Source of the DNA: Arenibacter aquaticus
GTDB lineage: Bacteria; Bacteroidota; Bacteroidia; Flavobacteriales; Flavobacteriaceae
Length of the DNA stretch: 64,000 nucleotides
Direction: 5' to 3'
Assembly: GCF_003957295.1 (NCBI RefSeq)
Contig: NZ_RQPJ01000021.1
Location: 108,210-172,209 of the forward strand
A model generated the notes under the pieces. The model searched no databases, had not been told where the DNA came from, and worked only from the letters and a program-made list of their open reading frames with translations. Below are positions 1-64,000 of this stretch, piece by piece. Each line of letters starts with the position of its first letter. Position 1 is the first letter of the stretch. The position numbers were made by a program, and so were the translations under genes.

Positions 1-146
1 ACCTGACGGTTTTGCAGCACATTGCTCTGGTCAACATCAATAATGTTAACATTGGATATCAAAATGGCCGTAGGGCTTACTTTTTCCTTTGATGGTGAAC
101 AGGAAAAGAAGAATACAGCATAAAGAAGTAGACTTGTTTTTTTCAT
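1..146 (-). CDS. Amidohydrolase-like lipoprotein, N-terminal fragment
   Basis: The first 48 codons of a leftward gene are present and the rest lies outside the window. The start is the ATG at 146-144. The protein opens with a short lysine-rich stretch, a hydrophobic core and the lipobox-like FFSC, so it is probably an exported lipoprotein cleaved before the cysteine at residue 15. After a serine/proline linker, the segment ILISNVNIIDVDQSNV resembles the first beta strand of the composite domain found at the start of amidohydrolases (imidazolonepropionase-like). No metal-binding motif is inside the window, so the enzyme class is an inference from this opening alone. Confidence 0.5.
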   Translation of the reverse strand, partial: MKKTSLLLYAVFFFSCSPSKEKVSPTAILISNVNIIDVDQSNVLQNRQ

Positions 147-251
147 TTTATCATAGTTTTAAGTTAAATGATATTTCCAATCACACATTATAAACAGGGT
201 AATGAGCCTTACTGCTATTGCTTGTTTCAAGGCATTTTAATACAAAGACAA

Positions 252-986
252 CTATCTATTTCTTACATAAATCAATTTAAACCTACCCTTGGAATTTTCC
301 CTTTGGTCTACTTCAAAGTTTTTAATAGATTTTATCAAAGGAGTTAGTTTCTGAAAGCCGTAATTTCTTGAATCAAAATTGGGTTGTTTTTTCTGCAATA
401 GACTTCCTACATCCCCAAGAAAGGCCCAGCCATCATCGTCTGCCACATCGGAAATGGTAGAGGCAATAAGTTTAATTTCCTTCTTGGTAATTTTGTCTAC
501 ATCGTCTTTCTTACCACGCTTGCTATCCGTGCTTTCCGAAGTACTTCCTTCGGTTTGGTTTTTAAGGATCTCTATATATATAAATTTGTCACAGGCCACA
601 ATAAAGGGATTGGGGGTTTTCTTTTCCCCTATACCAATAACATTCATCCCTGCTTCCCGCAAACGGGTTGCCAAACGCGTAAAATCGCTATCACTGGATA
701 CAATACAAAAGCCACTTACCTTGTTGGAGTACAAGATGTCCATTGCATCAATGATCATGGCAGAGTCCGTTGCATTTTTACCTGTTGTATAAGCATATTG
801 CTGAATAGGCGTAATGGCGTTTTCCAAAAGGAGATTTTTCCATTTGGATAATTTGGGGTTGGTCCAATCACCATAAATCCTTTTTATAGTGGGGTTCCCG
901 TATTTGGCAATTTCTTCCATCATTTCCTTTACATAGGCCGATGGTATATTGTCACCGTCTATTAATACCGCTAAGTTTACTTCCAT
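252..986 (-). CDS. NYN-domain (PIN-like) ribonuclease with C-terminal LOTUS/OST-HTH domain
   Basis: The 244-residue protein has a NYN (LabA/DUF88-type) fold over residues 1-140. It carries the expected acidic residues: D10 and D12 in IDGDN, D74 in ATDSAM and D99/D101 in SSDSDF. These would bind the metal ion of a PIN-like nuclease. A polar, charged linker (about 141-168) leads to a second domain at about 169-240 with the pattern of the OST-HTH/LOTUS fold (KKEIKLIASTI, then GWAFLGDVGSLLQ). LOTUS domains bind RNA in other proteins. Such NYN-LOTUS proteins are common in bacteria but their substrates are mostly unknown; RNA cleavage or RNA quality control is the likely role. The gene appears to stand alone, with 40 bases between its ATG and the stop of the leftward YdeI-like gene upstream. 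Confidence 0.85.
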   Translation of the reverse strand: MEVNLAVLIDGDNIPSAYVKEMMEEIAKYGNPTIKRIYGDWTNPKLSKWKNLLLENAITPIQQYAYTTGKNATDSAMIIDAMDILYSNKVSGFCIVSSDSDFTRLATRLREAGMNVIGIGEKKTPNPFIVACDKFIYIEILKNQTEGSTSESTDSKRGKKDDVDKITKKEIKLIASTISDVADDDGWAFLGDVGSLLQKKQPNFDSRNYGFQKLTPLIKSIKNFEVDQRENSKGRFKLIYVRNR

Positions 987-1026
987 TTAGTATTTTTTTA
1001 ATTTTTATTATAGCGTAATCCCTTTG

Positions 1027-1599
1027 TCAAGGATAACGCGACTTTATATTTTCTTTGCATAGTTGCACTATTTCACGGATCCGCTTTTGTCTGGTTTCTG
1101 TCCGTTTTGCTTGTTTAAGCCAGTAGAGATAACTCTTTCTGTAACTTCTTGCAAAACCATGGTAATTTTTAAGAGCTTCCGGCTCTTTGTCGAAAGCTTC
1201 TTGTAAATCGTTTGGGATAATCCCATTTTCAACATCATCCAAGGCATTCCAAGATCCGTCTTTTTTCGCCTCTGCAATTTTATCTAGCCCGCTAGTGTGC
1301 ATCTTTCCAGCGGAAATAAGTTCTTGAAGGTGCTTTTTATTCAATTTGCTCCAAGGGCTCTTGGGTTTTCTTGGACAGAAATATTGTCGTCGTTTTCCGT
1401 CCCCAAGACTTTTTACCGTACTATCTATCCATCCATAACAAAGAGCCACTTTTACAGCTTCTTCCCATCTCATACTTTCCTGTTCGTGTGCTACACTGTA
1501 AAAAATTAGGTGAACACCCTTGCTGTTAGCATGATGATCATGAAGCCACGCCCGCCATTCCGTGGGGGTCTTAAAATAGTATTCTTTTATAATTTTCAA
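1027..1599 (-). CDS. YdeI/OmpD-associated family protein
   Basis: This 190-residue protein matches the YdeI/OmpD-associated family, sometimes labelled bacteriocin-protection protein. Typical features are the opening EYYFKTPTEWRAWL, the LCYGWIDSTVKSL motif near residue 55, RRQYFCPRKPKSPWSKLN, and a C-terminal helix pair with RSYRKSYLYWLKQAKRTETR. The biochemical function of the family is not established. The start is a TTG at 1599: an in-frame TAA, which is also the stop of the M1 peptidase gene, lies two codons upstream, and the next methionine is near residue 43, inside the conserved fold. Four bases separate it from the peptidase, so it is probably co-transcribed and translationally coupled. 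Confidence 0.8.
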   Translation of the reverse strand: MKIIKEYYFKTPTEWRAWLHDHHANSKGVHLIFYSVAHEQESMRWEEAVKVALCYGWIDSTVKSLGDGKRRQYFCPRKPKSPWSKLNKKHLQELISAGKMHTSGLDKIAEAKKDGSWNALDDVENGIIPNDLQEAFDKEPEALKNYHGFARSYRKSYLYWLKQAKRTETRQKRIREIVQLCKENIKSRYP

Positions 1600-1602
1600 A
1601 AA

Positions 1603-3225
1603 TTATTTTTTTGCAACCTCTATATAAAAGTTCCTGTCAACCACTACAGACTGTACATCTTTTTGGTAGGTGTTTTTTTTCCAGTCCAAATTGGGGTAAA
1701 TCCATTCCTCGCTACCATTCACCATTATTTTCAGTGGCATATCAAAACCACTCACAATATTGCTATAACGGTAATGCAGCTGTTGTCCTTCAATTTTATA
1801 TTCAAATATAGGCAATTGGGCATTACGCAAATACTGGTCAAAAAATTGGGTAAGGTCAATACCGGATTGCTCACTAATATAGTCCTCTATTTCTTGAGTG
1901 GTCACCGTTTTATGATAAAATTCACTATTAAGCCCTCTTAGTATGCTACGCCATTTATCATCATCGTCTATAAGTTGCCTAAGGGTATGTAGCATATTGG
2001 CACCTTTGGAATACATGTCCCCAGATCCCTCCTTGTTTACATTATAGGTGCCTATTATTGGTGTATTGTTTTTTATATTGCTTCGGGTCCCTATAACATA
2101 ATCTGCAGAGGCCTTTTTTCCGTAATGATAATCCAGATAAAGGTTTTCCGAATAGGCGGTAAAACTTTCATGTATCCACATATCAGCTATATCCTTATAG
2201 GTGATGTTATTGGCAAACCACTCATGGCCAGATTCATGGATAATAATAAAATCAAATTTTAGCCCCCAACCGGTGTCGGACAAATCCCGGCCCAGATACC
2301 CGTTCATATATTTGTTTCCATAGGTTACAGAGCTTTGGTGTTCCATGCCAAGATAGGGAACTTCAACCAATTTAAATCCATCCTCATAAAAAGGATAGGG
2401 GCCAAACCAATGTTCAAAGGCTTCCATCATCAAAGGAGCTTGTTTAAATTGTTTTTCTGCCTTTTCCTTATTGTCCCTTAGCACGTAGTAGTCCATGCTT
2501 AGCTTTCCCTTTTCTCCTGGATAGGTCTCCCCAAAGTGTACGTAGTCACCCATGTTTATGTTAACTCCGTAGTTGTTTATTGGATTGTCTACATACCAAT
2601 GATAGGTTCTGGTATCCTGATGATCCTCTATTTTTTTTAACCTACCGTTAGACACGTCCATGAGATCTTTTGGAGTAGTAATACTAATGGCCATGCTATC
2701 TACCTCATCATACATATGGTCCTTGTTGGGCCACCATATGCTGGCCCCTAAACCTTGACAGGAGGTCGCTACAAAGTGTTTGCCGTTGTCATCCTTTTTC
2801 CATGAAAAACCACCATCCCATGGTGCGCGGACCGCCTCTTTAGGGTGTCCGGAATAATAAACAACCACCTCATTGGTCGCTCCAACTTGTTGCTTTTTTT
2901 TTAAATTGATGAAATGGGCATTTCCGTTGGAATCTACTGTTAAGGACTGCCCATCCTGAGTAACTTTCTCGATCTTTAAAGGGGGTTGAAGATCTACTTG
3001 AAGTCGCTGATGGGGGCTTAAAACCGTATAGCGAATGGTATTACTTCCAGAAATATACTTTTTATCTGGTTCTACTTCCACCTTTAAATGATAAAAATTG
3101 AGATCCCACCAAGATCGCTCCGGGGTAATACTGCCGCGAAGGGTATCCTGTTCTGTAAATGTTTGTTCTTGTCCATAAGAGCTAAACCCTATGGTTAAAA
3201 GTAATACTGCAATTTTTTTTTTCAT
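1603..3225 (-). CDS. M1 family zinc metallopeptidase, exported
   Basis: The product is 540 residues when started at the ATG at 3225, which gives a normal signal peptide (MKKKIAVLLLTIGFSSYGQ). An open TTG seven codons earlier is less likely. The catalytic site is the gluzincin pattern HESGH at residues 330-334, with the third zinc ligand at E353 (HExxH-x18-E). Upstream of it is YLGMEHQSS, corresponding to the GxMEN exopeptidase motif. The N-terminal beta domain of M1 enzymes is present, but the protein is shorter than full aminopeptidase N because it lacks the long helical C-terminal domain. It should act in the periplasm or at the surface, removing N-terminal residues from peptides. It lies 56 bases downstream of an M28 peptidase gene, so the two probably cooperate in peptide degradation. 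Confidence 0.9.
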   Translation of the reverse strand: MKKKIAVLLLTIGFSSYGQEQTFTEQDTLRGSITPERSWWDLNFYHLKVEVEPDKKYISGSNTIRYTVLSPHQRLQVDLQPPLKIEKVTQDGQSLTVDSNGNAHFINLKKKQQVGATNEVVVYYSGHPKEAVRAPWDGGFSWKKDDNGKHFVATSCQGLGASIWWPNKDHMYDEVDSMAISITTPKDLMDVSNGRLKKIEDHQDTRTYHWYVDNPINNYGVNINMGDYVHFGETYPGEKGKLSMDYYVLRDNKEKAEKQFKQAPLMMEAFEHWFGPYPFYEDGFKLVEVPYLGMEHQSSVTYGNKYMNGYLGRDLSDTGWGLKFDFIIIHESGHEWFANNITYKDIADMWIHESFTAYSENLYLDYHYGKKASADYVIGTRSNIKNNTPIIGTYNVNKEGSGDMYSKGANMLHTLRQLIDDDDKWRSILRGLNSEFYHKTVTTQEIEDYISEQSGIDLTQFFDQYLRNAQLPIFEYKIEGQQLHYRYSNIVSGFDMPLKIMVNGSEEWIYPNLDWKKNTYQKDVQSVVVDRNFYIEVAKK

Positions 3226-3281
3226 TTTTTTAGATGAATTTATCAATTAGTGTTATTGGCGATTTTATATTTTTTCCATGT

Positions 3282-4613
3282 TTACCTTATAATTTTGTTC
3301 GGAAACCTAACCGGGCTTTCAAAGCCATTGGCTCCTACGGCGGTAATCCCAAAAAAGAAATTGTCTATGACTACGCCTTCCAAGGTAAAATCAGTTACAT
3401 TTCCAACATAACGGCTATGGTCCCAAGTAGGGGAAGTGGTATCTCTCCAGTATATCTTATAGCCTACTGCGTTGGGAACCTTGCTCCATTCAAATTTTGC
3501 GGAAGGAGCCACAATACCTCCTATTGCCAATTCTTTGGGAGCTGGTGGCGCCCAAGCCAAGGAGGCTAAATTGATGGCATTGACCGCTGTTAATTTTTTG
3601 GCGTAATCAAAATTTACATGCTCCAGGACATCCCCGTAAGATATGCCATTTTCTATACGGATATCCTGGTGTTGCTGGGTGTAATTTTCGTGGGCTTCCA
3701 TAATTCTAATACCTGCGAACCCTAAGTCGTTGAACGGTCTATGGTGCCCTCCTCTTCCAAAACGATCCAACCTATAGATCATCATGGGGTTCATCTCTGG
3801 CATATAGGTTTTTACGTTTTTGTGCACATAACGTGCCAATTGACGGGAAATACCATCTACCTCCCCTCCATAAAACCTACGCATATTACGTTCATTCTCC
3901 GTTTCGGTCGGCGGTACGGGTTCCGAAAAGATCCTAAAATCAGTGTTACTGATAATTCCGTCCACACCTTTTATATTGCCAATCATGTCGTTATTGAAAA
4001 CTCCAATTATATCCCATCCCTTCTCCTTGGCGTACTTGGCCATTCCTTTTCCGCCAAAGAGCCCTTGTTCTTCCCCGGAAAGCCCTAAGTATACAATGCT
4101 ATTGTCAAATTTGTATTTTGAGAGTACGCGGGCTGCCTCCAAGGTTCCGGCCATTCCGCTGGCATTATCGTTGGCGCCTGGTGAGTCAGAGGTGTAATCA
4201 TTGGAAGCACTGACCCGTGAATCTATATCCCCGCTCATAATAATATAACGATCAGGGTATTTTTCACCTCTCTGTATAGCTACCACATTAACAATCCAAA
4301 CATCCTTGGTAATCCGTGGGTTTGCACCTTTTTCTACAAAGTTCTTCTGATAGGATACTTCCAGACAATCATTGCAGTCCTTGGATATTGTGCTGAATTC
4401 ACTTTTAATCCACCTTCTTGCGGCACCAATCCCCCTGCTGCTCGATACCGTATCACTTAGGGTATGCCTGGTACCAAAATCTACTAGGGTGCTAATATCT
4501 TTTTTTATGCGTTCGGCCGAAATATCATCTATTATATCATAGATGCGGGGGTCTGTTTGGGACATAGCCAAGGTAGTGAAAAGTAAAATAAAGGGAGTAA
4601 ATAACTTGTGCAT
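3282..4613 (-). CDS. M28 family metallopeptidase with C-terminal Fn3-like domain, exported
   Basis: The 443-residue protein begins with a signal peptide (MHKLFTPFILLFTTLAMSQ). The peptidase domain (about 35-345) shows most M28 dinuclear-zinc residues: D131 in DIDSR, the bridging D149 in PGANDNASG, the E181-E182 pair in SGEEQG, D209 in FNNDMIG, and histidines at 290, 291, 308 and 315. The position that is normally the first histidine ligand (HxD) is D129 instead. Residues about 355-443 form a beta-rich fibronectin type III-like module. It probably acts as a secreted aminopeptidase. The gene is followed by the M1 peptidase gene on the same strand. Confidence 0.88.
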   Translation of the reverse strand: MHKLFTPFILLFTTLAMSQTDPRIYDIIDDISAERIKKDISTLVDFGTRHTLSDTVSSSRGIGAARRWIKSEFSTISKDCNDCLEVSYQKNFVEKGANPRITKDVWIVNVVAIQRGEKYPDRYIIMSGDIDSRVSASNDYTSDSPGANDNASGMAGTLEAARVLSKYKFDNSIVYLGLSGEEQGLFGGKGMAKYAKEKGWDIIGVFNNDMIGNIKGVDGIISNTDFRIFSEPVPPTETENERNMRRFYGGEVDGISRQLARYVHKNVKTYMPEMNPMMIYRLDRFGRGGHHRPFNDLGFAGIRIMEAHENYTQQHQDIRIENGISYGDVLEHVNFDYAKKLTAVNAINLASLAWAPPAPKELAIGGIVAPSAKFEWSKVPNAVGYKIYWRDTTSPTWDHSRYVGNVTDFTLEGVVIDNFFFGITAVGANGFESPVRFPNKIIR

Positions 4614-4670
4614 AGGATGTTTGTTTTCTTTAAAAATGTATTTTAATCAACAGATAGAATATCTAAAATA

Positions 4671-5837
4671 TTAGTTATGTGTCTTGCCAAATAATACAGC
4701 GGTTCCCAATACGGGACCAATGGACAACAAGGTAAAAATAAGGATTGGATCCAAGAAATTAAGGGCATAAGTTAGCAGTTGTATGCTCATAATGCTTATG
4801 CTAAAACCTAGACAATTTACCAGGGTGAGTGCAGTACCTTTTAATTGAACGGGAACAGAATTGGCCACCATGGTGGAAAACTGAGGCGAATCGGAGGCTA
4901 CGAATACCCCCCACAGGCAAAACAATAATAGAAATATGCCGGTGGGTAACATAAAAAATAGGGGGGAGGCAAGGCACAGCCCTCCTGATAGGATTAAGGA
5001 GGTAAGGGCTACATTTTTACTGCCCCAACTAAGGGCCATATGCCCTCCAACAGCACATGAAATACCACCAAGACCAATTATAGCGAATGTCCATAATGAA
5101 ATAGGAATATGGGCATGATGTGCCTCATTAAAGGTTTTTAACGCCAAAGGTATAAAGGCCCAAAAGGCATACAGTTCCCACATATGGCCAAAATACCCCA
5201 TTGCTGCCTTTCTGAAATTACTAAGGCGGAATAGCCTAAACCCAGATCGCAACATCAAAACTGTACTTGCTTTTCTATAGGGGCCATCGGGGACCAAAAA
5301 ATAAAGCATGCTCCCACCCATCAGCGCCATTAGGGAGGTGGTTATAACCACTATAGTGTAGTTTTCCCCCAAATCCATTCCCTTTAGTAAATGGGGAAAG
5401 GAGGTTCCCAACACCAAGGCACCCACCAAATATCCCAAGGCCTTGCCCAACCCTTTTTCAAAATAGTCGGCAGCGATTTTCATTCCCACAGGATAAATTC
5501 CCGCCAGAAAAAAACCAGTGCCCAATCTGGCCAAAAGGATAAGCCATTTGGAAGGGCTCTCACACAGTAGCATGCCGTTACATACAGCAGCCAAAAGGGA
5601 ACAGACTAGAAAGACCTTGGAAGGGGAAAACCTATCCGCAATCATAAGAAGGGCAAAAACAAATGTTCCCAGGATAAAGCCCAATTGAACGGAAGACAAT
5701 ACATAGCCCATAATTTCGGGGCCCAGACCTGTTTTTGACACCAGCTCATCAATTACCGCGTTGCCTGCAAACCACAGGGATGTACAACCAAATTGTGATA
5801 GAATAATGATAGGCAGTATGTAGGACTTCTGTTTCAA
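4671..5837 (-). CDS. MFS transporter
   Basis: This 388-residue, very hydrophobic protein has about twelve predicted membrane helices in two halves, joined by a basic loop near residue 195 (SNFRKAAMGYFGHMW). The first helix hairpin and the RLGTGFFLAGIYPVGMKIAADYF segment are typical of major facilitator carriers. The substrate cannot be told; the architecture resembles the NimT/CynX-like and YbfB-like groups. The start is TTG at 5837. The frame is open upstream to 5873 but contains no ATG, and the next methionine falls after the first helix. Fifty-seven bases separate it from the M28 peptidase gene; peptide or amino acid uptake is possible but unproven. Confidence 0.8.
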   Translation of the reverse strand: MKQKSYILPIIILSQFGCTSLWFAGNAVIDELVSKTGLGPEIMGYVLSSVQLGFILGTFVFALLMIADRFSPSKVFLVCSLLAAVCNGMLLCESPSKWLILLARLGTGFFLAGIYPVGMKIAADYFEKGLGKALGYLVGALVLGTSFPHLLKGMDLGENYTIVVITTSLMALMGGSMLYFLVPDGPYRKASTVLMLRSGFRLFRLSNFRKAAMGYFGHMWELYAFWAFIPLALKTFNEAHHAHIPISLWTFAIIGLGGISCAVGGHMALSWGSKNVALTSLILSGGLCLASPLFFMLPTGIFLLLFCLWGVFVASDSPQFSTMVANSVPVQLKGTALTLVNCLGFSISIMSIQLLTYALNFLDPILIFTLLSIGPVLGTAVLFGKTHN

Positions 5838-5931
5838 TGTCAGGGATTGGTCGTAAAAGGCACTAAAATATTACCTAGCACTTTAAATTGTAAGCTTTTT
5901 ACTATACAATGCTTGCTTTTAAAACATTCTG

Positions 5932-8139
5932 TTAGCGCGTAAACCTATCTAACAGATTCCTAACATTTTTAATGCTATCAACATAATATCTGGCTTGGGT
6001 CTTTTGGCGGCCTACTTTAACCGTTATGGACGTTTCGGGTAATTCTTGAAACATAAATTCATCGGTCCAATCGTCCCCAATAGCAAATACAAAATCATAT
6101 TCCTTTTCGGAAAATACGCGCATTGCGGCACGTCCTTTGTTTACGTTGCTACTTTTTATTTCTATAACCTTATTTCCGTTAAGAACGCTAAGATCATCAT
6201 TGGCAATAAGGCTAGTGAGCACGGTATTGAGTTCGGTAGCCCGTTTTTTACCAAAATCGGGATCGGTTTTCCTATAGTGCCATGCCAAGGAATAATTTTT
6301 TTCCTCAATAAAACTTCCAGGGGTCCTATCCACAAAAGAATCCAACACCGGGTGAATTTTCTCCATCCAATCTTTTTTTACATTTTCCAACATTCTAAAT
6401 TCTTCCCCATTTTCTGAGATCCACACGCCATGCTCAACGATCATATTGTATTTTTTGGGTAAAAACCACTTGGTAAAGGTTTCTTTATCCCTACCACTTA
6501 TTAAATACATATCTGTATTTTCCTGTGCCGCCAAACGGTCTAAAAGAGCATACATTTCTTCGTCTGGGTTAGCCTTTTGCGGATCTCCATGAAAACCTGC
6601 CAAGGTGCCGTCATAATCTATAAATAATAGTCTTTTACTTGAGTTTTCGTAGGATTCTGTGACTTTCTGGATTAAATCGCTCGATAATCTACGCGATTTA
6701 TAGGAATGATCTTTTTGTTTTTGAAGCTGTAAGGAGGTCATAAAGTCATTGGCCCATTTCTCCACATTATAGCGCTCCAATCTTTTTTGTAAAATGGAAT
6801 TTCTGGCCTGCTGTTCCTCAAGGGGCATATTTATTGCCTCGTATAGGGCATCTGCCGTTTGTTCAAAATTATTGGGGTTAATGAGAAGGGATTCGTTCAT
6901 TTCATTTGCCGAACCGGCCATTTCACTAAGAATAAGTACCCCTGTCTGATCTGTTCTTGTGGCAATATATTCTTTGGCAACCAGGTTCATCCCATCACGG
7001 ATTGGTGTCAACCAAGCTATATCACTGGAGGTATAGAGGTCAATAAGGTTTTCAAAGGGCATGGAGCGATAAAAATACCATATTGGTGTCCAGCTTACCG
7101 TAGAAAATTCTCCGTTGATCCTTCCTACCAATTCATCAATTTCCTTTTTTAATAATTGATATTGGGGCACGTTGGATCGGGAGGGTACTGCCAATATAAT
7201 AAGCCTTACCTTTTCTTTGTATTGTGGGTATTTGTTTAAGAAGTACTCAAAGGCATATAGGCGTTTGGCTATTCCTTTAGAATAGTCTAACCGGTCTATG
7301 GAAAGCAAGAATTTGGCATCAGGTGCCGACTCTTTGTGCATATCCAACCGTCGTTGTAGTTCTGAACGCTGCTCAGGTCCTTTTTGGTCATGCTCCTTGG
7401 CAGCCTCATTAAACTTTTTATAATCGATCCCCATAGGGAAAGAGTCTACCTTAATAATACGGTCTTCCAGGTTAATTTCATTAAAGCTAACCTCCAATCC
7501 CAATAATCGCCTTACCGAGCTTAAAAAGTGTCTTTCATAATCATAGGTGTGAAACCCTATTAAATCGGACCCCAGCAACCCCATTAGGATTTCCTTACGC
7601 CAAGGCAAAATTCTAAATATTTCATAGGAGGGAAAGGGAATGTGCAAAAAGAAACCTATGGAAATGTTGGGTCGTTTTTCCCGCACCATTTGAGGTACCA
7701 GCATAAGTTGATAGTCATGTACCCAAATGGTGTCATTGTCATCGGCCTCTTCCAGTATGGCATCTGCAAATTTCTGGTTAACAGACCTGTAGACGTTCCA
7801 GCTATCCAATTCAAATTCGGAATACTGCAAAAAATAGTGAAACAGTGGCCATATGGTCCTATTGCTAAAGCCATAGTAAAAGCCGTCTACTTCCTCTGCC
7901 GTTAGGTTAACTTTGGAGGATCCGTGTTTTGCCAAAGCCTTATCTATATCTGGAGATAATTCCTCAGGAATTTCTTCATCAGTTAGGCCGCTCCATCCAA
8001 TCCAAAGGCTGTCCCCACCAGTATGAACCGATTTCATTCCAGTGGCCAGGCCCCCAACACTTGGTATTGCCGTTATGTTTCCTTTGTCAATTTGTAATTG
8101 TACAGGTAGTCTATTTGAGATTATGATAGTTTTGGACAT
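5932..8139 (-). CDS. Bifunctional trehalose-6-phosphate synthase/phosphatase
   Basis: The 735-residue protein fuses both steps of the OtsAB trehalose pathway. Residues 1 to about 475 are a GT20 trehalose-6-phosphate synthase, joining UDP-glucose and glucose-6-phosphate. Recognisable elements are GWSGL, WVHDYQLMLVPQMV, GFFLHIPFPSYEIF, RLDYSKGI and PIRDGMNLVAKEY. From about 495 to 730 is a HAD-type phosphatase with DYDGT (nucleophile D508, acid/base D510), SGRD, and the late metal motif GDDWTDEFMF. The product would be trehalose, an osmoprotectant, made in the cytoplasm. It faces a divergent GH15 gene across 103 bases, a pairing that suggests joint control. No key residue looks missing. Confidence 0.95.
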   Translation of the reverse strand: MSKTIIISNRLPVQLQIDKGNITAIPSVGGLATGMKSVHTGGDSLWIGWSGLTDEEIPEELSPDIDKALAKHGSSKVNLTAEEVDGFYYGFSNRTIWPLFHYFLQYSEFELDSWNVYRSVNQKFADAILEEADDNDTIWVHDYQLMLVPQMVREKRPNISIGFFLHIPFPSYEIFRILPWRKEILMGLLGSDLIGFHTYDYERHFLSSVRRLLGLEVSFNEINLEDRIIKVDSFPMGIDYKKFNEAAKEHDQKGPEQRSELQRRLDMHKESAPDAKFLLSIDRLDYSKGIAKRLYAFEYFLNKYPQYKEKVRLIILAVPSRSNVPQYQLLKKEIDELVGRINGEFSTVSWTPIWYFYRSMPFENLIDLYTSSDIAWLTPIRDGMNLVAKEYIATRTDQTGVLILSEMAGSANEMNESLLINPNNFEQTADALYEAINMPLEEQQARNSILQKRLERYNVEKWANDFMTSLQLQKQKDHSYKSRRLSSDLIQKVTESYENSSKRLLFIDYDGTLAGFHGDPQKANPDEEMYALLDRLAAQENTDMYLISGRDKETFTKWFLPKKYNMIVEHGVWISENGEEFRMLENVKKDWMEKIHPVLDSFVDRTPGSFIEEKNYSLAWHYRKTDPDFGKKRATELNTVLTSLIANDDLSVLNGNKVIEIKSSNVNKGRAAMRVFSEKEYDFVFAIGDDWTDEFMFQELPETSITVKVGRQKTQARYYVDSIKNVRNLLDRFTR

Positions 8140-8147
8140 AAATTAAC

Positions 8148-8176
8148 TTATTAAGATACTATTGGTAGTAATTTTG
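8148..8176 (+). promoter_or_regulatory. Possible promoter of the GH15 gene
   Basis: TAATTTTG at 8169-8176 fits the Bacteroidetes -7 consensus TAnnTTTG. TTA at 8148-8150 lies 18 bases upstream, where TTG is expected. The ATG of the GH15 gene is about 67 bases downstream. The weak -33 element keeps the confidence low. Confidence 0.35.
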
Positions 8177-8242
8177 CTTAAATTTCGGTAAAATCGAGGG
8201 TAAAACCAACTAATAAAAGTTTTTTAAAGCATAAAATTAAGT

Positions 8243-10054
8243 ATGGATAATTTAGATTACGGAATAATAGGAAATTGTAGGAGCGCAGCACTTATTTCTA
8301 AGAAAGGTTCATTGGATTGGTGTTGTTTGCCAGAATTTGATTCTTCTTCCATATTTGCCAAGATCTTAGATGAAAAAATAGGGGGTAGCTTTGAAATATT
8401 AGTGGATGATAGCTACACTATTGAACAGAAATATATTCCAAAGACGGCCATTTTGGTCACTAGCTATAGTGATGGGGACAATAGCTTTGAAGTACAGGAT
8501 TTTATGCCCCGTTATTATCAAGAGCGTGGTGGCTACCATGCACCACCAGAAATTATTCGTTATATAAGGCACATTTCCGGAAAGCCAGTGTTTAGGGTGT
8601 TGTACAATCCCAAATTGGAATATGCCATGGGGACAACCAACACCTATGTCAAGGAAAATTTTATTGCCAGCCTAACACATGAGGTCAAGTTTGACACCTT
8701 TTTCCTTTATACCTCCTTTGATAAGGAAATGGTATTGGCTCAGCAAGACATTGTTTTGGAGAATGACGGGTATTTTCTTTTGGGCTATAATGAGAAAATC
8801 TTGCTTCCCAGCCTAGAAAGGGTTTATCTGGAATTGGAGAGGACCAAGGTATACTGGTTAAATTGGTCCAATAGAACACCAACCTATAAAAAATATGATG
8901 CAGAAATAAAAAGAAGTGCCCTAACCTTAAAAATGTTAAGCTATGACAAATCGGGCGCGGTATTGGCCGCAGCAACCACCTCCCTGCCGGAGACAATAGG
9001 TGAGGTCAGGAATTGGGACTATCGTTTTTGCTGGATACGGGATGCTTCCATGGTCATTAAGGTGGTTTCCCAATTGGGACATAAAAATATTGCCAAACGG
9101 TATTTGCAATTTATTATAGACCTGATTCCAGACAAGGATGAGAAGCTTCAGATCATGTACGGCATTAACAAGGAGAAAAAACTTACCGAAGAAACCTTGG
9201 ATCATTTAGAAGGGTATAAGGGCTCTAAACCTGTGAGGATAGGTAATGCCGCCTATAAACAGCGACAGAATGATATCTATGGAATCCTTATGGATGTGAT
9301 TTATACACAGCTGGAGAAATTTAGCACGGAAATAGAAAATGGAGAGGAGCTATGGGGCATTACCAAAGGGATTGTCTGGATCGTAGGGAAACATTGGAAG
9401 GAGGCCGATAAGGGTATCTGGGAATTCCGTACCGAAGACAGACATTTTACCTTTTCAAAAGTTCTGTGTTGGACGGCAATAGACAAAGCCATTAAAGTGG
9501 CCGAATTTTTTGGAAAGCAACGCAAATTGGCAAAATGGAAGGCCTTGGAAAAAGAAATCAGGGAGGATATCCATCAAAACGCCTGGAGCGAAGAAAAACA
9601 AGCTTTTACCCAATCCTATGGCTCCAACCATTTGGATGCTTCTGTGTTGTTGATGGAATCTTATGGTTTTATAGACGCCAAGGACCCCAAATATGTGAGC
9701 ACCGTATTGGCTATTGAAAAAGAGTTGAGCAACGATGGCTTGTTGTATCGCTATAAAAATGAGGACGACTTTGGACTGCCATCCTCTTCCTTTACTATTT
9801 GTACTTTTTGGTTTATAAACAGTCTTTTTAAAATAGGACATGAAGAAAAGGCAATGAGGCATTTTGATCGCTTATTGAGTTATAGCAACCATCTTGGTCT
9901 GTTCAGTGAAGATATAGACTTTAAGACCAAAAGGCTGTTAGGGAATTTCCCTCAGGCCTATTCCCATTTGGCCTTGATAGAATGTGCCATGAATTTTTCC
10001 AAAAAACACAGTGAAGTGGAAATGTTGCAATCCCTTAGGGACCACGACAAATAA
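8243..10054 (+). CDS. Glycoside hydrolase family 15 protein (glucoamylase/trehalase-like)
   Basis: This 603-residue protein belongs to the bacterial GH15 group. It opens with the family signature YGIIGNCRSAALISKKGSLDW, and residues about 20-200 form the N-terminal beta-sandwich. The (alpha/alpha)6 catalytic barrel begins near residue 215. It includes NWDYRFCWIRDASM, the probable catalytic acid in EFRTEDRHFTFSK, and the probable base in GLFSEDID followed by LGNFPQAYSH. No signal peptide is seen, so it is cytoplasmic. GH15 enzymes hydrolyse terminal alpha-glucosidic bonds; some actinobacterial members are trehalases. Its position divergent to trehalose synthesis makes trehalose or a malto-oligosaccharide the likely substrate, but that is inference. 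Confidence 0.9.
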   Translation: MDNLDYGIIGNCRSAALISKKGSLDWCCLPEFDSSSIFAKILDEKIGGSFEILVDDSYTIEQKYIPKTAILVTSYSDGDNSFEVQDFMPRYYQERGGYHAPPEIIRYIRHISGKPVFRVLYNPKLEYAMGTTNTYVKENFIASLTHEVKFDTFFLYTSFDKEMVLAQQDIVLENDGYFLLGYNEKILLPSLERVYLELERTKVYWLNWSNRTPTYKKYDAEIKRSALTLKMLSYDKSGAVLAAATTSLPETIGEVRNWDYRFCWIRDASMVIKVVSQLGHKNIAKRYLQFIIDLIPDKDEKLQIMYGINKEKKLTEETLDHLEGYKGSKPVRIGNAAYKQRQNDIYGILMDVIYTQLEKFSTEIENGEELWGITKGIVWIVGKHWKEADKGIWEFRTEDRHFTFSKVLCWTAIDKAIKVAEFFGKQRKLAKWKALEKEIREDIHQNAWSEEKQAFTQSYGSNHLDASVLLMESYGFIDAKDPKYVSTVLAIEKELSNDGLLYRYKNEDDFGLPSSSFTICTFWFINSLFKIGHEEKAMRHFDRLLSYSNHLGLFSEDIDFKTKRLLGNFPQAYSHLALIECAMNFSKKHSEVEMLQSLRDHDK

Positions 10055-10126
10055 GTGTGTTGGTCTTGAGTTGAACTGACTCTATAATAGGATAGCTAAA
10101 CGCATCCTAGAACATAGATCCATACC

Positions 10127-10891
10127 TTAGAATTTTTCAAATACCCCCAGCCCAAAAAGTGCGAAATCATATTTTACGGGATCCTGGGGGTCTAATTTTC
10201 TTAAATTAGCGTCCAGTTCTGCCAGGGCCTTGTCGTCATTTTGCTTGCGTTTAATGAGTCCCAGTTTCCGGGCAACGTTGCCGGAGTGCACATCCAAGGG
10301 GCAGGACAATTGGGCCGGTTTGATCTTTTTCCAAAGTCCAAAATCCACCCCTGTACTGTTATTTCTTACCATCCACCTTAGATACATATTTATACGTTTG
10401 GCGGCAGACCCTTTTAGGGGGTCGGAAACATGTTTTGTAGTTCTTGGCAAATGGGGGAGCTCAAAAAAAATGGTTTTAAATTGGGAAATGGAGGATTGTA
10501 GGGAATCTTTGCTGGCATATTGGGCAAAAACATTTTCCAGCCCATGGTGGTGGGTATAGATATTCCTTAAACTTTGAATAAAATAGATTAAATCGTCACC
10601 ATTAAATGTTCGGTGTACAAACTGCTGAAGCGGCCCAAGGTCTTTTTCTTGGTGGTGCATAACAAAATCAAAAGGGGAGAAATCCAGCATTTGCATCATT
10701 TGCCCAGCATTTTTTATGATGCTTTTGCGGTTTCCCCATGCTATGGTAGCTGTAAGGAACCCGCTAATTTCAATATCCTCTTTTTTATTAAATTGATGAG
10801 GGATCTGTATGGGGTCCGTGGTCAGGAATTCAGGGTGATTATATTGTGCGACCTTAGTGTCCAAAAATTCTTTGAGTTCAGAGTTTGTCAT
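10127..10891 (-). CDS. DUF2400 (TIGR02757) family protein
   Basis: The 254-residue protein matches the uncharacterised TIGR02757/DUF2400 family, which has a helical fold. Typical segments are FLTATIAWGNRKSII, RTFNGDDLIYF and NMYLRWMVRNN near residue 175, and LSCPLDVHSGNVARKLG near residue 200. The last two recall the helix-hairpin-helix region of DNA glycosylases, although no catalytic lysine can be named. No function is assigned in the literature I know of. The ATG overlaps the stop of the CPBP protease gene by four bases, making it the third gene of a tightly coupled operon with a lolD-like ATPase gene. Confidence 0.85.
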   Translation of the reverse strand: MTNSELKEFLDTKVAQYNHPEFLTTDPIQIPHQFNKKEDIEISGFLTATIAWGNRKSIIKNAGQMMQMLDFSPFDFVMHHQEKDLGPLQQFVHRTFNGDDLIYFIQSLRNIYTHHHGLENVFAQYASKDSLQSSISQFKTIFFELPHLPRTTKHVSDPLKGSAAKRINMYLRWMVRNNSTGVDFGLWKKIKPAQLSCPLDVHSGNVARKLGLIKRKQNDDKALAELDANLRKLDPQDPVKYDFALFGLGVFEKF

Positions 10892-11451
10892 GCCAAGGGG
10901 ATATTTATAAGTTTTGATAGTAATAGGGGCAATACTAAAATGGCGTTATAGGAAGCGTGTAGACCTATAGACCAGCTAAGGCCAAGTCTTACGCGTACGT
11001 ATCCCAGTAAAACGCCCAATATAAGTTGCGGACCTACTAGTAGGGGAGCAATATAGTACACTTTCCCGGACAATTCAAAATTGGACAAATGAACTAGGGC
11101 AAATAGGACAATGGAGGAATATAAAGCGTATTTAAAATATGTTTTGCCCCGGAACCAAATCAAGGGGCCTCTAAACAGGCATTCTTCCAAAATAGGAGCC
11201 AAGACAACACTTAAAAAGAAGAGGGAGTATGTGGAGTAGGTTTTTAGTAATTTATCCATGGCGTGTGGGCCTAGGTCTATGTTCAGCATATCCAAAAACC
11301 AGGCGTTAAAAAGTCCAAAGCTTAGCCCAAAAAGCAAACCCCATTTAAGAAGGGCCAATACAATTCGCAGCTTTAAGGAATAGGGTGTATGGTCCAAGCG
11401 GCTGTAAACAGGTGTTTTGGTAAACAGCCAAACCTTACGGAGCAGTTTCAT
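10888..11451 (-). CDS. CPBP family intramembrane metalloprotease
   Basis: This 187-residue membrane protein has four to five hydrophobic helices and the full set of CPBP (Abi/Rce1-like) motifs: EExxxR at 89-94 (EECLFR), FxxxH at 117-121 (FALVH) and HxxxN at 165-169 (HASYN). These residues form the glutamate-metal active site of Rce1-type proteases. In bacteria such proteins cut within or near the membrane, and substrates are mostly unknown. The start ATG overlaps the end of the lolD-like gene by four bases, and its own end overlaps the DUF2400 gene by four bases, so the three should be translated together. Confidence 0.88.
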
Positions 11452-12110
11452 GGGGTTATGGTACCGTCTACCATGGTTAGCTTTCTATCGGCCATATTGG
11501 CAAGCTCATCATTGTGGGTAACGATGACAAAGGTTTGTCCAAACTTATCCCTGAGGTCAAAAAATAACTTGTGTAGGTTGTCCGCGCTTTCAGAATCCAA
11601 ATTACCACTAGGTTCGTCGGCATAGATTACAGCAGGGCTATTTACCAATGCCCTGGCCACTGCTACACGTTGTTGCTCACCGCCAGAAAGTTCATTTGGC
11701 TTATGGTGTAGACGATGGGATAGACCCAAAAATTTCAACAGCTCAGAGGCCCTAGCCTCTGCCTTTTCCTTTTTTGTCCCTTTGATGAAGGCCGGGATAC
11801 ATACATTTTCCAAGGCTGTAAATTCTGGTAACAATTGGTGGAACTGGAAAATAAAACCAATATGGTTGTTACGGAATTTGGCCAAGGACCTGTCTGACAA
11901 TTGGGTTATATCCTGGTCGTTTATTAAAAGGGTACTGTTATTCTTGTTGCTGAGGGAATCCAAGGTTCCCAAAATTTGCAGTAAGGTGGTTTTTCCGGCA
12001 CCGGAAGGCCCAACAATAGATACTACCTCGCCTTTTTTTATATGTAGGTCCACTCCTTTTAGCACTTGGAGGTCACCATAAAACTTATTAATATTTGAAG
12101 CCTTGATCAT
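11448..12110 (-). CDS. lolD: ABC transporter ATP-binding protein, LolD-like
   Basis: The 220-residue protein is a complete ABC ATPase of the LolD/MacB/FtsE group. The Walker A motif GPSGAGKT is at 34-41, the Q-loop follows in [16 protein letters not shown], the signature is [15 protein letters not shown], Walker B is VIYADEPSG, and the H-loop is VTHN. LolD drives the release of lipoproteins from the inner membrane toward the outer membrane with a LolC/E partner. No permease gene is adjacent here, which is usual in Flavobacteria where lolD and lolE are unlinked. The gene is the first of an overlapping three-gene operon. A MacB-type export role is the main alternative. Confidence 0.85.
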
Positions 12111-12168
12111 TTTTTATAAATATGGGATGAAAGTAAACATTAGCGGTAAGATTACAAAATACCAATAC

Positions 12169-12180
12169 CAAAGCGCTTTG
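12169..12180. promoter_or_regulatory. Perfect 12-base palindrome in a divergent promoter region
   Basis: CAAAGCGCTTTG is a perfect dyad lying 58 bases beyond the lolD-like start codon and about 190 bases before folE. Its centre GCGC flanked by A/T runs resembles LacI-family operators in shape. No regulator is encoded nearby, so its use as an operator is only a suggestion. Confidence 0.3.
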
Positions 12181-12370
12181 TATTGAAAGGCAAATAGGAG
12201 ATTCTAATGCCTGTTATTAAGGTACTATATAGTTTTTATAATAATATGGTAATGATTATCTTGTGAATGATACTACATTTGTTATCCTATAAAAATCAAT
12301 TATTAAAGGATAGCTTGTTATTTTATTGGATAAGATTTAAGAACGAAGATAATTTTAGGACAACTAATTT

Positions 12371-12970
12371 ATGGCACCATACAAAAGCTTAGAAGAATAT
12401 AATTTGGAGATTACGGACGAAGTGAAGTTGAGATATTCTTCAATTATTAAGGAAATAGGGGAGGATGTTTCCCGTGACGGTTTGTTAAAAACTCCTGAGA
12501 GGGCTGCAAAGGCAATGCTTTTTTTGACCCAGGGTTACAAACAGGATGCCGTGGAAATTCTTAAGGAAGCCATGTTTAAAGAGTCCTATGACGAAATGGT
12601 AATCATAAAGGATATTGAAGTTTATTCCCTTTGTGAGCACCATATGCTACCATTTTTTGGGAAGGCGCATATAGCCTATATTCCTAATGGGCATATTGTA
12701 GGACTAAGTAAAATTCCAAGGGTTGTGGATGTTTTTGCAAGAAGGTTACAGGTACAGGAGCGATTAACCAATGATATTCTGGAGTGTATCAACAATACCT
12801 TAAAGCCACAGGGAGTGGCCGTAGTGATAGAGGCTTCCCATATGTGTATGATGATGAGAGGGGTGCAAAAACAAAACTCGGTTACCACTACTTCCGGGTT
12901 TAGGGGACAATTTGAAAAGATTGAAACCCGGAATGAATTCTTAAAATTGATCAGTTCGGACCTGCACTAA
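12371..12970 (+). CDS. folE: GTP cyclohydrolase I
   Basis: This 199-residue enzyme converts GTP to 7,8-dihydroneopterin triphosphate, the first step of folate (tetrahydrofolate) synthesis. The zinc site is visible: C88 and H91 in [13 protein letters not shown], and C159 in [11 protein letters not shown]. The family signature [22 protein letters not shown] follows at about 109-130, and the C-terminal [12 protein letters not shown] is intact. This is the type IA, zinc-dependent form. The upstream 260 bases to the divergent lolD operon hold a TACATTTG box at 12274-12281 without a clear partner element. The gene seems to be transcribed alone or with the small membrane protein gene downstream. Confidence 0.96.
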
Positions 12971-13047
12971 ACATCTGCGCTATACCGTAGATGGAAAAAT
13001 GGCATTTATTTTGAATATAAACCCTTTCACAAACTATTCGTTAATAC

Positions 13048-13350
13048 ATGGAAACATCAAAAGACCATAAATTAAGAAATCTAATTTTGGGATTGCTTTT
13101 TGACGGCATAGGAATGTTATCTTTTGCAATTCCCGGGATTGGAGAATTTTCAGATATTATTTGGGCACCGGTTGCCGGGTGGTTAATGACCCGTATTTAT
13201 AAAGGAAGAAAAGGTCAGGCGGCTGGTATAATTGCATTTCTGGAAGAGATAGTTCCTGGTCTGGATGTTATACCAACCTTTACCATAATGTGGTTGTATA
13301 CCTATGTGATCCGACCTTCTAAAAAAGACAATATTATTCCGGCAAAATAA
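13048..13350 (+). CDS. Small conserved membrane protein
   Basis: The protein has 100 residues, with hydrophobic segments at about 12-33, 38-47 and 75-88. It carries a repeated GI(G/P) pattern (LLFDGIGMLSFAIPGIGEF) and a basic central loop (RIYKGRKGQ). The second half repeats part of the pattern (EEIVPGLDVIPTFTIMW), so it may have arisen by duplication of a helical hairpin. Homologues seem widespread among Flavobacteria, but I cannot assign a function. It follows folE by 77 bases on the same strand. Confidence 0.7.
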   Translation: METSKDHKLRNLILGLLFDGIGMLSFAIPGIGEFSDIIWAPVAGWLMTRIYKGRKGQAAGIIAFLEEIVPGLDVIPTFTIMWLYTYVIRPSKKDNIIPAK

Positions 13351-13467
13351 ATTGATTATCAGTCTATTATAAAAAGTGTTGGATTTTTACTGTTAAAATG
13401 GTAGCTAATGTTACCAAATATCTCTTCTATCTTTCTTAGTTTTATGTGATATTTAAAACTAAACTGC

Positions 13468-14688
13468 ATGAAAAGAAGGAATTTTGTAAAAAAAACAACC
13501 CTGGGTTCATTAGCTGGAATCCTGGGGATGGACATTGTATATGGATCAAAAATACCTGAAAACTATACACTGTTGGGTTTTCAGGATCCGGATCCATTTC
13601 AGCTTTTCAATAAGGATAAGGAAATGGTAGTGCTTAACAGCAAACCATGGAATATGGAAGCGGTGGCCCATTTGTTGGATGACAAGGTTACCCCTAACAA
13701 ATATATGTTTGTCCGTAATAACGGATTGGTTCCCGAAAATATAAATAGTAAGGAATGGACCCTTACCATTGATGGGGAGTCGGTAAAGGAAGAGAAAACC
13801 TTTACTTTGGAAGAACTTAAGTCCAAGTTTGAACATCATACCTACCAGCTCACCGTTGAATGTGGTGGCAATGGCCGTAGCGAATTTGATCCTCCGGCGA
13901 AAGGAAATCAATGGACCATAGGAGCTGTGGCTTGTGCTACATGGACAGGGGTGCGTTTAAAGGATGTACTAAAGGAAGCCGGCATAAAGGACGATGCCGT
14001 TTATATAGGGTATCATGCGGTAGATCAGCACCTAAGCAGGGATCCCAGTAAAAAACCTATTTCTAGAGGTGTTCCCATGTCAAAGGCCTTGCAGGATGAA
14101 ACTCTATTGGCTTTTAAAATGAATGGGGAAGATATCCCTTTGGTACATGGATATCCCTTGCGATTGGTGTGTGGGGGGTGGCCTGCCTCCACCTCAGGTA
14201 AATGGGTAAACAGGATCAGTATTCGGAATATCGTCCATGATGGGGAGAAAATGACCGGCACCTCATACAAGGTACCTTGCCACCCAGTAGCCCCAGGTGA
14301 GAAAGTGAAGGAAGAGGATATGTGCATTATAGAATCCATGCCGGTTAAATCCCTAATTACCTATCCTAAATCAGGGGCTATTCTTCCCAGTGGTAAAAAA
14401 TTGAACATAAGAGGTCATGCCTGGGCAGGAGAATTAAATGTTTCCAAGGTTTCATATTCCATAGATTTTGGAGCTACATGGTCTGACTGTGTGCTGGAAA
14501 AGCCTGTAAATAGACTGGCCTGGCAACACTTTAAGGCTAGTATCAGTTTTCCTAAGACAGGGTATTACGAAGTGTGGGCAAGGGCAACCGATTCCAATGG
14601 GGTAAGTCAGCCTATGTTGCTACCTGGATGGAACCCCAAGGGATATCTTAACAATGCATGTCATAGAATTGCAGTAAAAGTAGCGTAA
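13468..14688 (+). CDS. Sulfite oxidase-type molybdenum enzyme (SorA/SoxC-like)
   Basis: The 406-residue protein starts with a twin-arginine signal (MKRRNFVKKTTLGSLAGILG), as expected for a cofactor-loaded periplasmic enzyme. Residues about 55-255 are the molybdopterin-binding fold. C132 in TVECGGNGR is the expected molybdenum ligand, and HLSRDPSKKPISRGVPMSKA and LVHGYPLRLVCGGW follow. Residues about 290-400 form the dimerisation domain of sulfite oxidases. The likely reaction is sulfite to sulfate with electrons passed to the cytochrome encoded immediately downstream. The stop codon and the next ATG are contiguous, which indicates an operon. Confidence 0.9.
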   Translation: MKRRNFVKKTTLGSLAGILGMDIVYGSKIPENYTLLGFQDPDPFQLFNKDKEMVVLNSKPWNMEAVAHLLDDKVTPNKYMFVRNNGLVPENINSKEWTLTIDGESVKEEKTFTLEELKSKFEHHTYQLTVECGGNGRSEFDPPAKGNQWTIGAVACATWTGVRLKDVLKEAGIKDDAVYIGYHAVDQHLSRDPSKKPISRGVPMSKALQDETLLAFKMNGEDIPLVHGYPLRLVCGGWPASTSGKWVNRISIRNIVHDGEKMTGTSYKVPCHPVAPGEKVKEEDMCIIESMPVKSLITYPKSGAILPSGKKLNIRGHAWAGELNVSKVSYSIDFGATWSDCVLEKPVNRLAWQHFKASISFPKTGYYEVWARATDSNGVSQPMLLPGWNPKGYLNNACHRIAVKVA

Positions 14689-15174
14689 ATGGATAAAAAG
14701 GATAATTTTAGAAAGCAGGTCCGGTCTTTTTATAGCGTACTGTTAACCTCCTTTATTATGGTGATGCTAATAGGTATATTGGGCGTTACCTATATGATAA
14801 ATCCTTCGGCCTTCTCCTTTAAGGAAAACGGACCAAGTTCCGAAATGGTCAGTAAAAATGCTGAGGATGAGGATTGGGATAAGATAGAAAATGGTATTCA
14901 CCTTAGAACTGGACTAAAGGATGCCGACGGGCTTATGGCGGTGGTAAATAATTGTACCAATTGTCACTCTGCCAAATTGGTGATGCAGAACAGGATGAAC
15001 GAGGAGCGTTGGGTAGAAACCATTCGTTGGATGCAGGAAACCCAAAACCTATGGGATTTGGGAGAGAATGAAAAGGTAATTGTCGATTATTTGGTCACAA
15101 ATTATCCTCCAAAGAGTAAGGGAAGGAGGGAAGCACTGACTAATATAGAGTGGTACCCGCTGGAAGATAAGTAA
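14689..15174 (+). CDS. Membrane-anchored cytochrome c (SorB-like)
   Basis: This 161-residue protein has one N-terminal membrane helix (about 15-38) and a single haem c site, CTNCH at 89-93. A methionine-containing stretch after it (LVMQNRMNEERWVETIRWM) could supply the second haem ligand. The rest is polar and would sit in the periplasm. It follows the sulfite oxidase gene with no spacer. Known sulfite dehydrogenases of the SorAB type pair a molybdenum subunit with a small monohaem cytochrome, so this is the probable electron acceptor. The sequence is otherwise poorly conserved, as is common in small cytochromes. Confidence 0.85.
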   Translation: MDKKDNFRKQVRSFYSVLLTSFIMVMLIGILGVTYMINPSAFSFKENGPSSEMVSKNAEDEDWDKIENGIHLRTGLKDADGLMAVVNNCTNCHSAKLVMQNRMNEERWVETIRWMQETQNLWDLGENEKVIVDYLVTNYPPKSKGRREALTNIEWYPLEDK

Positions 15175-15202
15175 TTTGGCGGGCAAATAATGACAAAACG
15201 AC

Positions 15203-16078
15203 TTGGAGAAATATTTTGAAGCTTTTATCAATGCAATTATAGGAACCTTCAATTGGACCTGGAAATCCATTATTTTTGAGGTGCCCTGGTATACCAATTA
15301 TTTTTGGGGACTAATTATTATATCCTTAGTGGTATGGGGTTTGGAAATTTTATTTCCCTGGCGTAAGAACCAGTCTATTTTTAGAAAGGATTTCTGGCTA
15401 GATGGGTTTTATATGTTTTTTAACTTCTTCTTGTTTGCCATTGCCATTAGTGGTTTTTATAAGGTTTTGGGCTTATTGTTTGGTGATTTGGGGATTAAAC
15501 AAGGAAGTCTGTCCCTATTGGATCTCTCCCCATTCCCCAACTGGATTCAATTAATTATTTTTTTTCTGGTACTGGATTTTGTTCAATGGTTTACCCATAT
15601 CCTCTTACATAGATATGCCTTTTTGTGGAAATTTCATCAAATACACCACAGTGTTAAGGAGATGGGGTTTGCGGCGCATCTTAGGTACCATTGGATGGAA
15701 AATGTATTCTATAAACCTTTAAAGACCTTCGGGGTAATGATTCTAGGGGGCTTTGAGCCCGAACAAGCCTATGTGGTTCATTTTTTTGCTATTGCCATAG
15801 GACACCTTAACCACTCCAATATAAAGATTACATGGGGTCCTTTTAAATACCTTCTAAATAACCCGGTAATGCACCTTTATCATCATGCACATGATTTGCC
15901 AGAGGGGAAGTACGGTGTTAATTTTGGTATTAGCCTTAGTCTCTGGGACTATATTTTTAAGACCAACTACATCCCGGAAGACAGCGGTACTATAGTATTG
16001 GGATTTGAAGGGGATGAAAAGATCCCAAAGTCATTTTGGAAACAAATAACCTACGGTCTGAAAAAATCCAAGCCGTAG
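15203..16078 (+). CDS. Sterol desaturase/fatty acid hydroxylase family protein
   Basis: The 291-residue integral membrane protein carries the histidine clusters of the di-iron fatty acid hydroxylase superfamily: HILLHR near 135, HQIHH near 150, HLRYHW near 160, and HLYHHAHD near 230. About four hydrophobic segments surround them. Such enzymes use O2 to hydroxylate or desaturate lipids, and the substrate is unknown. The start must be TTG at 15203, because an in-frame TGA lies four codons upstream and the next methionine is near residue 70. It is 28 bases behind the cytochrome gene, and an intrinsic terminator overlapping its last codons closes the three-gene unit. Confidence 0.85.
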   Translation: MEKYFEAFINAIIGTFNWTWKSIIFEVPWYTNYFWGLIIISLVVWGLEILFPWRKNQSIFRKDFWLDGFYMFFNFFLFAIAISGFYKVLGLLFGDLGIKQGSLSLLDLSPFPNWIQLIIFFLVLDFVQWFTHILLHRYAFLWKFHQIHHSVKEMGFAAHLRYHWMENVFYKPLKTFGVMILGGFEPEQAYVVHFFAIAIGHLNHSNIKITWGPFKYLLNNPVMHLYHHAHDLPEGKYGVNFGISLSLWDYIFKTNYIPEDSGTIVLGFEGDEKIPKSFWKQITYGLKKSKP

Positions 16079-16090
16079 GTTTTTTGTTTA
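16048..16090 (+). terminator. Intrinsic terminator overlapping the end of the hydroxylase gene
   Basis: AACCTACGG at 16048-16056 pairs with CCGTAGGTT at 16073-16081, and TTTTTGTTT follows. The left arm and the loop are coding, with the stop codon (16076-16078) in the right arm. Confidence 0.75.
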
Positions 16091-16136
16091 ATTTATTATT
16101 GCTTAGGCCTAACCGTTGTATAGGCTTATTTTCTTT

Positions 16137-18419
16137 TTACAAAAGAATATTTATACCAAAGGTAAACGATCTGCCCATATTTAATATGCCGTCGGTTTTA
16201 AGACGTGATAGGTGTGCAATATATTCCTTGTTTAAAAGGTTATTGGCACTTAGATTAAAATTCATCGTTTTTTTAAGAAATTTTATATCCCCGCCAAAGC
16301 CTGCATTTAAAAGGGAATAACCCGGTGTTTCCGTTTCAAAGGCACCCACATTTCCTTGTTTAAAGGTGGTATTCACGGATACAAAGGCATTGGAGTTGAG
16401 TAGGAAAGCATCACTATTAAAAAATTCAACCCTTAGGGTATTGGTTAAATTATTGGCCGGTATCAAGGGCAGGGATTCACCACTCCTTAATTCACCTATG
16501 ACGGTTTGATAGCTACTCTCAATATGGAGCCAGTCATAAGGATGGGGATGCAAATGAAATCCTATTTCACCACCGTATAGTGTTGCGTCTTCCTGTAAAT
16601 AATTATACACGGCTGTTTCATCTATAAAGGTTCCACTAGGAGCAATATATATGTAATTGTTTATACTGTTGTGAAATCCATTGAGAAAAAACTCATAATG
16701 CTCATTCTTAAATTCCAAGGCTAAATCTATTTGAAGATTTTGTTCGTTGCTAAGGTTTGCATTACCAATTTCAAATCGGTTGGTCCCCTCGTGGCTTCCA
16801 TAGGAAGTAAGTTCGGCTAAATTAGGCGCTCTAAACCCCGTTGCTATATTGATACGTCCCGTAAACTGCTCTGAAATATTGTTCTTATAGCCAAAGGCGC
16901 CATTAAAGCTGTTGAAGTTCTTCTGTAATGGGGCAATATACCCTTCTTCCCCAAAAGTGCCATATGCCCTACTATCTATGTTTCTATGGTCAAAGCGCAA
17001 TCCCAATTGAAAATCGTTGTTTTGGTTGAGGTGAAAATGTGTGGTACCCATAAACCCAATGTCCTGGGTAGTGGCATCTGGGATTAAAATTTCTTCCCCG
17101 AAATTTTCATTGGTCTGGTGAATTCCTTGGACCCCAACCACCGTTTCAAAACGGTTCCATACAGGAAGATGGTATTGTACATTGTAATTAAAGGTGTTGA
17201 GTTTCATGTTTAAGGCAGCGTCTTCATGGTCTTCTTCCCCTTCATGTTCTTCCTCGTGCACCTCACCCTCTTCCTCATGTTCTTCATGATCATGGTCTTC
17301 AAACTCTTTGCGAATATTACCAATATAACCAAGCGTAATGTCCAAATTGGAGTTGTTGAAGAATATTTTGGTATTGGAACTCAAAATGTGGTTGTCTATC
17401 TTTTGATAGGGCAGATCTGGTGTTCTGGAGGTGGTCTGTAGTCCTACGGATTCTGGAATCCCTAAGTTGGACCGATTGTAATTGTACCTGATCTCACTTT
17501 TAAGGGATGTAGCTTGGTAACCCAATCCCATTTTTAGATCTTTTTCGTTGAACCTGGAATTGGTAACCCTTTCTCCATCACCCCCAGCATAATCTACATG
17601 GCTTACACCGGCCAATCTAAGGAGATACTTAAATTTATCCCCGGACGACTTTATGCCGGCTCCGCTGCTAATTCCTTGGGTGTTGGTGTTGTAGCTAAAG
17701 TTTATATCTCCTTCCGTACTGTTGCTCATGGCGAATTTTTCTGGATTTAGATAAAGTACTCCTCCCATTGCGTCCGAGCCGTAAAGTAGGGAAGCCGGAC
17801 CTTTTATAACTTCCACACTTTCTATTCCTGCCTCATTGACACCTAAGCCATGTTCTGCTCCAAATTGCTGGTTTTCCAGTCGAATGCCTTGGGTATAAAC
17901 CAAAACACGATTGGATGTTAAGCCCCTGATGACTGGTTTACCTATTCCCACACCGGTAGAGACTACATCCACCCCTGGAATGGCCCCTATTCCTTCTACC
18001 AAGGTAGGTGCTCCCTGGGATTTTAGGGATGATAGCTTGGCAAACTCTACTTTCATTACATTTTCCCTTTCCAGTTTGTGGAAAGGGGTAGAAACAATAA
18101 CTTCTTCCATTTCAATGGCACTTGGAAGCATGGAAATATTCAGGGTATTACTGCCTTTTTTTATGGTAATACTACCGGAGTAAGTTTGGAAGCCTATGTA
18201 TGAAGCCACTATATTATAAGTTCCAAGGGGTAGGGCATCAATTGTATAGTTCCCAGCACTATCGGAAATACTTCCTTTTTCCAATTGAGGAAAATATACG
18301 GAGACCTGTTCCAAGGCTTCTTGGTTTTCAGAATTGTTTATTTTTCCAGATAAGGTATTTTGTGAATTTAGGGATATAAATGTCAAGACGCAGATTAATG
18401 ACAGAACATAATTTTTCAT
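16137..18419 (-). CDS. TonB-dependent outer membrane receptor, probably for a metal
   Basis: The 760-residue protein has a signal peptide (about 1-20), a carboxypeptidase-like regulatory domain (20-110), a plug domain with VIRGLTSNRVLVYTQGIR and SVEVIKGPASLLYGSDAMGG (115-230), and a long beta-barrel ending in MGRSFTFGINILL. In the barrel, near residues 375-402, is a loop made almost only of H, E and D (for example DHDHEEHEEEGE). Such loops occur in receptors for zinc or other divalent metals and are likely to be exposed and to capture ions. There is no SusD partner, which argues against glycan uptake. A small exported His/Cys-containing protein is encoded just upstream on the same strand. Confidence 0.88.
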   Translation of the reverse strand: MKNYVLSLICVLTFISLNSQNTLSGKINNSENQEALEQVSVYFPQLEKGSISDSAGNYTIDALPLGTYNIVASYIGFQTYSGSITIKKGSNTLNISMLPSAIEMEEVIVSTPFHKLERENVMKVEFAKLSSLKSQGAPTLVEGIGAIPGVDVVSTGVGIGKPVIRGLTSNRVLVYTQGIRLENQQFGAEHGLGVNEAGIESVEVIKGPASLLYGSDAMGGVLYLNPEKFAMSNSTEGDINFSYNTNTQGISSGAGIKSSGDKFKYLLRLAGVSHVDYAGGDGERVTNSRFNEKDLKMGLGYQATSLKSEIRYNYNRSNLGIPESVGLQTTSRTPDLPYQKIDNHILSSNTKIFFNNSNLDITLGYIGNIRKEFEDHDHEEHEEEGEVHEEEHEGEEDHEDAALNMKLNTFNYNVQYHLPVWNRFETVVGVQGIHQTNENFGEEILIPDATTQDIGFMGTTHFHLNQNNDFQLGLRFDHRNIDSRAYGTFGEEGYIAPLQKNFNSFNGAFGYKNNISEQFTGRINIATGFRAPNLAELTSYGSHEGTNRFEIGNANLSNEQNLQIDLALEFKNEHYEFFLNGFHNSINNYIYIAPSGTFIDETAVYNYLQEDATLYGGEIGFHLHPHPYDWLHIESSYQTVIGELRSGESLPLIPANNLTNTLRVEFFNSDAFLLNSNAFVSVNTTFKQGNVGAFETETPGYSLLNAGFGGDIKFLKKTMNFNLSANNLLNKEYIAHLSRLKTDGILNMGRSFTFGINILL

Positions 18420-18652
18420 TTACTGTATTTTATGGGTAGTAGAGGGAACTAGTTTTTGTTAGTTCGCTAGTCAGTTGTTTTTAATTAAAGTTTAGCAAGC
18501 CTATATAGGAGGCCATTAAGGTATATTCCCTTAAGGAGTTTATGAAATAAAGGCATAGCTCCAAAACACCCGCTAGTGGGTTGTTCCATATGATGGTGGT
18601 TTTACCCGTTTACATATAGGGCATTTACGACATGTAAGTAAGGAGCATAGTA

Positions 18653-18985
18653 TTAGATTAAGGATGGAGGTCCCCTCCAGGAAAAAAGAAATACCTCATA
18701 CTTGCTTAATGAAGTATAAAAGTTTATAATTTTTTTCGATTTCGGTATGCTTGTAGAAGTGTTAAACTCAGGTTGGAAATAAGTATAGTAGTGTGTAAGA
18801 TTAAATTTGTGGTAATCACAATCCAGTTCTACTTCGTGTATATGTAGCATGCCTTTCTCCTTACAAACAAAGGTTTGGTGCTCTAGTATAGCATGCTTTA
18901 ATTTTAATGCCGAAGGCAGTAGTATTAAACCTACCAACAGTGAGGCAAAAACATAAGAAACGATATTTTTGATATTAAACTTCAC
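18653..18985 (-). CDS. Small exported protein with RGPP tail, partner of the TonB receptor
   Basis: This 110-residue protein has an N-terminal hydrophobic segment (about 10-30), which is a signal or anchor. A short polar core contains CKEKGMLHIHEVELDCDYHKF (about 41-61), rich in Cys and His, and the C-terminus is WRGPPSLI. I recognise the combination of a signal, a His/Cys core and a terminal RGPP as a recurring small-protein type encoded beside metal TonB receptors in Bacteroidetes. Metal binding or sensing is an inference. The start is GTG at 18985, since an in-frame TGA lies just two codons before it. A 233-base gap without a clear gene separates it from the receptor start. Confidence 0.65.
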   Translation of the reverse strand: MKFNIKNIVSYVFASLLVGLILLPSALKLKHAILEHQTFVCKEKGMLHIHEVELDCDYHKFNLTHYYTYFQPEFNTSTSIPKSKKIINFYTSLSKYEVFLFSWRGPPSLI

Positions 18986-19192
18986 ACTTCAAAACTACTG
19001 GTAACCCAACACAATGTTTGTTAATAAATATATAATTTATCCGCAGGCCCCCTATTTCTTATGCTGTAGCTAGTTGCAGATTGAAATGAGCGTCCAAACC
19101 ATGTCTTTTGGTTGGGGTCACTGTTTCCAGAGCTCTGATTGATAGTCAGTTTCTTGGACAGGATTCAATACAAACCATGGGGCTTTTGCTAT

Positions 19193-19513
19193 CTATTTGA
19201 GTATAAAGCCCAGACCCATTCTATTCAACATCTTTTTCTCAAACTCCCAAAAGAATTTGAATTGGCCAAACAACCAACCGTAGATCACCAAAAGAAATTG
19301 GTAAATAGGGAATATCAATAATATCCTGAAGATTAGATAAATTAGACCTCCCCAAAGAAAATCCGGTGAAAAATTATCCCTGGATAACCCAATCCATTGT
19401 AGAAACGGCTTTGCCGCGTAAACGGCTGAAGATCCAGTAATGGAGAACACAATAAAAATTATGGCCAACTGTAGGTTTGAGGTTATTCCCCAACGTTCTT
19501 TTAATTTCTTCAT
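19193..19513 (-). CDS. DUF6787-type membrane protein
   Basis: The protein has 106 residues from the ATG at 19513 (MKKLKERWG). Two or three hydrophobic segments occur at about 12-30, 55-75 and 78-88, and the C-terminus is FGQFKFFWEFEKKMLNRMG. I recall this flavobacterial family as DUF6787; older annotations call it prolipoprotein diacylglyceryl transferase, but it is far too short for Lgt and lacks its motifs. No function is known. Its start overlaps the last codons of the longer lipoprotein gene region upstream by zero bases (32 bases lie between), so the two are probably one operon. Confidence 0.7.
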   Translation of the reverse strand: MKKLKERWGITSNLQLAIIFIVFSITGSSAVYAAKPFLQWIGLSRDNFSPDFLWGGLIYLIFRILLIFPIYQFLLVIYGWLFGQFKFFWEFEKKMLNRMGLGFILK

Positions 19514-19544
19514 ACTTCCAATAATCGCGGACAAAGATAGCTTT

Positions 19545-20000
19545 TTATACTCTAGGAACAAATGGTCCTAGTCTTTGATTGTATTTGCGCTGGAAATAGA
19601 TGAAGTAATTGTACAGCTTATAGTTAACCTCATACCCGTAATCTATATTGGGGTTGTAGTCTATTTGTAGCTCGTAAAGATTAGGGCTAAACCTGTAGGG
19701 TTGAAGTACTCTAGCATTCCACTCCGCAACATAAATCCGGTTCCTATTCTCCAAATAAGACTGGGAGTAATACCCCTCTGGTTTGGCAATACTTTGCAGC
19801 CAAAAATTAAACCCCGGCTCTATAATGATTATCTCGTATTCTGTTTTGTCATCTTTGATGGCTATGGTATCCCCTTCGGTTTGTGAAAAGGCTGTTTTTT
19901 CATCATCTGTTATGGCAATTGCTTTCTTGGTACCGCTACAATTCGCCATAGAAAACATTAGGAGTACTAAAAAACTGATGGTAAAAATGTATTTCTTCAT
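19545..20000 (-). CDS. DUF6146-type lipoprotein
   Basis: The 151-residue product begins with a lipoprotein signal: MKKYIFTISFLVLLMFSM and then the lipobox ANC, which puts the acylated cysteine at residue 21. A short acidic linker leads to a conserved aromatic region (about 60-145) with EPGFNFWLQSIAKPEGYYSQ, RIYVAEWNAR and NYFIYFQRKYNQRLG. I recall this as the DUF6146 family, restricted to Bacteroidota and of unknown role. It is probably attached to the outer membrane facing the periplasm. It precedes the DUF6787-type gene by 31 bases on the same strand. Confidence 0.75.
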   Translation of the reverse strand: MKKYIFTISFLVLLMFSMANCSGTKKAIAITDDEKTAFSQTEGDTIAIKDDKTEYEIIIIEPGFNFWLQSIAKPEGYYSQSYLENRNRIYVAEWNARVLQPYRFSPNLYELQIDYNPNIDYGYEVNYKLYNYFIYFQRKYNQRLGPFVPRV

Positions 20001-20108
20001 ATTATTATATTTTTATATCATATTCATACCCCTTCTAGCTATTTCGGATCTTTTCAGGGGAATAGCGAACTATGATGATTTTTAATGCTCTCCCTTTAAG
20101 GTACAAAA

Positions 20109-20142
20109 AAAGCCATTTGTTCAACAAATGGCTTTCCTTAAA
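20109..20142 (-). terminator. Intrinsic terminator after the DUF937 gene
   Basis: The arms AAAGCCATTTGT (20109-20120) and ACAAATGGCTTT (20124-20135) form a perfect 12-base stem with a 3-base loop. Read leftward it is followed by a run of T (complement of the A run at 20105-20110). It lies 22 bases beyond the DUF937 stop codon. Confidence 0.85.
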
Positions 20143-20156
20143 ATATGTTAAATCTC

Positions 20157-20789
20157 TTATTTCCCAAAAAGGCCACCGAGCATACCTCCCAGTCCGCCTT
20201 TCTTTTTGTTGGATCCCATGACCATCCCGGCCACATCGTCCAAAACGCTGCCATCACCATCTGCATCCAACAAAGTAGTTATTAAACTTTGGTTTTCTTT
20301 AGGTTGTCCTCCAAGCATGCTGCCGAGTAGGGTATTTAGACCGTTGGCATCGCTTACATTGCTTTGGGCTTTTTGTTTTCCCAGGTAGGCCATCACCAAG
20401 GGGGCGGCTATTTTTAGGATTTGGGCCACAGATCCTACATCCAATCCAGATTTTTTGCTCAGGGCACTTTCTACATTGGCCTGTTTTCCACCAAATACAT
20501 GTCCTAAAATTCCGGCACCGTCCTGCATTACGGATTGGTCTACACCACCGCCAAAAAGTCCACCGAGGTTATCCAATAATCCGCCGTCATGTTTGGAGGA
20601 TAGTGCACTCATTAGACCTTGTGCTCCCTCGGGAGAGGATACATTTTTTTTCATGGCGCCCAATAATAGGGGCATGGCCATACTTAAAACCTCTCCGGTC
20701 TTATTTTCTGGCTGACCGGTTTGATTGGCCACACCGCTAATTAGTTGCTTGCCCATCGGGCTATTTAGTAAATCCAGTAATCCTGACAT
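20157..20789 (-). CDS. DUF937 domain protein
   Basis: This 210-residue, glycine-rich soluble protein matches the DUF937 family (PF06078). The recurring pattern is LLDLLNSPMGKQLISGVANQTG at the start, AMPLLLGAMKKNV near 45, then GLLDNLGGLFGGG, GHVFGGKQ and the acidic DADGDGSVLDDVAGMVMG, which resembles a calcium-binding dockerin or EF-loop. The C-terminus is GGLGGMLGGLFGK. The function is unknown; the family is common in stress- and stationary-phase-associated loci. It has its own terminator and appears to be transcribed alone. Confidence 0.88.
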   Translation of the reverse strand: MSGLLDLLNSPMGKQLISGVANQTGQPENKTGEVLSMAMPLLLGAMKKNVSSPEGAQGLMSALSSKHDGGLLDNLGGLFGGGVDQSVMQDGAGILGHVFGGKQANVESALSKKSGLDVGSVAQILKIAAPLVMAYLGKQKAQSNVSDANGLNTLLGSMLGGQPKENQSLITTLLDADGDGSVLDDVAGMVMGSNKKKGGLGGMLGGLFGK

Positions 20790-20868
20790 CTTTATATTTA
20801 TTACGGTTAATGATTAATTGACCATAAGGTACAAAAAGTAACAATATGTTTGAGGCTGTCTTGAGACC

Positions 20869-21819
20869 TTATTTGTACAAACTGATGATTTGGGAGGCCA
20901 GTTCCAGCCCAATTCTTTCCTGAGCCTCCTCCGTGGCAGCACCAATATGGGGGCTTAATGAAATATCTGGGTGCATTAATATGCGTATTTCAGGAATTGG
21001 TTCAGATTCGTAAACATCCAGTCCGGCAAAGCCTACTTTACCACTTTCCAGCGCATCTACCAGGGCTACCTCGTCCAGGACTCCGCCTCTAGCGGCATTG
21101 ACGATTCCCACTCCATTTCTCATCATTTCAAATTCCTTTTTTCCAATGACATAGGATTCTTGGGCCGGAATGTGCAGACTGATAAAATGGGATGTTCTTA
21201 GCAGGTTTTCCAAGGAGGTGCCCGCCAATTGAAATGAAATGGAACGGCCATCAAAGAAAGGTACCGTAACGGTGGCCTCCTCCAAAAGGGGGTCGGTAAA
21301 AATAACATTCATACCAAGGCCCAAGGCTATTCTTGCCGTGGCCACCCCAATTCTACCAAATCCAATAATACCTAGGGTTTTTCCTCTAAGCTCCATCCCC
21401 TTGGCATATGCATTTTTCAGCTTCTTAAAATTGCTATCTCCTTCCAATGGCATATTCCGATTGGCGTCGTGTAAAAAACGAACACCACTGAACAAGTGTG
21501 CAAAAACCAGTTCGGCCACGGAAGACGAGGATGCTTCCGGGGTATTAATTACATGTAAGCCCTTGGACTTGGCATAGGCAACGTCTATATTGTCCATTCC
21601 TACCCCGCCGCGACCAATTATTTTTAAAGAAGGACAGCCTTCTATAATCTCCTTGTCTACCTTGGTGGCACTCCTTACTAGGAGCACAGAGATCCCATGT
21701 TGGTTGATGTAAGAAATAAGCTGCTCTTGGGCCACCTTAACTGCCAGTACCTCAAAACCTGCACTTTCAAGTTTTTGGATGCCACTTTCAGAAATCCCGT
21801 CGTTTGCTAGTATCTTCAT
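20869..21819 (-). CDS. serA: D-3-phosphoglycerate dehydrogenase
   Basis: The 316-residue NAD-dependent enzyme oxidises 3-phosphoglycerate to 3-phosphohydroxypyruvate, the first step of serine synthesis. The Rossmann motif is GIIGFGRIGVATA (about 151-163). The catalytic arginine is in NAARGGVLDE, the glutamate in DVYESEP and the histidine in LSPHIGAATEEAQ. It is the short form without the C-terminal ACT regulatory domain, so feedback by serine through that domain is not expected. It lies 68 bases behind serC and both are read leftward, which makes a serCA operon. Confidence 0.92.
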   Translation of the reverse strand: MKILANDGISESGIQKLESAGFEVLAVKVAQEQLISYINQHGISVLLVRSATKVDKEIIEGCPSLKIIGRGGVGMDNIDVAYAKSKGLHVINTPEASSSSVAELVFAHLFSGVRFLHDANRNMPLEGDSNFKKLKNAYAKGMELRGKTLGIIGFGRIGVATARIALGLGMNVIFTDPLLEEATVTVPFFDGRSISFQLAGTSLENLLRTSHFISLHIPAQESYVIGKKEFEMMRNGVGIVNAARGGVLDEVALVDALESGKVGFAGLDVYESEPIPEIRILMHPDISLSPHIGAATEEAQERIGLELASQIISLYK

Positions 21820-21887
21820 TATTAATGCTAATTGTTAATTTCTATTGTATCCTTGCGCTGTGGCGTAGTATTAAATAGGGTTATTAA

Positions 21888-22952
21888 TTAGGCCTTTCTT
21901 TCCAATTCACTCATAACATCTACCAAGGTGCCTACACTTTCCAAAGACAGGGCATTGTACATAGAGGCCCTATACCCGCCAACAGATCGATGTCCGTTTA
22001 AGCCATTTATTCCGGCTTCCTTGCACATTTCATCAAATTCATCCTTTAGCTTCTCCTCAGACAGGGTAAAGGTGGCGTTCATTAGTGAGCGATCTTCCTT
22101 CTTGGCGAAACCCTTGAACAAAGGATTGAGGTCGATTTCAGAATACAATAGTTGGGCTTTTCTCTCATTTATTTCCTCAATGGCGGCAATTCCTCCCAAA
22201 TTCTGTAACCATTCCAAGGTAAGCATGGAAACATAAACGGGAAACACCGCTGGCGTGTTAAACATACTGTCTTTTTCTATATGAACCTTGTAGTTTAACA
22301 TAGAAGGGATTTTTCTGCTAACCTTGCCCAATATATCTTCCTTTATTACAACTAAAGTAGTACCTGCAGGCCCCATATTTTTTTGGGCTCCGGCATAAAT
22401 GAGGTCAAATTGACTAAAATCCATCTGCCTGGAAAAGATGTCCGAACTCATATCACATACCAATGGGGCATTGGTCTTGGGAAATTTCTTTATCTGGGTT
22501 CCATAGATAGTGTTGTTGGAGGTTAGGTGAAGGTAATCCAAGTCTGCAGGTATAGTATAACCTTTTGGGATATAACTATAGTTTTTATCCTTGGACGATC
22601 CTACCTCCAGAACTTCACCAAAAAGTCGGGCTTCTTTTATAGATTTATCGGCCCAGGTACCCGTATTAAGATATCCGGCCTTTTTCTCCAAAAGGTTGTA
22701 GGCTACCATAAGGAATTCCATACTGGCACCGCCTTGTAAAAATAACGCTTTATATCCTTTGCCTTCCAAGCCCAAAAGCTCTAAGGCCAAAGACCTGGCC
22801 TTTTCCATAACCGCTACAAAGTCCTTACTTCTATGAGATATTTCTATCAAAGAAAGTCCAAGACCATTAAAATCCAATACGGCCTCGGAAGCCTTTTTCA
22901 TTACTTCTTGTGGTAAAATACAAGGTCCTGCGCTAAAATTATGTTTTTTCAT
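21888..22952 (-). CDS. serC: 3-phosphoserine/phosphohydroxythreonine transaminase
   Basis: The 354-residue PLP enzyme starts at the ATG at 22952, giving the usual MKKHNFSAGPCILPQEV. A longer open frame to 23003 has no family support. The PLP lysine is in YAGAQKNMGPAGTTLVV (about 195). ALFLQGGASMEFLMV near 70 is the family phosphate-binding element, and NGHRSVGGYRASMYNA near 325 is the substrate-binding segment. It converts 3-phosphohydroxypyruvate plus glutamate to phosphoserine. It is upstream of serA on the same strand. Confidence 0.94.
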   Translation of the reverse strand: MKKHNFSAGPCILPQEVMKKASEAVLDFNGLGLSLIEISHRSKDFVAVMEKARSLALELLGLEGKGYKALFLQGGASMEFLMVAYNLLEKKAGYLNTGTWADKSIKEARLFGEVLEVGSSKDKNYSYIPKGYTIPADLDYLHLTSNNTIYGTQIKKFPKTNAPLVCDMSSDIFSRQMDFSQFDLIYAGAQKNMGPAGTTLVVIKEDILGKVSRKIPSMLNYKVHIEKDSMFNTPAVFPVYVSMLTLEWLQNLGGIAAIEEINERKAQLLYSEIDLNPLFKGFAKKEDRSLMNATFTLSEEKLKDEFDEMCKEAGINGLNGHRSVGGYRASMYNALSLESVGTLVDVMSELERKA

Positions 22953-23144
22953 ATTTTCAATTATGTTGTTTTTATAGGTGGGGCAATTTTTTACTGCCAC
23001 CAATACTTTTTACTATGGTCTGTTATTATCAATATTAAATAGTCAAATGTTGATGTATGGTAGTCCCAGTCCAATTATTTATTTAAGGCCCTAAAGGTCA
23101 TAAATATTTTAGGAAGTACCCTATGGAACATGGCAATTCTTCCC

Positions 23145-24206
23145 TTAGGTTTTTAACAAAAAATCAACAGTATCCACATTGTCGGCATAATCTCCCAAAG
23201 ATGGTTTTTGTGTTGTTCCAAAAGGTACTTCATTTGCCAGTACCCCGTTTGCCACTATACATTGCAATAAATCCGCGTCATGGGTCAATCTGTTTTTAAG
23301 GTTATCCAAGGAGTCATAATACTCATAAAACAGGGTAGCGATGGGCGATGCATAGCTTTTATCTTCTTTTAGCATTAGAAAACCATTCTCCAAAACTTTA
23401 TAAAGACTCATGAGGTAAACCGCCTTGTTATAATCATAATTGTTGGCGTATTTATGTTGTTCTATTACATATTTAAAAGGGTAGAGAGCATTAAAGAGGA
23501 GGTCAAAGTTATAATCTTTGGGAACATAAATTTTGGACACGCTTCTACAGCCAAGTCCGTAGTATCTAAATATATCTTCTCCCAAAGCACTTAATTGCTC
23601 CTTGGTTTCCTTACCTGTTAAAATGGCCGCCGAATTCCTGTTTTTTCTTATAATGTTTGGTTTCTTTCCAAAATAATGTTCAAAATAGCGAGAGGTATTG
23701 TCACTTCCAGTGGCTATAACTGCATCATAACCCTCCATTTTACCTTCTACAAATGAAATTTGATCTGTTAAGCAGGGCTCTATTTCTGTAATATACTCAG
23801 CAACCAATGGTAATAAAACCTTGTCATTGGATGAGAGTTTTATTAAGGCCGTATTCCCGGAAATAACCGTGCATAGGAAATCATGGAAACCTACCAGTGG
23901 AATATTACCAGCCATGATCAAAGCTACTTTTTTGCGGGTGTTTTTGTCCATTTCGTAGGTAGACAACCAGTCCTGTAGTTGGTTTTGTGAGAGCAACTCG
24001 GCCCATCTATCAAAACTGTACAGGATATTTTCTGGTGTAAACCAACCGTTATGATGTTTGGCCAGGCTAAGAGTTTCATCGAATTTTTTGAACCATCCAA
24101 GCTGATTTTCATCCATGTGCGATTTCTTTTTCGCATATTTGCTGTATTCTGAAAAGAAATCACCTAGTTTAGCAAATGCTTTAATTCTTTGTGTAAGGTC
24201 ACTCAT
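23145..24206 (-). CDS. Acyl-CoA reductase (LuxC-like)
   Basis: This 353-residue protein belongs to the LuxC/acyl-CoA reductase branch of the aldehyde dehydrogenase superfamily. The likely catalytic cysteine is in YYGLGCRSVSKIYVP (about 228). Other family segments are MAGNIPLVGFHDFLC near 105, AVIATGSDNTSRYFEHYFGKKPN near 165, and RKNRNSAAIL. The enzyme would reduce an acyl thioester to an aldehyde. No LuxD or LuxE partner is present, so the physiological substrate is unknown. It is divergent from the ferredoxin gene and sits next to serC, an arrangement repeated across Flavobacteria. Confidence 0.85.
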   Translation of the reverse strand: MSDLTQRIKAFAKLGDFFSEYSKYAKKKSHMDENQLGWFKKFDETLSLAKHHNGWFTPENILYSFDRWAELLSQNQLQDWLSTYEMDKNTRKKVALIMAGNIPLVGFHDFLCTVISGNTALIKLSSNDKVLLPLVAEYITEIEPCLTDQISFVEGKMEGYDAVIATGSDNTSRYFEHYFGKKPNIIRKNRNSAAILTGKETKEQLSALGEDIFRYYGLGCRSVSKIYVPKDYNFDLLFNALYPFKYVIEQHKYANNYDYNKAVYLMSLYKVLENGFLMLKEDKSYASPIATLFYEYYDSLDNLKNRLTHDADLLQCIVANGVLANEVPFGTTQKPSLGDYADNVDTVDFLLKT

Positions 24207-24211
24207 TATAT

Positions 24212-24242
24212 TTGTAAAAGATTTTTTTAGGCTTTACCTTTG
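24212..24242 (+). promoter_or_regulatory. Promoter of the ferredoxin gene
   Basis: TTG at 24212-24214 and TACCTTTG at 24235-24242 are separated by 20 bases, matching the Bacteroidetes housekeeping consensus (TTG, TAnnTTTG). The ferredoxin ATG is 51 bases downstream. Confidence 0.6.
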
Positions 24243-24292
24243 TGCAAAAGTATTGATACTGAATTTAAATCAGCATAAAAGAAATATAAAAT

Positions 24293-24643
24293 ATGGCAAT
24301 TATAATAACAGATGAGTGCATAAATTGTGGAGCTTGTGAGCCCGAATGTCCAAACACTGCAATTTATGAAGGTGCGGATGATTGGCGATACAGTGACGGA
24401 ACCCTTTTAAAGGGAGATGTGGTTTTGCCAAACGGTAAGGAAGTGGATGCCGATGAGTCACAGGAACCTGTAAGTGATGAAATCTACTACATAGTTCCCG
24501 ATAAATGTACGGAGTGTAAAGGTTTTCACGATGAGCCTCAATGTGCCGCGGTTTGTCCGGTAGACTGCTGTGTTCCCGATGATGATCACGTGGAGTCTGA
24601 AGAGGAGCTTTTGGGCAAGCAGCGTTTTATGCACCCAGAATAA
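24293..24643 (+). CDS. 4Fe-4S dicluster ferredoxin
   Basis: The 116-residue soluble electron carrier has two cysteine clusters: [12 protein letters not shown] (residues 9-20) and, after an inserted acidic stretch, [22 protein letters not shown] (about 70-91). The spacing CxxCxxxxxxxxCxxxC in the second is the form seen in ferredoxins of the Azotobacter FdIII/Chlorobium type. It probably carries low-potential electrons to a partner not encoded here. It is followed by a bidirectional terminator. Confidence 0.92.
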
Positions 24644-24755
24644 GAATGGTATTATTTTTATAGGTAATAATTTGCTGTAAACTGTAGGTAGGACCATAAT
24701 CTACAGTGTTGTAACCTTGAATTAGATCCTGTCTTATATGGGATATTAAAAATAT

Positions 24756-24784
24756 AAAAAGGCTGCCCTTGGGCAGCCTTTTTT
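24756..24784. terminator. Bidirectional intrinsic terminator between ferredoxin and TonB receptor genes
   Basis: AAAAAGGCTGCCC and GGGCAGCCTTTTTT form a 13-base stem with a 2-base loop and a T run on both strands. It lies between convergent genes, 112 bases after the ferredoxin stop and 20 bases before the receptor stop. Confidence 0.9.
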
Positions 24785-24803
24785 AGTACGGTTCTTGGGT
24801 TAT

Positions 24804-27479
24804 TTAGAAGGTAAACCCCAGCTTGGTATAGTAATAGGCCCCACCAAATCCCATTTGTACAGAGTCCCAATACCCTCCACCTTCTACCCAGTCGTCCTGT
24901 TGGTCAGGGTATACATTGAATAGATTATTGGCCCCTACATTTAACTTAAGGCCATCGCATAATTGATAGCCAAAAACCAGATCGGTTACAAGCCTAGCAT
25001 TATAAGTATCTGTTGCCTGATTGATCTGATCCTCAAAACTGTCATAATCGGAAGTAGGCTCATACATTTGGTAATCCAATAACTCCACCTTACTAAAATG
25101 CGTGAAGGCCAGTCCGGCATCAAACTTGTCCCTATTGTAATTAATATTTAGGGTGAATTTACTTTTTGGGGCCGAGGCCAATAGGAATCCCTTATCCCTT
25201 TCCCCAAAAAAGGTTTCCGCATCCAGACTGCCATTGTTTACCTTATCTATACTCATGTCATTGATATTGCCCGTAAAAGTGGCAGATAAGCGGTGGTCAT
25301 CAAAGCTCTTTTTCCAAGCCAGCACAATGTCCAAACCTGTAGTTTTGGTATCCACACCATTTACAAAGAATTGTGCCGCCTCCACATTGGGAATTTGGGG
25401 TGCATCAAAATTACCCGTAAGCACTATACGATCGTCCACTTTAATATAGTAGCCGTCCACAGTTGCTGTAAAATCGCCAAAGGTGGCCGTAAAACCTAGC
25501 CCAGCATTAAGGGCCTTTTCCTCCGTTAACTGATCTATCCCAAAGGAAGCTGTTACCGGACTGTTGTTGGGAGATAACAAAGACTCCAAAGCAGCGCCAC
25601 CTACAAAATTGGTAAACTGTAGATTATAATATTTTTGTGCCAAGGAAGGGGCTCTAAAGCCTGTACTTACAGAACCTCTTATGTTAACATTGTCCGATGC
25701 CTTTAATCTTGCCGCCAATTTGCCGTTTATGGTACTCCCAAAATCACTGAAATTTTCAAATCGGGCAGCGGCACTTACAAGAAAGGTTTCAGTAAGGTCA
25801 AACTCCCCATCCGCATACAGGGAAAAATTACTCCTGCTTCTATCCACTTCGTTTGCGGGACTGTATCCGGGAAACCCTTGGGAACCCCCTGGACGGGGAT
25901 CACCCGAATCCGGATCAATTGGTTGGGTTTGGTTGGCCGGATCCGTAATTAATAGTCCATTTACGTCATAAGTACCCCAAGATCCCTCCTCCCCAGCGAA
26001 AATGACAAAATTTTCCGTTCTATACTCGGCACCAAAAGCCAAGTTCATACCCTCCAAAACATCTTCATAGTACTTTGAAAAATCCAAATTCATAGTGTTT
26101 TGAGTCAGGCTATGTCCTCCTGCATCAAAATCGGTAGGGGATACATCTTCCAAAGAAGCGTTAAGGGTTCCTTTTATGTAATAATGAAAATTATTTTTGC
26201 CATAAGTATTGCTGATATCCAGTTTCCAGCCATTATCCAGTTCACTCCTAAAACCGGCCGAAAAGGAATTATCAATAATGTTGGAAGTAATCCTAGGGGT
26301 AAATCCATTGGGGTAAATGGAAGGAATTACCCTGTTGCCACCATTCCTGGTAAAGGCATAGGCGTCCGTATCCCTATAATTTCTTCCACCAAAGGCATAT
26401 AATTCTGAATTATCCGAAAGAGGTACCGAGGCATTCACCATTAAATTGAATCCGTCAATGGCCGCCTCCCCGAAACCTCTTCTAAAATCGAATCCAGGTC
26501 TCAAAGTCTTGTTCTTGCTGATGTATTCCGTAGTAACATTTACAAAGCCGCCATCGTCGCCGATCGCCGCTCCAAAATTAACGCCAGCCTTTAGAGAACC
26601 TCCATCAAAGCTCTGATCGCTACCAATTGCGTTTCCGTCCTTCTCGGTGTCCAATCGGTTGCCATCGGTATTGGGTGTTCCTGACGGAAAATCTCCTTTT
26701 GCGTTGGTATTATAGGCTCCATAATTAATAAAGCCGGAAACCTTGTCCGTTTGGTTTTTCAACACAATGTTGATTACCCCTGCAATGGCATCCGAACCAT
26801 ATTGCGCGGCGGCGCCATCGCGTAATATTTCTATTCGTTTAATGGCCGATGAAGGAATAGCATTCAAATCGGTACCTGTGTTGCCCCGTCCCCTAGTTCC
26901 AAAAATATTGATCAAAGAGGATTGGTGCCTTCTTTTGCCGTTAATAAGTACCAAGGTTTGATCGGGGCCAAGGCCTCTGAGGGTAGCAGGATCTATATGG
27001 TCTGCCCCGTCCGACCCTGATTGTTTATTGGCATTGAACGAAGGAGCAGCATATTGTAATAGTTCATTTACTTCCACACGGCCTGTTTGGGTAGATACTT
27101 CCGCAATATCTATAACATCTACGGGAACCGCAGTATTGGTAGAGGTACGTTTTGGGCTTCTAGAACCCACTAGTTGCACCTCGTCCAGCATCATTCCGCC
27201 GGACAGCGCAATATTGACTAGGGTTTTTCCGGAAACATTTTCCTCCTTGGTATCATACCCAATATAGCTAAATACAAGGGTTGCATTATCCATGACCGAT
27301 ATTTGATAATTTCCATCAAAATCGGTCGTTGTACCATTGGTAGTACCCTTTTCCACTATGTTTACACCAACTAATGGTTCGCCACTGTCATCCGTAACCT
27401 TACCGGTAACCGAATTTTGCGCAAATGCCAGGATATAGTTACCCAGCATAAATGCCGTAAAAAAGAAGGTTTTTTTCAT
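24804..27479 (-). CDS. TonB-dependent receptor with carboxypeptidase-like N-terminal domain
   Basis: The 891-residue outer membrane protein has a signal peptide (1-20) and a carboxypeptidase-regulatory-like domain (about 21-105, VTGKVTDDSGEPLVGVNIV). The plug spans about 110-260, with TLRGLGPDQTLVLINGKRRH and EILRDGAAAQYGSDAIAGVINI, and a large 22-strand barrel ends in an aromatic residue (LGFTF). The plug resembles siderophore- and vitamin-type receptors more than SusC, and no SusD gene is adjacent. The ligand cannot be told. It is divergent from ychF across 170 bases. Confidence 0.9.
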   Translation of the reverse strand: MKKTFFFTAFMLGNYILAFAQNSVTGKVTDDSGEPLVGVNIVEKGTTNGTTTDFDGNYQISVMDNATLVFSYIGYDTKEENVSGKTLVNIALSGGMMLDEVQLVGSRSPKRTSTNTAVPVDVIDIAEVSTQTGRVEVNELLQYAAPSFNANKQSGSDGADHIDPATLRGLGPDQTLVLINGKRRHQSSLINIFGTRGRGNTGTDLNAIPSSAIKRIEILRDGAAAQYGSDAIAGVINIVLKNQTDKVSGFINYGAYNTNAKGDFPSGTPNTDGNRLDTEKDGNAIGSDQSFDGGSLKAGVNFGAAIGDDGGFVNVTTEYISKNKTLRPGFDFRRGFGEAAIDGFNLMVNASVPLSDNSELYAFGGRNYRDTDAYAFTRNGGNRVIPSIYPNGFTPRITSNIIDNSFSAGFRSELDNGWKLDISNTYGKNNFHYYIKGTLNASLEDVSPTDFDAGGHSLTQNTMNLDFSKYYEDVLEGMNLAFGAEYRTENFVIFAGEEGSWGTYDVNGLLITDPANQTQPIDPDSGDPRPGGSQGFPGYSPANEVDRSRSNFSLYADGEFDLTETFLVSAAARFENFSDFGSTINGKLAARLKASDNVNIRGSVSTGFRAPSLAQKYYNLQFTNFVGGAALESLLSPNNSPVTASFGIDQLTEEKALNAGLGFTATFGDFTATVDGYYIKVDDRIVLTGNFDAPQIPNVEAAQFFVNGVDTKTTGLDIVLAWKKSFDDHRLSATFTGNINDMSIDKVNNGSLDAETFFGERDKGFLLASAPKSKFTLNINYNRDKFDAGLAFTHFSKVELLDYQMYEPTSDYDSFEDQINQATDTYNARLVTDLVFGYQLCDGLKLNVGANNLFNVYPDQQDDWVEGGGYWDSVQMGFGGAYYYTKLGFTF

Positions 27480-27552
27480 GTTAATGATTTTAAGTGTTTT
27501 AACTTCTAATTTAGGTATTTTATTTTTACATAATTAAGATTGTCAATCTGTG

Positions 27553-27581
27553 TTCTTAAACGGACATAAATAGTATCTTTG
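27553..27581 (+). promoter_or_regulatory. Probable promoter of ychF
   Basis: TATCTTTG at 27574-27581 matches the Bacteroidetes -7 element, with TTC (one mismatch to TTG) 18 bases upstream at 27553-27555. The ychF ATG is 69 bases downstream. Confidence 0.45.
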
Positions 27582-27649
27582 CAGCTGTTTTAAAAAAGCT
27601 GTTTAGTGGTTTTTTATTTCAACACTACAGCCAATAATCATATTTAACC

Positions 27650-28744
27650 ATGAAAGCAGGTATCGTAGGATTGCCCAATGTTGGAAAATCCACCCTTTTT
27701 AATTGTTTGTCCAATGCAAAGGCACAAAGTGCCAATTTCCCGTTCTGTACCATAGAGCCCAATATTGGAGTGGTAAACGTTCCCGATAATAGATTGCAGA
27801 AATTGGAAGAACTGGTTAATCCGGAACGCGTCTTGCCCGCTACGGTAGAGATAGTGGATATTGCCGGATTGGTAAAAGGGGCCAGTAAAGGAGAAGGATT
27901 GGGAAACCAGTTTTTGGGAAATATTAGGGAAACCGATGCTATTTTGCACGTTCTCCGTTGTTTTGACAATGACAATATTGTTCATGTAGACGGTTCTGTA
28001 GACCCGGTAAGGGATAAGGAAACCATAGATATAGAATTGCAGCTTAAAGATTTGGAAACGGTAGACAAAAAGCTGGATAAAGTTAAGCGTGCCGCCAAAA
28101 CAGGGAACAAAGAAGCCCAAAAAGAGGAAGCTGTATTACTAAAGATAAAAGAAGGTCTTGAAACTGGAACATCGGTACGCGCCTTGGATATAAGTAAGGA
28201 TGATCGTGCGGAATATGTTAGGCCCTTGCAATTTATTACCGATAAGCCGGTAATGTACGTTTGCAATGTAGACGAGGATGCCGCAACTACAGGAAATGAA
28301 TATGTGGAAAAGGTAAAAGCTGCGGTTGCCAATGAAAATGCCGAGGTTATTTATTTGGCCGTAGGTACGGAGGCAGATATTACGGAGTTGGATAGTTATG
28401 AGGAGCGACAAATGTTTCTGGAGGACTTGGGGTTAACAGAACCTGGTTCTGCCAAACTGATAAGGGGTGCCTATAGGTTGTTGGATTTGGAAACCTATTT
28501 TACGGCAGGTGTTAAGGAGGTCCGTGCTTGGACTATTCCAGTTGGGGCTACAGCACCACAAGCGGCCGGCGTTATCCACACCGATTTTGAGAAAGGTTTT
28601 ATTAGGGCAGAAGTAATCGCATATGAGGATTTTGTAAACTTTGGAAGTGAGGCCAAGGTCAAGGAAGCTGGTAAGATGCGGGTAGAAGGGAAAGAGTATA
28701 TTGTAAAAGATGGAGATGTGATGCACTTTAGGTTTAATGTATAA
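27650..28744 (+). CDS. ychF: Redox-regulated ATPase YchF
   Basis: The 364-residue Obg-family P-loop protein is universally conserved and binds ATP rather than GTP. G1 is GLPNVGKST (residues 6-14), followed by [10 protein letters not shown], the G3 region [20 protein letters not shown] (about 69-88) and the NVDE motif (about 205) that replaces the guanine-specific NKxD. The C-terminal TGS domain (about 280-364) is complete ([26 protein letters not shown]). It associates with ribosomes and modulates oxidative stress responses. It stands alone between two terminators. Confidence 0.96.
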
Positions 28745-28816
28745 AACCTGTTATTCTTATAAACAAGTACCCGTTGTTTTTATTGGTATTGGACTGCCAT
28801 GAAAAAAGTGTTTAAT

Positions 28817-28858
28817 ACCAAAAAGGCCTGTTTAGATTTCTAAGCAGGCCTTTTTGGT
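28817..28858. terminator. Bidirectional intrinsic terminator after ychF
   Basis: ACCAAAAAGGCCTGTTTAGA (28817-28836) pairs with its near-perfect complement at 28839-28858 (one G-T mismatch), leaving T runs on both strands. It lies between convergent ychF and the acetyltransferase-like gene. Confidence 0.85.
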
Positions 28859-28880
28859 GTCAATCCAGTTATGTGAAGGG

Positions 28881-29999
28881 CTACAAGTCCTTTTTATAGG
28901 TTCTTCTGCGCTTGTATATTTTAGGGTCAAAATGTTTCCAAAGTTGGCGAATGGCCACATTTTCTTCCAGTTCAGGGGTTCTTACACAATTTTCTACCCC
29001 TTTGGCTTTAAAGGTTTTGTAATATTCGTTGAACATAACGGCCGTAACCCCTTTGTTTTGGTATTCTGGAAGCACCCCTATAAGGTAAAAAATAACCTCT
29101 TTACTATTTTTTTTGGCGTTCAAAAGATGAAATAGGCCAAATGGGAATAGCTTGCCATTTGCTTTCTGCAAGGCCTTGGAAAAAGAGGGCATAACAATTC
29201 CGAAGGCGATAAGATTGTCGTCCTTGTCCAGGATGAATTTTATGTATTCCGGATTTATAAAACTGATGTATTTTTTCTTGAAATATTCTTTTTGAATGTC
29301 GGTGATGCGGACAAAAGAAGAGAGGGAGGAATAGGTTTCGTTAAATAGGTCGAACATCTTATCGGCCCATGGCATAACGTCCTTGGTCTTGCTAAAGTTT
29401 AATTCCTTTACCCCATAGCGTTTTCTTACCAGTTCATTGGCCTTCTGAAAGAATTTGGGTTCTGCATTGCTGAAGGGGAATTTATTTTCCATATACTCCT
29501 TTTCCTTGATAAACCCATGGTGTTCAAAATGGTTTACGTAATACGGATGGTTGTACCAGGTAATCATGGTACCAATATGATCAAATCCTTCCGTTAGAAC
29601 ACCCACCTTGTCCAAATTGGAAAAACCAACGGGCCCTTCCATATAGGAAAGCTTATTCTCCTTTCCTATTTCCGCCACCTTATTGAGCAATGCCTCAGAA
29701 ACTTCATAGTCATCTATAAAATCGAACCACCCAAAACGCATTTTCTTTACATTTTGGTCATTGACCTCCAAACTGTTTATAATGGCAGCAACCCTTCCAA
29801 CAATTTTATTGTCCTTGTAAGCCAAAAAGAACCAAGCATTGGCATCCTTAAAAACTGGATTTTTATTCTTGTCAAATGTCTCCAGCTCATCATTGATAAT
29901 GGGGGGTACCCAGTATGGGGAGCCCTTGTATAGTGAAAATGGGAATTTTACGAAATCTTTGAGTTCCGATTTTGTTCTTGCTTCTTTTAAAGTAACCAT
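28881..29999 (-). CDS. GNAT-superfamily acetyltransferase-like protein
   Basis: The 372-residue protein starts at the ATG at 29999, preceded by AAGAAGGT. It has an N-terminal segment with KFPFSLYKGSPYWVPPIINDE (about 15-35), two acetyltransferase-like halves (ANAWFFLAYKDNKIVGRVAAIIN near 55 and VIFYLIGVLPEYQNKGVTAVMF near 315), and a basic tail (YKRRRTYKKDL). The second half contains the acetyl-CoA loop pattern QNKGV. It belongs to a conserved family found widely in Bacteroidota, sometimes mislabelled GTP cyclohydrolase. The substrate is unknown. Confidence 0.75.
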   Translation of the reverse strand: MVTLKEARTKSELKDFVKFPFSLYKGSPYWVPPIINDELETFDKNKNPVFKDANAWFFLAYKDNKIVGRVAAIINSLEVNDQNVKKMRFGWFDFIDDYEVSEALLNKVAEIGKENKLSYMEGPVGFSNLDKVGVLTEGFDHIGTMITWYNHPYYVNHFEHHGFIKEKEYMENKFPFSNAEPKFFQKANELVRKRYGVKELNFSKTKDVMPWADKMFDLFNETYSSLSSFVRITDIQKEYFKKKYISFINPEYIKFILDKDDNLIAFGIVMPSFSKALQKANGKLFPFGLFHLLNAKKNSKEVIFYLIGVLPEYQNKGVTAVMFNEYYKTFKAKGVENCVRTPELEENVAIRQLWKHFDPKIYKRRRTYKKDL

Positions 30000-30068
30000 A
30001 CCTTCTTTTGTTGTATGGTTCAATATTAGCAATATTAAATCATAGGAAAAAGTGCAAAAGTTATTTTA

Positions 30069-31139
30069 TTAGAAATCTATTTCAGAATCGTTTCTATTTT
30101 TTTTCTTTAATTTTCGCAATTGCTTTTTACTGGGGCCTAAATCAACATCTTCGGCGCCACTACCTTTTTTCTTCTTTTTGTTCTTTTTCTTCATGGCATT
30201 TTTGTTAATGGGGCCGCCATTTTCTCCGGCATTTTGATCTTCTATAGCCTTTAACTTATCCCTGTGCATATCTACCCTGTAAGAGAACCCAAGGGCCGCA
30301 AAAATTCTGGTAGGTGTATTTTTGAAGCTGGCACCTAGATTAATGTCTGCCTGCATATTTTCACTTATTAAATGGGCAACACCCCCGCGAAGCAATACAT
30401 CCGCATATCTGTCGCTCTGTATCCCCTGATGTTCTGCAAAAACGCTCCATTTAGGGTTTCTAAAAGCATGGGAAAGGGAAACGGTGTAGTTCCATTCGGG
30501 AAAATCGGTTCCCAGTCTATCATAGGCCACATTTGAAATAAGTACAAATCTAGGGGTAAGCCTACTTTGTGTGGCAATCATTACTCTTGGGGAAACAGTG
30601 GGGTCCCCACTATAAAAAGGGTTATCTCCCAGAACAAAATTGGCACCGGCATAGACTGATACGGCCGGGATAAGATTTTTTAGCTTAAAACCGTAATTGG
30701 CCTTCCAGCTGTAAAGATTGGGCTTGTTCTTCTCCGGGTTCCTATAGGGGTCGAAAACCAAAAATTTTAATCCCAATCGGTTTCTGGAGAAATCGGTATT
30801 TCTGACCTCAACACCAGAGTTGAGATAAGTTTTTTTCTGATCGTCAAAAGTGCCCTCGTAATTTATCTCCAAGGTTTCAAAAAGGAGGCCATATCGCAGA
30901 GATAACTCGGCTCCCAAAATATTGGATTCGGTAGAAAGCCTTGTGTGGTCACGCTGTTCATATCCTACGCCCAATTCTGCCTGTAACACATTGGTACCTA
31001 CCGCATAGGCGCTTACCGAAAGTCCCGGTCTGTTGGAATTGATTACATCTGTATATTGAGAGAAACCAAGCCAATGCAGGGAGAAAACTCCAAATATTAG
31101 TATTTTTTTCAGCTGTTTCGTGGAAACATTATATTCCAT
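30069..31139 (-). CDS. Outer membrane beta-barrel protein (MetA-type transporter family) with lysine-rich tail
   Basis: The 356-residue protein has a signal segment (about 10-28). A run of amphipathic beta strands resembles the family of putative outer membrane transporters related to the MetA meta-pathway phenol degradation protein (NSNRPGLSVSAYAVGTNVLQAELGVGYEQ, then GAELSLRYGLLFETLEI). The final 50 residues are unusual for a barrel: KKKNKKKKKGSGAEDVD, then KKQLRKLKKKNRN, a strongly basic periplasm-facing tail. The function is unknown. It is divergent from the DUF4834 gene and lies 69 bases beyond the acetyltransferase-like gene start. Confidence 0.75.
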   Translation of the reverse strand: MEYNVSTKQLKKILIFGVFSLHWLGFSQYTDVINSNRPGLSVSAYAVGTNVLQAELGVGYEQRDHTRLSTESNILGAELSLRYGLLFETLEINYEGTFDDQKKTYLNSGVEVRNTDFSRNRLGLKFLVFDPYRNPEKNKPNLYSWKANYGFKLKNLIPAVSVYAGANFVLGDNPFYSGDPTVSPRVMIATQSRLTPRFVLISNVAYDRLGTDFPEWNYTVSLSHAFRNPKWSVFAEHQGIQSDRYADVLLRGGVAHLISENMQADINLGASFKNTPTRIFAALGFSYRVDMHRDKLKAIEDQNAGENGGPINKNAMKKKNKKKKKGSGAEDVDLGPSKKQLRKLKKKNRNDSEIDF

Positions 31140-31197
31140 AGGAACTATTTTATTATTATTTTAAGACTTTTGCACTATTATTACAACGTTAGAATTG

Positions 31198-31205
31198 TAC
31201 TTTTG
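31198..31205 (+). promoter_or_regulatory. Possible -7 element of the DUF4834 operon
   Basis: TACTTTTG fits TAnnTTTG and lies 22 bases before the DUF4834 ATG. The nearest TTG (31170-31172) is 25 bases upstream, longer than usual, so this is tentative. Confidence 0.3.
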
Positions 31206-31227
31206 ATATAAAATTTGTCTACTAATT

Positions 31228-31491
31228 ATGGGTTTTTTAAAAACGATATTAATTGTACTCTTAGTATACTATTCCCTTAAGTTACTCGCAAAGTGGTTTG
31301 CTCCCAGATTGTTCAGGTATGCTGCCAAAAAGACCGAGGAGCATTTTAAGGAAAAGTTTGAGGGTTTTGCCGATCAGAACCGCACGGCTGAAGAGCAAGT
31401 AGGGGATGTTATTATTGAAAAGAAGACAAAGAAAAAAACCAGTTCCTCCAATAAGGTTGGGGAATACATAGATTTCGAGGAAATTGAATAA
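31228..31491 (+). CDS. DUF4834 family protein
   Basis: This 87-residue protein has one N-terminal membrane helix (about 4-22, LKTILIVLLVYYSLKLLAKW) and a basic, then acidic, cytoplasmic tail (RTAEEQVGDVIIEKK to VGEYIDFEEIE). The arrangement and the terminal YIDFEEIE match the small DUF4834 family. No function is known. Its stop is 19 bases before the YfhO gene, so it is probably the first gene of the YfhO-glycosyltransferase-flippase operon. Confidence 0.8.
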   Translation: MGFLKTILIVLLVYYSLKLLAKWFAPRLFRYAAKKTEEHFKEKFEGFADQNRTAEEQVGDVIIEKKTKKKTSSSNKVGEYIDFEEIE

Positions 31492-31510
31492 CCATTTACC
31501 ATAGCCAAAC

Positions 31511-33946
31511 ATGAGAAACGGTCTAAGAGCCTTTTTTATCCATTTTTTTGTAACTGCATTTTTTATTTTAGTCGCCCTGGCCTATTTCCATCCCGTACTA
31601 CAAGGGAAGGTGATACAACAGTCCGATATTGTCCAGTTTACTGGAATGGCCAAGGAACAAAACGATTTTAGAAAAAAGACAGGGGAGGAGCCTTATTGGA
31701 CCAATAGTGCTTTTGGGGGCATGCCCACCTATCAATTGGGGGCTTATTATCCACATGACTACGTAAAAAAATTGGACAGGTTAATCCGGTTTTTGCCTAG
31801 GCCGGCCGACTATCTTTTTATTTATCTCATTGGATTTTACATTTTACTTTGTTGTCTCAAGGTAGATTATAAACTGGCGGTGTTGGGAGCTTTGGCCTTT
31901 GGTTTTTCTACTTATATGATCATTATTTTGGGAGTGGGACATAATGCCAAGGCCCATGCCCTTGGATATATGCCCATGCTCTTGGGAGGAATAATACTGG
32001 TTTTTAGAAAAAAGTATCTATGGGGGTTTGTGCTTTCCGCCATTGCCATGGCTTTGGAAGTTGGTGCCAACCATTACCAAATGACCTACTATTTTATGCT
32101 GTTGGTGCTTATCCTTGGTGGCGTGTATTTGGTAGATGCCATAAAGACAAAGAAGCTGAAGCATTTTGGTATTTCCGTAGGGATACTGGTTTTGGCCGTA
32201 CTTCTTGGGATTGCTGCCAATGCTACTAGCCTAATGGCAACCAAGGAATATGCGGATTGGAGTACCAGGGGGAAATCTGAACTTAGTATAGACCCCAATG
32301 GCAATGTTTTGGAGAAAGGAAGCGGATTGGACAGGGAATACATTACCCAATTTAGTTATGGCATAATGGAATCTCTAAACTTATTTGTTCCCAGACTTTT
32401 TGGAGGCTCTGGGGGCGAGGATTTGGGGACTAATTCCAAGACTTATACCTTTTTGACCGAAAATGGCATTTCTAGGACCAAGGCTTTGGAGTTTACCAGT
32501 AGTTTGCCTTTGTATTGGGGAGATCAGCCAATTGTTGCCGCCCCGGCCTATATTGGGGCGGTAGTATTTTTTCTTTTTGTCTTAGGGCTCTTTTTGGTAA
32601 AGGGAAAAGCTAAGTGGTGGCTGTTGGGAGGAAGCATAATGGCCCTTCTACTTTCATGGGGAAAGAATTTTGGTCTACTTACCAATTTTATGATAGATTA
32701 TTTCCCCTTGTATAACAAATTCAGGGCAGTTTCGTCCATACAGGTAATTCTAGAACTTTGCGTTCCCATTTTGGCCATTTTGGCTCTTGTGGAACTGTTC
32801 AATAAAAAGAACGAGAGCACAAAGAAACTAAAAGACCTAAAGATTACTGTTTTTATTACTTTAGGTATTGGTGTGCTGCTGTTTTTGATAAAAGGATTTT
32901 TCGATTTTGTGGGCCAGAATGATGAAACCTATAGGCAGTATTACGGTGATGATATCGTATCCCTTATAGTGGCAGACCGTAAGGCAGTTTACAATTCGGA
33001 CCTCATTAGATCTATGGTCTATATTGGTTTGACCGCCTTGGTAATATGGTTTTTTATCAAGGATAAATTAAAACAGAATTTGGTAGTCATCTTATTGGGT
33101 GTCTTACTGCTGTTTGATTTGGTAGGGGTAGCCAAACGCTATGTCAATGAGGACGATTTTGTTGCCCAGCGTAGAATGTTGGAACCCTTCCAAGAAACCA
33201 ATGTGGATAAACAAATTGCCCAGGATACCACAATTTTTAGGGTTTATAACCCCTCGGAAATAGGTGGTAGTGGAAGAACTCCCTATTTTCATCATTCTAT
33301 TTGGGGATACCATGCGGCAAAGCCTGCAGGCATACAAGATCTGTACGATTTTCATATTGCCAAGAACAACGTTGCAGTATTAAGTATGCTCAATGTAAAA
33401 TATGTGGTGCAACAGGATGAGGAGGGCAATACCTACCCTGCTGTAAACCCGGATGCCAACGGAAACGCCTGGTTTATAAATGAATTGATTCCGGTGAACA
33501 ATGCCAATGAAGAAATTATGGCTTTGGGCAATTTGGATGTAAAGAATAAGGCAGTTTTCAATAGGTCTGTCTTTCCTAATAAGGACAAATTAAATTTTGA
33601 GACCGATTCCACTGCAGTTATAGAACTTACCCATTACGAGCCCAATCACTTAACCTATCAATCCAATAACAACCATGCAGGGGTAGCGGTATTTTCAGAG
33701 ATGTACTATCCCAACGGTTGGAACGCCTATATTGACGGAAAACTGGTGCCACATTTTGAGGTAAACTACGTTTTAAGGGCTTTGGAAGTTCCGGCAGGAA
33801 ATCACAAAATAGAATTTAGGTTTCAACCTACCCTTGTTGAGGTAGGAGGCAAGATAACGATGGCCAGTTCCATTTTGTTGATCTTGGTGCTGTTGTATGG
33901 AATAGCTCACGCCATTATGAAGTCAAGAAAAAATACTACGGCTTAA
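31511..33946 (+). CDS. YfhO family membrane protein
   Basis: This 811-residue protein has about twelve to fourteen membrane helices in its first 560 residues and a large C-terminal extracytoplasmic domain (about 575-780), followed by a final helix. The early loop QQSDIVQFTGMAKEQNDFRKKTGEEPYWTNS and the closing NGWNAYIDGKLVPHFEVNYVLRALEVPAG are typical of the YfhO family. This family resembles GT-C type glycosyltransferases and glycosylates cell-wall polymers in Firmicutes. The stop codon overlaps the next gene's ATG (TAATG). Confidence 0.9.
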   Translation: MRNGLRAFFIHFFVTAFFILVALAYFHPVLQGKVIQQSDIVQFTGMAKEQNDFRKKTGEEPYWTNSAFGGMPTYQLGAYYPHDYVKKLDRLIRFLPRPADYLFIYLIGFYILLCCLKVDYKLAVLGALAFGFSTYMIIILGVGHNAKAHALGYMPMLLGGIILVFRKKYLWGFVLSAIAMALEVGANHYQMTYYFMLLVLILGGVYLVDAIKTKKLKHFGISVGILVLAVLLGIAANATSLMATKEYADWSTRGKSELSIDPNGNVLEKGSGLDREYITQFSYGIMESLNLFVPRLFGGSGGEDLGTNSKTYTFLTENGISRTKALEFTSSLPLYWGDQPIVAAPAYIGAVVFFLFVLGLFLVKGKAKWWLLGGSIMALLLSWGKNFGLLTNFMIDYFPLYNKFRAVSSIQVILELCVPILAILALVELFNKKNESTKKLKDLKITVFITLGIGVLLFLIKGFFDFVGQNDETYRQYYGDDIVSLIVADRKAVYNSDLIRSMVYIGLTALVIWFFIKDKLKQNLVVILLGVLLLFDLVGVAKRYVNEDDFVAQRRMLEPFQETNVDKQIAQDTTIFRVYNPSEIGGSGRTPYFHHSIWGYHAAKPAGIQDLYDFHIAKNNVAVLSMLNVKYVVQQDEEGNTYPAVNPDANGNAWFINELIPVNNANEEIMALGNLDVKNKAVFNRSVFPNKDKLNFETDSTAVIELTHYEPNHLTYQSNNNHAGVAVFSEMYYPNGWNAYIDGKLVPHFEVNYVLRALEVPAGNHKIEFRFQPTLVEVGGKITMASSILLILVLLYGIAHAIMKSRKNTTA

Positions 33947-35226
33947 TGCAAAAAGTGCTCATCATCACCTATTATTGGCCACCGGCAGGGGGACCAGGTG
34001 TACAGCGATGGTTGAAGTTTGTTAAATACCTTAGGGATTTTGATATTGAGCCCATTGTATATACCCCTGAAAATCCCAATTACCCTATAACAGATACTTC
34101 TTTTTTGGACGAGGTTCCAAAAGACATTAGGGTATACAGGAGAAAAATTTTTGAGCCCTATGCCCTGGCCGGTATTTTTTCTAAAAAGAAAACAAAGCAG
34201 ATCAGTGCGGGCATCATAACCTCCAAGAATCAATCGCTGTTGGAAAAAGTGCTGTTGTGGATACGTGGCAATCTTTTTATTCCCGATGCAAGAAAGTTCT
34301 GGGTAGGGCCATCGGTAACTTTCTTGAGTGATATTTTGGAAAAGGAGGCTATAGGAACGGTTATTACCACTGGGCCGCCCCACAGTGTTCATCTTATTGG
34401 ACGCGAGTTAAAAAGACAATTAAAAATTAACTGGGTGGCCGATTTTAGAGACCCTTGGACTTCTATAGGATATCATAAAAAACTAATGCTCACCTCTTTC
34501 GCACAGCGAAAACATAAACAACTGGAACGTTTGGTCCTAAACGAGGCCGACAAAATTATTGTGACCAGTAATACTACTAAAAAGGAGTTTGCCGCCATAA
34601 CCAATAATCCCATAAAGGTTATTACCAATGGATATGATACATACCCTATCATAAATGAGCCATTGGATGAGGCCTTTACCCTATCTCATATAGGGTCTTT
34701 GCTAACTGGGAGAAACCCTCATAACCTTTGGAAGGCCTTATCTGAGTTGATCCATGAATTTCCCGATTTTAAAGAAGTTTTTAGGTTGCAGCTGGCCGGA
34801 GTGGTAAGTTCCGATGTTTTGGAAAGTATTTATTTTTATGGGTTACAGCCTTATACCCATTTATTGGGGTATATTTCCCATGAGGAGGCCTTGCAATATC
34901 AAAAAAGGTCTCAGGTGTTGTTATTGGTAGAAATAAATACCGAGGAGACCCAAGGTATTATCCCGGGAAAAGTATTTGAGTATATGGCCGCAAAAAGGCC
35001 TATATTGGGTGTTGGTCCCGTAAATTGGGAGGTAGGCCGTTTAATTACAGAATCCAATACGGGTCAGACCTATGACTATGAACATCATGAGGTATTGAAG
35101 GAGGTTTTGTTGCAATGGTTTAGGGATTATAAAAAGGGAAAACTGGGCTTGTCCAAGGCAAAGGTGGAACCGTATCATAGAAGGGAATTAACTAGGAAAT
35201 TGGCGGAGTATCTAACATGGGAATAG
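33946..35226 (+). CDS. Glycosyltransferase (GT4-like)
   Basis: The 426-residue protein has a GT-B two-domain fold. The N-terminal domain begins with ITYYWPPAGGPGVQRWLKFVKYLR, the glycine-rich opening of GT4 donors. The hinge region includes VADFRDPW (about 165). The C-terminal domain has the nucleotide-binding segment SHIGSLLTGRNPHNLWKAL (about 245) and the late EINTEETQGIIPGKVFEYMAAKRPILG with the catalytic-type glutamate. It should transfer a sugar from a nucleotide donor to an acceptor. It overlaps the YfhO gene by 1 base and the flippase gene by 10. Confidence 0.88.
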   Translation: MQKVLIITYYWPPAGGPGVQRWLKFVKYLRDFDIEPIVYTPENPNYPITDTSFLDEVPKDIRVYRRKIFEPYALAGIFSKKKTKQISAGIITSKNQSLLEKVLLWIRGNLFIPDARKFWVGPSVTFLSDILEKEAIGTVITTGPPHSVHLIGRELKRQLKINWVADFRDPWTSIGYHKKLMLTSFAQRKHKQLERLVLNEADKIIVTSNTTKKEFAAITNNPIKVITNGYDTYPIINEPLDEAFTLSHIGSLLTGRNPHNLWKALSELIHEFPDFKEVFRLQLAGVVSSDVLESIYFYGLQPYTHLLGYISHEEALQYQKRSQVLLLVEINTEETQGIIPGKVFEYMAAKRPILGVGPVNWEVGRLITESNTGQTYDYEHHEVLKEVLLQWFRDYKKGKLGLSKAKVEPYHRRELTRKLAEYLTWE

Positions 35227-36698
35227 TCTTAAAGCAATCTTTGAACAATACGCTGATCACTTATGGTGGTTTTGTTATTGGGGGGCTAAATCTACTTTTT
35301 CTATATACACGTTTTTTAACAGACGAATACTTCGGCTTGGTCAATGTAATTCTTTCGGCCTCCGCAGTTCTAATGCCTATATTGGCATTTGGGGTACCCA
35401 ATACCTTGGTCAAATACTTTTCCAGTTTTCAGGAACACCGCAGTAAGGACGCATTTTTAACATTGATGTTATTGTTGCCGTTAGTTCTTATTGTACCTAT
35501 AGGAGTGGTTTCGTATTTGGCAAATGAGACAATAGGGAGTTTTTTGTCCAGGGAGAACCCTATAGTAAAAGGCTATGTTTGGCATATATTTATTATTGGG
35601 GTAGCAATGGCCTATTTTGAAGTCTTTTATGCTTGGGCCAAAGTTCAGATGAAGTCGGTTTTCGGAAATTTTATGAAGGAGGTATTCAGTAGGTTAGTGG
35701 TGGCCCTATTGCTTTTTATGGTATACATGAAAATTATTACGGTACTTACTTTCTTAAACGCCCTGGTAGGGATGTACCTTCTTAGGACCCTTATAATGCA
35801 GGTGTATGCGCTAAGGTTGCAGCAACTAAGGTTTAATTTTAATTGGCCCGGCAATACAAGGGAGATTGTTAACTATAGCGCCCTTATTATTTTGGGAGGC
35901 TCGGCAGCCATTGTACTGCTAGAAGTAGACAAGGTAATGATCAATCAGTTTATAGAGATTGAAAATGTAGCTTATTACAGTGTTGCCGGTTATATTGCTA
36001 CGGTCATCGCCGTGCCTTCACGGTCCATGCATAATATTACCTACCCTTTAACGGCAGAAATACTGCACAAAAATGATATACAGGCCCTTAAAAGGCTTTA
36101 TCAAAAAAGCTCCCTGACGCTGTTGATAGTTTCCGGGCTTATTTTTATCCTGATTACATTGAATTTGGATGACCTATATCTTATGTTGCCCGATTCCTAT
36201 CGTGGTGGGTATGTAATTGTCTTTATAATAGGATTGGCCAAGGTCTATGATGCCCTATTGGGAAATAACAATGCCATCCTCTACAATTCGGATTTTTATA
36301 GGACATTATTGCTGATGGGGGTAGCATTGGCCATTCTTACCATTTTACTAAATCTTTGGTTAATTCCACAATATGGTTTGGATGGGGCGGCCATAGCAAG
36401 CTTTTTGGCATTTTTTATATACAATACCACAAAGTTGGTTTACGTACAGCTCAAGTTTGCCATTCAGCCAATAACCAAAGATACCATAAAGGTGATTGCC
36501 TTGCTTGTACTACTATCCTTATTATTTTATTTTGTAGTCTTGCCCTTTCACCCAATAATCAATATAGTGCTTAAAAGTTTTTTGATAGTAGTTAGCTATG
36601 CTTTTGTCCTGTACCGCTTTAAGGTTTCGGAAGATGTAAATGGGGCCATATCACTTTATTTAGGAAAGATTTTTGGCAACAGATGGCCTAAAAAGTAA
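35217..36698 (+). CDS. Polysaccharide/oligosaccharide flippase (MATE-like, Wzx-type)
   Basis: This 493-residue protein has about fourteen membrane helices and the signature of the polysaccharide biosynthesis (RfbX/Wzx) family: LNNTLITYGGFVIGGLNLLFLYTRF in the first helix and ALIILGGSAAIVLLEVDKVMINQF near 225. Such proteins flip lipid-linked sugars across the inner membrane. The ATG lies inside the last codons of the glycosyltransferase gene (10-base overlap), the tightest coupling in this operon. The gene ends just before a hairpin shared with the convergent neighbour. Confidence 0.88.
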   Translation: MGIVLKQSLNNTLITYGGFVIGGLNLLFLYTRFLTDEYFGLVNVILSASAVLMPILAFGVPNTLVKYFSSFQEHRSKDAFLTLMLLLPLVLIVPIGVVSYLANETIGSFLSRENPIVKGYVWHIFIIGVAMAYFEVFYAWAKVQMKSVFGNFMKEVFSRLVVALLLFMVYMKIITVLTFLNALVGMYLLRTLIMQVYALRLQQLRFNFNWPGNTREIVNYSALIILGGSAAIVLLEVDKVMINQFIEIENVAYYSVAGYIATVIAVPSRSMHNITYPLTAEILHKNDIQALKRLYQKSSLTLLIVSGLIFILITLNLDDLYLMLPDSYRGGYVIVFIIGLAKVYDALLGNNNAILYNSDFYRTLLLMGVALAILTILLNLWLIPQYGLDGAAIASFLAFFIYNTTKLVYVQLKFAIQPITKDTIKVIALLVLLSLLFYFVVLPFHPIINIVLKSFLIVVSYAFVLYRFKVSEDVNGAISLYLGKIFGNRWPKK

Positions 36699-36700
36699 AA

Positions 36701-36727
36701 CCCCGTAGGAACGAATTCGCTACGGGG
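36701..36727. terminator. Terminator hairpin between convergent genes
   Basis: CCCCGTAG (36701-36708) pairs with CTACGGGG (36720-36727). Read leftward it is followed by GTTTTACTTTTT, a good T-rich tail for the Arg/Ser-rich protein gene. In the other direction the tail is weak. Confidence 0.7.
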
Positions 36728-36757
36728 CTAAACAACTAACCAACCTAAAAACTATCT

Positions 36758-38086
36758 TTATTGAACTCTATATCTTCTGTTAGAGGACGTTGTTGATTTA
36801 TTTCTTGCACTCTTGGCAGATGATTTTGCCACCGACCTTGTAGATCTTACATTTTGTCGTTTAACAGCCGTTTTCCTTACAGCTGAACCATTGGAACTTC
36901 TTTTGACCGAACTACTTCTTACAGCTGTACTTCTAGGACTTCTTTGATATTCTTTTTTAATTGAAGTCCGGCTGCTGTGGGCAGGTCTGCTAGTCACGGT
37001 TTTAGACCTTTTTACGGTATTGCCCTTGGGGCTTTTACTCCTAGTGGTAGTGGTTCTACTAATCGTTTTTTGTCCGTTACCATTGTTTCTGGACCTAATA
37101 GTAGTACTTCTGGAAATAGTTCTATCCCTAGGATCTTTTTTAATTGTTGTGTTTCGTTTTACCGTACGGTTTCCTTTGGTATTGGAACGCAGTCCGCTGC
37201 TCCTACTAACTGTTCTATTATTTTGGGCGGCGGATGAATTCTTTCTTATCGCACTGCTTCGGTTTATTTTCTTATTGCCTGGATAGTTGGAACGGGAAGC
37301 TATATTTTTAGATACCGCTCTATTGTTGTTCCTTAATCCATCATGTCTAGAGGTCGCGCTTCTGTTAGATCTAAGGTTTTTATTCCTCACGGCAACCCTT
37401 TTATCGTTTCTATATACCGATCTTCTTTTATCATGGGCCTTATTGTACTTATAATGATGGCCTATTTTAGCATATGCCCTACGGGTATTTCGGTGGTAAG
37501 GTCTGTAATAGGTGTACCTAACTGGGCTGTAATATCTTCTATAAGGTTTATTGAAAACCAAATTAAATCCAAATGCAGGTCTCGCAAAATAGCGATGGAA
37601 GGGTCTGTATACATAATGTCTGTTATAGACATTTATATATCCCCTATGATGACTAAAGTGACCTCTATGGTCGTAATAAACGTAAAGTCCACCAAGCCTT
37701 GATACCCTGCCTCGGTTATAGTTGATGTTTACATCCCCAATTTGGGATACACGACCATAATAATCATAATAGATAGGGATGTTCTCTACTTGGATTACGG
37801 CTCCATAATCGTCATATTGAACATAGGGGTTATAATCGTAACCGGAGTTAAAAGTAATATTGGTACGACCAAGATTTACATTGGCATGTATGCCCACCCT
37901 GTCATCTATATAAAAATCGAATTCCCCATCGGGGTATACTGAAAACGTAACACCGTCTTCAACAAATATAAATGAATTATCGTATCTATAAGTCGTGGTT
38001 ATTGCAACCCTATCTTCTATTGATGAGGCGATGGTAGCAGAGGTTCCAAATATAAACGCTGCTAAAAGAAGTGTAAATTTTCTCAT
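36758..38086 (-). CDS. Exported Arg/Ser-rich basic repeat protein
   Basis: The 442-residue product has a signal peptide (about 1-21), then a tyrosine-rich beta-like region (about 25-190) with two related units around YYDYYGRVSQIGDVNINY and YYDHRGHFSHHRGYINVY, then about 250 residues of highly basic low-complexity sequence. Within residues 291-375 is an imperfect tandem repeat of 15-17 residues with a core like RTISRSTTIRS (variants RTVSRSSGLRS, RTVKRNTTIKK, KTISRTTTTRS, NTVKRSKTVTS). The predicted charge is strongly positive. I know of no function; binding to an acidic surface polymer or DNA outside the cell is a guess. Codon use matches its neighbours, so there is no sign of transfer. Confidence 0.8.
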   Translation of the reverse strand: MRKFTLLLAAFIFGTSATIASSIEDRVAITTTYRYDNSFIFVEDGVTFSVYPDGEFDFYIDDRVGIHANVNLGRTNITFNSGYDYNPYVQYDDYGAVIQVENIPIYYDYYGRVSQIGDVNINYNRGRVSRLGGLYVYYDHRGHFSHHRGYINVYNRHYVYRPFHRYFARPAFGFNLVFNKPYRRYYSPVRYTYYRPYHRNTRRAYAKIGHHYKYNKAHDKRRSVYRNDKRVAVRNKNLRSNRSATSRHDGLRNNNRAVSKNIASRSNYPGNKKINRSSAIRKNSSAAQNNRTVSRSSGLRSNTKGNRTVKRNTTIKKDPRDRTISRSTTIRSRNNGNGQKTISRTTTTRSKSPKGNTVKRSKTVTSRPAHSSRTSIKKEYQRSPRSTAVRSSSVKRSSNGSAVRKTAVKRQNVRSTRSVAKSSAKSARNKSTTSSNRRYRVQ

Positions 38087-38418
38087 GTTATAAGGTTTTA
38101 ATTAAAAATGTAATTATTTACATTCGGTAAGTATATACCAAACAGCATGCCAAAAATTCAAATAAAACCATAAGTAGCTATTTGTCAACATGTTATACAA
38201 TAATATCCAAAAGCTTTTTTTATGGAAGAAGGAAAATTATGGGGAAAAGAGAAATATATTAACGGACTTCGACTGTTAAATTAGGATATTAAGAGGAGGA
38301 GAAATAAAGGCTATGCCCAAAGGAAATTGGGCATAGTATAATTGCTTTTGGGCATAACTCAAGGTCTAGTCACTGGATTAGTAAGTAATAAAACTAAATG
38401 CTAAAGATTCCTACTTAT
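38087..38418. other. Intergenic region before uvrA end
   Basis: These 332 bases hold the promoter region of the Arg/Ser-rich protein gene at the left and the uvrA downstream region at the right. Two direct copies of TATGCCCAA are present on the minus strand, one of which belongs to a hairpin at 38311-38336. No gene is seen; the only ATG-initiated frame of note (38222) is 20 codons long. Confidence 0.5.
38311..38336 (-). terminator. Possible terminator of uvrA
   Basis: CTATGCCCAA and TTGGGCATAG form a 10-base stem with a 6-base loop, about 83 bases beyond the uvrA stop codon. The tail (CCTTTATTTC) is only moderately T-rich. Confidence 0.4.
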
Positions 38419-41202
38419 TTAATTAGGCAATTTTTCCTTTAGGTATTTGGCTGTATAGGAGATTTTATCCTTGGATACGACTTCAGGAGTTCCTTCTACA
38501 ATGAGCTGGCCTCCCTTGTTTCCTCCTTCTAAACCTAGGTCTATAATATAATCGGCACATTTGATAAGATCAATATTGTGCTCAATTACAATGATCGAAT
38601 GGCCTTTGACAATTAAGGCATTAAAGGATTTTAGCAGTTTATTGATGTCATGGAAATGAAGTCCGGTAGTAGGTTCATCAAAAATAAAAAGGGCTTTGTC
38701 CTTTGTATTTCCTTTGACCAAAAAGGAGGCCAACTTTATTCGTTGTGCCTCTCCTCCGGAAAGGGTAGAGGAGGATTGGCCCAAGGTAACATAGCCCAGA
38801 CCAACGTCCTGAAGTGGTTTTAATTTGTTGACTATTTTGGACTGTTTGTATTTTTCAAAGAAAGCAACCGCATCATCTATGGTCATACTAAGGATATCAT
38901 CTATATTGGCGTCCTCAAAATGTACTTCCAACACTTCTTTTTTAAATCTTTTTCCCTTGCAGGTTTCACATTCAAGGTGTACATCGGCCATAAACTGCAT
39001 TTCCACGGTGATTTCACCTTCTCCCTTACATTTTTCACAACGCCCTCCATCTACGTTAAAGGAAAAGTGTTTGGCCTTATACCCACGGAGTTTACTCAGC
39101 TTTTGGGAGGCAAACAAATTTCGGATATCGTCATAGGCCTTTATATACGTAACGGGATTGGAGCGGGAAGAACGCCCAATGGGGTTTTGATCTACATATT
39201 CTATATGCTTTAAGGATTGATATTTACCGTCCATAGTGCTGTACTGCCCGGCTTTTTCCCCATAGCCTCCCAACTCCTTGAGCATTATGGGGTATAGCAG
39301 TTTTTTTACCAAAGTACTCTTACCACTACCGGAAACCCCGGTTATGACGGTCAGCACATTTAACGGAAAGGTAACATCAATATTTTTCAGGTTATTCTCC
39401 CGGGCACCCTTTATTTCTATATACTCTTTAAATGGGCGTCTTGTTTTTGGTATGGCAATTTCCATACTGCCATTGAGGTAGGCTGCGGTGAGGGACTTGG
39501 ATTTTAAGATCTCTTTTAGGGTGCCATGGGCTACCACTTCACCACCATGGGTACCGGCCTCGGGACCAATGTCTATGACCTCGTCGGCAGCCTTCATAAT
39601 ATCTTCGTCATGTTCCACAACAATAACTGTATTGCCCAGGTCACGTAGCGATTTTAGGACCATAATTAGGTTCTCGGTATCCTTAGGGTGCAGTCCAATA
39701 CTGGGTTCGTCCAAAATATACATAGAACCCACCAGACTACTGCCCAAGGAGGTAGCTAAATTAATACGCTGACTCTCTCCACCGGATAAGGAGTTGGATT
39801 TTCTATTTAAGGTTAAATAGCTTAACCCAACATCGTTTAAGAAACCTAACCTACTCTCTATTTCCATGAGTAAACGCTTGGCAATGGTCTTTTCATTGGT
39901 ACTAAGGTTTATATTCCTAAAGAAGTTTGTAAGGTCTTCAATGGGCAGTTCTACCAGATGGGAAATGGATTTCCCGGATACCTTAACATAATCGGCCTCC
40001 TTTCTTAGGCGTCTTCCGTGGCAGCTTGTACATTTTGTTTTCCCCCTATAGCGGGAAAGCATAACCCTGTTTTGTATTTTATAACTCTTTTCTTCCAAGC
40101 CCTCAAAAAAACTGCTTATGCCGGTGAAATAACTATTGCCTTCCCAAACCAGCTGTTTTTGTTCATCACTGAGCTGATACCATGGCTTATGTATTGGGAA
40201 GTCAAATTTATAGGCCACATTTACCAATTGGTCCCTATAGGCTCCCATGCTTTCACCCCGCCAGGGGAAAATGGCATTCTCAAAGACCGACAAGGAGGTA
40301 TTGGGGATCACCAAATCCTCGTCTATTCCTATTACATCCCCATAACCTTCACATTTGGGACAGGCTCCGTAGGGGTTGTTAAAGCTGAAAAGATGCACAT
40401 TGGGTTCTAAGAACGACATGCCGTCCAATTCAAATTTATTACTAAAATGGGTTTTGTTTTCAGTAGCCAGTTCCTGCACGATACATTCTCCCTTTCCTTC
40501 AAAAAAAGCTGTATCTATGGCATTGGCCAGTCTGTTGAAGAAATCTTCATCATTTTTGTAAATAATCCGGTCTACTACCAAATAGAACTGTCTGCCTATA
40601 TCTTTTAGGTCGTCGTCTATTCGCAATACCTCACCATTATGTAGGATTCTGGCAAATCCCTGTTTGGAGAATAATTGGAGCGACTTTATGGGGTCCCTGT
40701 CCTCGCTTATCTGAATGGGAGCCAACAATAAAAGCTTACTGCCTTCCTGGTACGACTTAATGTGCTCTACCACATCCGAAACGCTATGTTTTTTTACCTC
40801 CTCGTCAGATAGGGGCGAATAAGTTCTCCCAATCCTGGCAAACAATAGTTTTAGGTAGTCATATATTTCCGTGGTTGTCCCCACGGTAGATCTTGGGTTG
40901 GTAGAATTTACTTTTTGTTCAATGGCGATAGCTGGAGCTATGCCCTTGATAGAATCTACCTTGGGCTTGTCCAATTTTCCTAAAAATTGTCTGGCATAGG
41001 AAGACAGACTTTCCACATACCTACGTTGTCCTTCGGCATAAAGGGTATCAAAAGCCAAACTGGATTTCCCGGAACCGGACAATCCGGTAATAACTACCAA
41101 TTTGTTTCTAGGGATTACGACATCAATGTTCTTTAAATTATGGAGTCGGGCCCCTTTTATGATAATATTGTGCTTCGGGTTTACGTCTTTTATTGAGGTC
41201 AT
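38419..41202 (-). CDS. uvrA: Excinuclease ABC subunit A
   Basis: The 927-residue DNA damage sensor of nucleotide excision repair carries two ABC ATPase units. Unit 1 has Walker [10 protein letters not shown] at 40-48, a first zinc finger (CPKCEGYG to CTSCHGRR) and the signature [12 protein letters not shown]. Unit 2 has GVSGSGKST near 620, a second zinc finger ([10 protein letters not shown] to CETCKG) and the signature [12 protein letters not shown]. Length and motifs are complete. It works with UvrB and UvrC, which are not in this window. A TATCTTTG box on the minus strand (41220-41227) sits just before the ATG. Confidence 0.97.
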
Positions 41203-41297
41203 GTCTGTATTTAAGTTTGCAAAGATACGATATGCTATATTTATTCGCTAGTAGCCTTACTCCTACAATAAATTAGTATTCATTGAAGGAAAGTTCT

Positions 41298-41326
41298 TTG
41301 AATAGACTTAAATTTTTATATATTTG
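41298..41326 (+). promoter_or_regulatory. Promoter of the first ECF sigma gene
   Basis: TTG at 41298-41300 and TATATTTG at 41319-41326 are 18 bases apart and fit the Bacteroidetes consensus. The predicted leader before the ATG is over 110 bases long and ends in a small hairpin (AGCTAT at 41413-41418 with ATAGCT at 41425-41430) 15 bases before the start codon. Confidence 0.5.
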
Positions 41327-41445
41327 GGTTATAATTAAGACCTAAATAGCCTATACGTAAAAAATTACTTTTTAAAAATTTTGTTTTGCTTCATTGAGCT
41401 TTTCACAGAAACAGCTATGGGAGTATAGCTTTAAAAAGTAATTGT

Positions 41446-42027
41446 ATGGAACTAGTAATAGACGATTCAGTATTAGTAAAAAACTACATGAACGGGGACG
41501 AAAGAGCCTTGGAGATTTTAATTCACCGTCACAATCAGCGCCTAAGCAGTTTTATTTATTCCAAAGTCCAAGATCGGGAAATAACTGAGGATATTTTTCA
41601 GGATACCTTTATTAAGGTAATTAAAACTTTAAAAAAGGGTAATTACAATGAAGAAGGTAAATTCCTCCCCTGGGTAATGCGCATATCCCATAATCTCATA
41701 ATAGATTATTTTAGAAAGAGTAATAGAATGCCGCGTTTTGAAGGCAACAGCGATTTTAATATTTTCTCTATAATGAGTGATGATAAGCTAAACGCCGAAA
41801 GACAACTTATAAAGGAGCAGATAGATCAAGACCTTTGTGTTTTGATCAAGGAGCTGCCCAAAGACCAAATGGATGTTTTGGAAATGCGTATCTATAAGAA
41901 TATGAGTTTTAAGGAAATATCTGAAAATACCGGTGTTAGTATCAATACTGCCTTGGGAAGAATGAGATATGCCCTGATAAACCTTCGTAAGATTATAGAA
42001 AAGCACAATATTATTTTAACGAATTAA
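41446..42027 (+). CDS. ECF RNA polymerase sigma factor, copy 1
   Basis: The 193-residue sigma-70 family protein has region 2 at about 22-95 (RHNQRLSSFIYSKV, then EDIFQDTFIKVIKTLKKGNY and PWVMRISHNLIIDYFRK) and region 4 at about 125-185 (ELPKDQMDVLEMRIYKNMSFKEIS, then SINTALGRMRYALINLRKII, a helix-turn-helix that reads the -35 element). It lacks regions 1 and 3, as expected for the extracytoplasmic function type. No anti-sigma gene with a membrane helix is adjacent; instead a 47-codon gene follows. It aligns without gaps to the copy at 42760-43341, and roughly four residues in five are identical. Confidence 0.92.
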   Translation: MELVIDDSVLVKNYMNGDERALEILIHRHNQRLSSFIYSKVQDREITEDIFQDTFIKVIKTLKKGNYNEEGKFLPWVMRISHNLIIDYFRKSNRMPRFEGNSDFNIFSIMSDDKLNAERQLIKEQIDQDLCVLIKELPKDQMDVLEMRIYKNMSFKEISENTGVSINTALGRMRYALINLRKIIEKHNIILTN

Positions 42028-42071
42028 TGTTCCGTATAACCGTCTTTAGTTAATTTCTTCCTAATACTTGC

Positions 42072-42087
42072 GTTATTTGTACATAAC
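42072..42087. promoter_or_regulatory. Inverted repeat before small gene, copy 1
   Basis: GTTAT-N6-ATAAC lies 10 bases before the ATG of the first 47-codon gene. The surrounding GCGTTAT and ACATAACAA are shared with the same position before the second small gene. It could be an operator or a short RNA hairpin. Confidence 0.5.
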
Positions 42088-42097
42088 AAAAAATATT

Positions 42098-42241
42098 ATG
42101 GACAAATACGACGTTACTACAAAGAACAAATGTACCCTAATGGCAACAAGACAGTCTAAAATAGATTTTTTGCTAAGCTACTCCAAATCATTGTACCTCG
42201 TAAAATGCAATGGTAAGCTACAGGAGCAGTGTCTTAATTAA
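42098..42241 (+). CDS. 47-residue protein after ECF sigma factor, copy 1
   Basis: This small gene starts 70 bases after the stop codon of sigma copy 1 and ends at TAA 42239-42241. It is too short for standard gene calling. The protein is hydrophilic, with a central amphipathic segment (KIDFLLSYSKSLYLVK, about 21-36) and three cysteines (12, 37, 45). It shares length, an NKCxL motif at 10-14, an IxFLxxYSxSL motif at 22-32 and a terminal LN with the protein at 43414-43557, although flanking residues differ greatly, which suggests selection on the protein. A terminator follows 12 bases later. The function is unknown; control of the sigma factor is a hypothesis only. Confidence 0.75.
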   Translation: MDKYDVTTKNKCTLMATRQSKIDFLLSYSKSLYLVKCNGKLQEQCLN

Positions 42242-42253
42242 CGTTTTATCTTG

Positions 42254-42277
42254 GCCGTCTTCTTTGGACGGCTTTTT
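42254..42277 (+). terminator. Intrinsic terminator after the first sigma/small protein cassette
   Basis: GCCGTC (42254-42259) pairs with GACGGC (42267-42272) and is followed directly by TTTTT. It ends the transcript that includes the 47-codon gene. Confidence 0.8.
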
Positions 42278-42759
42278 AAATGATATTAGGGTTTTCCTCA
42301 AGGGAAGGCGTCTGCAAGACATAATGTACGGTTAGATGTTGTATACCTATTAAGAAGTGGTTCGGCCCACTATGTAACATTTTATTTTAAACTTTAATAT
42401 AATGTTCTGCATTGGTTTGTAAAGAACTACTTTATAATAAAACTATATTCCTTATATATAGGTAGGAAATTACTTTATAGCCAATTTTTGGAACACTTCT
42501 TCTTTTTTAACCTCTTTTATAACATCTACATCCAACTAAATTTTAGACCATTTATTATATCAAAAATAATAAAATTGGCATTTGACATCATTTAATGGGG
42601 GTTTTACAACATAGTTTTTCCACAACTTCATCATTTATATACTTTTATCCTGTTGTTAATTGATACTGTAGGTTTAAAATCTGCATCAAGTTTTAGCTAA
42701 CACAAAGAAAGTCCAATCAGCAAGGTGGGGCACTAGTTTAACCAAAAAATATATTTTGT
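42278..42759. other. AT-rich intergenic region before the second sigma gene
   Basis: These 482 bases contain no frame that I would call a gene. The sequence is notably AT-rich with several T-runs. A TACTTTTA box near 42650 resembles a weak -7 element. The region probably carries the promoter and a long leader of the second cassette; its length is unusual for this compact genome. Confidence 0.5.
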
Positions 42760-43341
42760 ATGGAACTGCAAATAGATGACTCAGTATTAGTAAAGGATTA
42801 CATTAACGGAAATGAAAAGGCGTTAGAGGTTTTAATCAATAGGCATAACCAACGTATAAGTAGTTTTATTTATTCCAAGGTTTTGGACCGTGATGTATCT
42901 GAGGATATTTTTCAGGATACCTTTATTAAGGTAATAAAAACCTTAAAAAAAGGAAACTATAGTGAGGAAGGTAAGTTTTTACCTTGGGTTATGCGGATTG
43001 CCCATAACCTGGTCATAGACCACTTCAGAAGAAACAAAAGAATGCCCATGTTTGAAGGGAATGATGATTTTAACATCTTTTCTGTTATTGGGGATGATAA
43101 ATTAAATGTAGAAAAACAATTGATCAAAGATCAAATAGATTCTGATTTGTCCGTACTGGTAGAAGAACTTCCAGAAGATCAAAAAGAGGTTCTTGTGATG
43201 CGTATTTACAGGGATATGAGCTTCAAAGAGATTTCTGAGAATACGGGAGTGAGTATTAATACGGCTCTTGGAAGAATGCGTTATGCGTTAATTAACCTGA
43301 GAAAAGTCATAGAAAAAAACAATATCGTTTTAACGAATTAA
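42760..43341 (+). CDS. ECF RNA polymerase sigma factor, copy 2
   Basis: This second 193-residue ECF sigma factor has the same region 2 (RHNQRISSFIYSKV, EDIFQDTFIKVIKTLKKGNY, PWVMRIAHNLVIDHFRR) and region 4 (ELPEDQKEVLVMRIYRDMSFKEIS, SINTALGRMRYALINLRKVI) as copy 1. Most substitutions are conservative and lie outside the DNA-contacting helices; the last 40 residues are almost unchanged. The two therefore probably recognise the same or very similar promoters, while differing in how they are controlled. Like copy 1 it is followed by an inverted repeat and a 47-codon gene. Confidence 0.92.
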   Translation: MELQIDDSVLVKDYINGNEKALEVLINRHNQRISSFIYSKVLDRDVSEDIFQDTFIKVIKTLKKGNYSEEGKFLPWVMRIAHNLVIDHFRRNKRMPMFEGNDDFNIFSVIGDDKLNVEKQLIKDQIDSDLSVLVEELPEDQKEVLVMRIYRDMSFKEISENTGVSINTALGRMRYALINLRKVIEKNNIVLTN

Positions 43342-43383
43342 TAGGTCATAGGTCGAACAGGGCAATATTTCGGATTTGGTAGC

Positions 43384-43399
43384 GTTATCTTAACATAAC
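43384..43399. promoter_or_regulatory. Inverted repeat before small gene, copy 2
   Basis: GTTAT-N6-ATAAC is repeated here, 14 bases before the second 47-codon gene, with the same flanks (GCGTTAT and ACATAACAA) as at 42072-42087. Confidence 0.5.
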
Positions 43400-43413
43400 A
43401 ATACTATAATCCT

Positions 43414-43557
43414 ATGGAAAAAATTTACTCTGAGAATCCAAACAAGTGTAAACTTGCGAAAGCAAGTCCTGAAACTATCAAGTTTCTAATAGGCTATTCC
43501 AATTCCTTGCAAATAATTGAACACAATAATGTTCAGTTCGAAAATAATTTGAACTAG
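43414..43557 (+). CDS. 47-residue protein after ECF sigma factor, copy 2
   Basis: The gene starts 72 bases after the stop of sigma copy 2 and ends at TAG 43555-43557. Its 47 residues align over the full length with the first small protein (NKCKL at 10-14, IKFLIGYSNSL at 22-32, terminal NLN), with about one third of residues identical and at most one gap. Only one cysteine (12) is kept. The small protein has therefore diverged much more than its sigma factor. It ends 3 bases before a strong terminator shared with nth. Confidence 0.75.
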   Translation: MEKIYSENPNKCKLAKASPETIKFLIGYSNSLQIIEHNNVQFENNLN

Positions 43558-43560
43558 AAC

Positions 43561-43592
43561 AAAAAATCCCAACTTAGGAGTTGGGATTTTTT
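43561..43592. terminator. Bidirectional terminator shared by the second cassette and nth
   Basis: AAAAAATCCCAAC and GTTGGGATTTTTT form a 13-base stem around TTAGGA. The stop codon of nth (43574-43576, read leftward) lies in the loop, so the hairpin overlaps the 3' end of that gene. Confidence 0.9.
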
Positions 43593-44239
43593 GTTTTATA
43601 ATAGCTGTTCAAGACAGTTTTTCTTCCAATTTTTTTGGTGATAATGTCCTTTTCCAAATCCCAGCCCCTTGCTGGTGAATATTCCCTTCCGTACCAAATA
43701 ATCTGTAGGTGAAGGTCGTTCCACAGTTCTTTAGGAAACAATCTTTTAGCATCTTTTTCAGTTTGAACCACATTTTTACCATTTGAAAAACCCCAACGGT
43801 ACATGAGTCTATGTATATGGGTGTCTACCGGAAAGGCAGGAATCCCAAAGGCTTGTGAGACCACCACGCTGGCGGTTTTATGTCCAACTGCCGGTAATTG
43901 TTCCAAAAGTTCCAATTCCTGTGGTACTTGCCCGTCGTATTTTTCAATGAGGATTTTAGAAAGGCCATAGATACCTTTAGATTTCATAGGGGATAGCCCA
44001 ACAGGCTTAATAATTTCCCGGATTTCTTCCGGGGTCATTTTCACCATGTCAAAGGGGTTGTCTGCCTTGGCAAATAATAGAGGTGTAATCTTATTGACCC
44101 GCACATCGGTACTTTGGGCCGACAGCAGTACGGCAATCAGTAGGGTATAGGGGTCTTTGTGGTCTAGAGGAACTGGGATTGTGGGGTACAGTTTTTGTAA
44201 AGTTTCAATGGTAAAGGTAACTTTTTCGGCTTTCGTCAT
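43574..44239 (-). CDS. nth: Endonuclease III without the Fe-S cluster cysteines
   Basis: The 221-residue DNA glycosylase/AP lyase has the helix-hairpin-helix LEQLPAVGHKTA, with the catalytic lysine at K121 and the catalytic aspartate at D139 in PVDTHIHR. The usual C-terminal Cys-X6-Cys-X2-Cys-X5-Cys of the [4Fe-4S] cluster is absent; the segment reads IIWYGREYSPARGWDLEKDII instead. This loss is recurrent in Bacteroidota relatives, as I recall. It should repair oxidised pyrimidines in base excision repair. It is convergent with the sigma cassette and divergent from bcp. Confidence 0.9.
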   Translation of the reverse strand: MTKAEKVTFTIETLQKLYPTIPVPLDHKDPYTLLIAVLLSAQSTDVRVNKITPLLFAKADNPFDMVKMTPEEIREIIKPVGLSPMKSKGIYGLSKILIEKYDGQVPQELELLEQLPAVGHKTASVVVSQAFGIPAFPVDTHIHRLMYRWGFSNGKNVVQTEKDAKRLFPKELWNDLHLQIIWYGREYSPARGWDLEKDIITKKIGRKTVLNSYYKTKNPNS

Positions 44240-44323
44240 TTATTGCTTAATTTTATAAAAAATTGAAGATCCTTCAGATGGATCCAGTCTTTTTTAGAAT
44301 CTAAAATTACTTAATTTTTAACT

Positions 44324-44773
44324 ATGAACACTTTAAAAGTAGGGGATAAGGTCCCAGAGTTCTCCGCTAAGGATGAAAACGGAAATATGATTAGTCTGTC
44401 TGACTACAAGGGTAAAAAGCTGATCGTTTTTTTCTATCCAAAGGCCAGTACCCCTGGCTGTACTGCCGAGGCATGTAATCTAAGGGACAATTATTCTGAG
44501 CTTAAGGCCCAAGGGTATGAATTACTGGGCGTTAGTGCCGATACACCCAAAAGGCAGTTGAATTTTAAAAATAAATATGAATTTCCATTTCCCTTATTGG
44601 CAGATGAAGACCATACCGTATTAAATATTTTTGGGGTATGGGGGCCAAAACAGTTCATGGGTAAAAAATATGATGGTATTCATAGAATGACTTTTGTAAT
44701 TAACGAGGAAGGGGTAGTTTCCAAGGTAATAGAAAAGGTAAAGACCAAAGACCACGCCGCACAAATACTTTAA
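44324..44773 (+). CDS. bcp: Thioredoxin-dependent thiol peroxidase (Bcp/PrxQ)
   Basis: The 149-residue peroxiredoxin reduces hydroperoxides, with electrons from thioredoxin. The peroxidatic cysteine is C46 in STPGCTAEACNLRDNY and the resolving cysteine is C51, the atypical 2-Cys CxxxxC pattern of the Bcp/PrxQ group. The WGPKQFMGKKYDGIHRMTFVI segment closes the thioredoxin fold. It is divergent from nth, which is also concerned with oxidative damage. A long hairpin follows. Confidence 0.95.
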   Translation: MNTLKVGDKVPEFSAKDENGNMISLSDYKGKKLIVFFYPKASTPGCTAEACNLRDNYSELKAQGYELLGVSADTPKRQLNFKNKYEFPFPLLADEDHTVLNIFGVWGPKQFMGKKYDGIHRMTFVINEEGVVSKVIEKVKTKDHAAQIL

Positions 44774-44791
44774 GTATTGTTAGAAGCTAAG

Positions 44792-44840
44792 AGGCCCTGT
44801 ACACGTTGTTACTATATAACAACATTCGTGTACAGGGCCT
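44792..44840. terminator. Long hairpin between bcp and its convergent neighbour
   Basis: AGGCCCTGTACACG (44792-44805) pairs with CGTGTACAGGGCCT (44827-44840), 14 bases perfect, with a further inner TTGTT/AACAA stem. There is no strong T run on either side, but the position between convergent genes suggests termination or mRNA 3' end protection. Confidence 0.65.
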
Positions 44841-44861
44841 ACATTTATATAATTTTAAGGA

Positions 44862-46325
44862 TTATACCTTTTGCTTGTGTTCCGCTTCCAAAGGTTTGCG
44901 AATGAAAAGTTTCTTCTGTTTAATGATGTCTGCAATACCCTCGGGCAGTACAGATTCCCAACCTTCTTCGCCGTTAATGATTTTCTTAAGGACGTCTCTT
45001 GAGAAAACATGAAGGATTTCAGGATCGTAATCAATTATATCCATCACCTTGCCATTGTACTTAAAGAATTTGTACAACTCTTTCATTCTTGGATGCACCT
45101 TTATGGTATTACTGGTCATGATCTGACCGGTTTCCTCATTACGCATAGGGTATAGGTACACTTTAAGGTCCTTAAAGAATAGCTTGCCAAAGGCTTCCAG
45201 GATACCACCACTAAGGTGACGGTAATACTTTTCATCAAAAATATCTACCAAATTGTTTACCCCCATGGTAAGTCCAATTTTGGATTTGGTATAGTTGCTA
45301 AAGTATTCTACCAACCTAAAATACTCCTGAAATTTGGATATCATTACCGTATGGCCCAGAGAGCACAACAGTTCTGCCCGGTCCATAAAATCCTGTTCAT
45401 CTATTTCTCCGGAGGCCCTAAGGTTAGAAAGTGTAATTTCAAAAATGACTACTGTATTTTCTTCTTCAACACTTTGTTCCCTAATAAAAATTTCATAGGA
45501 TTTCTTAAACATATCCATATTAACCTTGGTCACTGGTCTAAAGCTACCCCGCAAGGCCAATATATTCTTTTTGTATAGAATGGTCGCTGGCAATAGGTTA
45601 TTGCCATCAGGTCCGAACATCACGGCATCGGTCATGTCATTCTTCACCAATTGCAAACTCATCAAACGGTTGTCGACTTCAGCAAAATTAGGACCTGAAA
45701 AGTTAACCAAATCTATTTCTACAGTGTCCTTATCTATGTGGTCATATAGATATTTCAGCAATTTTCTGGGCTTATCATATTTGTAAAAAGCCCCATAAAT
45801 AAGATTTACACCCAATATCCCCAGAGTTTCCTGCTGTAATCTTGCCTCATTTTGCTTAAAGCGGATATGGAGGATTATCTCATTCAGTTCTTTTTGTTTG
45901 GGGTCTAATTGATATCTTATACCTATCCAACCATGACCTTTGTAGCGCTTGGAAAAATCAATGGTAGCAACTGTATTGGCGTATGAAAAGAACAGGCGGT
46001 CCGGGTGTTTTTCCCTACTTATCCTGTTGTCCATGTTTTCCATTTCATGGGCCAACATTTTCTTTAACCGGGACTGGGTTACATACCGGCCGTCTTCTTC
46101 AATTCCATAAATGGCATCGCTAAAATCCTTGTCATAAGCACTCATGGCCTTTGCTATGGTTCCGGAAGCGCCTCCAGACCTAAAAAAATGGGCCGAAGTC
46201 TCCTGACCGGCGCCAATTTCTGAAAATGTACCGTAAATATCAGGATTTAAATTAATCCTTAAGGTTTTTGCTTTTATTGACGGAACGTTGGTAAAAACAT
46301 TTTCTTTCTTTAAAATTGTGGACAT
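44862..46325 (-). CDS. Conserved protein of unknown function, 487 residues
   Basis: I do not recognise a characterised family. The protein is soluble, without signal or membrane helix. The N-terminal region contains FSEIGAGQETSAHFFRSGGASGTIAKAMSAYDKDFSDAIYG (about 34-73), glycine-rich and probably nucleotide- or phosphate-binding. The middle holds IEIDLVNFSGPNFAEVDNRLMSLQLVKNDMTDAVMFGPDGNN, and the end alternates helices and strands (VHPRMKELYKFFKYNGK). Close relatives exist in Bacteroidota in my memory, with names that do not reflect function. It is divergent from the metallo-hydrolase, with the two start codons 88 bases apart. Confidence 0.7.
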   Translation of the reverse strand: MSTILKKENVFTNVPSIKAKTLRINLNPDIYGTFSEIGAGQETSAHFFRSGGASGTIAKAMSAYDKDFSDAIYGIEEDGRYVTQSRLKKMLAHEMENMDNRISREKHPDRLFFSYANTVATIDFSKRYKGHGWIGIRYQLDPKQKELNEIILHIRFKQNEARLQQETLGILGVNLIYGAFYKYDKPRKLLKYLYDHIDKDTVEIDLVNFSGPNFAEVDNRLMSLQLVKNDMTDAVMFGPDGNNLLPATILYKKNILALRGSFRPVTKVNMDMFKKSYEIFIREQSVEEENTVVIFEITLSNLRASGEIDEQDFMDRAELLCSLGHTVMISKFQEYFRLVEYFSNYTKSKIGLTMGVNNLVDIFDEKYYRHLSGGILEAFGKLFFKDLKVYLYPMRNEETGQIMTSNTIKVHPRMKELYKFFKYNGKVMDIIDYDPEILHVFSRDVLKKIINGEEGWESVLPEGIADIIKQKKLFIRKPLEAEHKQKV

Positions 46326-46413
46326 AGCGTCTTTTTTACTTGTAGCAAAGTTAATAAGATTGAGTTATCTATTAAATAAATTAGTTATAAATTTGGAAGA
46401 AATAGATGTAGGG

Positions 46414-47178
46414 TTGAAAATAACTTTTTTAGGAACAGGAACTTCGCAGGGAATACCCGTAATTGGCAGTACTCACCCAGTTTGTTTAAGCAGTGATCCT
46501 AAGGATAAAAGACTTCGTGTATCCATTATGATCAGCTGGGACTCCTATAGATATATTATAGATTGTGGCCCCGATTTTAGGCAGCAAATGCTGACCAATA
46601 ATGTTGTGAAGATAGATGGCATTCTCTTTACCCATGAGCATTCGGATCACACTGCGGGAATAGATGACATTCGTCCCTTTTTCTTTAGACAAGGTGATAT
46701 ACCTATTTATGCTCATGAACGTGTCATCAACTCTTTAAAACAGCGATTCGACTACATATTTGCCAATGAAAATAGGTACCCTGGGGCTCCGGCAGTAGAT
46801 ATAAATACGGTTGTTAACAATAAACCTTTCAAGATAGGTAACCTAATGGCTATACCTATTGAGGCGCAGCACAATAGGCTGCAGGTATTTGGGTTTAGGA
46901 TACAGGACTTTGTTTATTTGACCGATGTAAAGAGCGTGGAAAAAGAAGAGATGGAGAAAATAAAAGGAGTGAAAACCTTGGTGGTCAATGCTCTAAGATT
47001 AGAACCCCATCATTCACATTTTAATTTGGAAGAGGCACTCGCCTTTATTGCGACTATTAAACCGGAAAGAGCCTATTTAACCCATATTAGTCATTTAATG
47101 GGTTTTCATGAAGAGGTGGAAAAGGAATTGCCAAAAAATGTACATTTGGCTTATGATAATCTCGTGATTGAGGTGTAG
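46414..47178 (+). CDS. Metallo-beta-lactamase-fold hydrolase (PhnP/RNase Z-like)
   Basis: The product is 254 residues from TTG at 46414, which gives LKITFLGTGTSQG, the usual first strand. The frame is open further upstream to a TTG at 46288, but that extension is not conserved and would overlap the divergent gene. The metal site THEHSDH is at about residues 69-75. Further ligands are an aspartate in YLTDV and a histidine in THISHLMG. Two cysteines (near 30) in HPVCLSSDPKDKR replace part of the PhnP zinc site. Phosphodiesterase activity on cyclic phosphates or tRNA ends is likely but the substrate is unknown. Confidence 0.85.
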   Translation: MKITFLGTGTSQGIPVIGSTHPVCLSSDPKDKRLRVSIMISWDSYRYIIDCGPDFRQQMLTNNVVKIDGILFTHEHSDHTAGIDDIRPFFFRQGDIPIYAHERVINSLKQRFDYIFANENRYPGAPAVDINTVVNNKPFKIGNLMAIPIEAQHNRLQVFGFRIQDFVYLTDVKSVEKEEMEKIKGVKTLVVNALRLEPHHSHFNLEEALAFIATIKPERAYLTHISHLMGFHEEVEKELPKNVHLAYDNLVIEV

Positions 47179-47258
47179 CCAAAATATCCCAAAAATAGTA
47201 GTAGCGATTGCTATAACCAAAAAACAACAATCAACAATCCAAAACAATTTAATTTCTT

Positions 47259-47753
47259 ATGAAACATAAAATTTACTTTTATCTATTAATATTTGTTTCT
47301 TTAATAGCCCTGTACCAATTTGTAAGCACCAATAATATGGTAAAGGCCAAAAATTCCCAAATAGTAGCGCAGTCTGAAAAACTTCAAAAATTGGAGGATT
47401 CCATACAAAAACTACATCTTAAAGTATTGGATAACCAGTACTTTTCCTTGGAAAATAATGACGATGCCCTAGCATACTATGATCATTTGCAATTAAATGA
47501 CCCTACGCTTTATGTGTCGGACAAATTATTGGAAACCAATGAAAGTAAGGGCGATAATCCACTTATTCCCTATGAGGGTATGGAAAGTGACTTTAAAATC
47601 AATAAAATAAAGGTCTTGAACCACAAGTGGATTTTGGCCGATTTCTCCGATGGCAAATATTGGGGCGAGCTATTGGTGAAATATGAGCTGAAGGACAATC
47701 TAGGAGTCGATTTTTCTTTGATAGACCACTTATTGTATACCCGTAGCCACTAA
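47259..47753 (+). CDS. Membrane-anchored protein of unknown function
   Basis: This 164-residue protein has one N-terminal hydrophobic helix (about 5-22) that could be a signal anchor, followed by a coiled-coil-like segment (NSQIVAQSEKLQKLEDSIQKLHLKVLDNQ, about 32-60) and a globular end with KVLNHKWILADFSDGKYWGELLVKYELKD. The orientation suggests that the bulk faces the periplasm. I recognise it only as a conserved flavobacterial hypothetical protein. Its stop codon overlaps the stop of the convergent esterase gene by three bases. Confidence 0.7.
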   Translation: MKHKIYFYLLIFVSLIALYQFVSTNNMVKAKNSQIVAQSEKLQKLEDSIQKLHLKVLDNQYFSLENNDDALAYYDHLQLNDPTLYVSDKLLETNESKGDNPLIPYEGMESDFKINKIKVLNHKWILADFSDGKYWGELLVKYELKDNLGVDFSLIDHLLYTRSH

Positions 47754-48409
47754 ATTTTATCTTGTAACCAGTTGTTAAAGGAATAAAAATTCTGTGGTGC
47801 CACCCCGTGGCCAACTGGAAACTCCTCATAAACGTGTTTAATATTCAGGTCTTTTAGTATCTCCGGGGTTTTTTGTGCCCAAGTAACTGGGATAACTTGA
47901 TCTACACTACCGTGGGAAGCATAAATATTTAAGTCCTGAAAGTTGTGGTCCCTGTGGTTTTTTACCAGTAAGTTCTCATTGATATACCCGCTTAAAGCTA
48001 CTACATTTTTCACCAAGTGCGGGTATGAAAGGGCCACGGCATAACTCAAAATACTGCCTTGACTAAATCCTAAGAGGGTGACGTTGTTGGCATCCAGTCC
48101 ATAGGTACTACAGGCTTCTCCAATAAAGGCTTTTATTTTGTCCCTGGATAGTACGGCCTGTTCTTCGTTGTTCCACTTACCTTGATCCGCATCAAAATTA
48201 ATAGCGTACCATGCATTGCCAGAAGGCTGCATAGGATAGGGTGCCTTTACCGATATAATGCAAAGTTCTTTTGGAAGCTCAGGGGCAAAGGAGAATAAGT
48301 CCTCCTCATTGCTGCCATAACCGTGAAACATAAATAATACAGGAGGTTTGCCGCTGCCAAGATTGGAGGGTCTTATTAGGTGTTCTAAAGATAAAGGTGC
48401 TGTTGTCAT
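47750..48409 (-). CDS. Alpha/beta hydrolase, carboxylesterase/phospholipase family
   Basis: The 219-residue protein starts at the ATG at 48409 and belongs to the short carboxylesterase group (like YpfH/EstB). The oxyanion segment is FMFHGYGSNEEDLF (about 20), the nucleophile elbow GFSQGSILS is near 106, and the catalytic Asp (SVDQVIPV) and His (VGHGVAPQNF) follow near 165 and 197. It hydrolyses short ester bonds, and the natural substrate is unknown. It lies one base behind the DUF4870-like gene on the same strand. Confidence 0.88.
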   Translation of the reverse strand: MTTAPLSLEHLIRPSNLGSGKPPVLFMFHGYGSNEEDLFSFAPELPKELCIISVKAPYPMQPSGNAWYAINFDADQGKWNNEEQAVLSRDKIKAFIGEACSTYGLDANNVTLLGFSQGSILSYAVALSYPHLVKNVVALSGYINENLLVKNHRDHNFQDLNIYASHGSVDQVIPVTWAQKTPEILKDLNIKHVYEEFPVGHGVAPQNFYSFNNWLQDKI

Positions 48410-48410
48410 T

Positions 48411-48737
48411 TTAGGAGATAAAAGTGAACCATTTTTGAAAGTACGGGCCAAGAACGGGAACTTCTTGTTTTTTACCGTTTAAAGCTCCCAAGAACCCATA
48501 GAACCATAGTACAATATAAAATACATAGAGTCCGTACCAAGCATATTCGCTGAACCAGTTGCTTAAAAAAATGGCACATCCTAGAAAAACAAGATGAAGT
48601 CCAAATGCCTGTCTTGTGTGAAAACGGGCAAAATCATTCTTAGGATCCGAATTCATGGAGATGGCGATAAGCGCTCCCACCATGGTCATATAGGCCACGA
48701 TTGCCGTGGTCTTTCCTTCTTTAATATCATTGTTCAT
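48411..48737 (-). CDS. DUF4870/TIC20-like small membrane protein, copy 1
   Basis: This 108-residue protein has three to four hydrophobic segments and the motif KTTAIVAYMTMVGALIAI, then DPKNDFARFHTRQAFGLHLV, in which the basic-aromatic FHTRQ sits between helices. This is the pattern of the DUF4870/Tic20-like family. The function is unknown. It is translationally close to the esterase gene and is paralogous to the gene at 48821-49138. Confidence 0.8.
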   Translation of the reverse strand: MNNDIKEGKTTAIVAYMTMVGALIAISMNSDPKNDFARFHTRQAFGLHLVFLGCAIFLSNWFSEYAWYGLYVFYIVLWFYGFLGALNGKKQEVPVLGPYFQKWFTFIS

Positions 48738-48771
48738 AGCGGCAAAATTAATCCAAGTTTAAAATATGTAC

Positions 48772-48798
48772 AAAAAAAGAGGTCCTGTAAAGACCTCT
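48772..48798 (-). terminator. Intrinsic terminator between the two DUF4870-like genes
   Basis: AGAGGTC (48778-48784) pairs with GACCTCT (48792-48798). Read leftward it is followed by a T run, the complement of the A run at 48772-48778. It separates the two paralogues into different transcripts. Confidence 0.75.
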
Positions 48799-48820
48799 AA
48801 ATCTTTTTTAAAAGTAATAC

Positions 48821-49138
48821 TTACTCGCCTATGGTGCCTATATAGGGCAACTTTTCTAGCTTTCCATTGTTGGCGTTAATGGCCCCAATAACGGCAAAAA
48901 CAAGGGGGATCCATCTTATTAGACCTAATAAGCCCAAACCAGAGGAGGTAGCTGCCAGTCGCAAAACCAACCCTATGACAATAGCCAATATCCATACCCT
49001 AAGCGATTGGCCTATATGGAATTTTACAAATTCGTTCTTTTTGTCATAGTTTACTATAAAGGCTATTAATAGGCCAATAGCAGTAATATAACTGATAACG
49101 GCCATAATTTTACCTTCATTTATGGTTTGTTGGTTCAT
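48821..49138 (-). CDS. DUF4870/TIC20-like small membrane protein, copy 2
   Basis: The 105-residue protein is similar in length and layout to copy 1: an N-terminal GKIMAVISYITAIGLLIAF helix, the DKKNEFVKFHIGQSLRVW loop (compare FHTRQ in copy 1), and two further helices. It ends in GTIGE. The role is unknown. It is 30 bases downstream of the dihydroorotase-like gene and ends at a terminator, so it is probably the last gene of that operon. Confidence 0.8.
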   Translation of the reverse strand: MNQQTINEGKIMAVISYITAIGLLIAFIVNYDKKNEFVKFHIGQSLRVWILAIVIGLVLRLAATSSGLGLLGLIRWIPLVFAVIGAINANNGKLEKLPYIGTIGE

Positions 49139-49168
49139 ATAGATCTTTTTTGTGGTGGGTAAGCTAAT

Positions 49169-50422
49169 TTACGAAATAATCTGGTTGTTGGATATGACGC
49201 CGTAGACCCTTCCCTTTAGTTTTGCTCCCAAGAAACAGCTGTTTTTGGAGGTTGATATGATGTGTTCTTCGTTGAAGGTATATTCGGCTGTGGGATCAAA
49301 TAATGTTAGTGTGGCTTTTTCGCCTACCCTAAGACTGGGCAATGGTATTTCAAATCGTTCCCGGCCCTTGGTAAGAAATACAATAGTCGTTTCCAGATCA
49401 AAAATTTGATTCATCATGCCAAAAGCTGTTTCCAACCCAATAGTTCCATCTTCAGCATTATCGAATTCCACTCTTTTTTGCTCTATATCCATTGGTCTAT
49501 GGTCTGTGGTCACAAAATCTATAGTACCATTTTTTAGTCCTTTAATCAAGGCTTTATTGTCCTTATTGGTCCGTAAGGGCGGTATTAGTTTATAGTGGGT
49601 GTCAAATTCCACAAGGGTTTCGTCCGTAAAACAAAGGTTATGTAAGGCAACACTACAGCTAACATCCAAGCCTTTTTTCTTGGCTTCGGCAATTAATTTC
49701 ACCGAATTTTCGGTAGATATAGTAGGGATATGCATTTTTCCTCCCGCATACTCCAAAATAAAGAGATCCCTAACTATATTGAGTTCCTCTGCCAAATGGG
49801 GAATCCCTTTTAGCCCCAATTTGGTGGATATTTCGCCTTCATTCACTATTCCTTTCCCGGCAATCTGCTTATCCATGGGAAAACTAAAAACAAGTCCGTC
49901 AAAATTATGGGCGTACTGAAGGGCTACTTTTAAGAGGTTCGAATTTTTTAAAGGTAGTTTATAGTCGTAGAAACCTACTGCACCTGCAGTTTTCATATCG
50001 TAGAGCTCGGCCAGACTTTCGCCTTCAGATTTTATGGTCAGGCTCGCCAAAGGGTGTAGGGTAGTGGCACTCTGAGCTGCGGCATTACGTAAAAAAATGA
50101 TATCCGAACTGCTATCTGGAACTGGATTGGAGTTAGGGTTAAGGACTATATCGGTAAACCCGCTTTTGGCAGCAGTGTATAGGCCGTTTGCTATAGTTTC
50201 CCTTTCCTCGTAGCCAGGTTCGCCAAAGCTGATGCCCGAATCGAACCAGCCAACGGAGACATGGAGATTTTTGTGCTCTATGACCTTTGTTTTACCCTGC
50301 ACCTCCAGATTGGATCCAATGTCTTCAATTGTCCCATTCTTTATGTATATATCGCGCTTTTTCATATGAAGATCACCGTTGGTGGGATCTATAATTTTGG
50401 CGGACTTTAAGAGTATGTTCAT
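49169..50422 (-). CDS. Dihydroorotase homologue lacking metal ligands
   Basis: The 417-residue protein from the ATG at 50422 has the complete amidohydrolase layout of a dihydroorotase. The metal-binding DxHxH is D61-S-G-I-S65, so both histidines are lost (canonical pattern FIDxHxHxREPG, here WFDSGISFGEPG). The later DEFS/HPED and HIxH positions are also altered (LVFSFPMDKQ; MHIPTIST), and the final TDHAP is TDHRP. It is therefore likely not to be an active hydrolase and may be a structural or regulatory partner, comparable with inactive PyrC-type proteins. It starts within the end of the BatA-like gene (4-base overlap). Confidence 0.85.
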   Translation of the reverse strand: MNILLKSAKIIDPTNGDLHMKKRDIYIKNGTIEDIGSNLEVQGKTKVIEHKNLHVSVGWFDSGISFGEPGYEERETIANGLYTAAKSGFTDIVLNPNSNPVPDSSSDIIFLRNAAAQSATTLHPLASLTIKSEGESLAELYDMKTAGAVGFYDYKLPLKNSNLLKVALQYAHNFDGLVFSFPMDKQIAGKGIVNEGEISTKLGLKGIPHLAEELNIVRDLFILEYAGGKMHIPTISTENSVKLIAEAKKKGLDVSCSVALHNLCFTDETLVEFDTHYKLIPPLRTNKDNKALIKGLKNGTIDFVTTDHRPMDIEQKRVEFDNAEDGTIGLETAFGMMNQIFDLETTIVFLTKGRERFEIPLPSLRVGEKATLTLFDPTAEYTFNEEHIISTSKNSCFLGAKLKGRVYGVISNNQIIS

Positions 50423-52341
50423 TTTAGATATTTTTGGATAAGAACTTCGATAAGTATAAATGCCAACGCTAAAATAACAAACCATTTCCAAAGCTCATTG
50501 ATGCTGTTGTCTTTTTGTATGGTTTGAAATAGAGCTGATACATCATTGTTTATAATATTGCCCTGAAGGTCACTATTGTTCATGTAATCCAGTTTACTTT
50601 CCTCCCTCGGAAGATTAAAACTGATATTTTTTATATCCTTTCCCAGGTGGGTAATACTATAAATTCCGGCAGATGTAGGGTAGTCGTCAAAAGTCAGGGT
50701 GGTTTTATTGCCATAGGATTGTTGATATGGAATAAACTCCTGGTTTTCATTGGAAACCTTTAGTATTTGGTCTTTGCCTAAACTGATGGGAATATCCAAG
50801 GTTATTTTATTCCCTACCATTTCATAGAGCCTTGGCATTTTTAGACTACTCATTCCCATATTATAGAAGGTGGGTACTATTAATGGGGACTGGGTAAAAT
50901 TAGAATTTTCCAAGGAAATGGGAGCAGTAAAAAGGTATAGACCATTTGCCCCTATCAGGAAGGGCTCCCCGTTTTGATAGGAGAGAATTTTAGGAAGGGA
51001 TGAGGTTGTTTTATAATAGCCGTTAACAGAGGGGTATTGAAAATTGCTCACTTCCTTATTAAATACATTTTCAAATAATGGGTGCGCAAAGGAAATCTGA
51101 CTAACTTTTCGCTCTTCCCCTATGCTGGAAACAAACTTGGAATTGGAGAAAGTCTTGATAAAAGTGTTGTATTCGTTGATATCGGCTCGGTTATTGGGAA
51201 TTATCACCAAATGACCCCCTGCCTTCCTAAAGGCTTGCAGGGTATTTTGTAGGGATAAGGGAATTGTATTCAGTTCATTGAGGATGATAAGGTTTTGTGA
51301 CGCTATGAGGCTATAGTTTAAAGCCTTTAAACTGAAGCTTGAAAAATGGAAGCTCTCTTCTGTATATATGCGTTCTAAGTAATCACTTGGCGTTTCCCCA
51401 ATAGACATCACCTTGATTTTTTCTTGCCTATTAAGGTTAAAATAGAGTTGGTTATCGTATTGCAACCCAGAGTCCGATATAAGTATTTTTCCATTGATCA
51501 CCTCCTTGGCCGGGATCGTAAAATGCACTTCCCCATGGAGGTCTTCATTAAAGGAAGCGGATGTCTTAGCAATTAAATTATCCCCATTGTACAAGGAAAC
51601 AGGGGTATTTTCAATTTTTAGGCTGGAAGTTAGGAAACAGCTCAGATCCAAATTCTCCGAGGAAATGGTTTGGGTAAAAGCAGAATCGATAGCAATGTTT
51701 AAAAGATCTTTTGGGACGCTCTGCACAACATACCTATTTATATTGTAAAGGGAGTCATTGGTCTGGGACAAAATACTCTTTTGAAAGTCCGAAATTAGGA
51801 CCAGGTCGTTTTGGGTGTTGGGCGTATCGGGGAAAAGGGTATTGGCCTTTATATAGATGTCGTTCAGCTGCAGTTGATTGGTGGAATAGGGAAGTGCAAG
51901 CAAATCATTTTTAATGTCGGCCAACGTTACCTCCTCAAACGTTTGGTCGTTGGTAAAAATGCTAAAGTTGGTTTCTGGTGGTACGGACTTTAGTAGTTGT
52001 TGCACCATATTTTCCAAAAGGGTCCCTGTTCCCATATTGGCCTGCATGCTTAGGGAGTTGTCCAGATATATTACAATGTTGTTGTTTTTTAAGGCCGATT
52101 TTCCAGGGATAAAGGGTTGGGCAAAGGCCACTATTAAAGCACTTAACAGTAGGAGACGTGTGAAAAGCAGCAACCATTTTTTTAAGGTATTGCTTCTTCG
52201 GGACTCGGCCACTACCTTTTTTAAAATTTTTACATTGGTAAAAGGGGTTTTTTTGAACTTACGAAGTTGAAATAGATGGATTAAAATTGGAATCAGTAGT
52301 AGAAAAAAAGCCCAAAGGAGTTCCGGATGTTTAAACAGCAT
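50419..52341 (-). CDS. BatA-like protein with N-terminal double membrane domain and VWA-like region
   Basis: The 640-residue protein starts at the ATG at 52341, giving the typical MLFKHPELLWAFFLLLIPIL membrane start. The first 95 residues form the BatA N-terminal domain (two helices, HLFQLRKFKKTPFTN between). Residues about 95-290 resemble a von Willebrand A domain, with YLDNSLSM in place of the DxSxS metal motif. The rest is a beta-rich extracytoplasmic region and a final helix (WFVILALAFILIEVLI). Bat proteins support oxygen tolerance and cell-envelope stress resistance in Bacteroides. It overlaps the dihydroorotase-like gene by four bases. Confidence 0.8.
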   Translation of the reverse strand: MLFKHPELLWAFFLLLIPILIHLFQLRKFKKTPFTNVKILKKVVAESRRSNTLKKWLLLFTRLLLLSALIVAFAQPFIPGKSALKNNNIVIYLDNSLSMQANMGTGTLLENMVQQLLKSVPPETNFSIFTNDQTFEEVTLADIKNDLLALPYSTNQLQLNDIYIKANTLFPDTPNTQNDLVLISDFQKSILSQTNDSLYNINRYVVQSVPKDLLNIAIDSAFTQTISSENLDLSCFLTSSLKIENTPVSLYNGDNLIAKTSASFNEDLHGEVHFTIPAKEVINGKILISDSGLQYDNQLYFNLNRQEKIKVMSIGETPSDYLERIYTEESFHFSSFSLKALNYSLIASQNLIILNELNTIPLSLQNTLQAFRKAGGHLVIIPNNRADINEYNTFIKTFSNSKFVSSIGEERKVSQISFAHPLFENVFNKEVSNFQYPSVNGYYKTTSSLPKILSYQNGEPFLIGANGLYLFTAPISLENSNFTQSPLIVPTFYNMGMSSLKMPRLYEMVGNKITLDIPISLGKDQILKVSNENQEFIPYQQSYGNKTTLTFDDYPTSAGIYSITHLGKDIKNISFNLPREESKLDYMNNSDLQGNIINNDVSALFQTIQKDNSINELWKWFVILALAFILIEVLIQKYLK

Positions 52342-52469
52342 TCCCAAAATTAATTTTTCAAATATAAGAAAAGTATTTAGGGGCATTTGTATTTATTATC
52401 TATAAATGAAGCAATACCGCCTAGGTTTTGGGAGAGGTGAATAAGGTTTGTGTTCCAACACTTTGAGAC

Positions 52470-53477
52470 TCAGCAAAAAAAGAAATAGTCAGAGTTAGGG
52501 CGTTTGCCCAATGACAATAAAAAATCTTCTATGAATTTTTGGGCTTCCTCATTGGCCACGGTAATGATAAGTTGCGGGTTATTTAATTGGCCGATTTCTG
52601 AATAATGGGCCATTTTTTTTCCGTAAATGGTCTTGCCTATTTTTTTGGAATTATCACAGACCCAAATAAAGTTGGTTTTCAGGGAGAGAAGACTTTTGGC
52701 CACCTCCTTACCTTTGTTCCCTGCTCCCCATAGCACCAACGGCCTTTGGGGTAGATGGTCCAATTTTAGAAAATAATGCAGTTTAATATCCAGAAAATAG
52801 TTCTGGGCATAATGTTCACTTGTCCTGGAAGTTCTTGTGGAATAATCGCGCCAATAATGAAGTAAAGCCTGGGTTGGGATGCATTTAAGCCCCAGTTCAT
52901 AGAAGCGAAAGGCCAGATCATAATCTTCCGGGTATCTATTGGGTAAGAATGCACCTGCCTTATCCAAATCGTTTTTATATACCATCCAACAAGGGGAAGG
53001 AATTACACATTCTTTATAAATTTCGGTATAATTGCTTCCTTGTTCCGTAAGCCGATTTAACCATTGCTCATAGCGTTTATAACCACCGCCAAGGCCTTCA
53101 TCCGAGAAGTACTCTACTTTGCCCAGGGCAATATGTCCCTGCCCGTGCTCTTGAAGGGATATGTACATGTTCTCCAATTTGTTTTGGGCCATTACATCAT
53201 CAGAATCCATCCTGGTAATAAAAGTTCCGCTAGCCCTGGAATAGGCAGTGCGAAGGGCGGCAATGATACCATTGCCCTCATTGTCAATAACCTTGATCCG
53301 CTCATCATTCATTGCAAAATCGTTCATGATATGGCCACTTTTGTCCGTGGAATGGTCATTTACGGCAAGTATCTCCCAGTTTTCATAGGATTGGTTTAGG
53401 GTAGATTCTATGCATTGAGGCAGATACTCCTCGGTGTTTTTAAAGGGGATAAGGATGCTGATATTACTTTTATTCAT
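52470..53477 (-). CDS. Glycosyltransferase family 2
   Basis: This 335-residue protein has the GT-A fold of family 2: ISILIPFKNTEEYLPQCIESTLNQS at the start, VNDHSTDKS near 40 and the metal-binding MDSDD near 95. The conserved SPCWMVYKNDL near 165 and YPEDYDLAFRF near 185 are typical acceptor-site elements. The C-terminal third has a Rossmann-like WGAGNKGKEVAKSLLSL, unlike most GT2 proteins, which suggests a second domain that binds a nucleotide. It lies apart from the other glycan genes and has no close neighbour on its strand. Confidence 0.88.
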   Translation of the reverse strand: MNKSNISILIPFKNTEEYLPQCIESTLNQSYENWEILAVNDHSTDKSGHIMNDFAMNDERIKVIDNEGNGIIAALRTAYSRASGTFITRMDSDDVMAQNKLENMYISLQEHGQGHIALGKVEYFSDEGLGGGYKRYEQWLNRLTEQGSNYTEIYKECVIPSPCWMVYKNDLDKAGAFLPNRYPEDYDLAFRFYELGLKCIPTQALLHYWRDYSTRTSRTSEHYAQNYFLDIKLHYFLKLDHLPQRPLVLWGAGNKGKEVAKSLLSLKTNFIWVCDNSKKIGKTIYGKKMAHYSEIGQLNNPQLIITVANEEAQKFIEDFLLSLGKRPNSDYFFFC

Positions 53478-54020
53478 TTGTCAAAAGTAGAAATATATTT
53501 GCTATGCATCCAAGATGGGATTAGCAATTAAATGTGTAGTGGACAACCACAGAAATTAAATTGACAGGGATATATACATTAAAAAGTTGTTTTTTTAATT
53601 GCCTCTTTATCCGTTTGTTCATTAAACGATTCCAATGTCAAATGGGTAGGTGACATAGAGGACAGTAAAACAGAGTTTTCTTGTCTTAAAAAAATCGGTT
53701 TTGTCAAAGGGCTCAAAACCAAAATGGTTTAGCTATAATGTTATGTCCGGGATGTTCGCTTTGTTACAAGTAGCATTTTAATCTGATGATTGGGGAGTTT
53801 CATGAAGTTTCAAAAGCATAGGAATAATGGGGATAAACAGAAATAAGCATCAAGAATTGGAGTTGGTAATTAAGAATATATAACTTTGGCGGCTTCAACA
53901 CTTTAAAAATGTAAGGAAAGTGTTTATTGGAAACAAATTATAGTCCAAAGCAAGGCTGTTGAATTGGAATATCAATCAGGACACTCTTTTAATACATATT
54001 AGTTTAATTAATAAGTTTTA
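53478..54020. other. Long intergenic region between divergent genes
   Basis: These 543 bases separate the glycosyltransferase and GH2 genes. I find no convincing gene; the longest ATG-initiated plus-strand frames are 11-18 codons. A hairpin of 7 paired bases occurs at 53697-53720 (GGTTTTG and CAAAACC). A promoter for the GH2 gene is near 53857-53888. The length suggests room for regulatory binding upstream of a carbohydrate-responsive gene. Confidence 0.5.
53857..53888 (+). promoter_or_regulatory. Probable promoter of the GH2 gene
   Basis: TTG (53857-53859) and TAACTTTG (53881-53888) are 21 bases apart, close to the Bacteroidetes consensus. The GH2 start codon is 190 bases downstream, so a long leader would result. 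Confidence 0.4.
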
Positions 54021-54077
54021 ATGGGGCAGACCGGCTGCAAACATAAAAAACAATTGAGAATAAGGTATAAGATTGGG

Positions 54078-57000
54078 ATGCAAAAAATTATAGAAAGTTG
54101 TAGGATTGCGGGCAAAACTGGAGCAATCCTAGGTTTGCTAATTGGTTTATTAATGATAGGATGCCATGACGTTGGCGATGTTGCCATTACCAATAATAGA
54201 ATAAGTTTTGATAAGGACTGGAAATTTATTCAAAAAGACGTGAAAGGGGCAGAACAGGTTGGCTTTGACGATGGCAATTGGCGAATTTTAAATGTACCCC
54301 ATGATTGGAGTATTGAGGGCGAATATAATGAACAGAACCCTATGGGCGCACAGTCGGGTTATTTGCCTGCAGGATTTGGTTGGTATAGAAAAACTATTTC
54401 TGTTCCCAAAAGTTGGAAGGGGAAACACATAGAAATCGACTTCGATGGGGTATTTATGAACAGTACGGTATGGGCCAATGGACAAGAATTGGGTACCAGA
54501 CCTTATGGTTGGATCTCTTTTGCTTATGATATAAGTGAAATTGTCAAAAAATCGGACAAAATAACCTTTGCGGTTCGTGTGGACAATGATAAACAACCCT
54601 CCGCACGTTGGTACACAGGAAGTGGTATTTATGCGCATACATGGATTAATATAAAAAATATGGCCCATATTCCCAGAGATGGGGTTTTTGTTTATACAGA
54701 AGGAAATAATGTTCTAGTGGAAACCGATATAGAAGCTAATGACATCAAATACAAAAGCGGTGAATTGGTAACCTCAATAGTGGATCAAAATGGAAATACA
54801 ATTGTTTCCCATATAGATGAAATAAATAGCCAGTCGCAGACTGTGGTTAAAACTACCTTGGCAGTTCCCGACCCTAAACAATGGTCTCTGGAAAATCCGT
54901 ATTTATACATCTTAAAGAGTGAACTTAAATTAGACAATGAGGTAGTAGATGTTGTACAGACAAAATTTGGCATTCGTGATATAGCTTGGAAGGCCCAAAC
55001 GGGCTTTTGGTTAAATGGTAAGAATATTAAACTTCAGGGTGTTTGTAACCATCAAGATGCAGGTGCTTTGGGTGCCGCTGTCCCGGATAAGATTCTTCGC
55101 TTTAGAATTCAGCAATTAAAGGATATGGGGGTAAATGCCATTAGAACGGCCCACAATCCTCAAACTCCCATGTTTTATGAAATATGTGACGAATTGGGAA
55201 TGTTGGTGATGGATGAAATTTTTGACGGCTGGAAAAGAAAAGCCAAAAATGACTACGGAGCACATTACTTTGATAATTGGTGGAAACGAGATTTGACCGA
55301 CTGGATCAAAAGGGATAGAAATCACCCATCGGTTATTATTTATAGTGTGGGTAATGAAACACGAGGTCCTATTGGCAAGGATTTGGTAGCACAATGTAAT
55401 CATTTAGATCCAACTCGCTCAGTAACTTCAGGGCATTCCGGTTCTGAATTCATGAATGTTTTAGGTGTAAACGGCAGCAGTGAAAAGAAAGGTTACATAG
55501 AAAATTTATCGACTCATCAAAAAGGAAAAGCCTTTATAGGTACAGAAAACACACATACTTGGCAAGTAAGAGGGTTTTATAGGACTAAAACATGGTTTAG
55601 GGATGGTTTTCCAAATAAAAAACAGCGACCGTACGAACTACCGGATTTAACCGAAAAAGAAGTTTTTACGCATGATTGGACAGAAGAGTCAGATCGAAAA
55701 AATAGAAAGCAAATATTCAATTCCAGTTACGACAATGCTACTGTACGCGTATCATCACGTTTAAATATAGAGCAACTTCGTGATATACCAGCCTATGCAG
55801 GTTCTTTTCGTTGGACTGGACATGACTATATTGGAGAAGCAGCTTATGTACATGGTGGTTGGCCATTTAGGGCATTTATGGGAGGTGCCATTGATTTGGC
55901 AAATTTTGAAAAAGATTTGTATTATTTGTATCAAAGTCAATGGACCACTGATCCAATGGTTCATATTCTGCCACATTGGACACATCCTAAAGTAGCATTG
56001 GGAACAGAAATTCCAGTATGGGTATATTCCAATTGTGATGAGGTGGAGTTGTTTTTTAACAATTCCTCGTTGGGGAGGATAAAACCGGGAACCAAGTGGG
56101 GTGAAATGCAATGCCAATGGATGGTGAAATGGCAACCAGGCACTATTAAAGCCGTTGGATACAGGAATAATAAGATTGTTGCCGAAGAAATCATAAGAAC
56201 AGCCAATGAGCCTGCAAAAATTAAATTATCAATAGACGGAAAACCTTTGGTTGACAAAGCGCATGATATAGTACAGGTACGGGTTACAAGTACTGATAGT
56301 ACTGGGGAGTTTTATCCATATGGGGAAAATAGAACCTATTTTAAGGTTATAGGGGCTGGGGCAATTAAAGCCTTGGATAATGGTAGCCCTGTAGACGTAG
56401 AACCACATGTTGGACCTAATCATAGAAAAGCATTTTATGGGCTTACACGGGCATATATAGTATCCACCAACAAGCTTGGTGATATTAATTTATTGGCTAG
56501 CTGTATTTTGGGAGAGAAAAAACTAATTACATCCAATAAGGTGAGCATTGATACGGAAATAATCAATTTAAGGGGAAATGGAATTGATCCGAAAATTGAA
56601 ATATTTTATACCACTGATGGGACCTTACCAACCATAAACTCCGAGGTTTATAGCCAAAGTTTTGAAGTTGACTTGGAAACAACCGTAAAAGCGTTAATAG
56701 TGGTAGATGGTAAGCCTACTCAGGTATTGGAAGAGCAATTTGGAGAAAATGAAGGGTTTACATGGAATGATAACCAGGGAGATACTATGTTTATAGGTGA
56801 TCAGGCGGAGGAAGCAACTATTGTCAACGCCAATATTCTGACCAAAGGAGAAAAATTCAATGGTAAAGGTTATGTGAGTTTAGATAAAATAAATGCTTCG
56901 GTAACATGGTATCAAGAAAATGACGGGGGAGCAGGGGCTACAGATTTGCATATACGTTATAGTACAAAAATAGATAATGCTCCAGGAACTTACGTGAAAG

Positions 57001-57176
57001 TCAATGTTAATGGAAAAGTTGTCAAGGATAAATTTTTCCTACCCAATACAGCCAATATAGGACGTTCTTGGAACACCATTAAAATTCCAATTCTCATAGA
57101 TCGCGGAGCAAACACAATAAAACTGGAGACTGTGGAGAATAAAGGCCTTTATTTGGATGAAATTCTAATAAAATAA
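54078..57176 (+). CDS. Glycoside hydrolase family 2 lipoprotein (beta-galactosidase-like)
   Basis: The 1032-residue protein begins at the ATG at 54078, which gives a lipoprotein signal with lipobox LMIGC. An earlier ATG at 54021 would add 19 residues with no signal. The order is sugar-binding domain (about 40-215), immunoglobulin-like domain (220-320), and TIM barrel (320-620) with acid/base E427 in GNETR and nucleophile E490 in GTENTHTW. After these come a beta-sandwich region, a chitobiase C-terminal-like segment (YTTDGTLPT, about 850) and a carbohydrate-binding module at the end (ADLHIRYST to GLYLDEILIK). It probably cleaves a terminal beta-linked galactose or related sugar at the cell surface. 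Confidence 0.9.
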   Translation: MQKIIESCRIAGKTGAILGLLIGLLMIGCHDVGDVAITNNRISFDKDWKFIQKDVKGAEQVGFDDGNWRILNVPHDWSIEGEYNEQNPMGAQSGYLPAGFGWYRKTISVPKSWKGKHIEIDFDGVFMNSTVWANGQELGTRPYGWISFAYDISEIVKKSDKITFAVRVDNDKQPSARWYTGSGIYAHTWINIKNMAHIPRDGVFVYTEGNNVLVETDIEANDIKYKSGELVTSIVDQNGNTIVSHIDEINSQSQTVVKTTLAVPDPKQWSLENPYLYILKSELKLDNEVVDVVQTKFGIRDIAWKAQTGFWLNGKNIKLQGVCNHQDAGALGAAVPDKILRFRIQQLKDMGVNAIRTAHNPQTPMFYEICDELGMLVMDEIFDGWKRKAKNDYGAHYFDNWWKRDLTDWIKRDRNHPSVIIYSVGNETRGPIGKDLVAQCNHLDPTRSVTSGHSGSEFMNVLGVNGSSEKKGYIENLSTHQKGKAFIGTENTHTWQVRGFYRTKTWFRDGFPNKKQRPYELPDLTEKEVFTHDWTEESDRKNRKQIFNSSYDNATVRVSSRLNIEQLRDIPAYAGSFRWTGHDYIGEAAYVHGGWPFRAFMGGAIDLANFEKDLYYLYQSQWTTDPMVHILPHWTHPKVALGTEIPVWVYSNCDEVELFFNNSSLGRIKPGTKWGEMQCQWMVKWQPGTIKAVGYRNNKIVAEEIIRTANEPAKIKLSIDGKPLVDKAHDIVQVRVTSTDSTGEFYPYGENRTYFKVIGAGAIKALDNGSPVDVEPHVGPNHRKAFYGLTRAYIVSTNKLGDINLLASCILGEKKLITSNKVSIDTEIINLRGNGIDPKIEIFYTTDGTLPTINSEVYSQSFEVDLETTVKALIVVDGKPTQVLEEQFGENEGFTWNDNQGDTMFIGDQAEEATIVNANILTKGEKFNGKGYVSLDKINASVTWYQENDGGAGATDLHIRYSTKIDNAPGTYVKVNVNGKVVKDKFFLPNTANIGRSWNTIKIPILIDRGANTIKLETVENKGLYLDEILIK

Positions 57177-57181
57177 ATGGT

Positions 57182-57216
57182 ATAAACCTACATACACTTG
57201 CCGTATGTAGGTTTAT
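57182..57216. terminator. Bidirectional hairpin terminator between GH2 and GH20 genes
   Basis: ATAAACCTACATAC (57182-57195) and GTATGTAGGTTTAT (57203-57216) form a perfect 14-base stem with a 7-base loop, lying between the convergent genes. T-rich tails follow on the plus strand (GTTTTGC). Confidence 0.85.
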
Positions 57217-57237
57217 GTTTTGCAAGCTAGATGAAGT

Positions 57238-58338
57238 CTAATCGCTATTTTCACCAATCGGTTCCAGATCCTTTATTGCGGCCAACATAGCCCTAAGACA
57301 GGCCTCTTGGGAAACAGGATGCTTTGTTTTTTCTTTTTGGGTATGATAGCTTTTAATGAATCCGCTGGCAGAAGACCAGACAGTATGCATCACGCCCAAA
57401 AAGTGCTTCTCCATTTCTGGGGTAGAATTTTCTTTAAAGTTATACATCATCATAACCTGTTCCCTGGCCACTTCGGGCTTCTTCCAAGGACAGGCAATAA
57501 CGTCCAATCCCTTAAGGGCAAATAGGGCAGGGGTTGGAAGGGCCTTTTCATAATGCCAGTCGCATATCACCACAGATTTATCAATTAAGTCTATGGCCCT
57601 GGCCGTGTTGTTCATACTGGCCTCCCACATCCCAATACCGGAGGTGGATGCATCTATTAAACGATCGCCCCAAATCCATAGCCGTTTGTTGTTCATCTCT
57701 AAATGCCGACTTATCTTATTAACTTCATTGGCAAAAAGAGTAGCCGGATCTTTCCCTTGGCAGCGAGGACATTTTTCATCCGCAATGTAAAATACCTCAT
57801 CCATTCCTGCGTGAAAAGCTTCGGCCTCAAAGACAGAAATAATTTCATCTACTAGATCAAACACTACATTGTGCACTTTTGGATGCAATGGACAATAACT
57901 TTTGCAGTAAAGTCCATCAGCATTTGGCCATTCATATTTTTCAGGTATTTTAACATGGGGCGTTTCATCAAATTGGGGATAAACCTCCAAAAGTTTATTG
58001 GTTTTCCCTGCCCAACTCTGATGTCCTAATAAATTAACTTGAGGAATTAGATTTATATGGTGTTTTTTGGCAACAGCAACCAGTTTCTTTATTTGCTCTT
58101 TGGATAATGGATTAGTGCCCCTTAATTCGGGCCTAGATTCGTAGGCGTAATTAAAATCTACGCGTAATACAAGGGTGTTGATACCATTTGGGCCCAATTC
58201 TTCATCCACGAATTTTACAAACTCGTCCACACCATCGGCATTGGGAGCAGCTATACAGAGCCCCTGCACTTTGAAGGTATTTTGCCCGTTGCATACAAGG
58301 GTTCCCAGCGTTAACAATATAAGGAAAATCTTACCCAT
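57238..58338 (-). CDS. Family 20-type glycoside hydrolase, exported
   Basis: The 366-residue protein starts at the ATG at 58338, giving the signal MGKIFLILLTLGTLVCNGQ. An ATG at 58365 would add nine residues before it. The TIM barrel contains the GH20-type catalytic dyad D180-E181 (HAGMDEVF); in GH20 the aspartate positions the N-acetyl group of the substrate and the glutamate is the acid. Other conserved parts are LIPQVNLLGHQSW and LWIWGDRL. A CPRC motif after the dyad (ADEKCPRCQ) could bind zinc. N-acetylhexosaminidase activity is likely. It is part of a small glycan-degrading group with the GH2 and SGNH genes. Confidence 0.85.
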   Translation of the reverse strand: MGKIFLILLTLGTLVCNGQNTFKVQGLCIAAPNADGVDEFVKFVDEELGPNGINTLVLRVDFNYAYESRPELRGTNPLSKEQIKKLVAVAKKHHINLIPQVNLLGHQSWAGKTNKLLEVYPQFDETPHVKIPEKYEWPNADGLYCKSYCPLHPKVHNVVFDLVDEIISVFEAEAFHAGMDEVFYIADEKCPRCQGKDPATLFANEVNKISRHLEMNNKRLWIWGDRLIDASTSGIGMWEASMNNTARAIDLIDKSVVICDWHYEKALPTPALFALKGLDVIACPWKKPEVAREQVMMMYNFKENSTPEMEKHFLGVMHTVWSSASGFIKSYHTQKEKTKHPVSQEACLRAMLAAIKDLEPIGENSD

Positions 58339-58397
58339 AGTAATAATAGAATGGTTTTGACTCATGAAAAATTACCCCAAATAATATGGTCCATAAT

Positions 58398-59090
58398 CTA
58401 TTGCCGTTGTAATGCTTCTTTTATGGCCGTTTCCACCAAGGGTTCCATTAAGGCATAACCCGCAGCGGTAGGATGTACCCCGTCCTTGGCATATTTTTTT
58501 GGAAGTCCGTTGTTATCATCGGCCATAACGGAAAAGTAGTCCAAATAAATATGGCCATTGGCTTCGGCATATTCTTTTAGTAATGTATTTAAAGCCGGTA
58601 TTTTTTCGTTGGGTTTCAGTCCTGGTCTCCAAGGGTAATCAAAGGCCGGTAGTACAGAGGAAATAATAACTTTAATTCCGTTGGCCCTAGCCAATTGGGC
58701 CATGGATTTAATATTGTCCACTATCATTTTTGGAGTAGCAGGTCCAGTATTTCCTGCAATATCATTGGTGCCTGCCAAAATAACCACTACTTTAGGTTTT
58801 AAATCTATTACATCCTGTCTAAAGCGCAATAGCATTTGTGGAGTGGTCTGTCCGCTTATACCTCTATTGATATATGGTTTCCCCTTAAAAAAGTTAGGCC
58901 TAGTATTTATCCATCCAATTGTTATGGAGTTACCCATGAATACCACTCGGTCTTCATTGGCCTGGGGCTCACCCAATTTTTTGTTGTCTTCGGAAAAGTG
59001 CTTCAGATTGGGCCAATCTTGGGCAATGGTATCGTTCATGGTAAAGAGTGTGAATAGAGAAAAAATTAATGGTAGTCCAAGGCTTTTCAT
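58398..59090 (-). CDS. SGNH/GDSL hydrolase (acetylesterase-like), exported
   Basis: This 230-residue protein has a signal peptide (about 1-23) and the four SGNH blocks: block I GNSITIGW with the nucleophile S55, block II glycine in NRGISGQTT, block III asparagine in LAGTNDIAG, and block V with D203 and H206 in DGVHPTAAG. The general pattern is that of lysophospholipase and carbohydrate acetylesterase enzymes. Next to the GH20 gene (59 bases) on the same strand, it is likely to remove acetyl groups from the glycan handled by these hydrolases. Confidence 0.88.
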   Translation of the reverse strand: MKSLGLPLIFSLFTLFTMNDTIAQDWPNLKHFSEDNKKLGEPQANEDRVVFMGNSITIGWINTRPNFFKGKPYINRGISGQTTPQMLLRFRQDVIDLKPKVVVILAGTNDIAGNTGPATPKMIVDNIKSMAQLARANGIKVIISSVLPAFDYPWRPGLKPNEKIPALNTLLKEYAEANGHIYLDYFSVMADDNNGLPKKYAKDGVHPTAAGYALMEPLVETAIKEALQRQ

Positions 59091-59161
59091 GGAGTTGGTT
59101 TTATGTGGTTTAATAATTGGTTACTGTAAATTGTTAATAGGGATAAAATAATTTATAATTT

Positions 59162-59653
59162 TTACAAAGGACGATCCTCATTTTCTAATTGTAGCTTATC
59201 TTCTTTGCTCAAAGCTAGATCTTCTATCAATCTCACTTTCGTAGGTCTCAATTTTATAAGATACAGGAGTAAAAGTAAGGAAATTACTAAATAAAATACA
59301 TTACTGCGCAACATAAAGACTATGGCGCTAAAAAACGTTGCCATATCCAGTATGGCAAAACGTACCATGCAGGTTTGTTGGTAATGAACCACCTTTTTTC
59401 TTAAAGAATTATTCTTTGGTATTTGGGCCAATTTTTTTTGGAAGTAATAATTACTACCAAAATAAGCAATCATAGCAATGAGCGGGACTAGGTATACAAA
59501 AGCGGTGTTTCCGGTAGGAAAGCCTAAGATAAGATCATTGGTTGTTATAAAAATAAAGAGGATAAACAATAGAATTCCTGCGGTAACAGCAGAGTGGGTA
59601 ATGGATAATGAAAATAAAATTCTTTTGAATGTTAGGGTTTTGGCATTGCTCAT
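59162..59653 (-). CDS. Membrane protein of unknown function
   Basis: This 163-residue protein has four hydrophobic helices at about 18-37, 44-63, 90-110 and 117-134, a basic internal loop (QKKLAQIPKNNSLRKKVVHYQQ), and an acidic C-terminal tail (LSKEDKLQLENEDRPL). I recognise no family. It lies 71 bases upstream of the SGNH gene on the same strand and may be transcribed with it, but nothing else connects them. Confidence 0.6.
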   Translation of the reverse strand: MSNAKTLTFKRILFSLSITHSAVTAGILLFILFIFITTNDLILGFPTGNTAFVYLVPLIAMIAYFGSNYYFQKKLAQIPKNNSLRKKVVHYQQTCMVRFAILDMATFFSAIVFMLRSNVFYLVISLLLLLYLIKLRPTKVRLIEDLALSKEDKLQLENEDRPL

Positions 59654-59945
59654 AGTAAGTTAATTGTTGCGCTAAGTTGTCATGCACTTCCCATGTAAAA
59701 AGAGAAGTAAACATCCTTTGGGTAAATAGTTATAAAGGTAAGGTCTTTGGCTTTTTAAGCAAGGTATCGGTGTATCAAATTATTATTATACCAAACCGTA
59801 CCCAATCTTATTAAAAACCATCCTCGAAACCAATCCGCTTCATATTGAGGCATAACATATCTATTGGCCCCAAAATTTTGTTTATTTTTAGGACGCTAAT
59901 TCACAAAGCGGATTAAGAGATTTAATATCCCAATACCTAATAGAC
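59654..59945. other. Divergent promoter region with a long-spaced inverted repeat
   Basis: AATCCGCTT (59832-59840) and AAGCGGATT (59906-59914) are an inverted repeat separated by 65 bases, upstream of the response regulator gene. No gene is seen in this 292-base region. Confidence 0.35.
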
Positions 59946-60392
59946 ATGACCCATATGGATTTTTATATACTTCTTGCAGATGATGATGAGGATGATTGCA
60001 TGTTTTTCAATGATGCTTTGGAGGAACTTTCTATAGCAGCCTCTTTAAAGACTGTAAACAATGGGGTAGCACTAATGGAGTTCTTGAATAACAATGAAAG
60101 GGGTCTTCCTAATGTTATTTTTCTGGATTTGAATATGCCCTGTAAATCCGGGCCCGAGTGTTTGTTGGAGATAAAAGAAAGTGAAAAATTTAGGCATATA
60201 CCCGTAGTTATGTATTCTACCTCGTTTAACCTTGAGGTTATGGATCAATTATACCATAATGGTGCTCAGTACTATATTCGAAAGCCGGCCGATTTTTCAG
60301 ATTTAAAATCAGTAATAAATAGGACTATCTCAACAATTAAGGCCAAAGGAGCCCAAAGACCGCTCAGGGAAGAATTTGAGATGCAACCTTAA
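59946..60392 (+). CDS. Stand-alone response regulator receiver protein (CheY-like)
   Basis: The 148-residue protein is a single receiver domain of the type found beside PAS-rich kinases. The acidic triad is at about D12-D14, the phosphoacceptor is D61 (FLDLNMP), the switch position S91 is in MYSTS and the conserved lysine is K113 (RKPADF). There is no DNA-binding or enzymatic output domain, so it probably relays phosphate or sequesters it. It is 11 bases before the multi-PAS kinase gene, so the two should be expressed together. An internal ATG three codons in is an alternative start. Confidence 0.9.
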   Translation: MTHMDFYILLADDDEDDCMFFNDALEELSIAASLKTVNNGVALMEFLNNNERGLPNVIFLDLNMPCKSGPECLLEIKESEKFRHIPVVMYSTSFNLEVMDQLYHNGAQYYIRKPADFSDLKSVINRTISTIKAKGAQRPLREEFEMQP

Positions 60393-60403
60393 ATTGAACA
60401 AAA

Positions 60404-63400
60404 TTGAAAACTACCCAAAAAAATAACAATCTATTGTTTCTCAGTGGTGGGGGGCAAATGAGTGAGCTGATACGAACTATTGACTGGGACAATACCTCTT
60501 TGGGAAACATTCAAAATTGGTCGGTAAGCTTACGCACTACCCTTGGCATAATTTTGCACACAGCCCAACCTATGTTTTTATTTTGGGACAAGGATCAATT
60601 TTGTTTTTACAACGATGCCTTAGCAGTAAGTTTGGGTAATGAACGGAAATATCCTGTCATAGGTAAGAAAGGAAAAGAAGTATGGCCAGAATTGTGGGAG
60701 GTCATTGGTCCAATGGTAGACCAAGTGTTGAGTACGTCACAGGCTGTATCATTTTCGGATCAGTTGGTTCCATTTTATAAAAACGGGAGGAGGGAGGAGG
60801 TGTACTGGACATTTAGCGGTAGTCCTGCTTTTGATGATGACGGTCTTGTAAACGGTGTATTGGTTAGCTGTTCGGAAACCACGGAGACAGTGGTGGCCAA
60901 AAGTGGATTAAAGGAAAGTGAGCGCAGGCTGCGATCTATGATTATCCAGGCTCCGGTGTCCATAGCTATTTTTCGTGGATCTAAGTACGTTACCGAAATG
61001 GCCAATTCTCTGGCTCTTGAAATGTGGGGGAGAAGTGAAGAGGAAGTTTTGGGTGAATCAATTATAGAGGCAATGCCGGAACTTAGAGCACAGGGTATAA
61101 AGGAGTTGTTGGACAAGGTATACCAAACTGGCAAAACATTTACTACCTCTGAGTTTCCTGTTCAACTAATGCGGAAGGGAAATTTGGAAACTACCTATAT
61201 TAACTTCAGTTGTGAACCTCTCTTGAATTCCAATGGGGAGATTGAAGGAATAATGGCCTTGGGAATGGAAGTCACGGATCAAGTATTGGCCCGTAAAACT
61301 ATTGAAGAGAGCGAGAAAAAATACAAAGAGCTTATTTTTGGTTTGCCCGTAGCGGTATATTCCTGTGATTCCAAAGGGCGTATTCAACTCTATAATGATG
61401 CAGCGGTTAAACTTTGGGGACGTACCCCTGAGCTAGGAAAGGATTTGTGGTGTGGTTCCAAGAAAATCTTTACTGCTGACGGAAATCCTATTCCCTTAGA
61501 GGAAAGCCCTATGGCCATAGCTCTAAATGGAGGGGAACTAATTAAACCTGAACTGCTGGTGGAACGGCCAGATGGCAGTAGGGCAAATTTTATTCCTTAT
61601 CCCCAACTTATTTATGACAACGAAGGGCGAATTACCGGGGCTATTAACACTTTGATTGAAATTACAGACCAGGTGTTGGCCAGGGAAAGAATAAAAGAAA
61701 GTGAAATGCATTTCAAGGCCATAGCAGACAATATACCCAACCTTGCCTGGCTGGCAGATGCAGATGGCGCTATCTACTGGTACAACAAAAAATGGTATGA
61801 TTATACGGGGAAAACCGCAGAAGAAATGGCAGGCTGGGGCTGGCAGTCTGTACAGGATCCTAAAATTCTACCCCAAGTGATGTCTAATTGGAAATACTCC
61901 TTGGAACAAGGCAAGGAATTTGAAATGGTATTTCCTCTCCGCGGTGTGGATAGAACCTTTAGGCAGTTTCTTACCCGAGTTCTACCTGTTTATGACGATA
62001 AGGGGAAGATAGTAAAATGGTTTGGTAGCAATACTGATATTACGGATCATGTAAGGGCGCAAAAAAAGCTGGAGGAAAGCGAAAAAAAATTCCGACTCCT
62101 CGCCAATTCCCTTCCGCAGCTTATTTGGATAGCCGATCCCAAAGGTAACCTCAATTATTTTAATAAGGCGGTAATGGAGTACTCCGGACTGTCACTAGAA
62201 GAAATAGAGAATGGAGGGTGGTTGCAGATCGTACATGCAGAGGATAGGACAAAAAATATTGAATTGTGGGAATACTCGGTAGCCACAGGAGAAGATTTTT
62301 TGATGGAGCATCGTTTTCGCAAACACGACGGTACATACCGTTGGCATCTAAGTAGGGCTCAGGCACATCGCGATGACAGAGGAAAAATACAAATGTGGGT
62401 TGGCAGCAGTGCAGATATACAAGAGCAAAAAGTTTTTAGGAACGAACTGGAAAGGCAGGTCAGGGAACGTACCGCTCAGCTGTTGGAATTAAATGAATCC
62501 CTTAAAAAAAGTGAACAGCGTTATCACCTGATGGTTGAAGAGGTTCAGGAATACGCCATACTATACTTAAACCGTGAGGGTATAGTGGAAAATTGGAATT
62601 CAGGTGCGGAAAAAATAAAGGGTTATAAGGCAGAAGAAATAATAGGTAAGAGTTTTTCCAATTTTTATACACAAAAGGACAGAAAGGTTAGGCTTCCCCA
62701 AAAATTATTGGGCATGGCCGCGAAAGAAGGTAAAGCGGTACATCAGGGCTGGCGGGTAAGGAAGGATAAAAGTTTGTTTTGGGCAAGTGTGGTTATTACC
62801 GCCATACATAATGAGCTAAATGAAGTGATAGGCTTTTCTAAGGTTACACACGATTTAACTACAAAGAAAGAGGCGGATGATGCTCTAAACGAAAAAAAGT
62901 TGGAACTGGAGCAAAAGAATATTGAACTTCAGAAAATGAACAAGGAGCTGCAATCCTTTGCCTATATTTCTAGTCATGACCTACAAGAGCCGCTAAGAAA
63001 AATACAGACCTTTGCCTCTCGAATTATAGAGAAAGACATGGATACCCTTTCCGAAAAAGGGAAATTTCTGTTTAATCGGATGCAACTTTCTGCAGAACGG
63101 ATGCAGTCGCTTATAGATGATTTGTTGGCCTATTCCCGGACGCACAATATGGAGGGCGATTTTAAGCATACATCTTTGGGTAATATAATAGAGGATGTGA
63201 AACAGGATCTTAGTGAAGAGCTCCTTGAAAAGAATGCATCTATTGAGTTTGATGGTACATGTGAGATCTTTGTTATACCTTTTCAGATGAAACAACTGTT
63301 TTACAATCTGATAAGTAATTCCTTGAAATTTTCTAAGCCGGACCTAGCTGTAGAGATCTCTATAAAGAGTGATCACGTAACGGACCATGGTAGGGAGGAA

Positions 63401-63667
63401 GAAGAAAAGCCAACTGGCCATACATACTGTCGGATCGTTTATTCGGACAACGGCATTGGATTTGATCAAAAGTATAGCGAAAAGATATTTGAACTATTCC
63501 AACGGCTCCACGGGAAGACAGAATACCCTGGAACGGGAATAGGGCTTGCCATTATAAAACGCATAGTGGAAAATCATAACGGTATGGTAACGGCAAGGGG
63601 TGAATTGGGCAAGGGGGCAAGCTTTGAGATACTACTTCCGTTAAATGAGGCACAAGCCATACGCTAA
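60404..63667 (+). CDS. Multi-PAS sensor histidine kinase
   Basis: The 1087-residue protein has no membrane helix, so it senses in the cytoplasm. Six PAS-type modules occupy roughly 25-160, 165-295, 300-425, 430-560, 565-690 and 700-830, each preceded by a short ESEKK-type linker. The histidine kinase core follows: H858 in SSHDLQEPLRK, the N-box (SNSLKF, about 970) and the G-boxes DNGIGFD and PGTGIGLAI (about 1015-1050). The start is TTG at 60404 (60458 is the first ATG; a glycine-rich FLSGGGQMSELIR stretch that is typical before the first PAS argues for the earlier start). It is 11 bases behind the receiver gene. Confidence 0.92.
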   Translation: MKTTQKNNNLLFLSGGGQMSELIRTIDWDNTSLGNIQNWSVSLRTTLGIILHTAQPMFLFWDKDQFCFYNDALAVSLGNERKYPVIGKKGKEVWPELWEVIGPMVDQVLSTSQAVSFSDQLVPFYKNGRREEVYWTFSGSPAFDDDGLVNGVLVSCSETTETVVAKSGLKESERRLRSMIIQAPVSIAIFRGSKYVTEMANSLALEMWGRSEEEVLGESIIEAMPELRAQGIKELLDKVYQTGKTFTTSEFPVQLMRKGNLETTYINFSCEPLLNSNGEIEGIMALGMEVTDQVLARKTIEESEKKYKELIFGLPVAVYSCDSKGRIQLYNDAAVKLWGRTPELGKDLWCGSKKIFTADGNPIPLEESPMAIALNGGELIKPELLVERPDGSRANFIPYPQLIYDNEGRITGAINTLIEITDQVLARERIKESEMHFKAIADNIPNLAWLADADGAIYWYNKKWYDYTGKTAEEMAGWGWQSVQDPKILPQVMSNWKYSLEQGKEFEMVFPLRGVDRTFRQFLTRVLPVYDDKGKIVKWFGSNTDITDHVRAQKKLEESEKKFRLLANSLPQLIWIADPKGNLNYFNKAVMEYSGLSLEEIENGGWLQIVHAEDRTKNIELWEYSVATGEDFLMEHRFRKHDGTYRWHLSRAQAHRDDRGKIQMWVGSSADIQEQKVFRNELERQVRERTAQLLELNESLKKSEQRYHLMVEEVQEYAILYLNREGIVENWNSGAEKIKGYKAEEIIGKSFSNFYTQKDRKVRLPQKLLGMAAKEGKAVHQGWRVRKDKSLFWASVVITAIHNELNEVIGFSKVTHDLTTKKEADDALNEKKLELEQKNIELQKMNKELQSFAYISSHDLQEPLRKIQTFASRIIEKDMDTLSEKGKFLFNRMQLSAERMQSLIDDLLAYSRTHNMEGDFKHTSLGNIIEDVKQDLSEELLEKNASIEFDGTCEIFVIPFQMKQLFYNLISNSLKFSKPDLAVEISIKSDHVTDHGREEEEKPTGHTYCRIVYSDNGIGFDQKYSEKIFELFQRLHGKTEYPGTGIGLAIIKRIVENHNGMVTARGELGKGASFEILLPLNEAQAIR

Positions 63668-64000
63668 CATGAAACCTAATGTCTAACTAGTACGATGTCA
63701 AAATAAGAGGTGGGCCCAAGACTCATAGGGGATAAGTATGCAATGATAAGGCTGATATATGGGGCAAGCTAGTCCAATGATAAAGGTGTTGCCATATCTA
63801 CCAGAAATATTCCAAAATTTAAGGGAAGTCTAATTTTTATATGTTTATAAATAACACCAAACTTGTTAGTTCTTTATTTAAAAAACTGAGAACCAACTTC
63901 TATAACGGTTAATAAAAAGCACATTTTTTTTATGGCCAAAACTGCATCCTAAAGAAAGAAATGAGGTAATTTTGACGCCATGAAAAGAGGGTGTATTTCT
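63668..64000. other. Intergenic region at the right edge
   Basis: These 333 bases contain no clear gene. A TAATTTTG box at 63967-63974 and an ATG at 63980 opening seven codons (MKRGCIS) may mark the start of a gene that lies beyond the window, but the box is too close to the ATG for a normal leader. No terminator hairpin after the kinase gene is obvious. Confidence 0.4.

Follow-up and report, generated by a model that had tools for sequence, protein, structure and literature searches.

Two ECF sigma factor genes lie in a row in the window, the 64,000-nucleotide stretch of Arenibacter aquaticus DNA analysed here, and each of them is followed by a gene of 47 codons and an intrinsic terminator (Table 1). 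This layout had been described in an earlier note made from the sequence alone, and it was borne out by our analysis: the two sigma factors, said to be about four fifths identical, share 153 of 193 residues (79%) in a gap-free alignment, the small genes begin 70 nt (small1) and 72 nt (small2) past the sigma stop codon, and a terminator closes each cassette, the second one being a perfect hairpin with a T run when judged by eye. The small proteins are equal in length and, as had been noticed, far more diverged than the sigmas, with 17 of 47 residues (36%) identical. It also proved correct that a membrane anti-sigma gene is absent beside the sigmas of the window.

Table 1. Features of the two sigma factor cassettes (positions in the window)
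Feature	Position	Strand	Basis or remark
Leader of sigma1	41363..41443	+	complementary arms 41363-41376 and 41430-41443; possible RNA helix over translation start
ECF sigma factor copy 1 (sigma1), 193 aa	41446..42027	+	Pfam Sigma70_r2 and r4; NCBIfam sigma70-ECF above cut-off
Degenerate ECF-type promoter element TAATT-N15-CGTTAT	42051..42076	+	3 of 5 letters of CAATA; profile score 7.4
Small gene 1 (small1), 47 aa, putative reduced anti-sigma	42098..42241	+	
Intrinsic terminator after small1	42253..42278	+	stem 42253-42273, then T run
ECF sigma factor copy 2 (sigma2), 193 aa	42760..43341	+	Pfam, NCBIfam, identity to sigma1
ECF-type promoter element CAATA-N15-CGTTAT before small2	43363..43388	+	exact match
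Small gene 2 (small2), 47 aa, putative reduced anti-sigma	43414..43557	+	
Intrinsic terminator after small2	43555..43598	+	inverted repeat, 20-nt arms 43555-43574/43579-43598

Both sigma factors were assigned to the ECF group by matches to Pfam regions 2 and 4 above cut-off, with no region 3, and they reach 84.5 and 83.8 bits against TIGR02937 (cut-off 42.9). Within the genome of the window they are the only close relatives of each other, the 26 other ECF-like matches being at most 31% identical; the nearest named loci over the second copy come from Arenibacter sp. F26102 (97% identical) and A. echinorum (96%). The sequence of region 4 appears by eye nearly the same in the two copies. No significant model was found in Pfam or NCBIfam with the 47-residue proteins.

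The conservation of the small gene was examined in 80 sigma loci fetched from named genomes. These were the best 80 of 581, with start codons picked by script, and are thus a sample of near relatives. An ORF of 45-50 codons follows the sigma gene in all 80 of them, which is the outcome the earlier note had proposed to look for in flavobacterial genomes. The 82 small proteins (the two of the window included) have a common T[IV]xFLLxYSK-like motif, and they end in Leu-Asn in 80 cases, in SN in one and in IN in another, so that the final Asn is invariant. Such a fixed C-terminus could serve docking or degradation. The dN/dS check suggested at the same time gave values of 0.00-0.27 in 16 of 18 close pairs picked by hand, the other two being undefined for want of a synonymous change. 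The small genes are genuine; they are conserved and under selection as coding sequences.

A profile built from 59 of the small proteins matched in 99 of 196 genomes of the order and in 21 of 198 genomes taken across the phylum, and all 21 belong to the same order. All 30 listed genomes of the window's family have a match, and the misses listed start with other families. The distance to the sigma gene is 53-262 nt, downstream and on the same strand, for 99 of the 104 matches; the remaining five are located elsewhere, in genomes that also encode the sigma. At an E-value of 1e-30 the sigma itself was found in 154 of the 196 genomes of the order and in 97 of the 198 across the phylum, and it is present in every one of the 99 small-gene genomes of the order (P 4.6e-16, a value that ignores kinship). 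One previous claim, that the small genes are too short for gene callers, did not hold: homologues are annotated in places as 'hypothetical protein', so they are not invisible to such programs. In open-licence full-text papers no description of the gene was found (subscription papers lay outside this search). It is a real and overlooked gene.

Two features had escaped the earlier reading, namely the anti-sigma descent discussed below and an element in the spacer between the sigma and the small gene, which is therefore not empty. ECF sigma factors typically read CGT boxes at -10. CGTT was present in all 82 spacers. When the CGTT of each spacer was selected for the quality of the box 15 nt ahead of it, CAATA-N15-CGTT was exact in 73; the upstream box keeps four of five letters in five spacers and three of five in four, including the first copy of the window. 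The exact element was expected by chance in a mean of 0.03 spacers (200 mononucleotide shuffles), and in the 82 spacers it was absent at all other spacings of 10-21 nt and from the minus strand. Its distance to the ATG of the small gene varies from 27 to 44 nt. A fixed distance between the boxes together with a variable distance to the ATG is promoter-like. The second copy of the window has the exact element, and the first has a degenerate one that scores 7.4 against a spacer median of 30.1.

A motif with a CGT box, SM6, has been mapped at start sites of Flavobacterium psychrophilum and ascribed to ECF factors; as described there, SM6 promoters stand before genes of type IX secretion and before Rfp11, a putative RNA (PMC9723704). 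This precedent, and the short transcript that would result here, would fit a transcript acting mainly as a regulatory RNA with an incidental ORF, a reading we regard as hardly credible in view of dN/dS values well below 1 and the Asn that ends all 82 proteins. It is also very improbable that the element is read by another sigma, the small gene thereby linking two regulons. The genome of the window has 26 further ECF-like matches to choose from, and the F. psychrophilum motif is described as possibly serving several ECFs (PMC9723704), but the small gene that accompanies this sigma keeps the element throughout the family.

Autoregulation of the sigma through the same element was considered and rejected, as the 500 nt before the 82 sigma genes are without it; scores there are mostly negative, and the best is 11.2 (L053, overlapping the coding start) against the spacer median given above. 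A wide regulon was likewise rejected, since the strict motif gave 106 matches in 60 genomes and the reversed pattern 105. With no enrichment elsewhere, no wider regulon ties the element to this sigma. The strict motif has six sites in the genome of the window against two for the control pattern: one is the spacer described here, three lie inside longer ORFs (L092, L095 and L096), and two (L091 and L093) coincide in part with the 3' end of the ORF before them, the next ATG following after 129 and 139 nt. The L091 site (C5:1010739-1010764) is an exact CAATAW-N14-CGTTAT before an ORF resembling a lytic transglycosylase, and may be due to chance given the two control sites. As for type IX secretion genes in this genome, no element was found before gldN, and the PorU model had no match.

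To what family the small protein belongs was suggested by the genes that follow the same sigma in other lineages. In nine loci chosen from distant genomes of the phylum, the next gene encodes 181-227 residues, an N-terminal domain being followed by a hydrophobic stretch; its start lies 4-35 nt ahead of the last base of the sigma stop codon, and in all nine it overlaps or abuts the sigma gene. Three of three such proteins tested match the NCBIfam anti-sigma model NF052375 with E-values of 3e-11 to 7e-9, below its cut-off. Other families have a protein of 76-79 residues without hydrophobic stretch, whose gene overlaps the sigma gene. In some families of the order the protein is 88-90 residues long and comprises the whole domain, the C-terminal motif and the Leu-Asn end; further families have forms of 56-70 residues with an eroded middle, and the window's family and some others of the order have 44-50 residues. 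Of seven shorter relatives compared with anti-sigma models, two (L187 and L209) gave weak matches (E 0.003-0.13) and the others none; Pfam gave no anti-sigma match for any relative tested. Such soluble relatives were also listed by a profile search in Algoriphagus and Hymenobacter; in UniRef some of 76-77 residues bear the name anti-sigma factor, most are hypothetical, and a few have unrelated names (transporter, vWA).

Profile comparison with hhalign joined the soluble to the membrane set (95.8%, E 7.8e-9) and the short to the soluble set (78.9%, E 1.6e-5), and did not match the short set directly to the membrane set. The short-form profile on its own reaches into two 88-residue proteins, matching their C-terminal third (G014, E 1.0e-4; G026, E 2.3e-5). 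The rows of the homology series in A3-A5 were picked by hand. L155, L201 and L202, whose start could not be resolved, were left out, as were L171, L174 and L195, where the start was doubtful or another ORF had been taken by mistake, the membrane-type proteins L221-L223, L225 and L227-L234, and the loci with no relative beside the sigma (L147, L153, L154, L156, L197-L200, L204, L208 and L210-L213); alignment A6 holds 25 of 27 in-frame loci. There is a chain of similarity from the short through the soluble to the membrane anti-sigma-like proteins, in which neighbours are linked and the ends are not. Judging from the alignment, loss seems to have affected the middle, and the N-terminus and the C-terminal third to have been retained. 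Reduction of an anti-sigma factor probably led to the small gene as its end point.

The model of an 88-residue relative (L245) has four helices in the order of class I anti-sigmas (mean pLDDT 72.2, pTM 0.44; about 67-87 over the four-helix part, a fold not confirmed by structure search), and its fourth helix aligns with the helix of the small protein. On this model and the hhalign match, relatives of 76-90 residues combine a four-helix layout with homology to membrane anti-sigmas. Proteins of 45-50 residues have no room for a three-helix bundle, and the 47-residue forms show, in a low-confidence model, one helix and a hairpin in place of the class I bundle with its helix 4; like class I members, they are encoded beside an ECF sigma (99 of 104 within 262 nt downstream). 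When sigma and small protein of the window were modelled as a fusion, the sigma part took the sigma fold and the small part formed a helix (237-249) and a hairpin; with a mean pLDDT of 62.8 and a pTM of 0.50, docking is not claimed. The matches listed in fold searches cover the sigma part; the anti-sigma part was barely probed by them, and the absence of a match there carries no weight. In class I complexes, helix 4 is described as binding the RNA polymerase-binding face of the sigma2 domain (12 of the top 14 couplings) and helix 1 as binding the sigma4 domain, the usual inhibition being dual with the sigma4 contact included (PMC7406223). The helix-1 contact is gone from the 47-residue proteins.

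Here, we propose that the 47-residue protein is a minimal cytosolic anti-sigma, descended from the anti-sigma partner of this sigma and acting in a feedback loop driven by the sigma itself, which we hold to be moderately likely. That the small proteins are candidate direct regulators of the sigma had been suggested before, and it is the best reading of the sequences. The membrane part, the periplasmic part and the three-helix core of the ancestral anti-sigma would have been lost, and a short N-terminus, the segment of helix 4 and the Leu-Asn tail kept. Most small genes appear to have an ECF-type promoter of their own, most likely read by the adjacent sigma, and if so an active sigma makes its own small inhibitor. 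The accumulating protein would cover region 2 of the sigma and keep it off RNA polymerase, and output would fall: a negative feedback without a membrane sensor. We infer all three links of this loop, namely that the sigma reads the element, that the peptide binds the sigma and that it inhibits. The more specific form of the proposal, a one-helix anti-sigma reached by stepwise loss down to a helix binding the sigma2 domain and the Leu-Asn tail, and self-limiting through a promoter of its own sigma, is put forward tentatively, its chances being somewhat short of even.

On the other hand, the descendant of an anti-sigma might no longer inhibit, and instead stabilise the sigma, adapt it to another protein or help its loading onto polymerase. 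The three-helix core and the sigma4-contacting helix are missing from the small protein, as this would allow. Some genomes also keep the sigma without a relative beside it. In nine such genomes the soluble-form profile found one elsewhere (E 3.7e-7 to 1.5e-16), and in five further ones (G197, G202, G211, G228 and G232) it had no match, from which it follows that the sigma can live without the small protein. Yet the helix retained is the one described as blocking polymerase in class I anti-sigmas (PMC7406223), and an apparently sigma-dependent promoter is in keeping with a feedback inhibitor, so we consider such a change of role rather unlikely. Before the nine unlinked soluble-form genes, the exact CAATA-N15-CGTT was found at L289, L293 and L294 and four of five letters at L291; L287 and L290 have, by eye, CAATA with another -10 box, and L286, L288 and L292 have no element at the 15-nt spacing. 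Among the five short or eroded genes of the order that are not adjacent to the sigma, L161 has the exact element, L159 four of five letters and L157, by eye, a variant at 16 nt, and none was found at L158 and L160. Exact elements before three of the nine and one of the five speak for the feedback reading, whereas five of the nine and two of the five are to be counted against it.

Two sigma genes in a row occur in 26 of 81 loci (the window and the 80 others), and the other 55 have a single copy. In all 26 tandem loci the downstream copy has the CAATA box and the upstream copy a -35 box that has drifted from it, usually [TCGA]A[CT]TA at 15 nt or, by eye, 16 nt; at L026 the 110 nt next to copy 1 yielded no small ORF in a script search. 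Placed on the sigma tree, the label of copy 1 requires two changes, against a mean of 21.4 when shuffled, and that of copy 2 requires five. The duplication of the sigma looks old, but the deep forks are weak and a single origin is not established. As the 55 single-copy loci have the same kind of small gene, the small-gene family predates the duplication. These observations bear on the version of the earlier note, that the sigma paralogues keep one promoter specificity and each small protein is tuned to its own signal or partner. The identities of 36% for the small proteins against 79% for the sigmas, and the likeness of region 4 seen by eye, agree with it. We nevertheless judge this version improbable: the small-gene family is older than the duplication, strong divergence would be expected of a protein of the anti-sigma series stripped of its core, and drift of the -35 box ahead of the upstream small gene is seen throughout the tandem loci. 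No signal-binding feature was found in the small proteins.

An additional layer of control may lie in the leader of the first sigma gene. Its complementary arms, ATTACTTTTT (41363-41376) and AAAAAGTAAT (41430-41443), could pair, and the second ends 2 nt before the ATG of sigma1; in the leaders of the window and of L011-L090 the arms are often preceded by GCCTATA. A helix of at least 9 pairs that ends at most 12 nt from the ATG was found in 54 of 81 first-sigma leaders and in 6% of mononucleotide shuffles. In 47 leaders, chosen largely for having arms, 91% of the cells pair and there are 14 two-sided changes (shuffled mean 3.3), located in 5 of 11 pairs; with the structure slid by one column 15 two-sided cells are still obtained, but only 65% pair. 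RNAalifold gave no consensus structure for the leader, and Rfam had nothing at gathering score in six loci, the window giving only weak matches below it. Upstream of translation starts, Bacteroidetes are reported to prefer A-rich sequence (PMC7366714); the second arm would conceal it. Conserved pairing may mask the start codon of the sigma and add translational control. Alternatively, proteins could bind at the arms, or a promoter could overlap the first one. A segment of 23 nt at 42457-42479, about 280 nt before sigma2, is 83% identical to 41352-41374 and is perhaps the leftover of a duplicated leader without its partner arm.

Several known systems resemble the one proposed here. By sequence, the nearest solved relatives of the window-type sigma are AlgU and sigmaE, whose class I partners MucA and RseA are also encoded beside their ECF sigma; among five PDB hits listed for the soluble relatives of 76-90 residues, two are weak ones to MucA and to an RseA N-terminal domain (E 1.0 and 1.2, not significant). 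Unlike RseA and MucA, the 47-residue proteins have neither membrane part nor three-helix core, and their genes have a promoter of their own in the spacer. According to a survey of anti-sigmas, class I members stand beside 6% of Bacteroidetes ECFs against 32% overall, and domains of less than 50 residues were dropped there (PMC7406223), a rule that would miss a family like the present one.

EcfO-Reo of Bacteroides/Phocaeicola likewise has an anti-sigma gene after an ECF sigma in Bacteroidota, but Reo is described as spanning the envelope to the cell surface (PMC9308784, PMC13114119), whereas the partner here has 47 residues; on these published descriptions, it was set aside as a homologue. CfrX, proposed as a soluble anti-sigma of SigX in Pseudomonas aeruginosa, is by its description also small, soluble and ECF-linked, but is placed in a mechanosensing complex (PMC8999054). 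CnrY, the class II anti-sigma of CnrH, is described as short, with its last helix on the sigma2 domain; it has two helices, one of them on the sigma4 domain (PMC7406223), whereas the 47-residue protein has one helix and a predicted hairpin. If our reading is true, this one-helix form would be among the shortest anti-sigmas and block a single sigma domain. It makes testable whether contact with the sigma2 domain is alone enough to hold an ECF sigma, and the series from membrane through soluble to one-helix forms suggests how an anti-sigma may be dismantled while still tied to its sigma.
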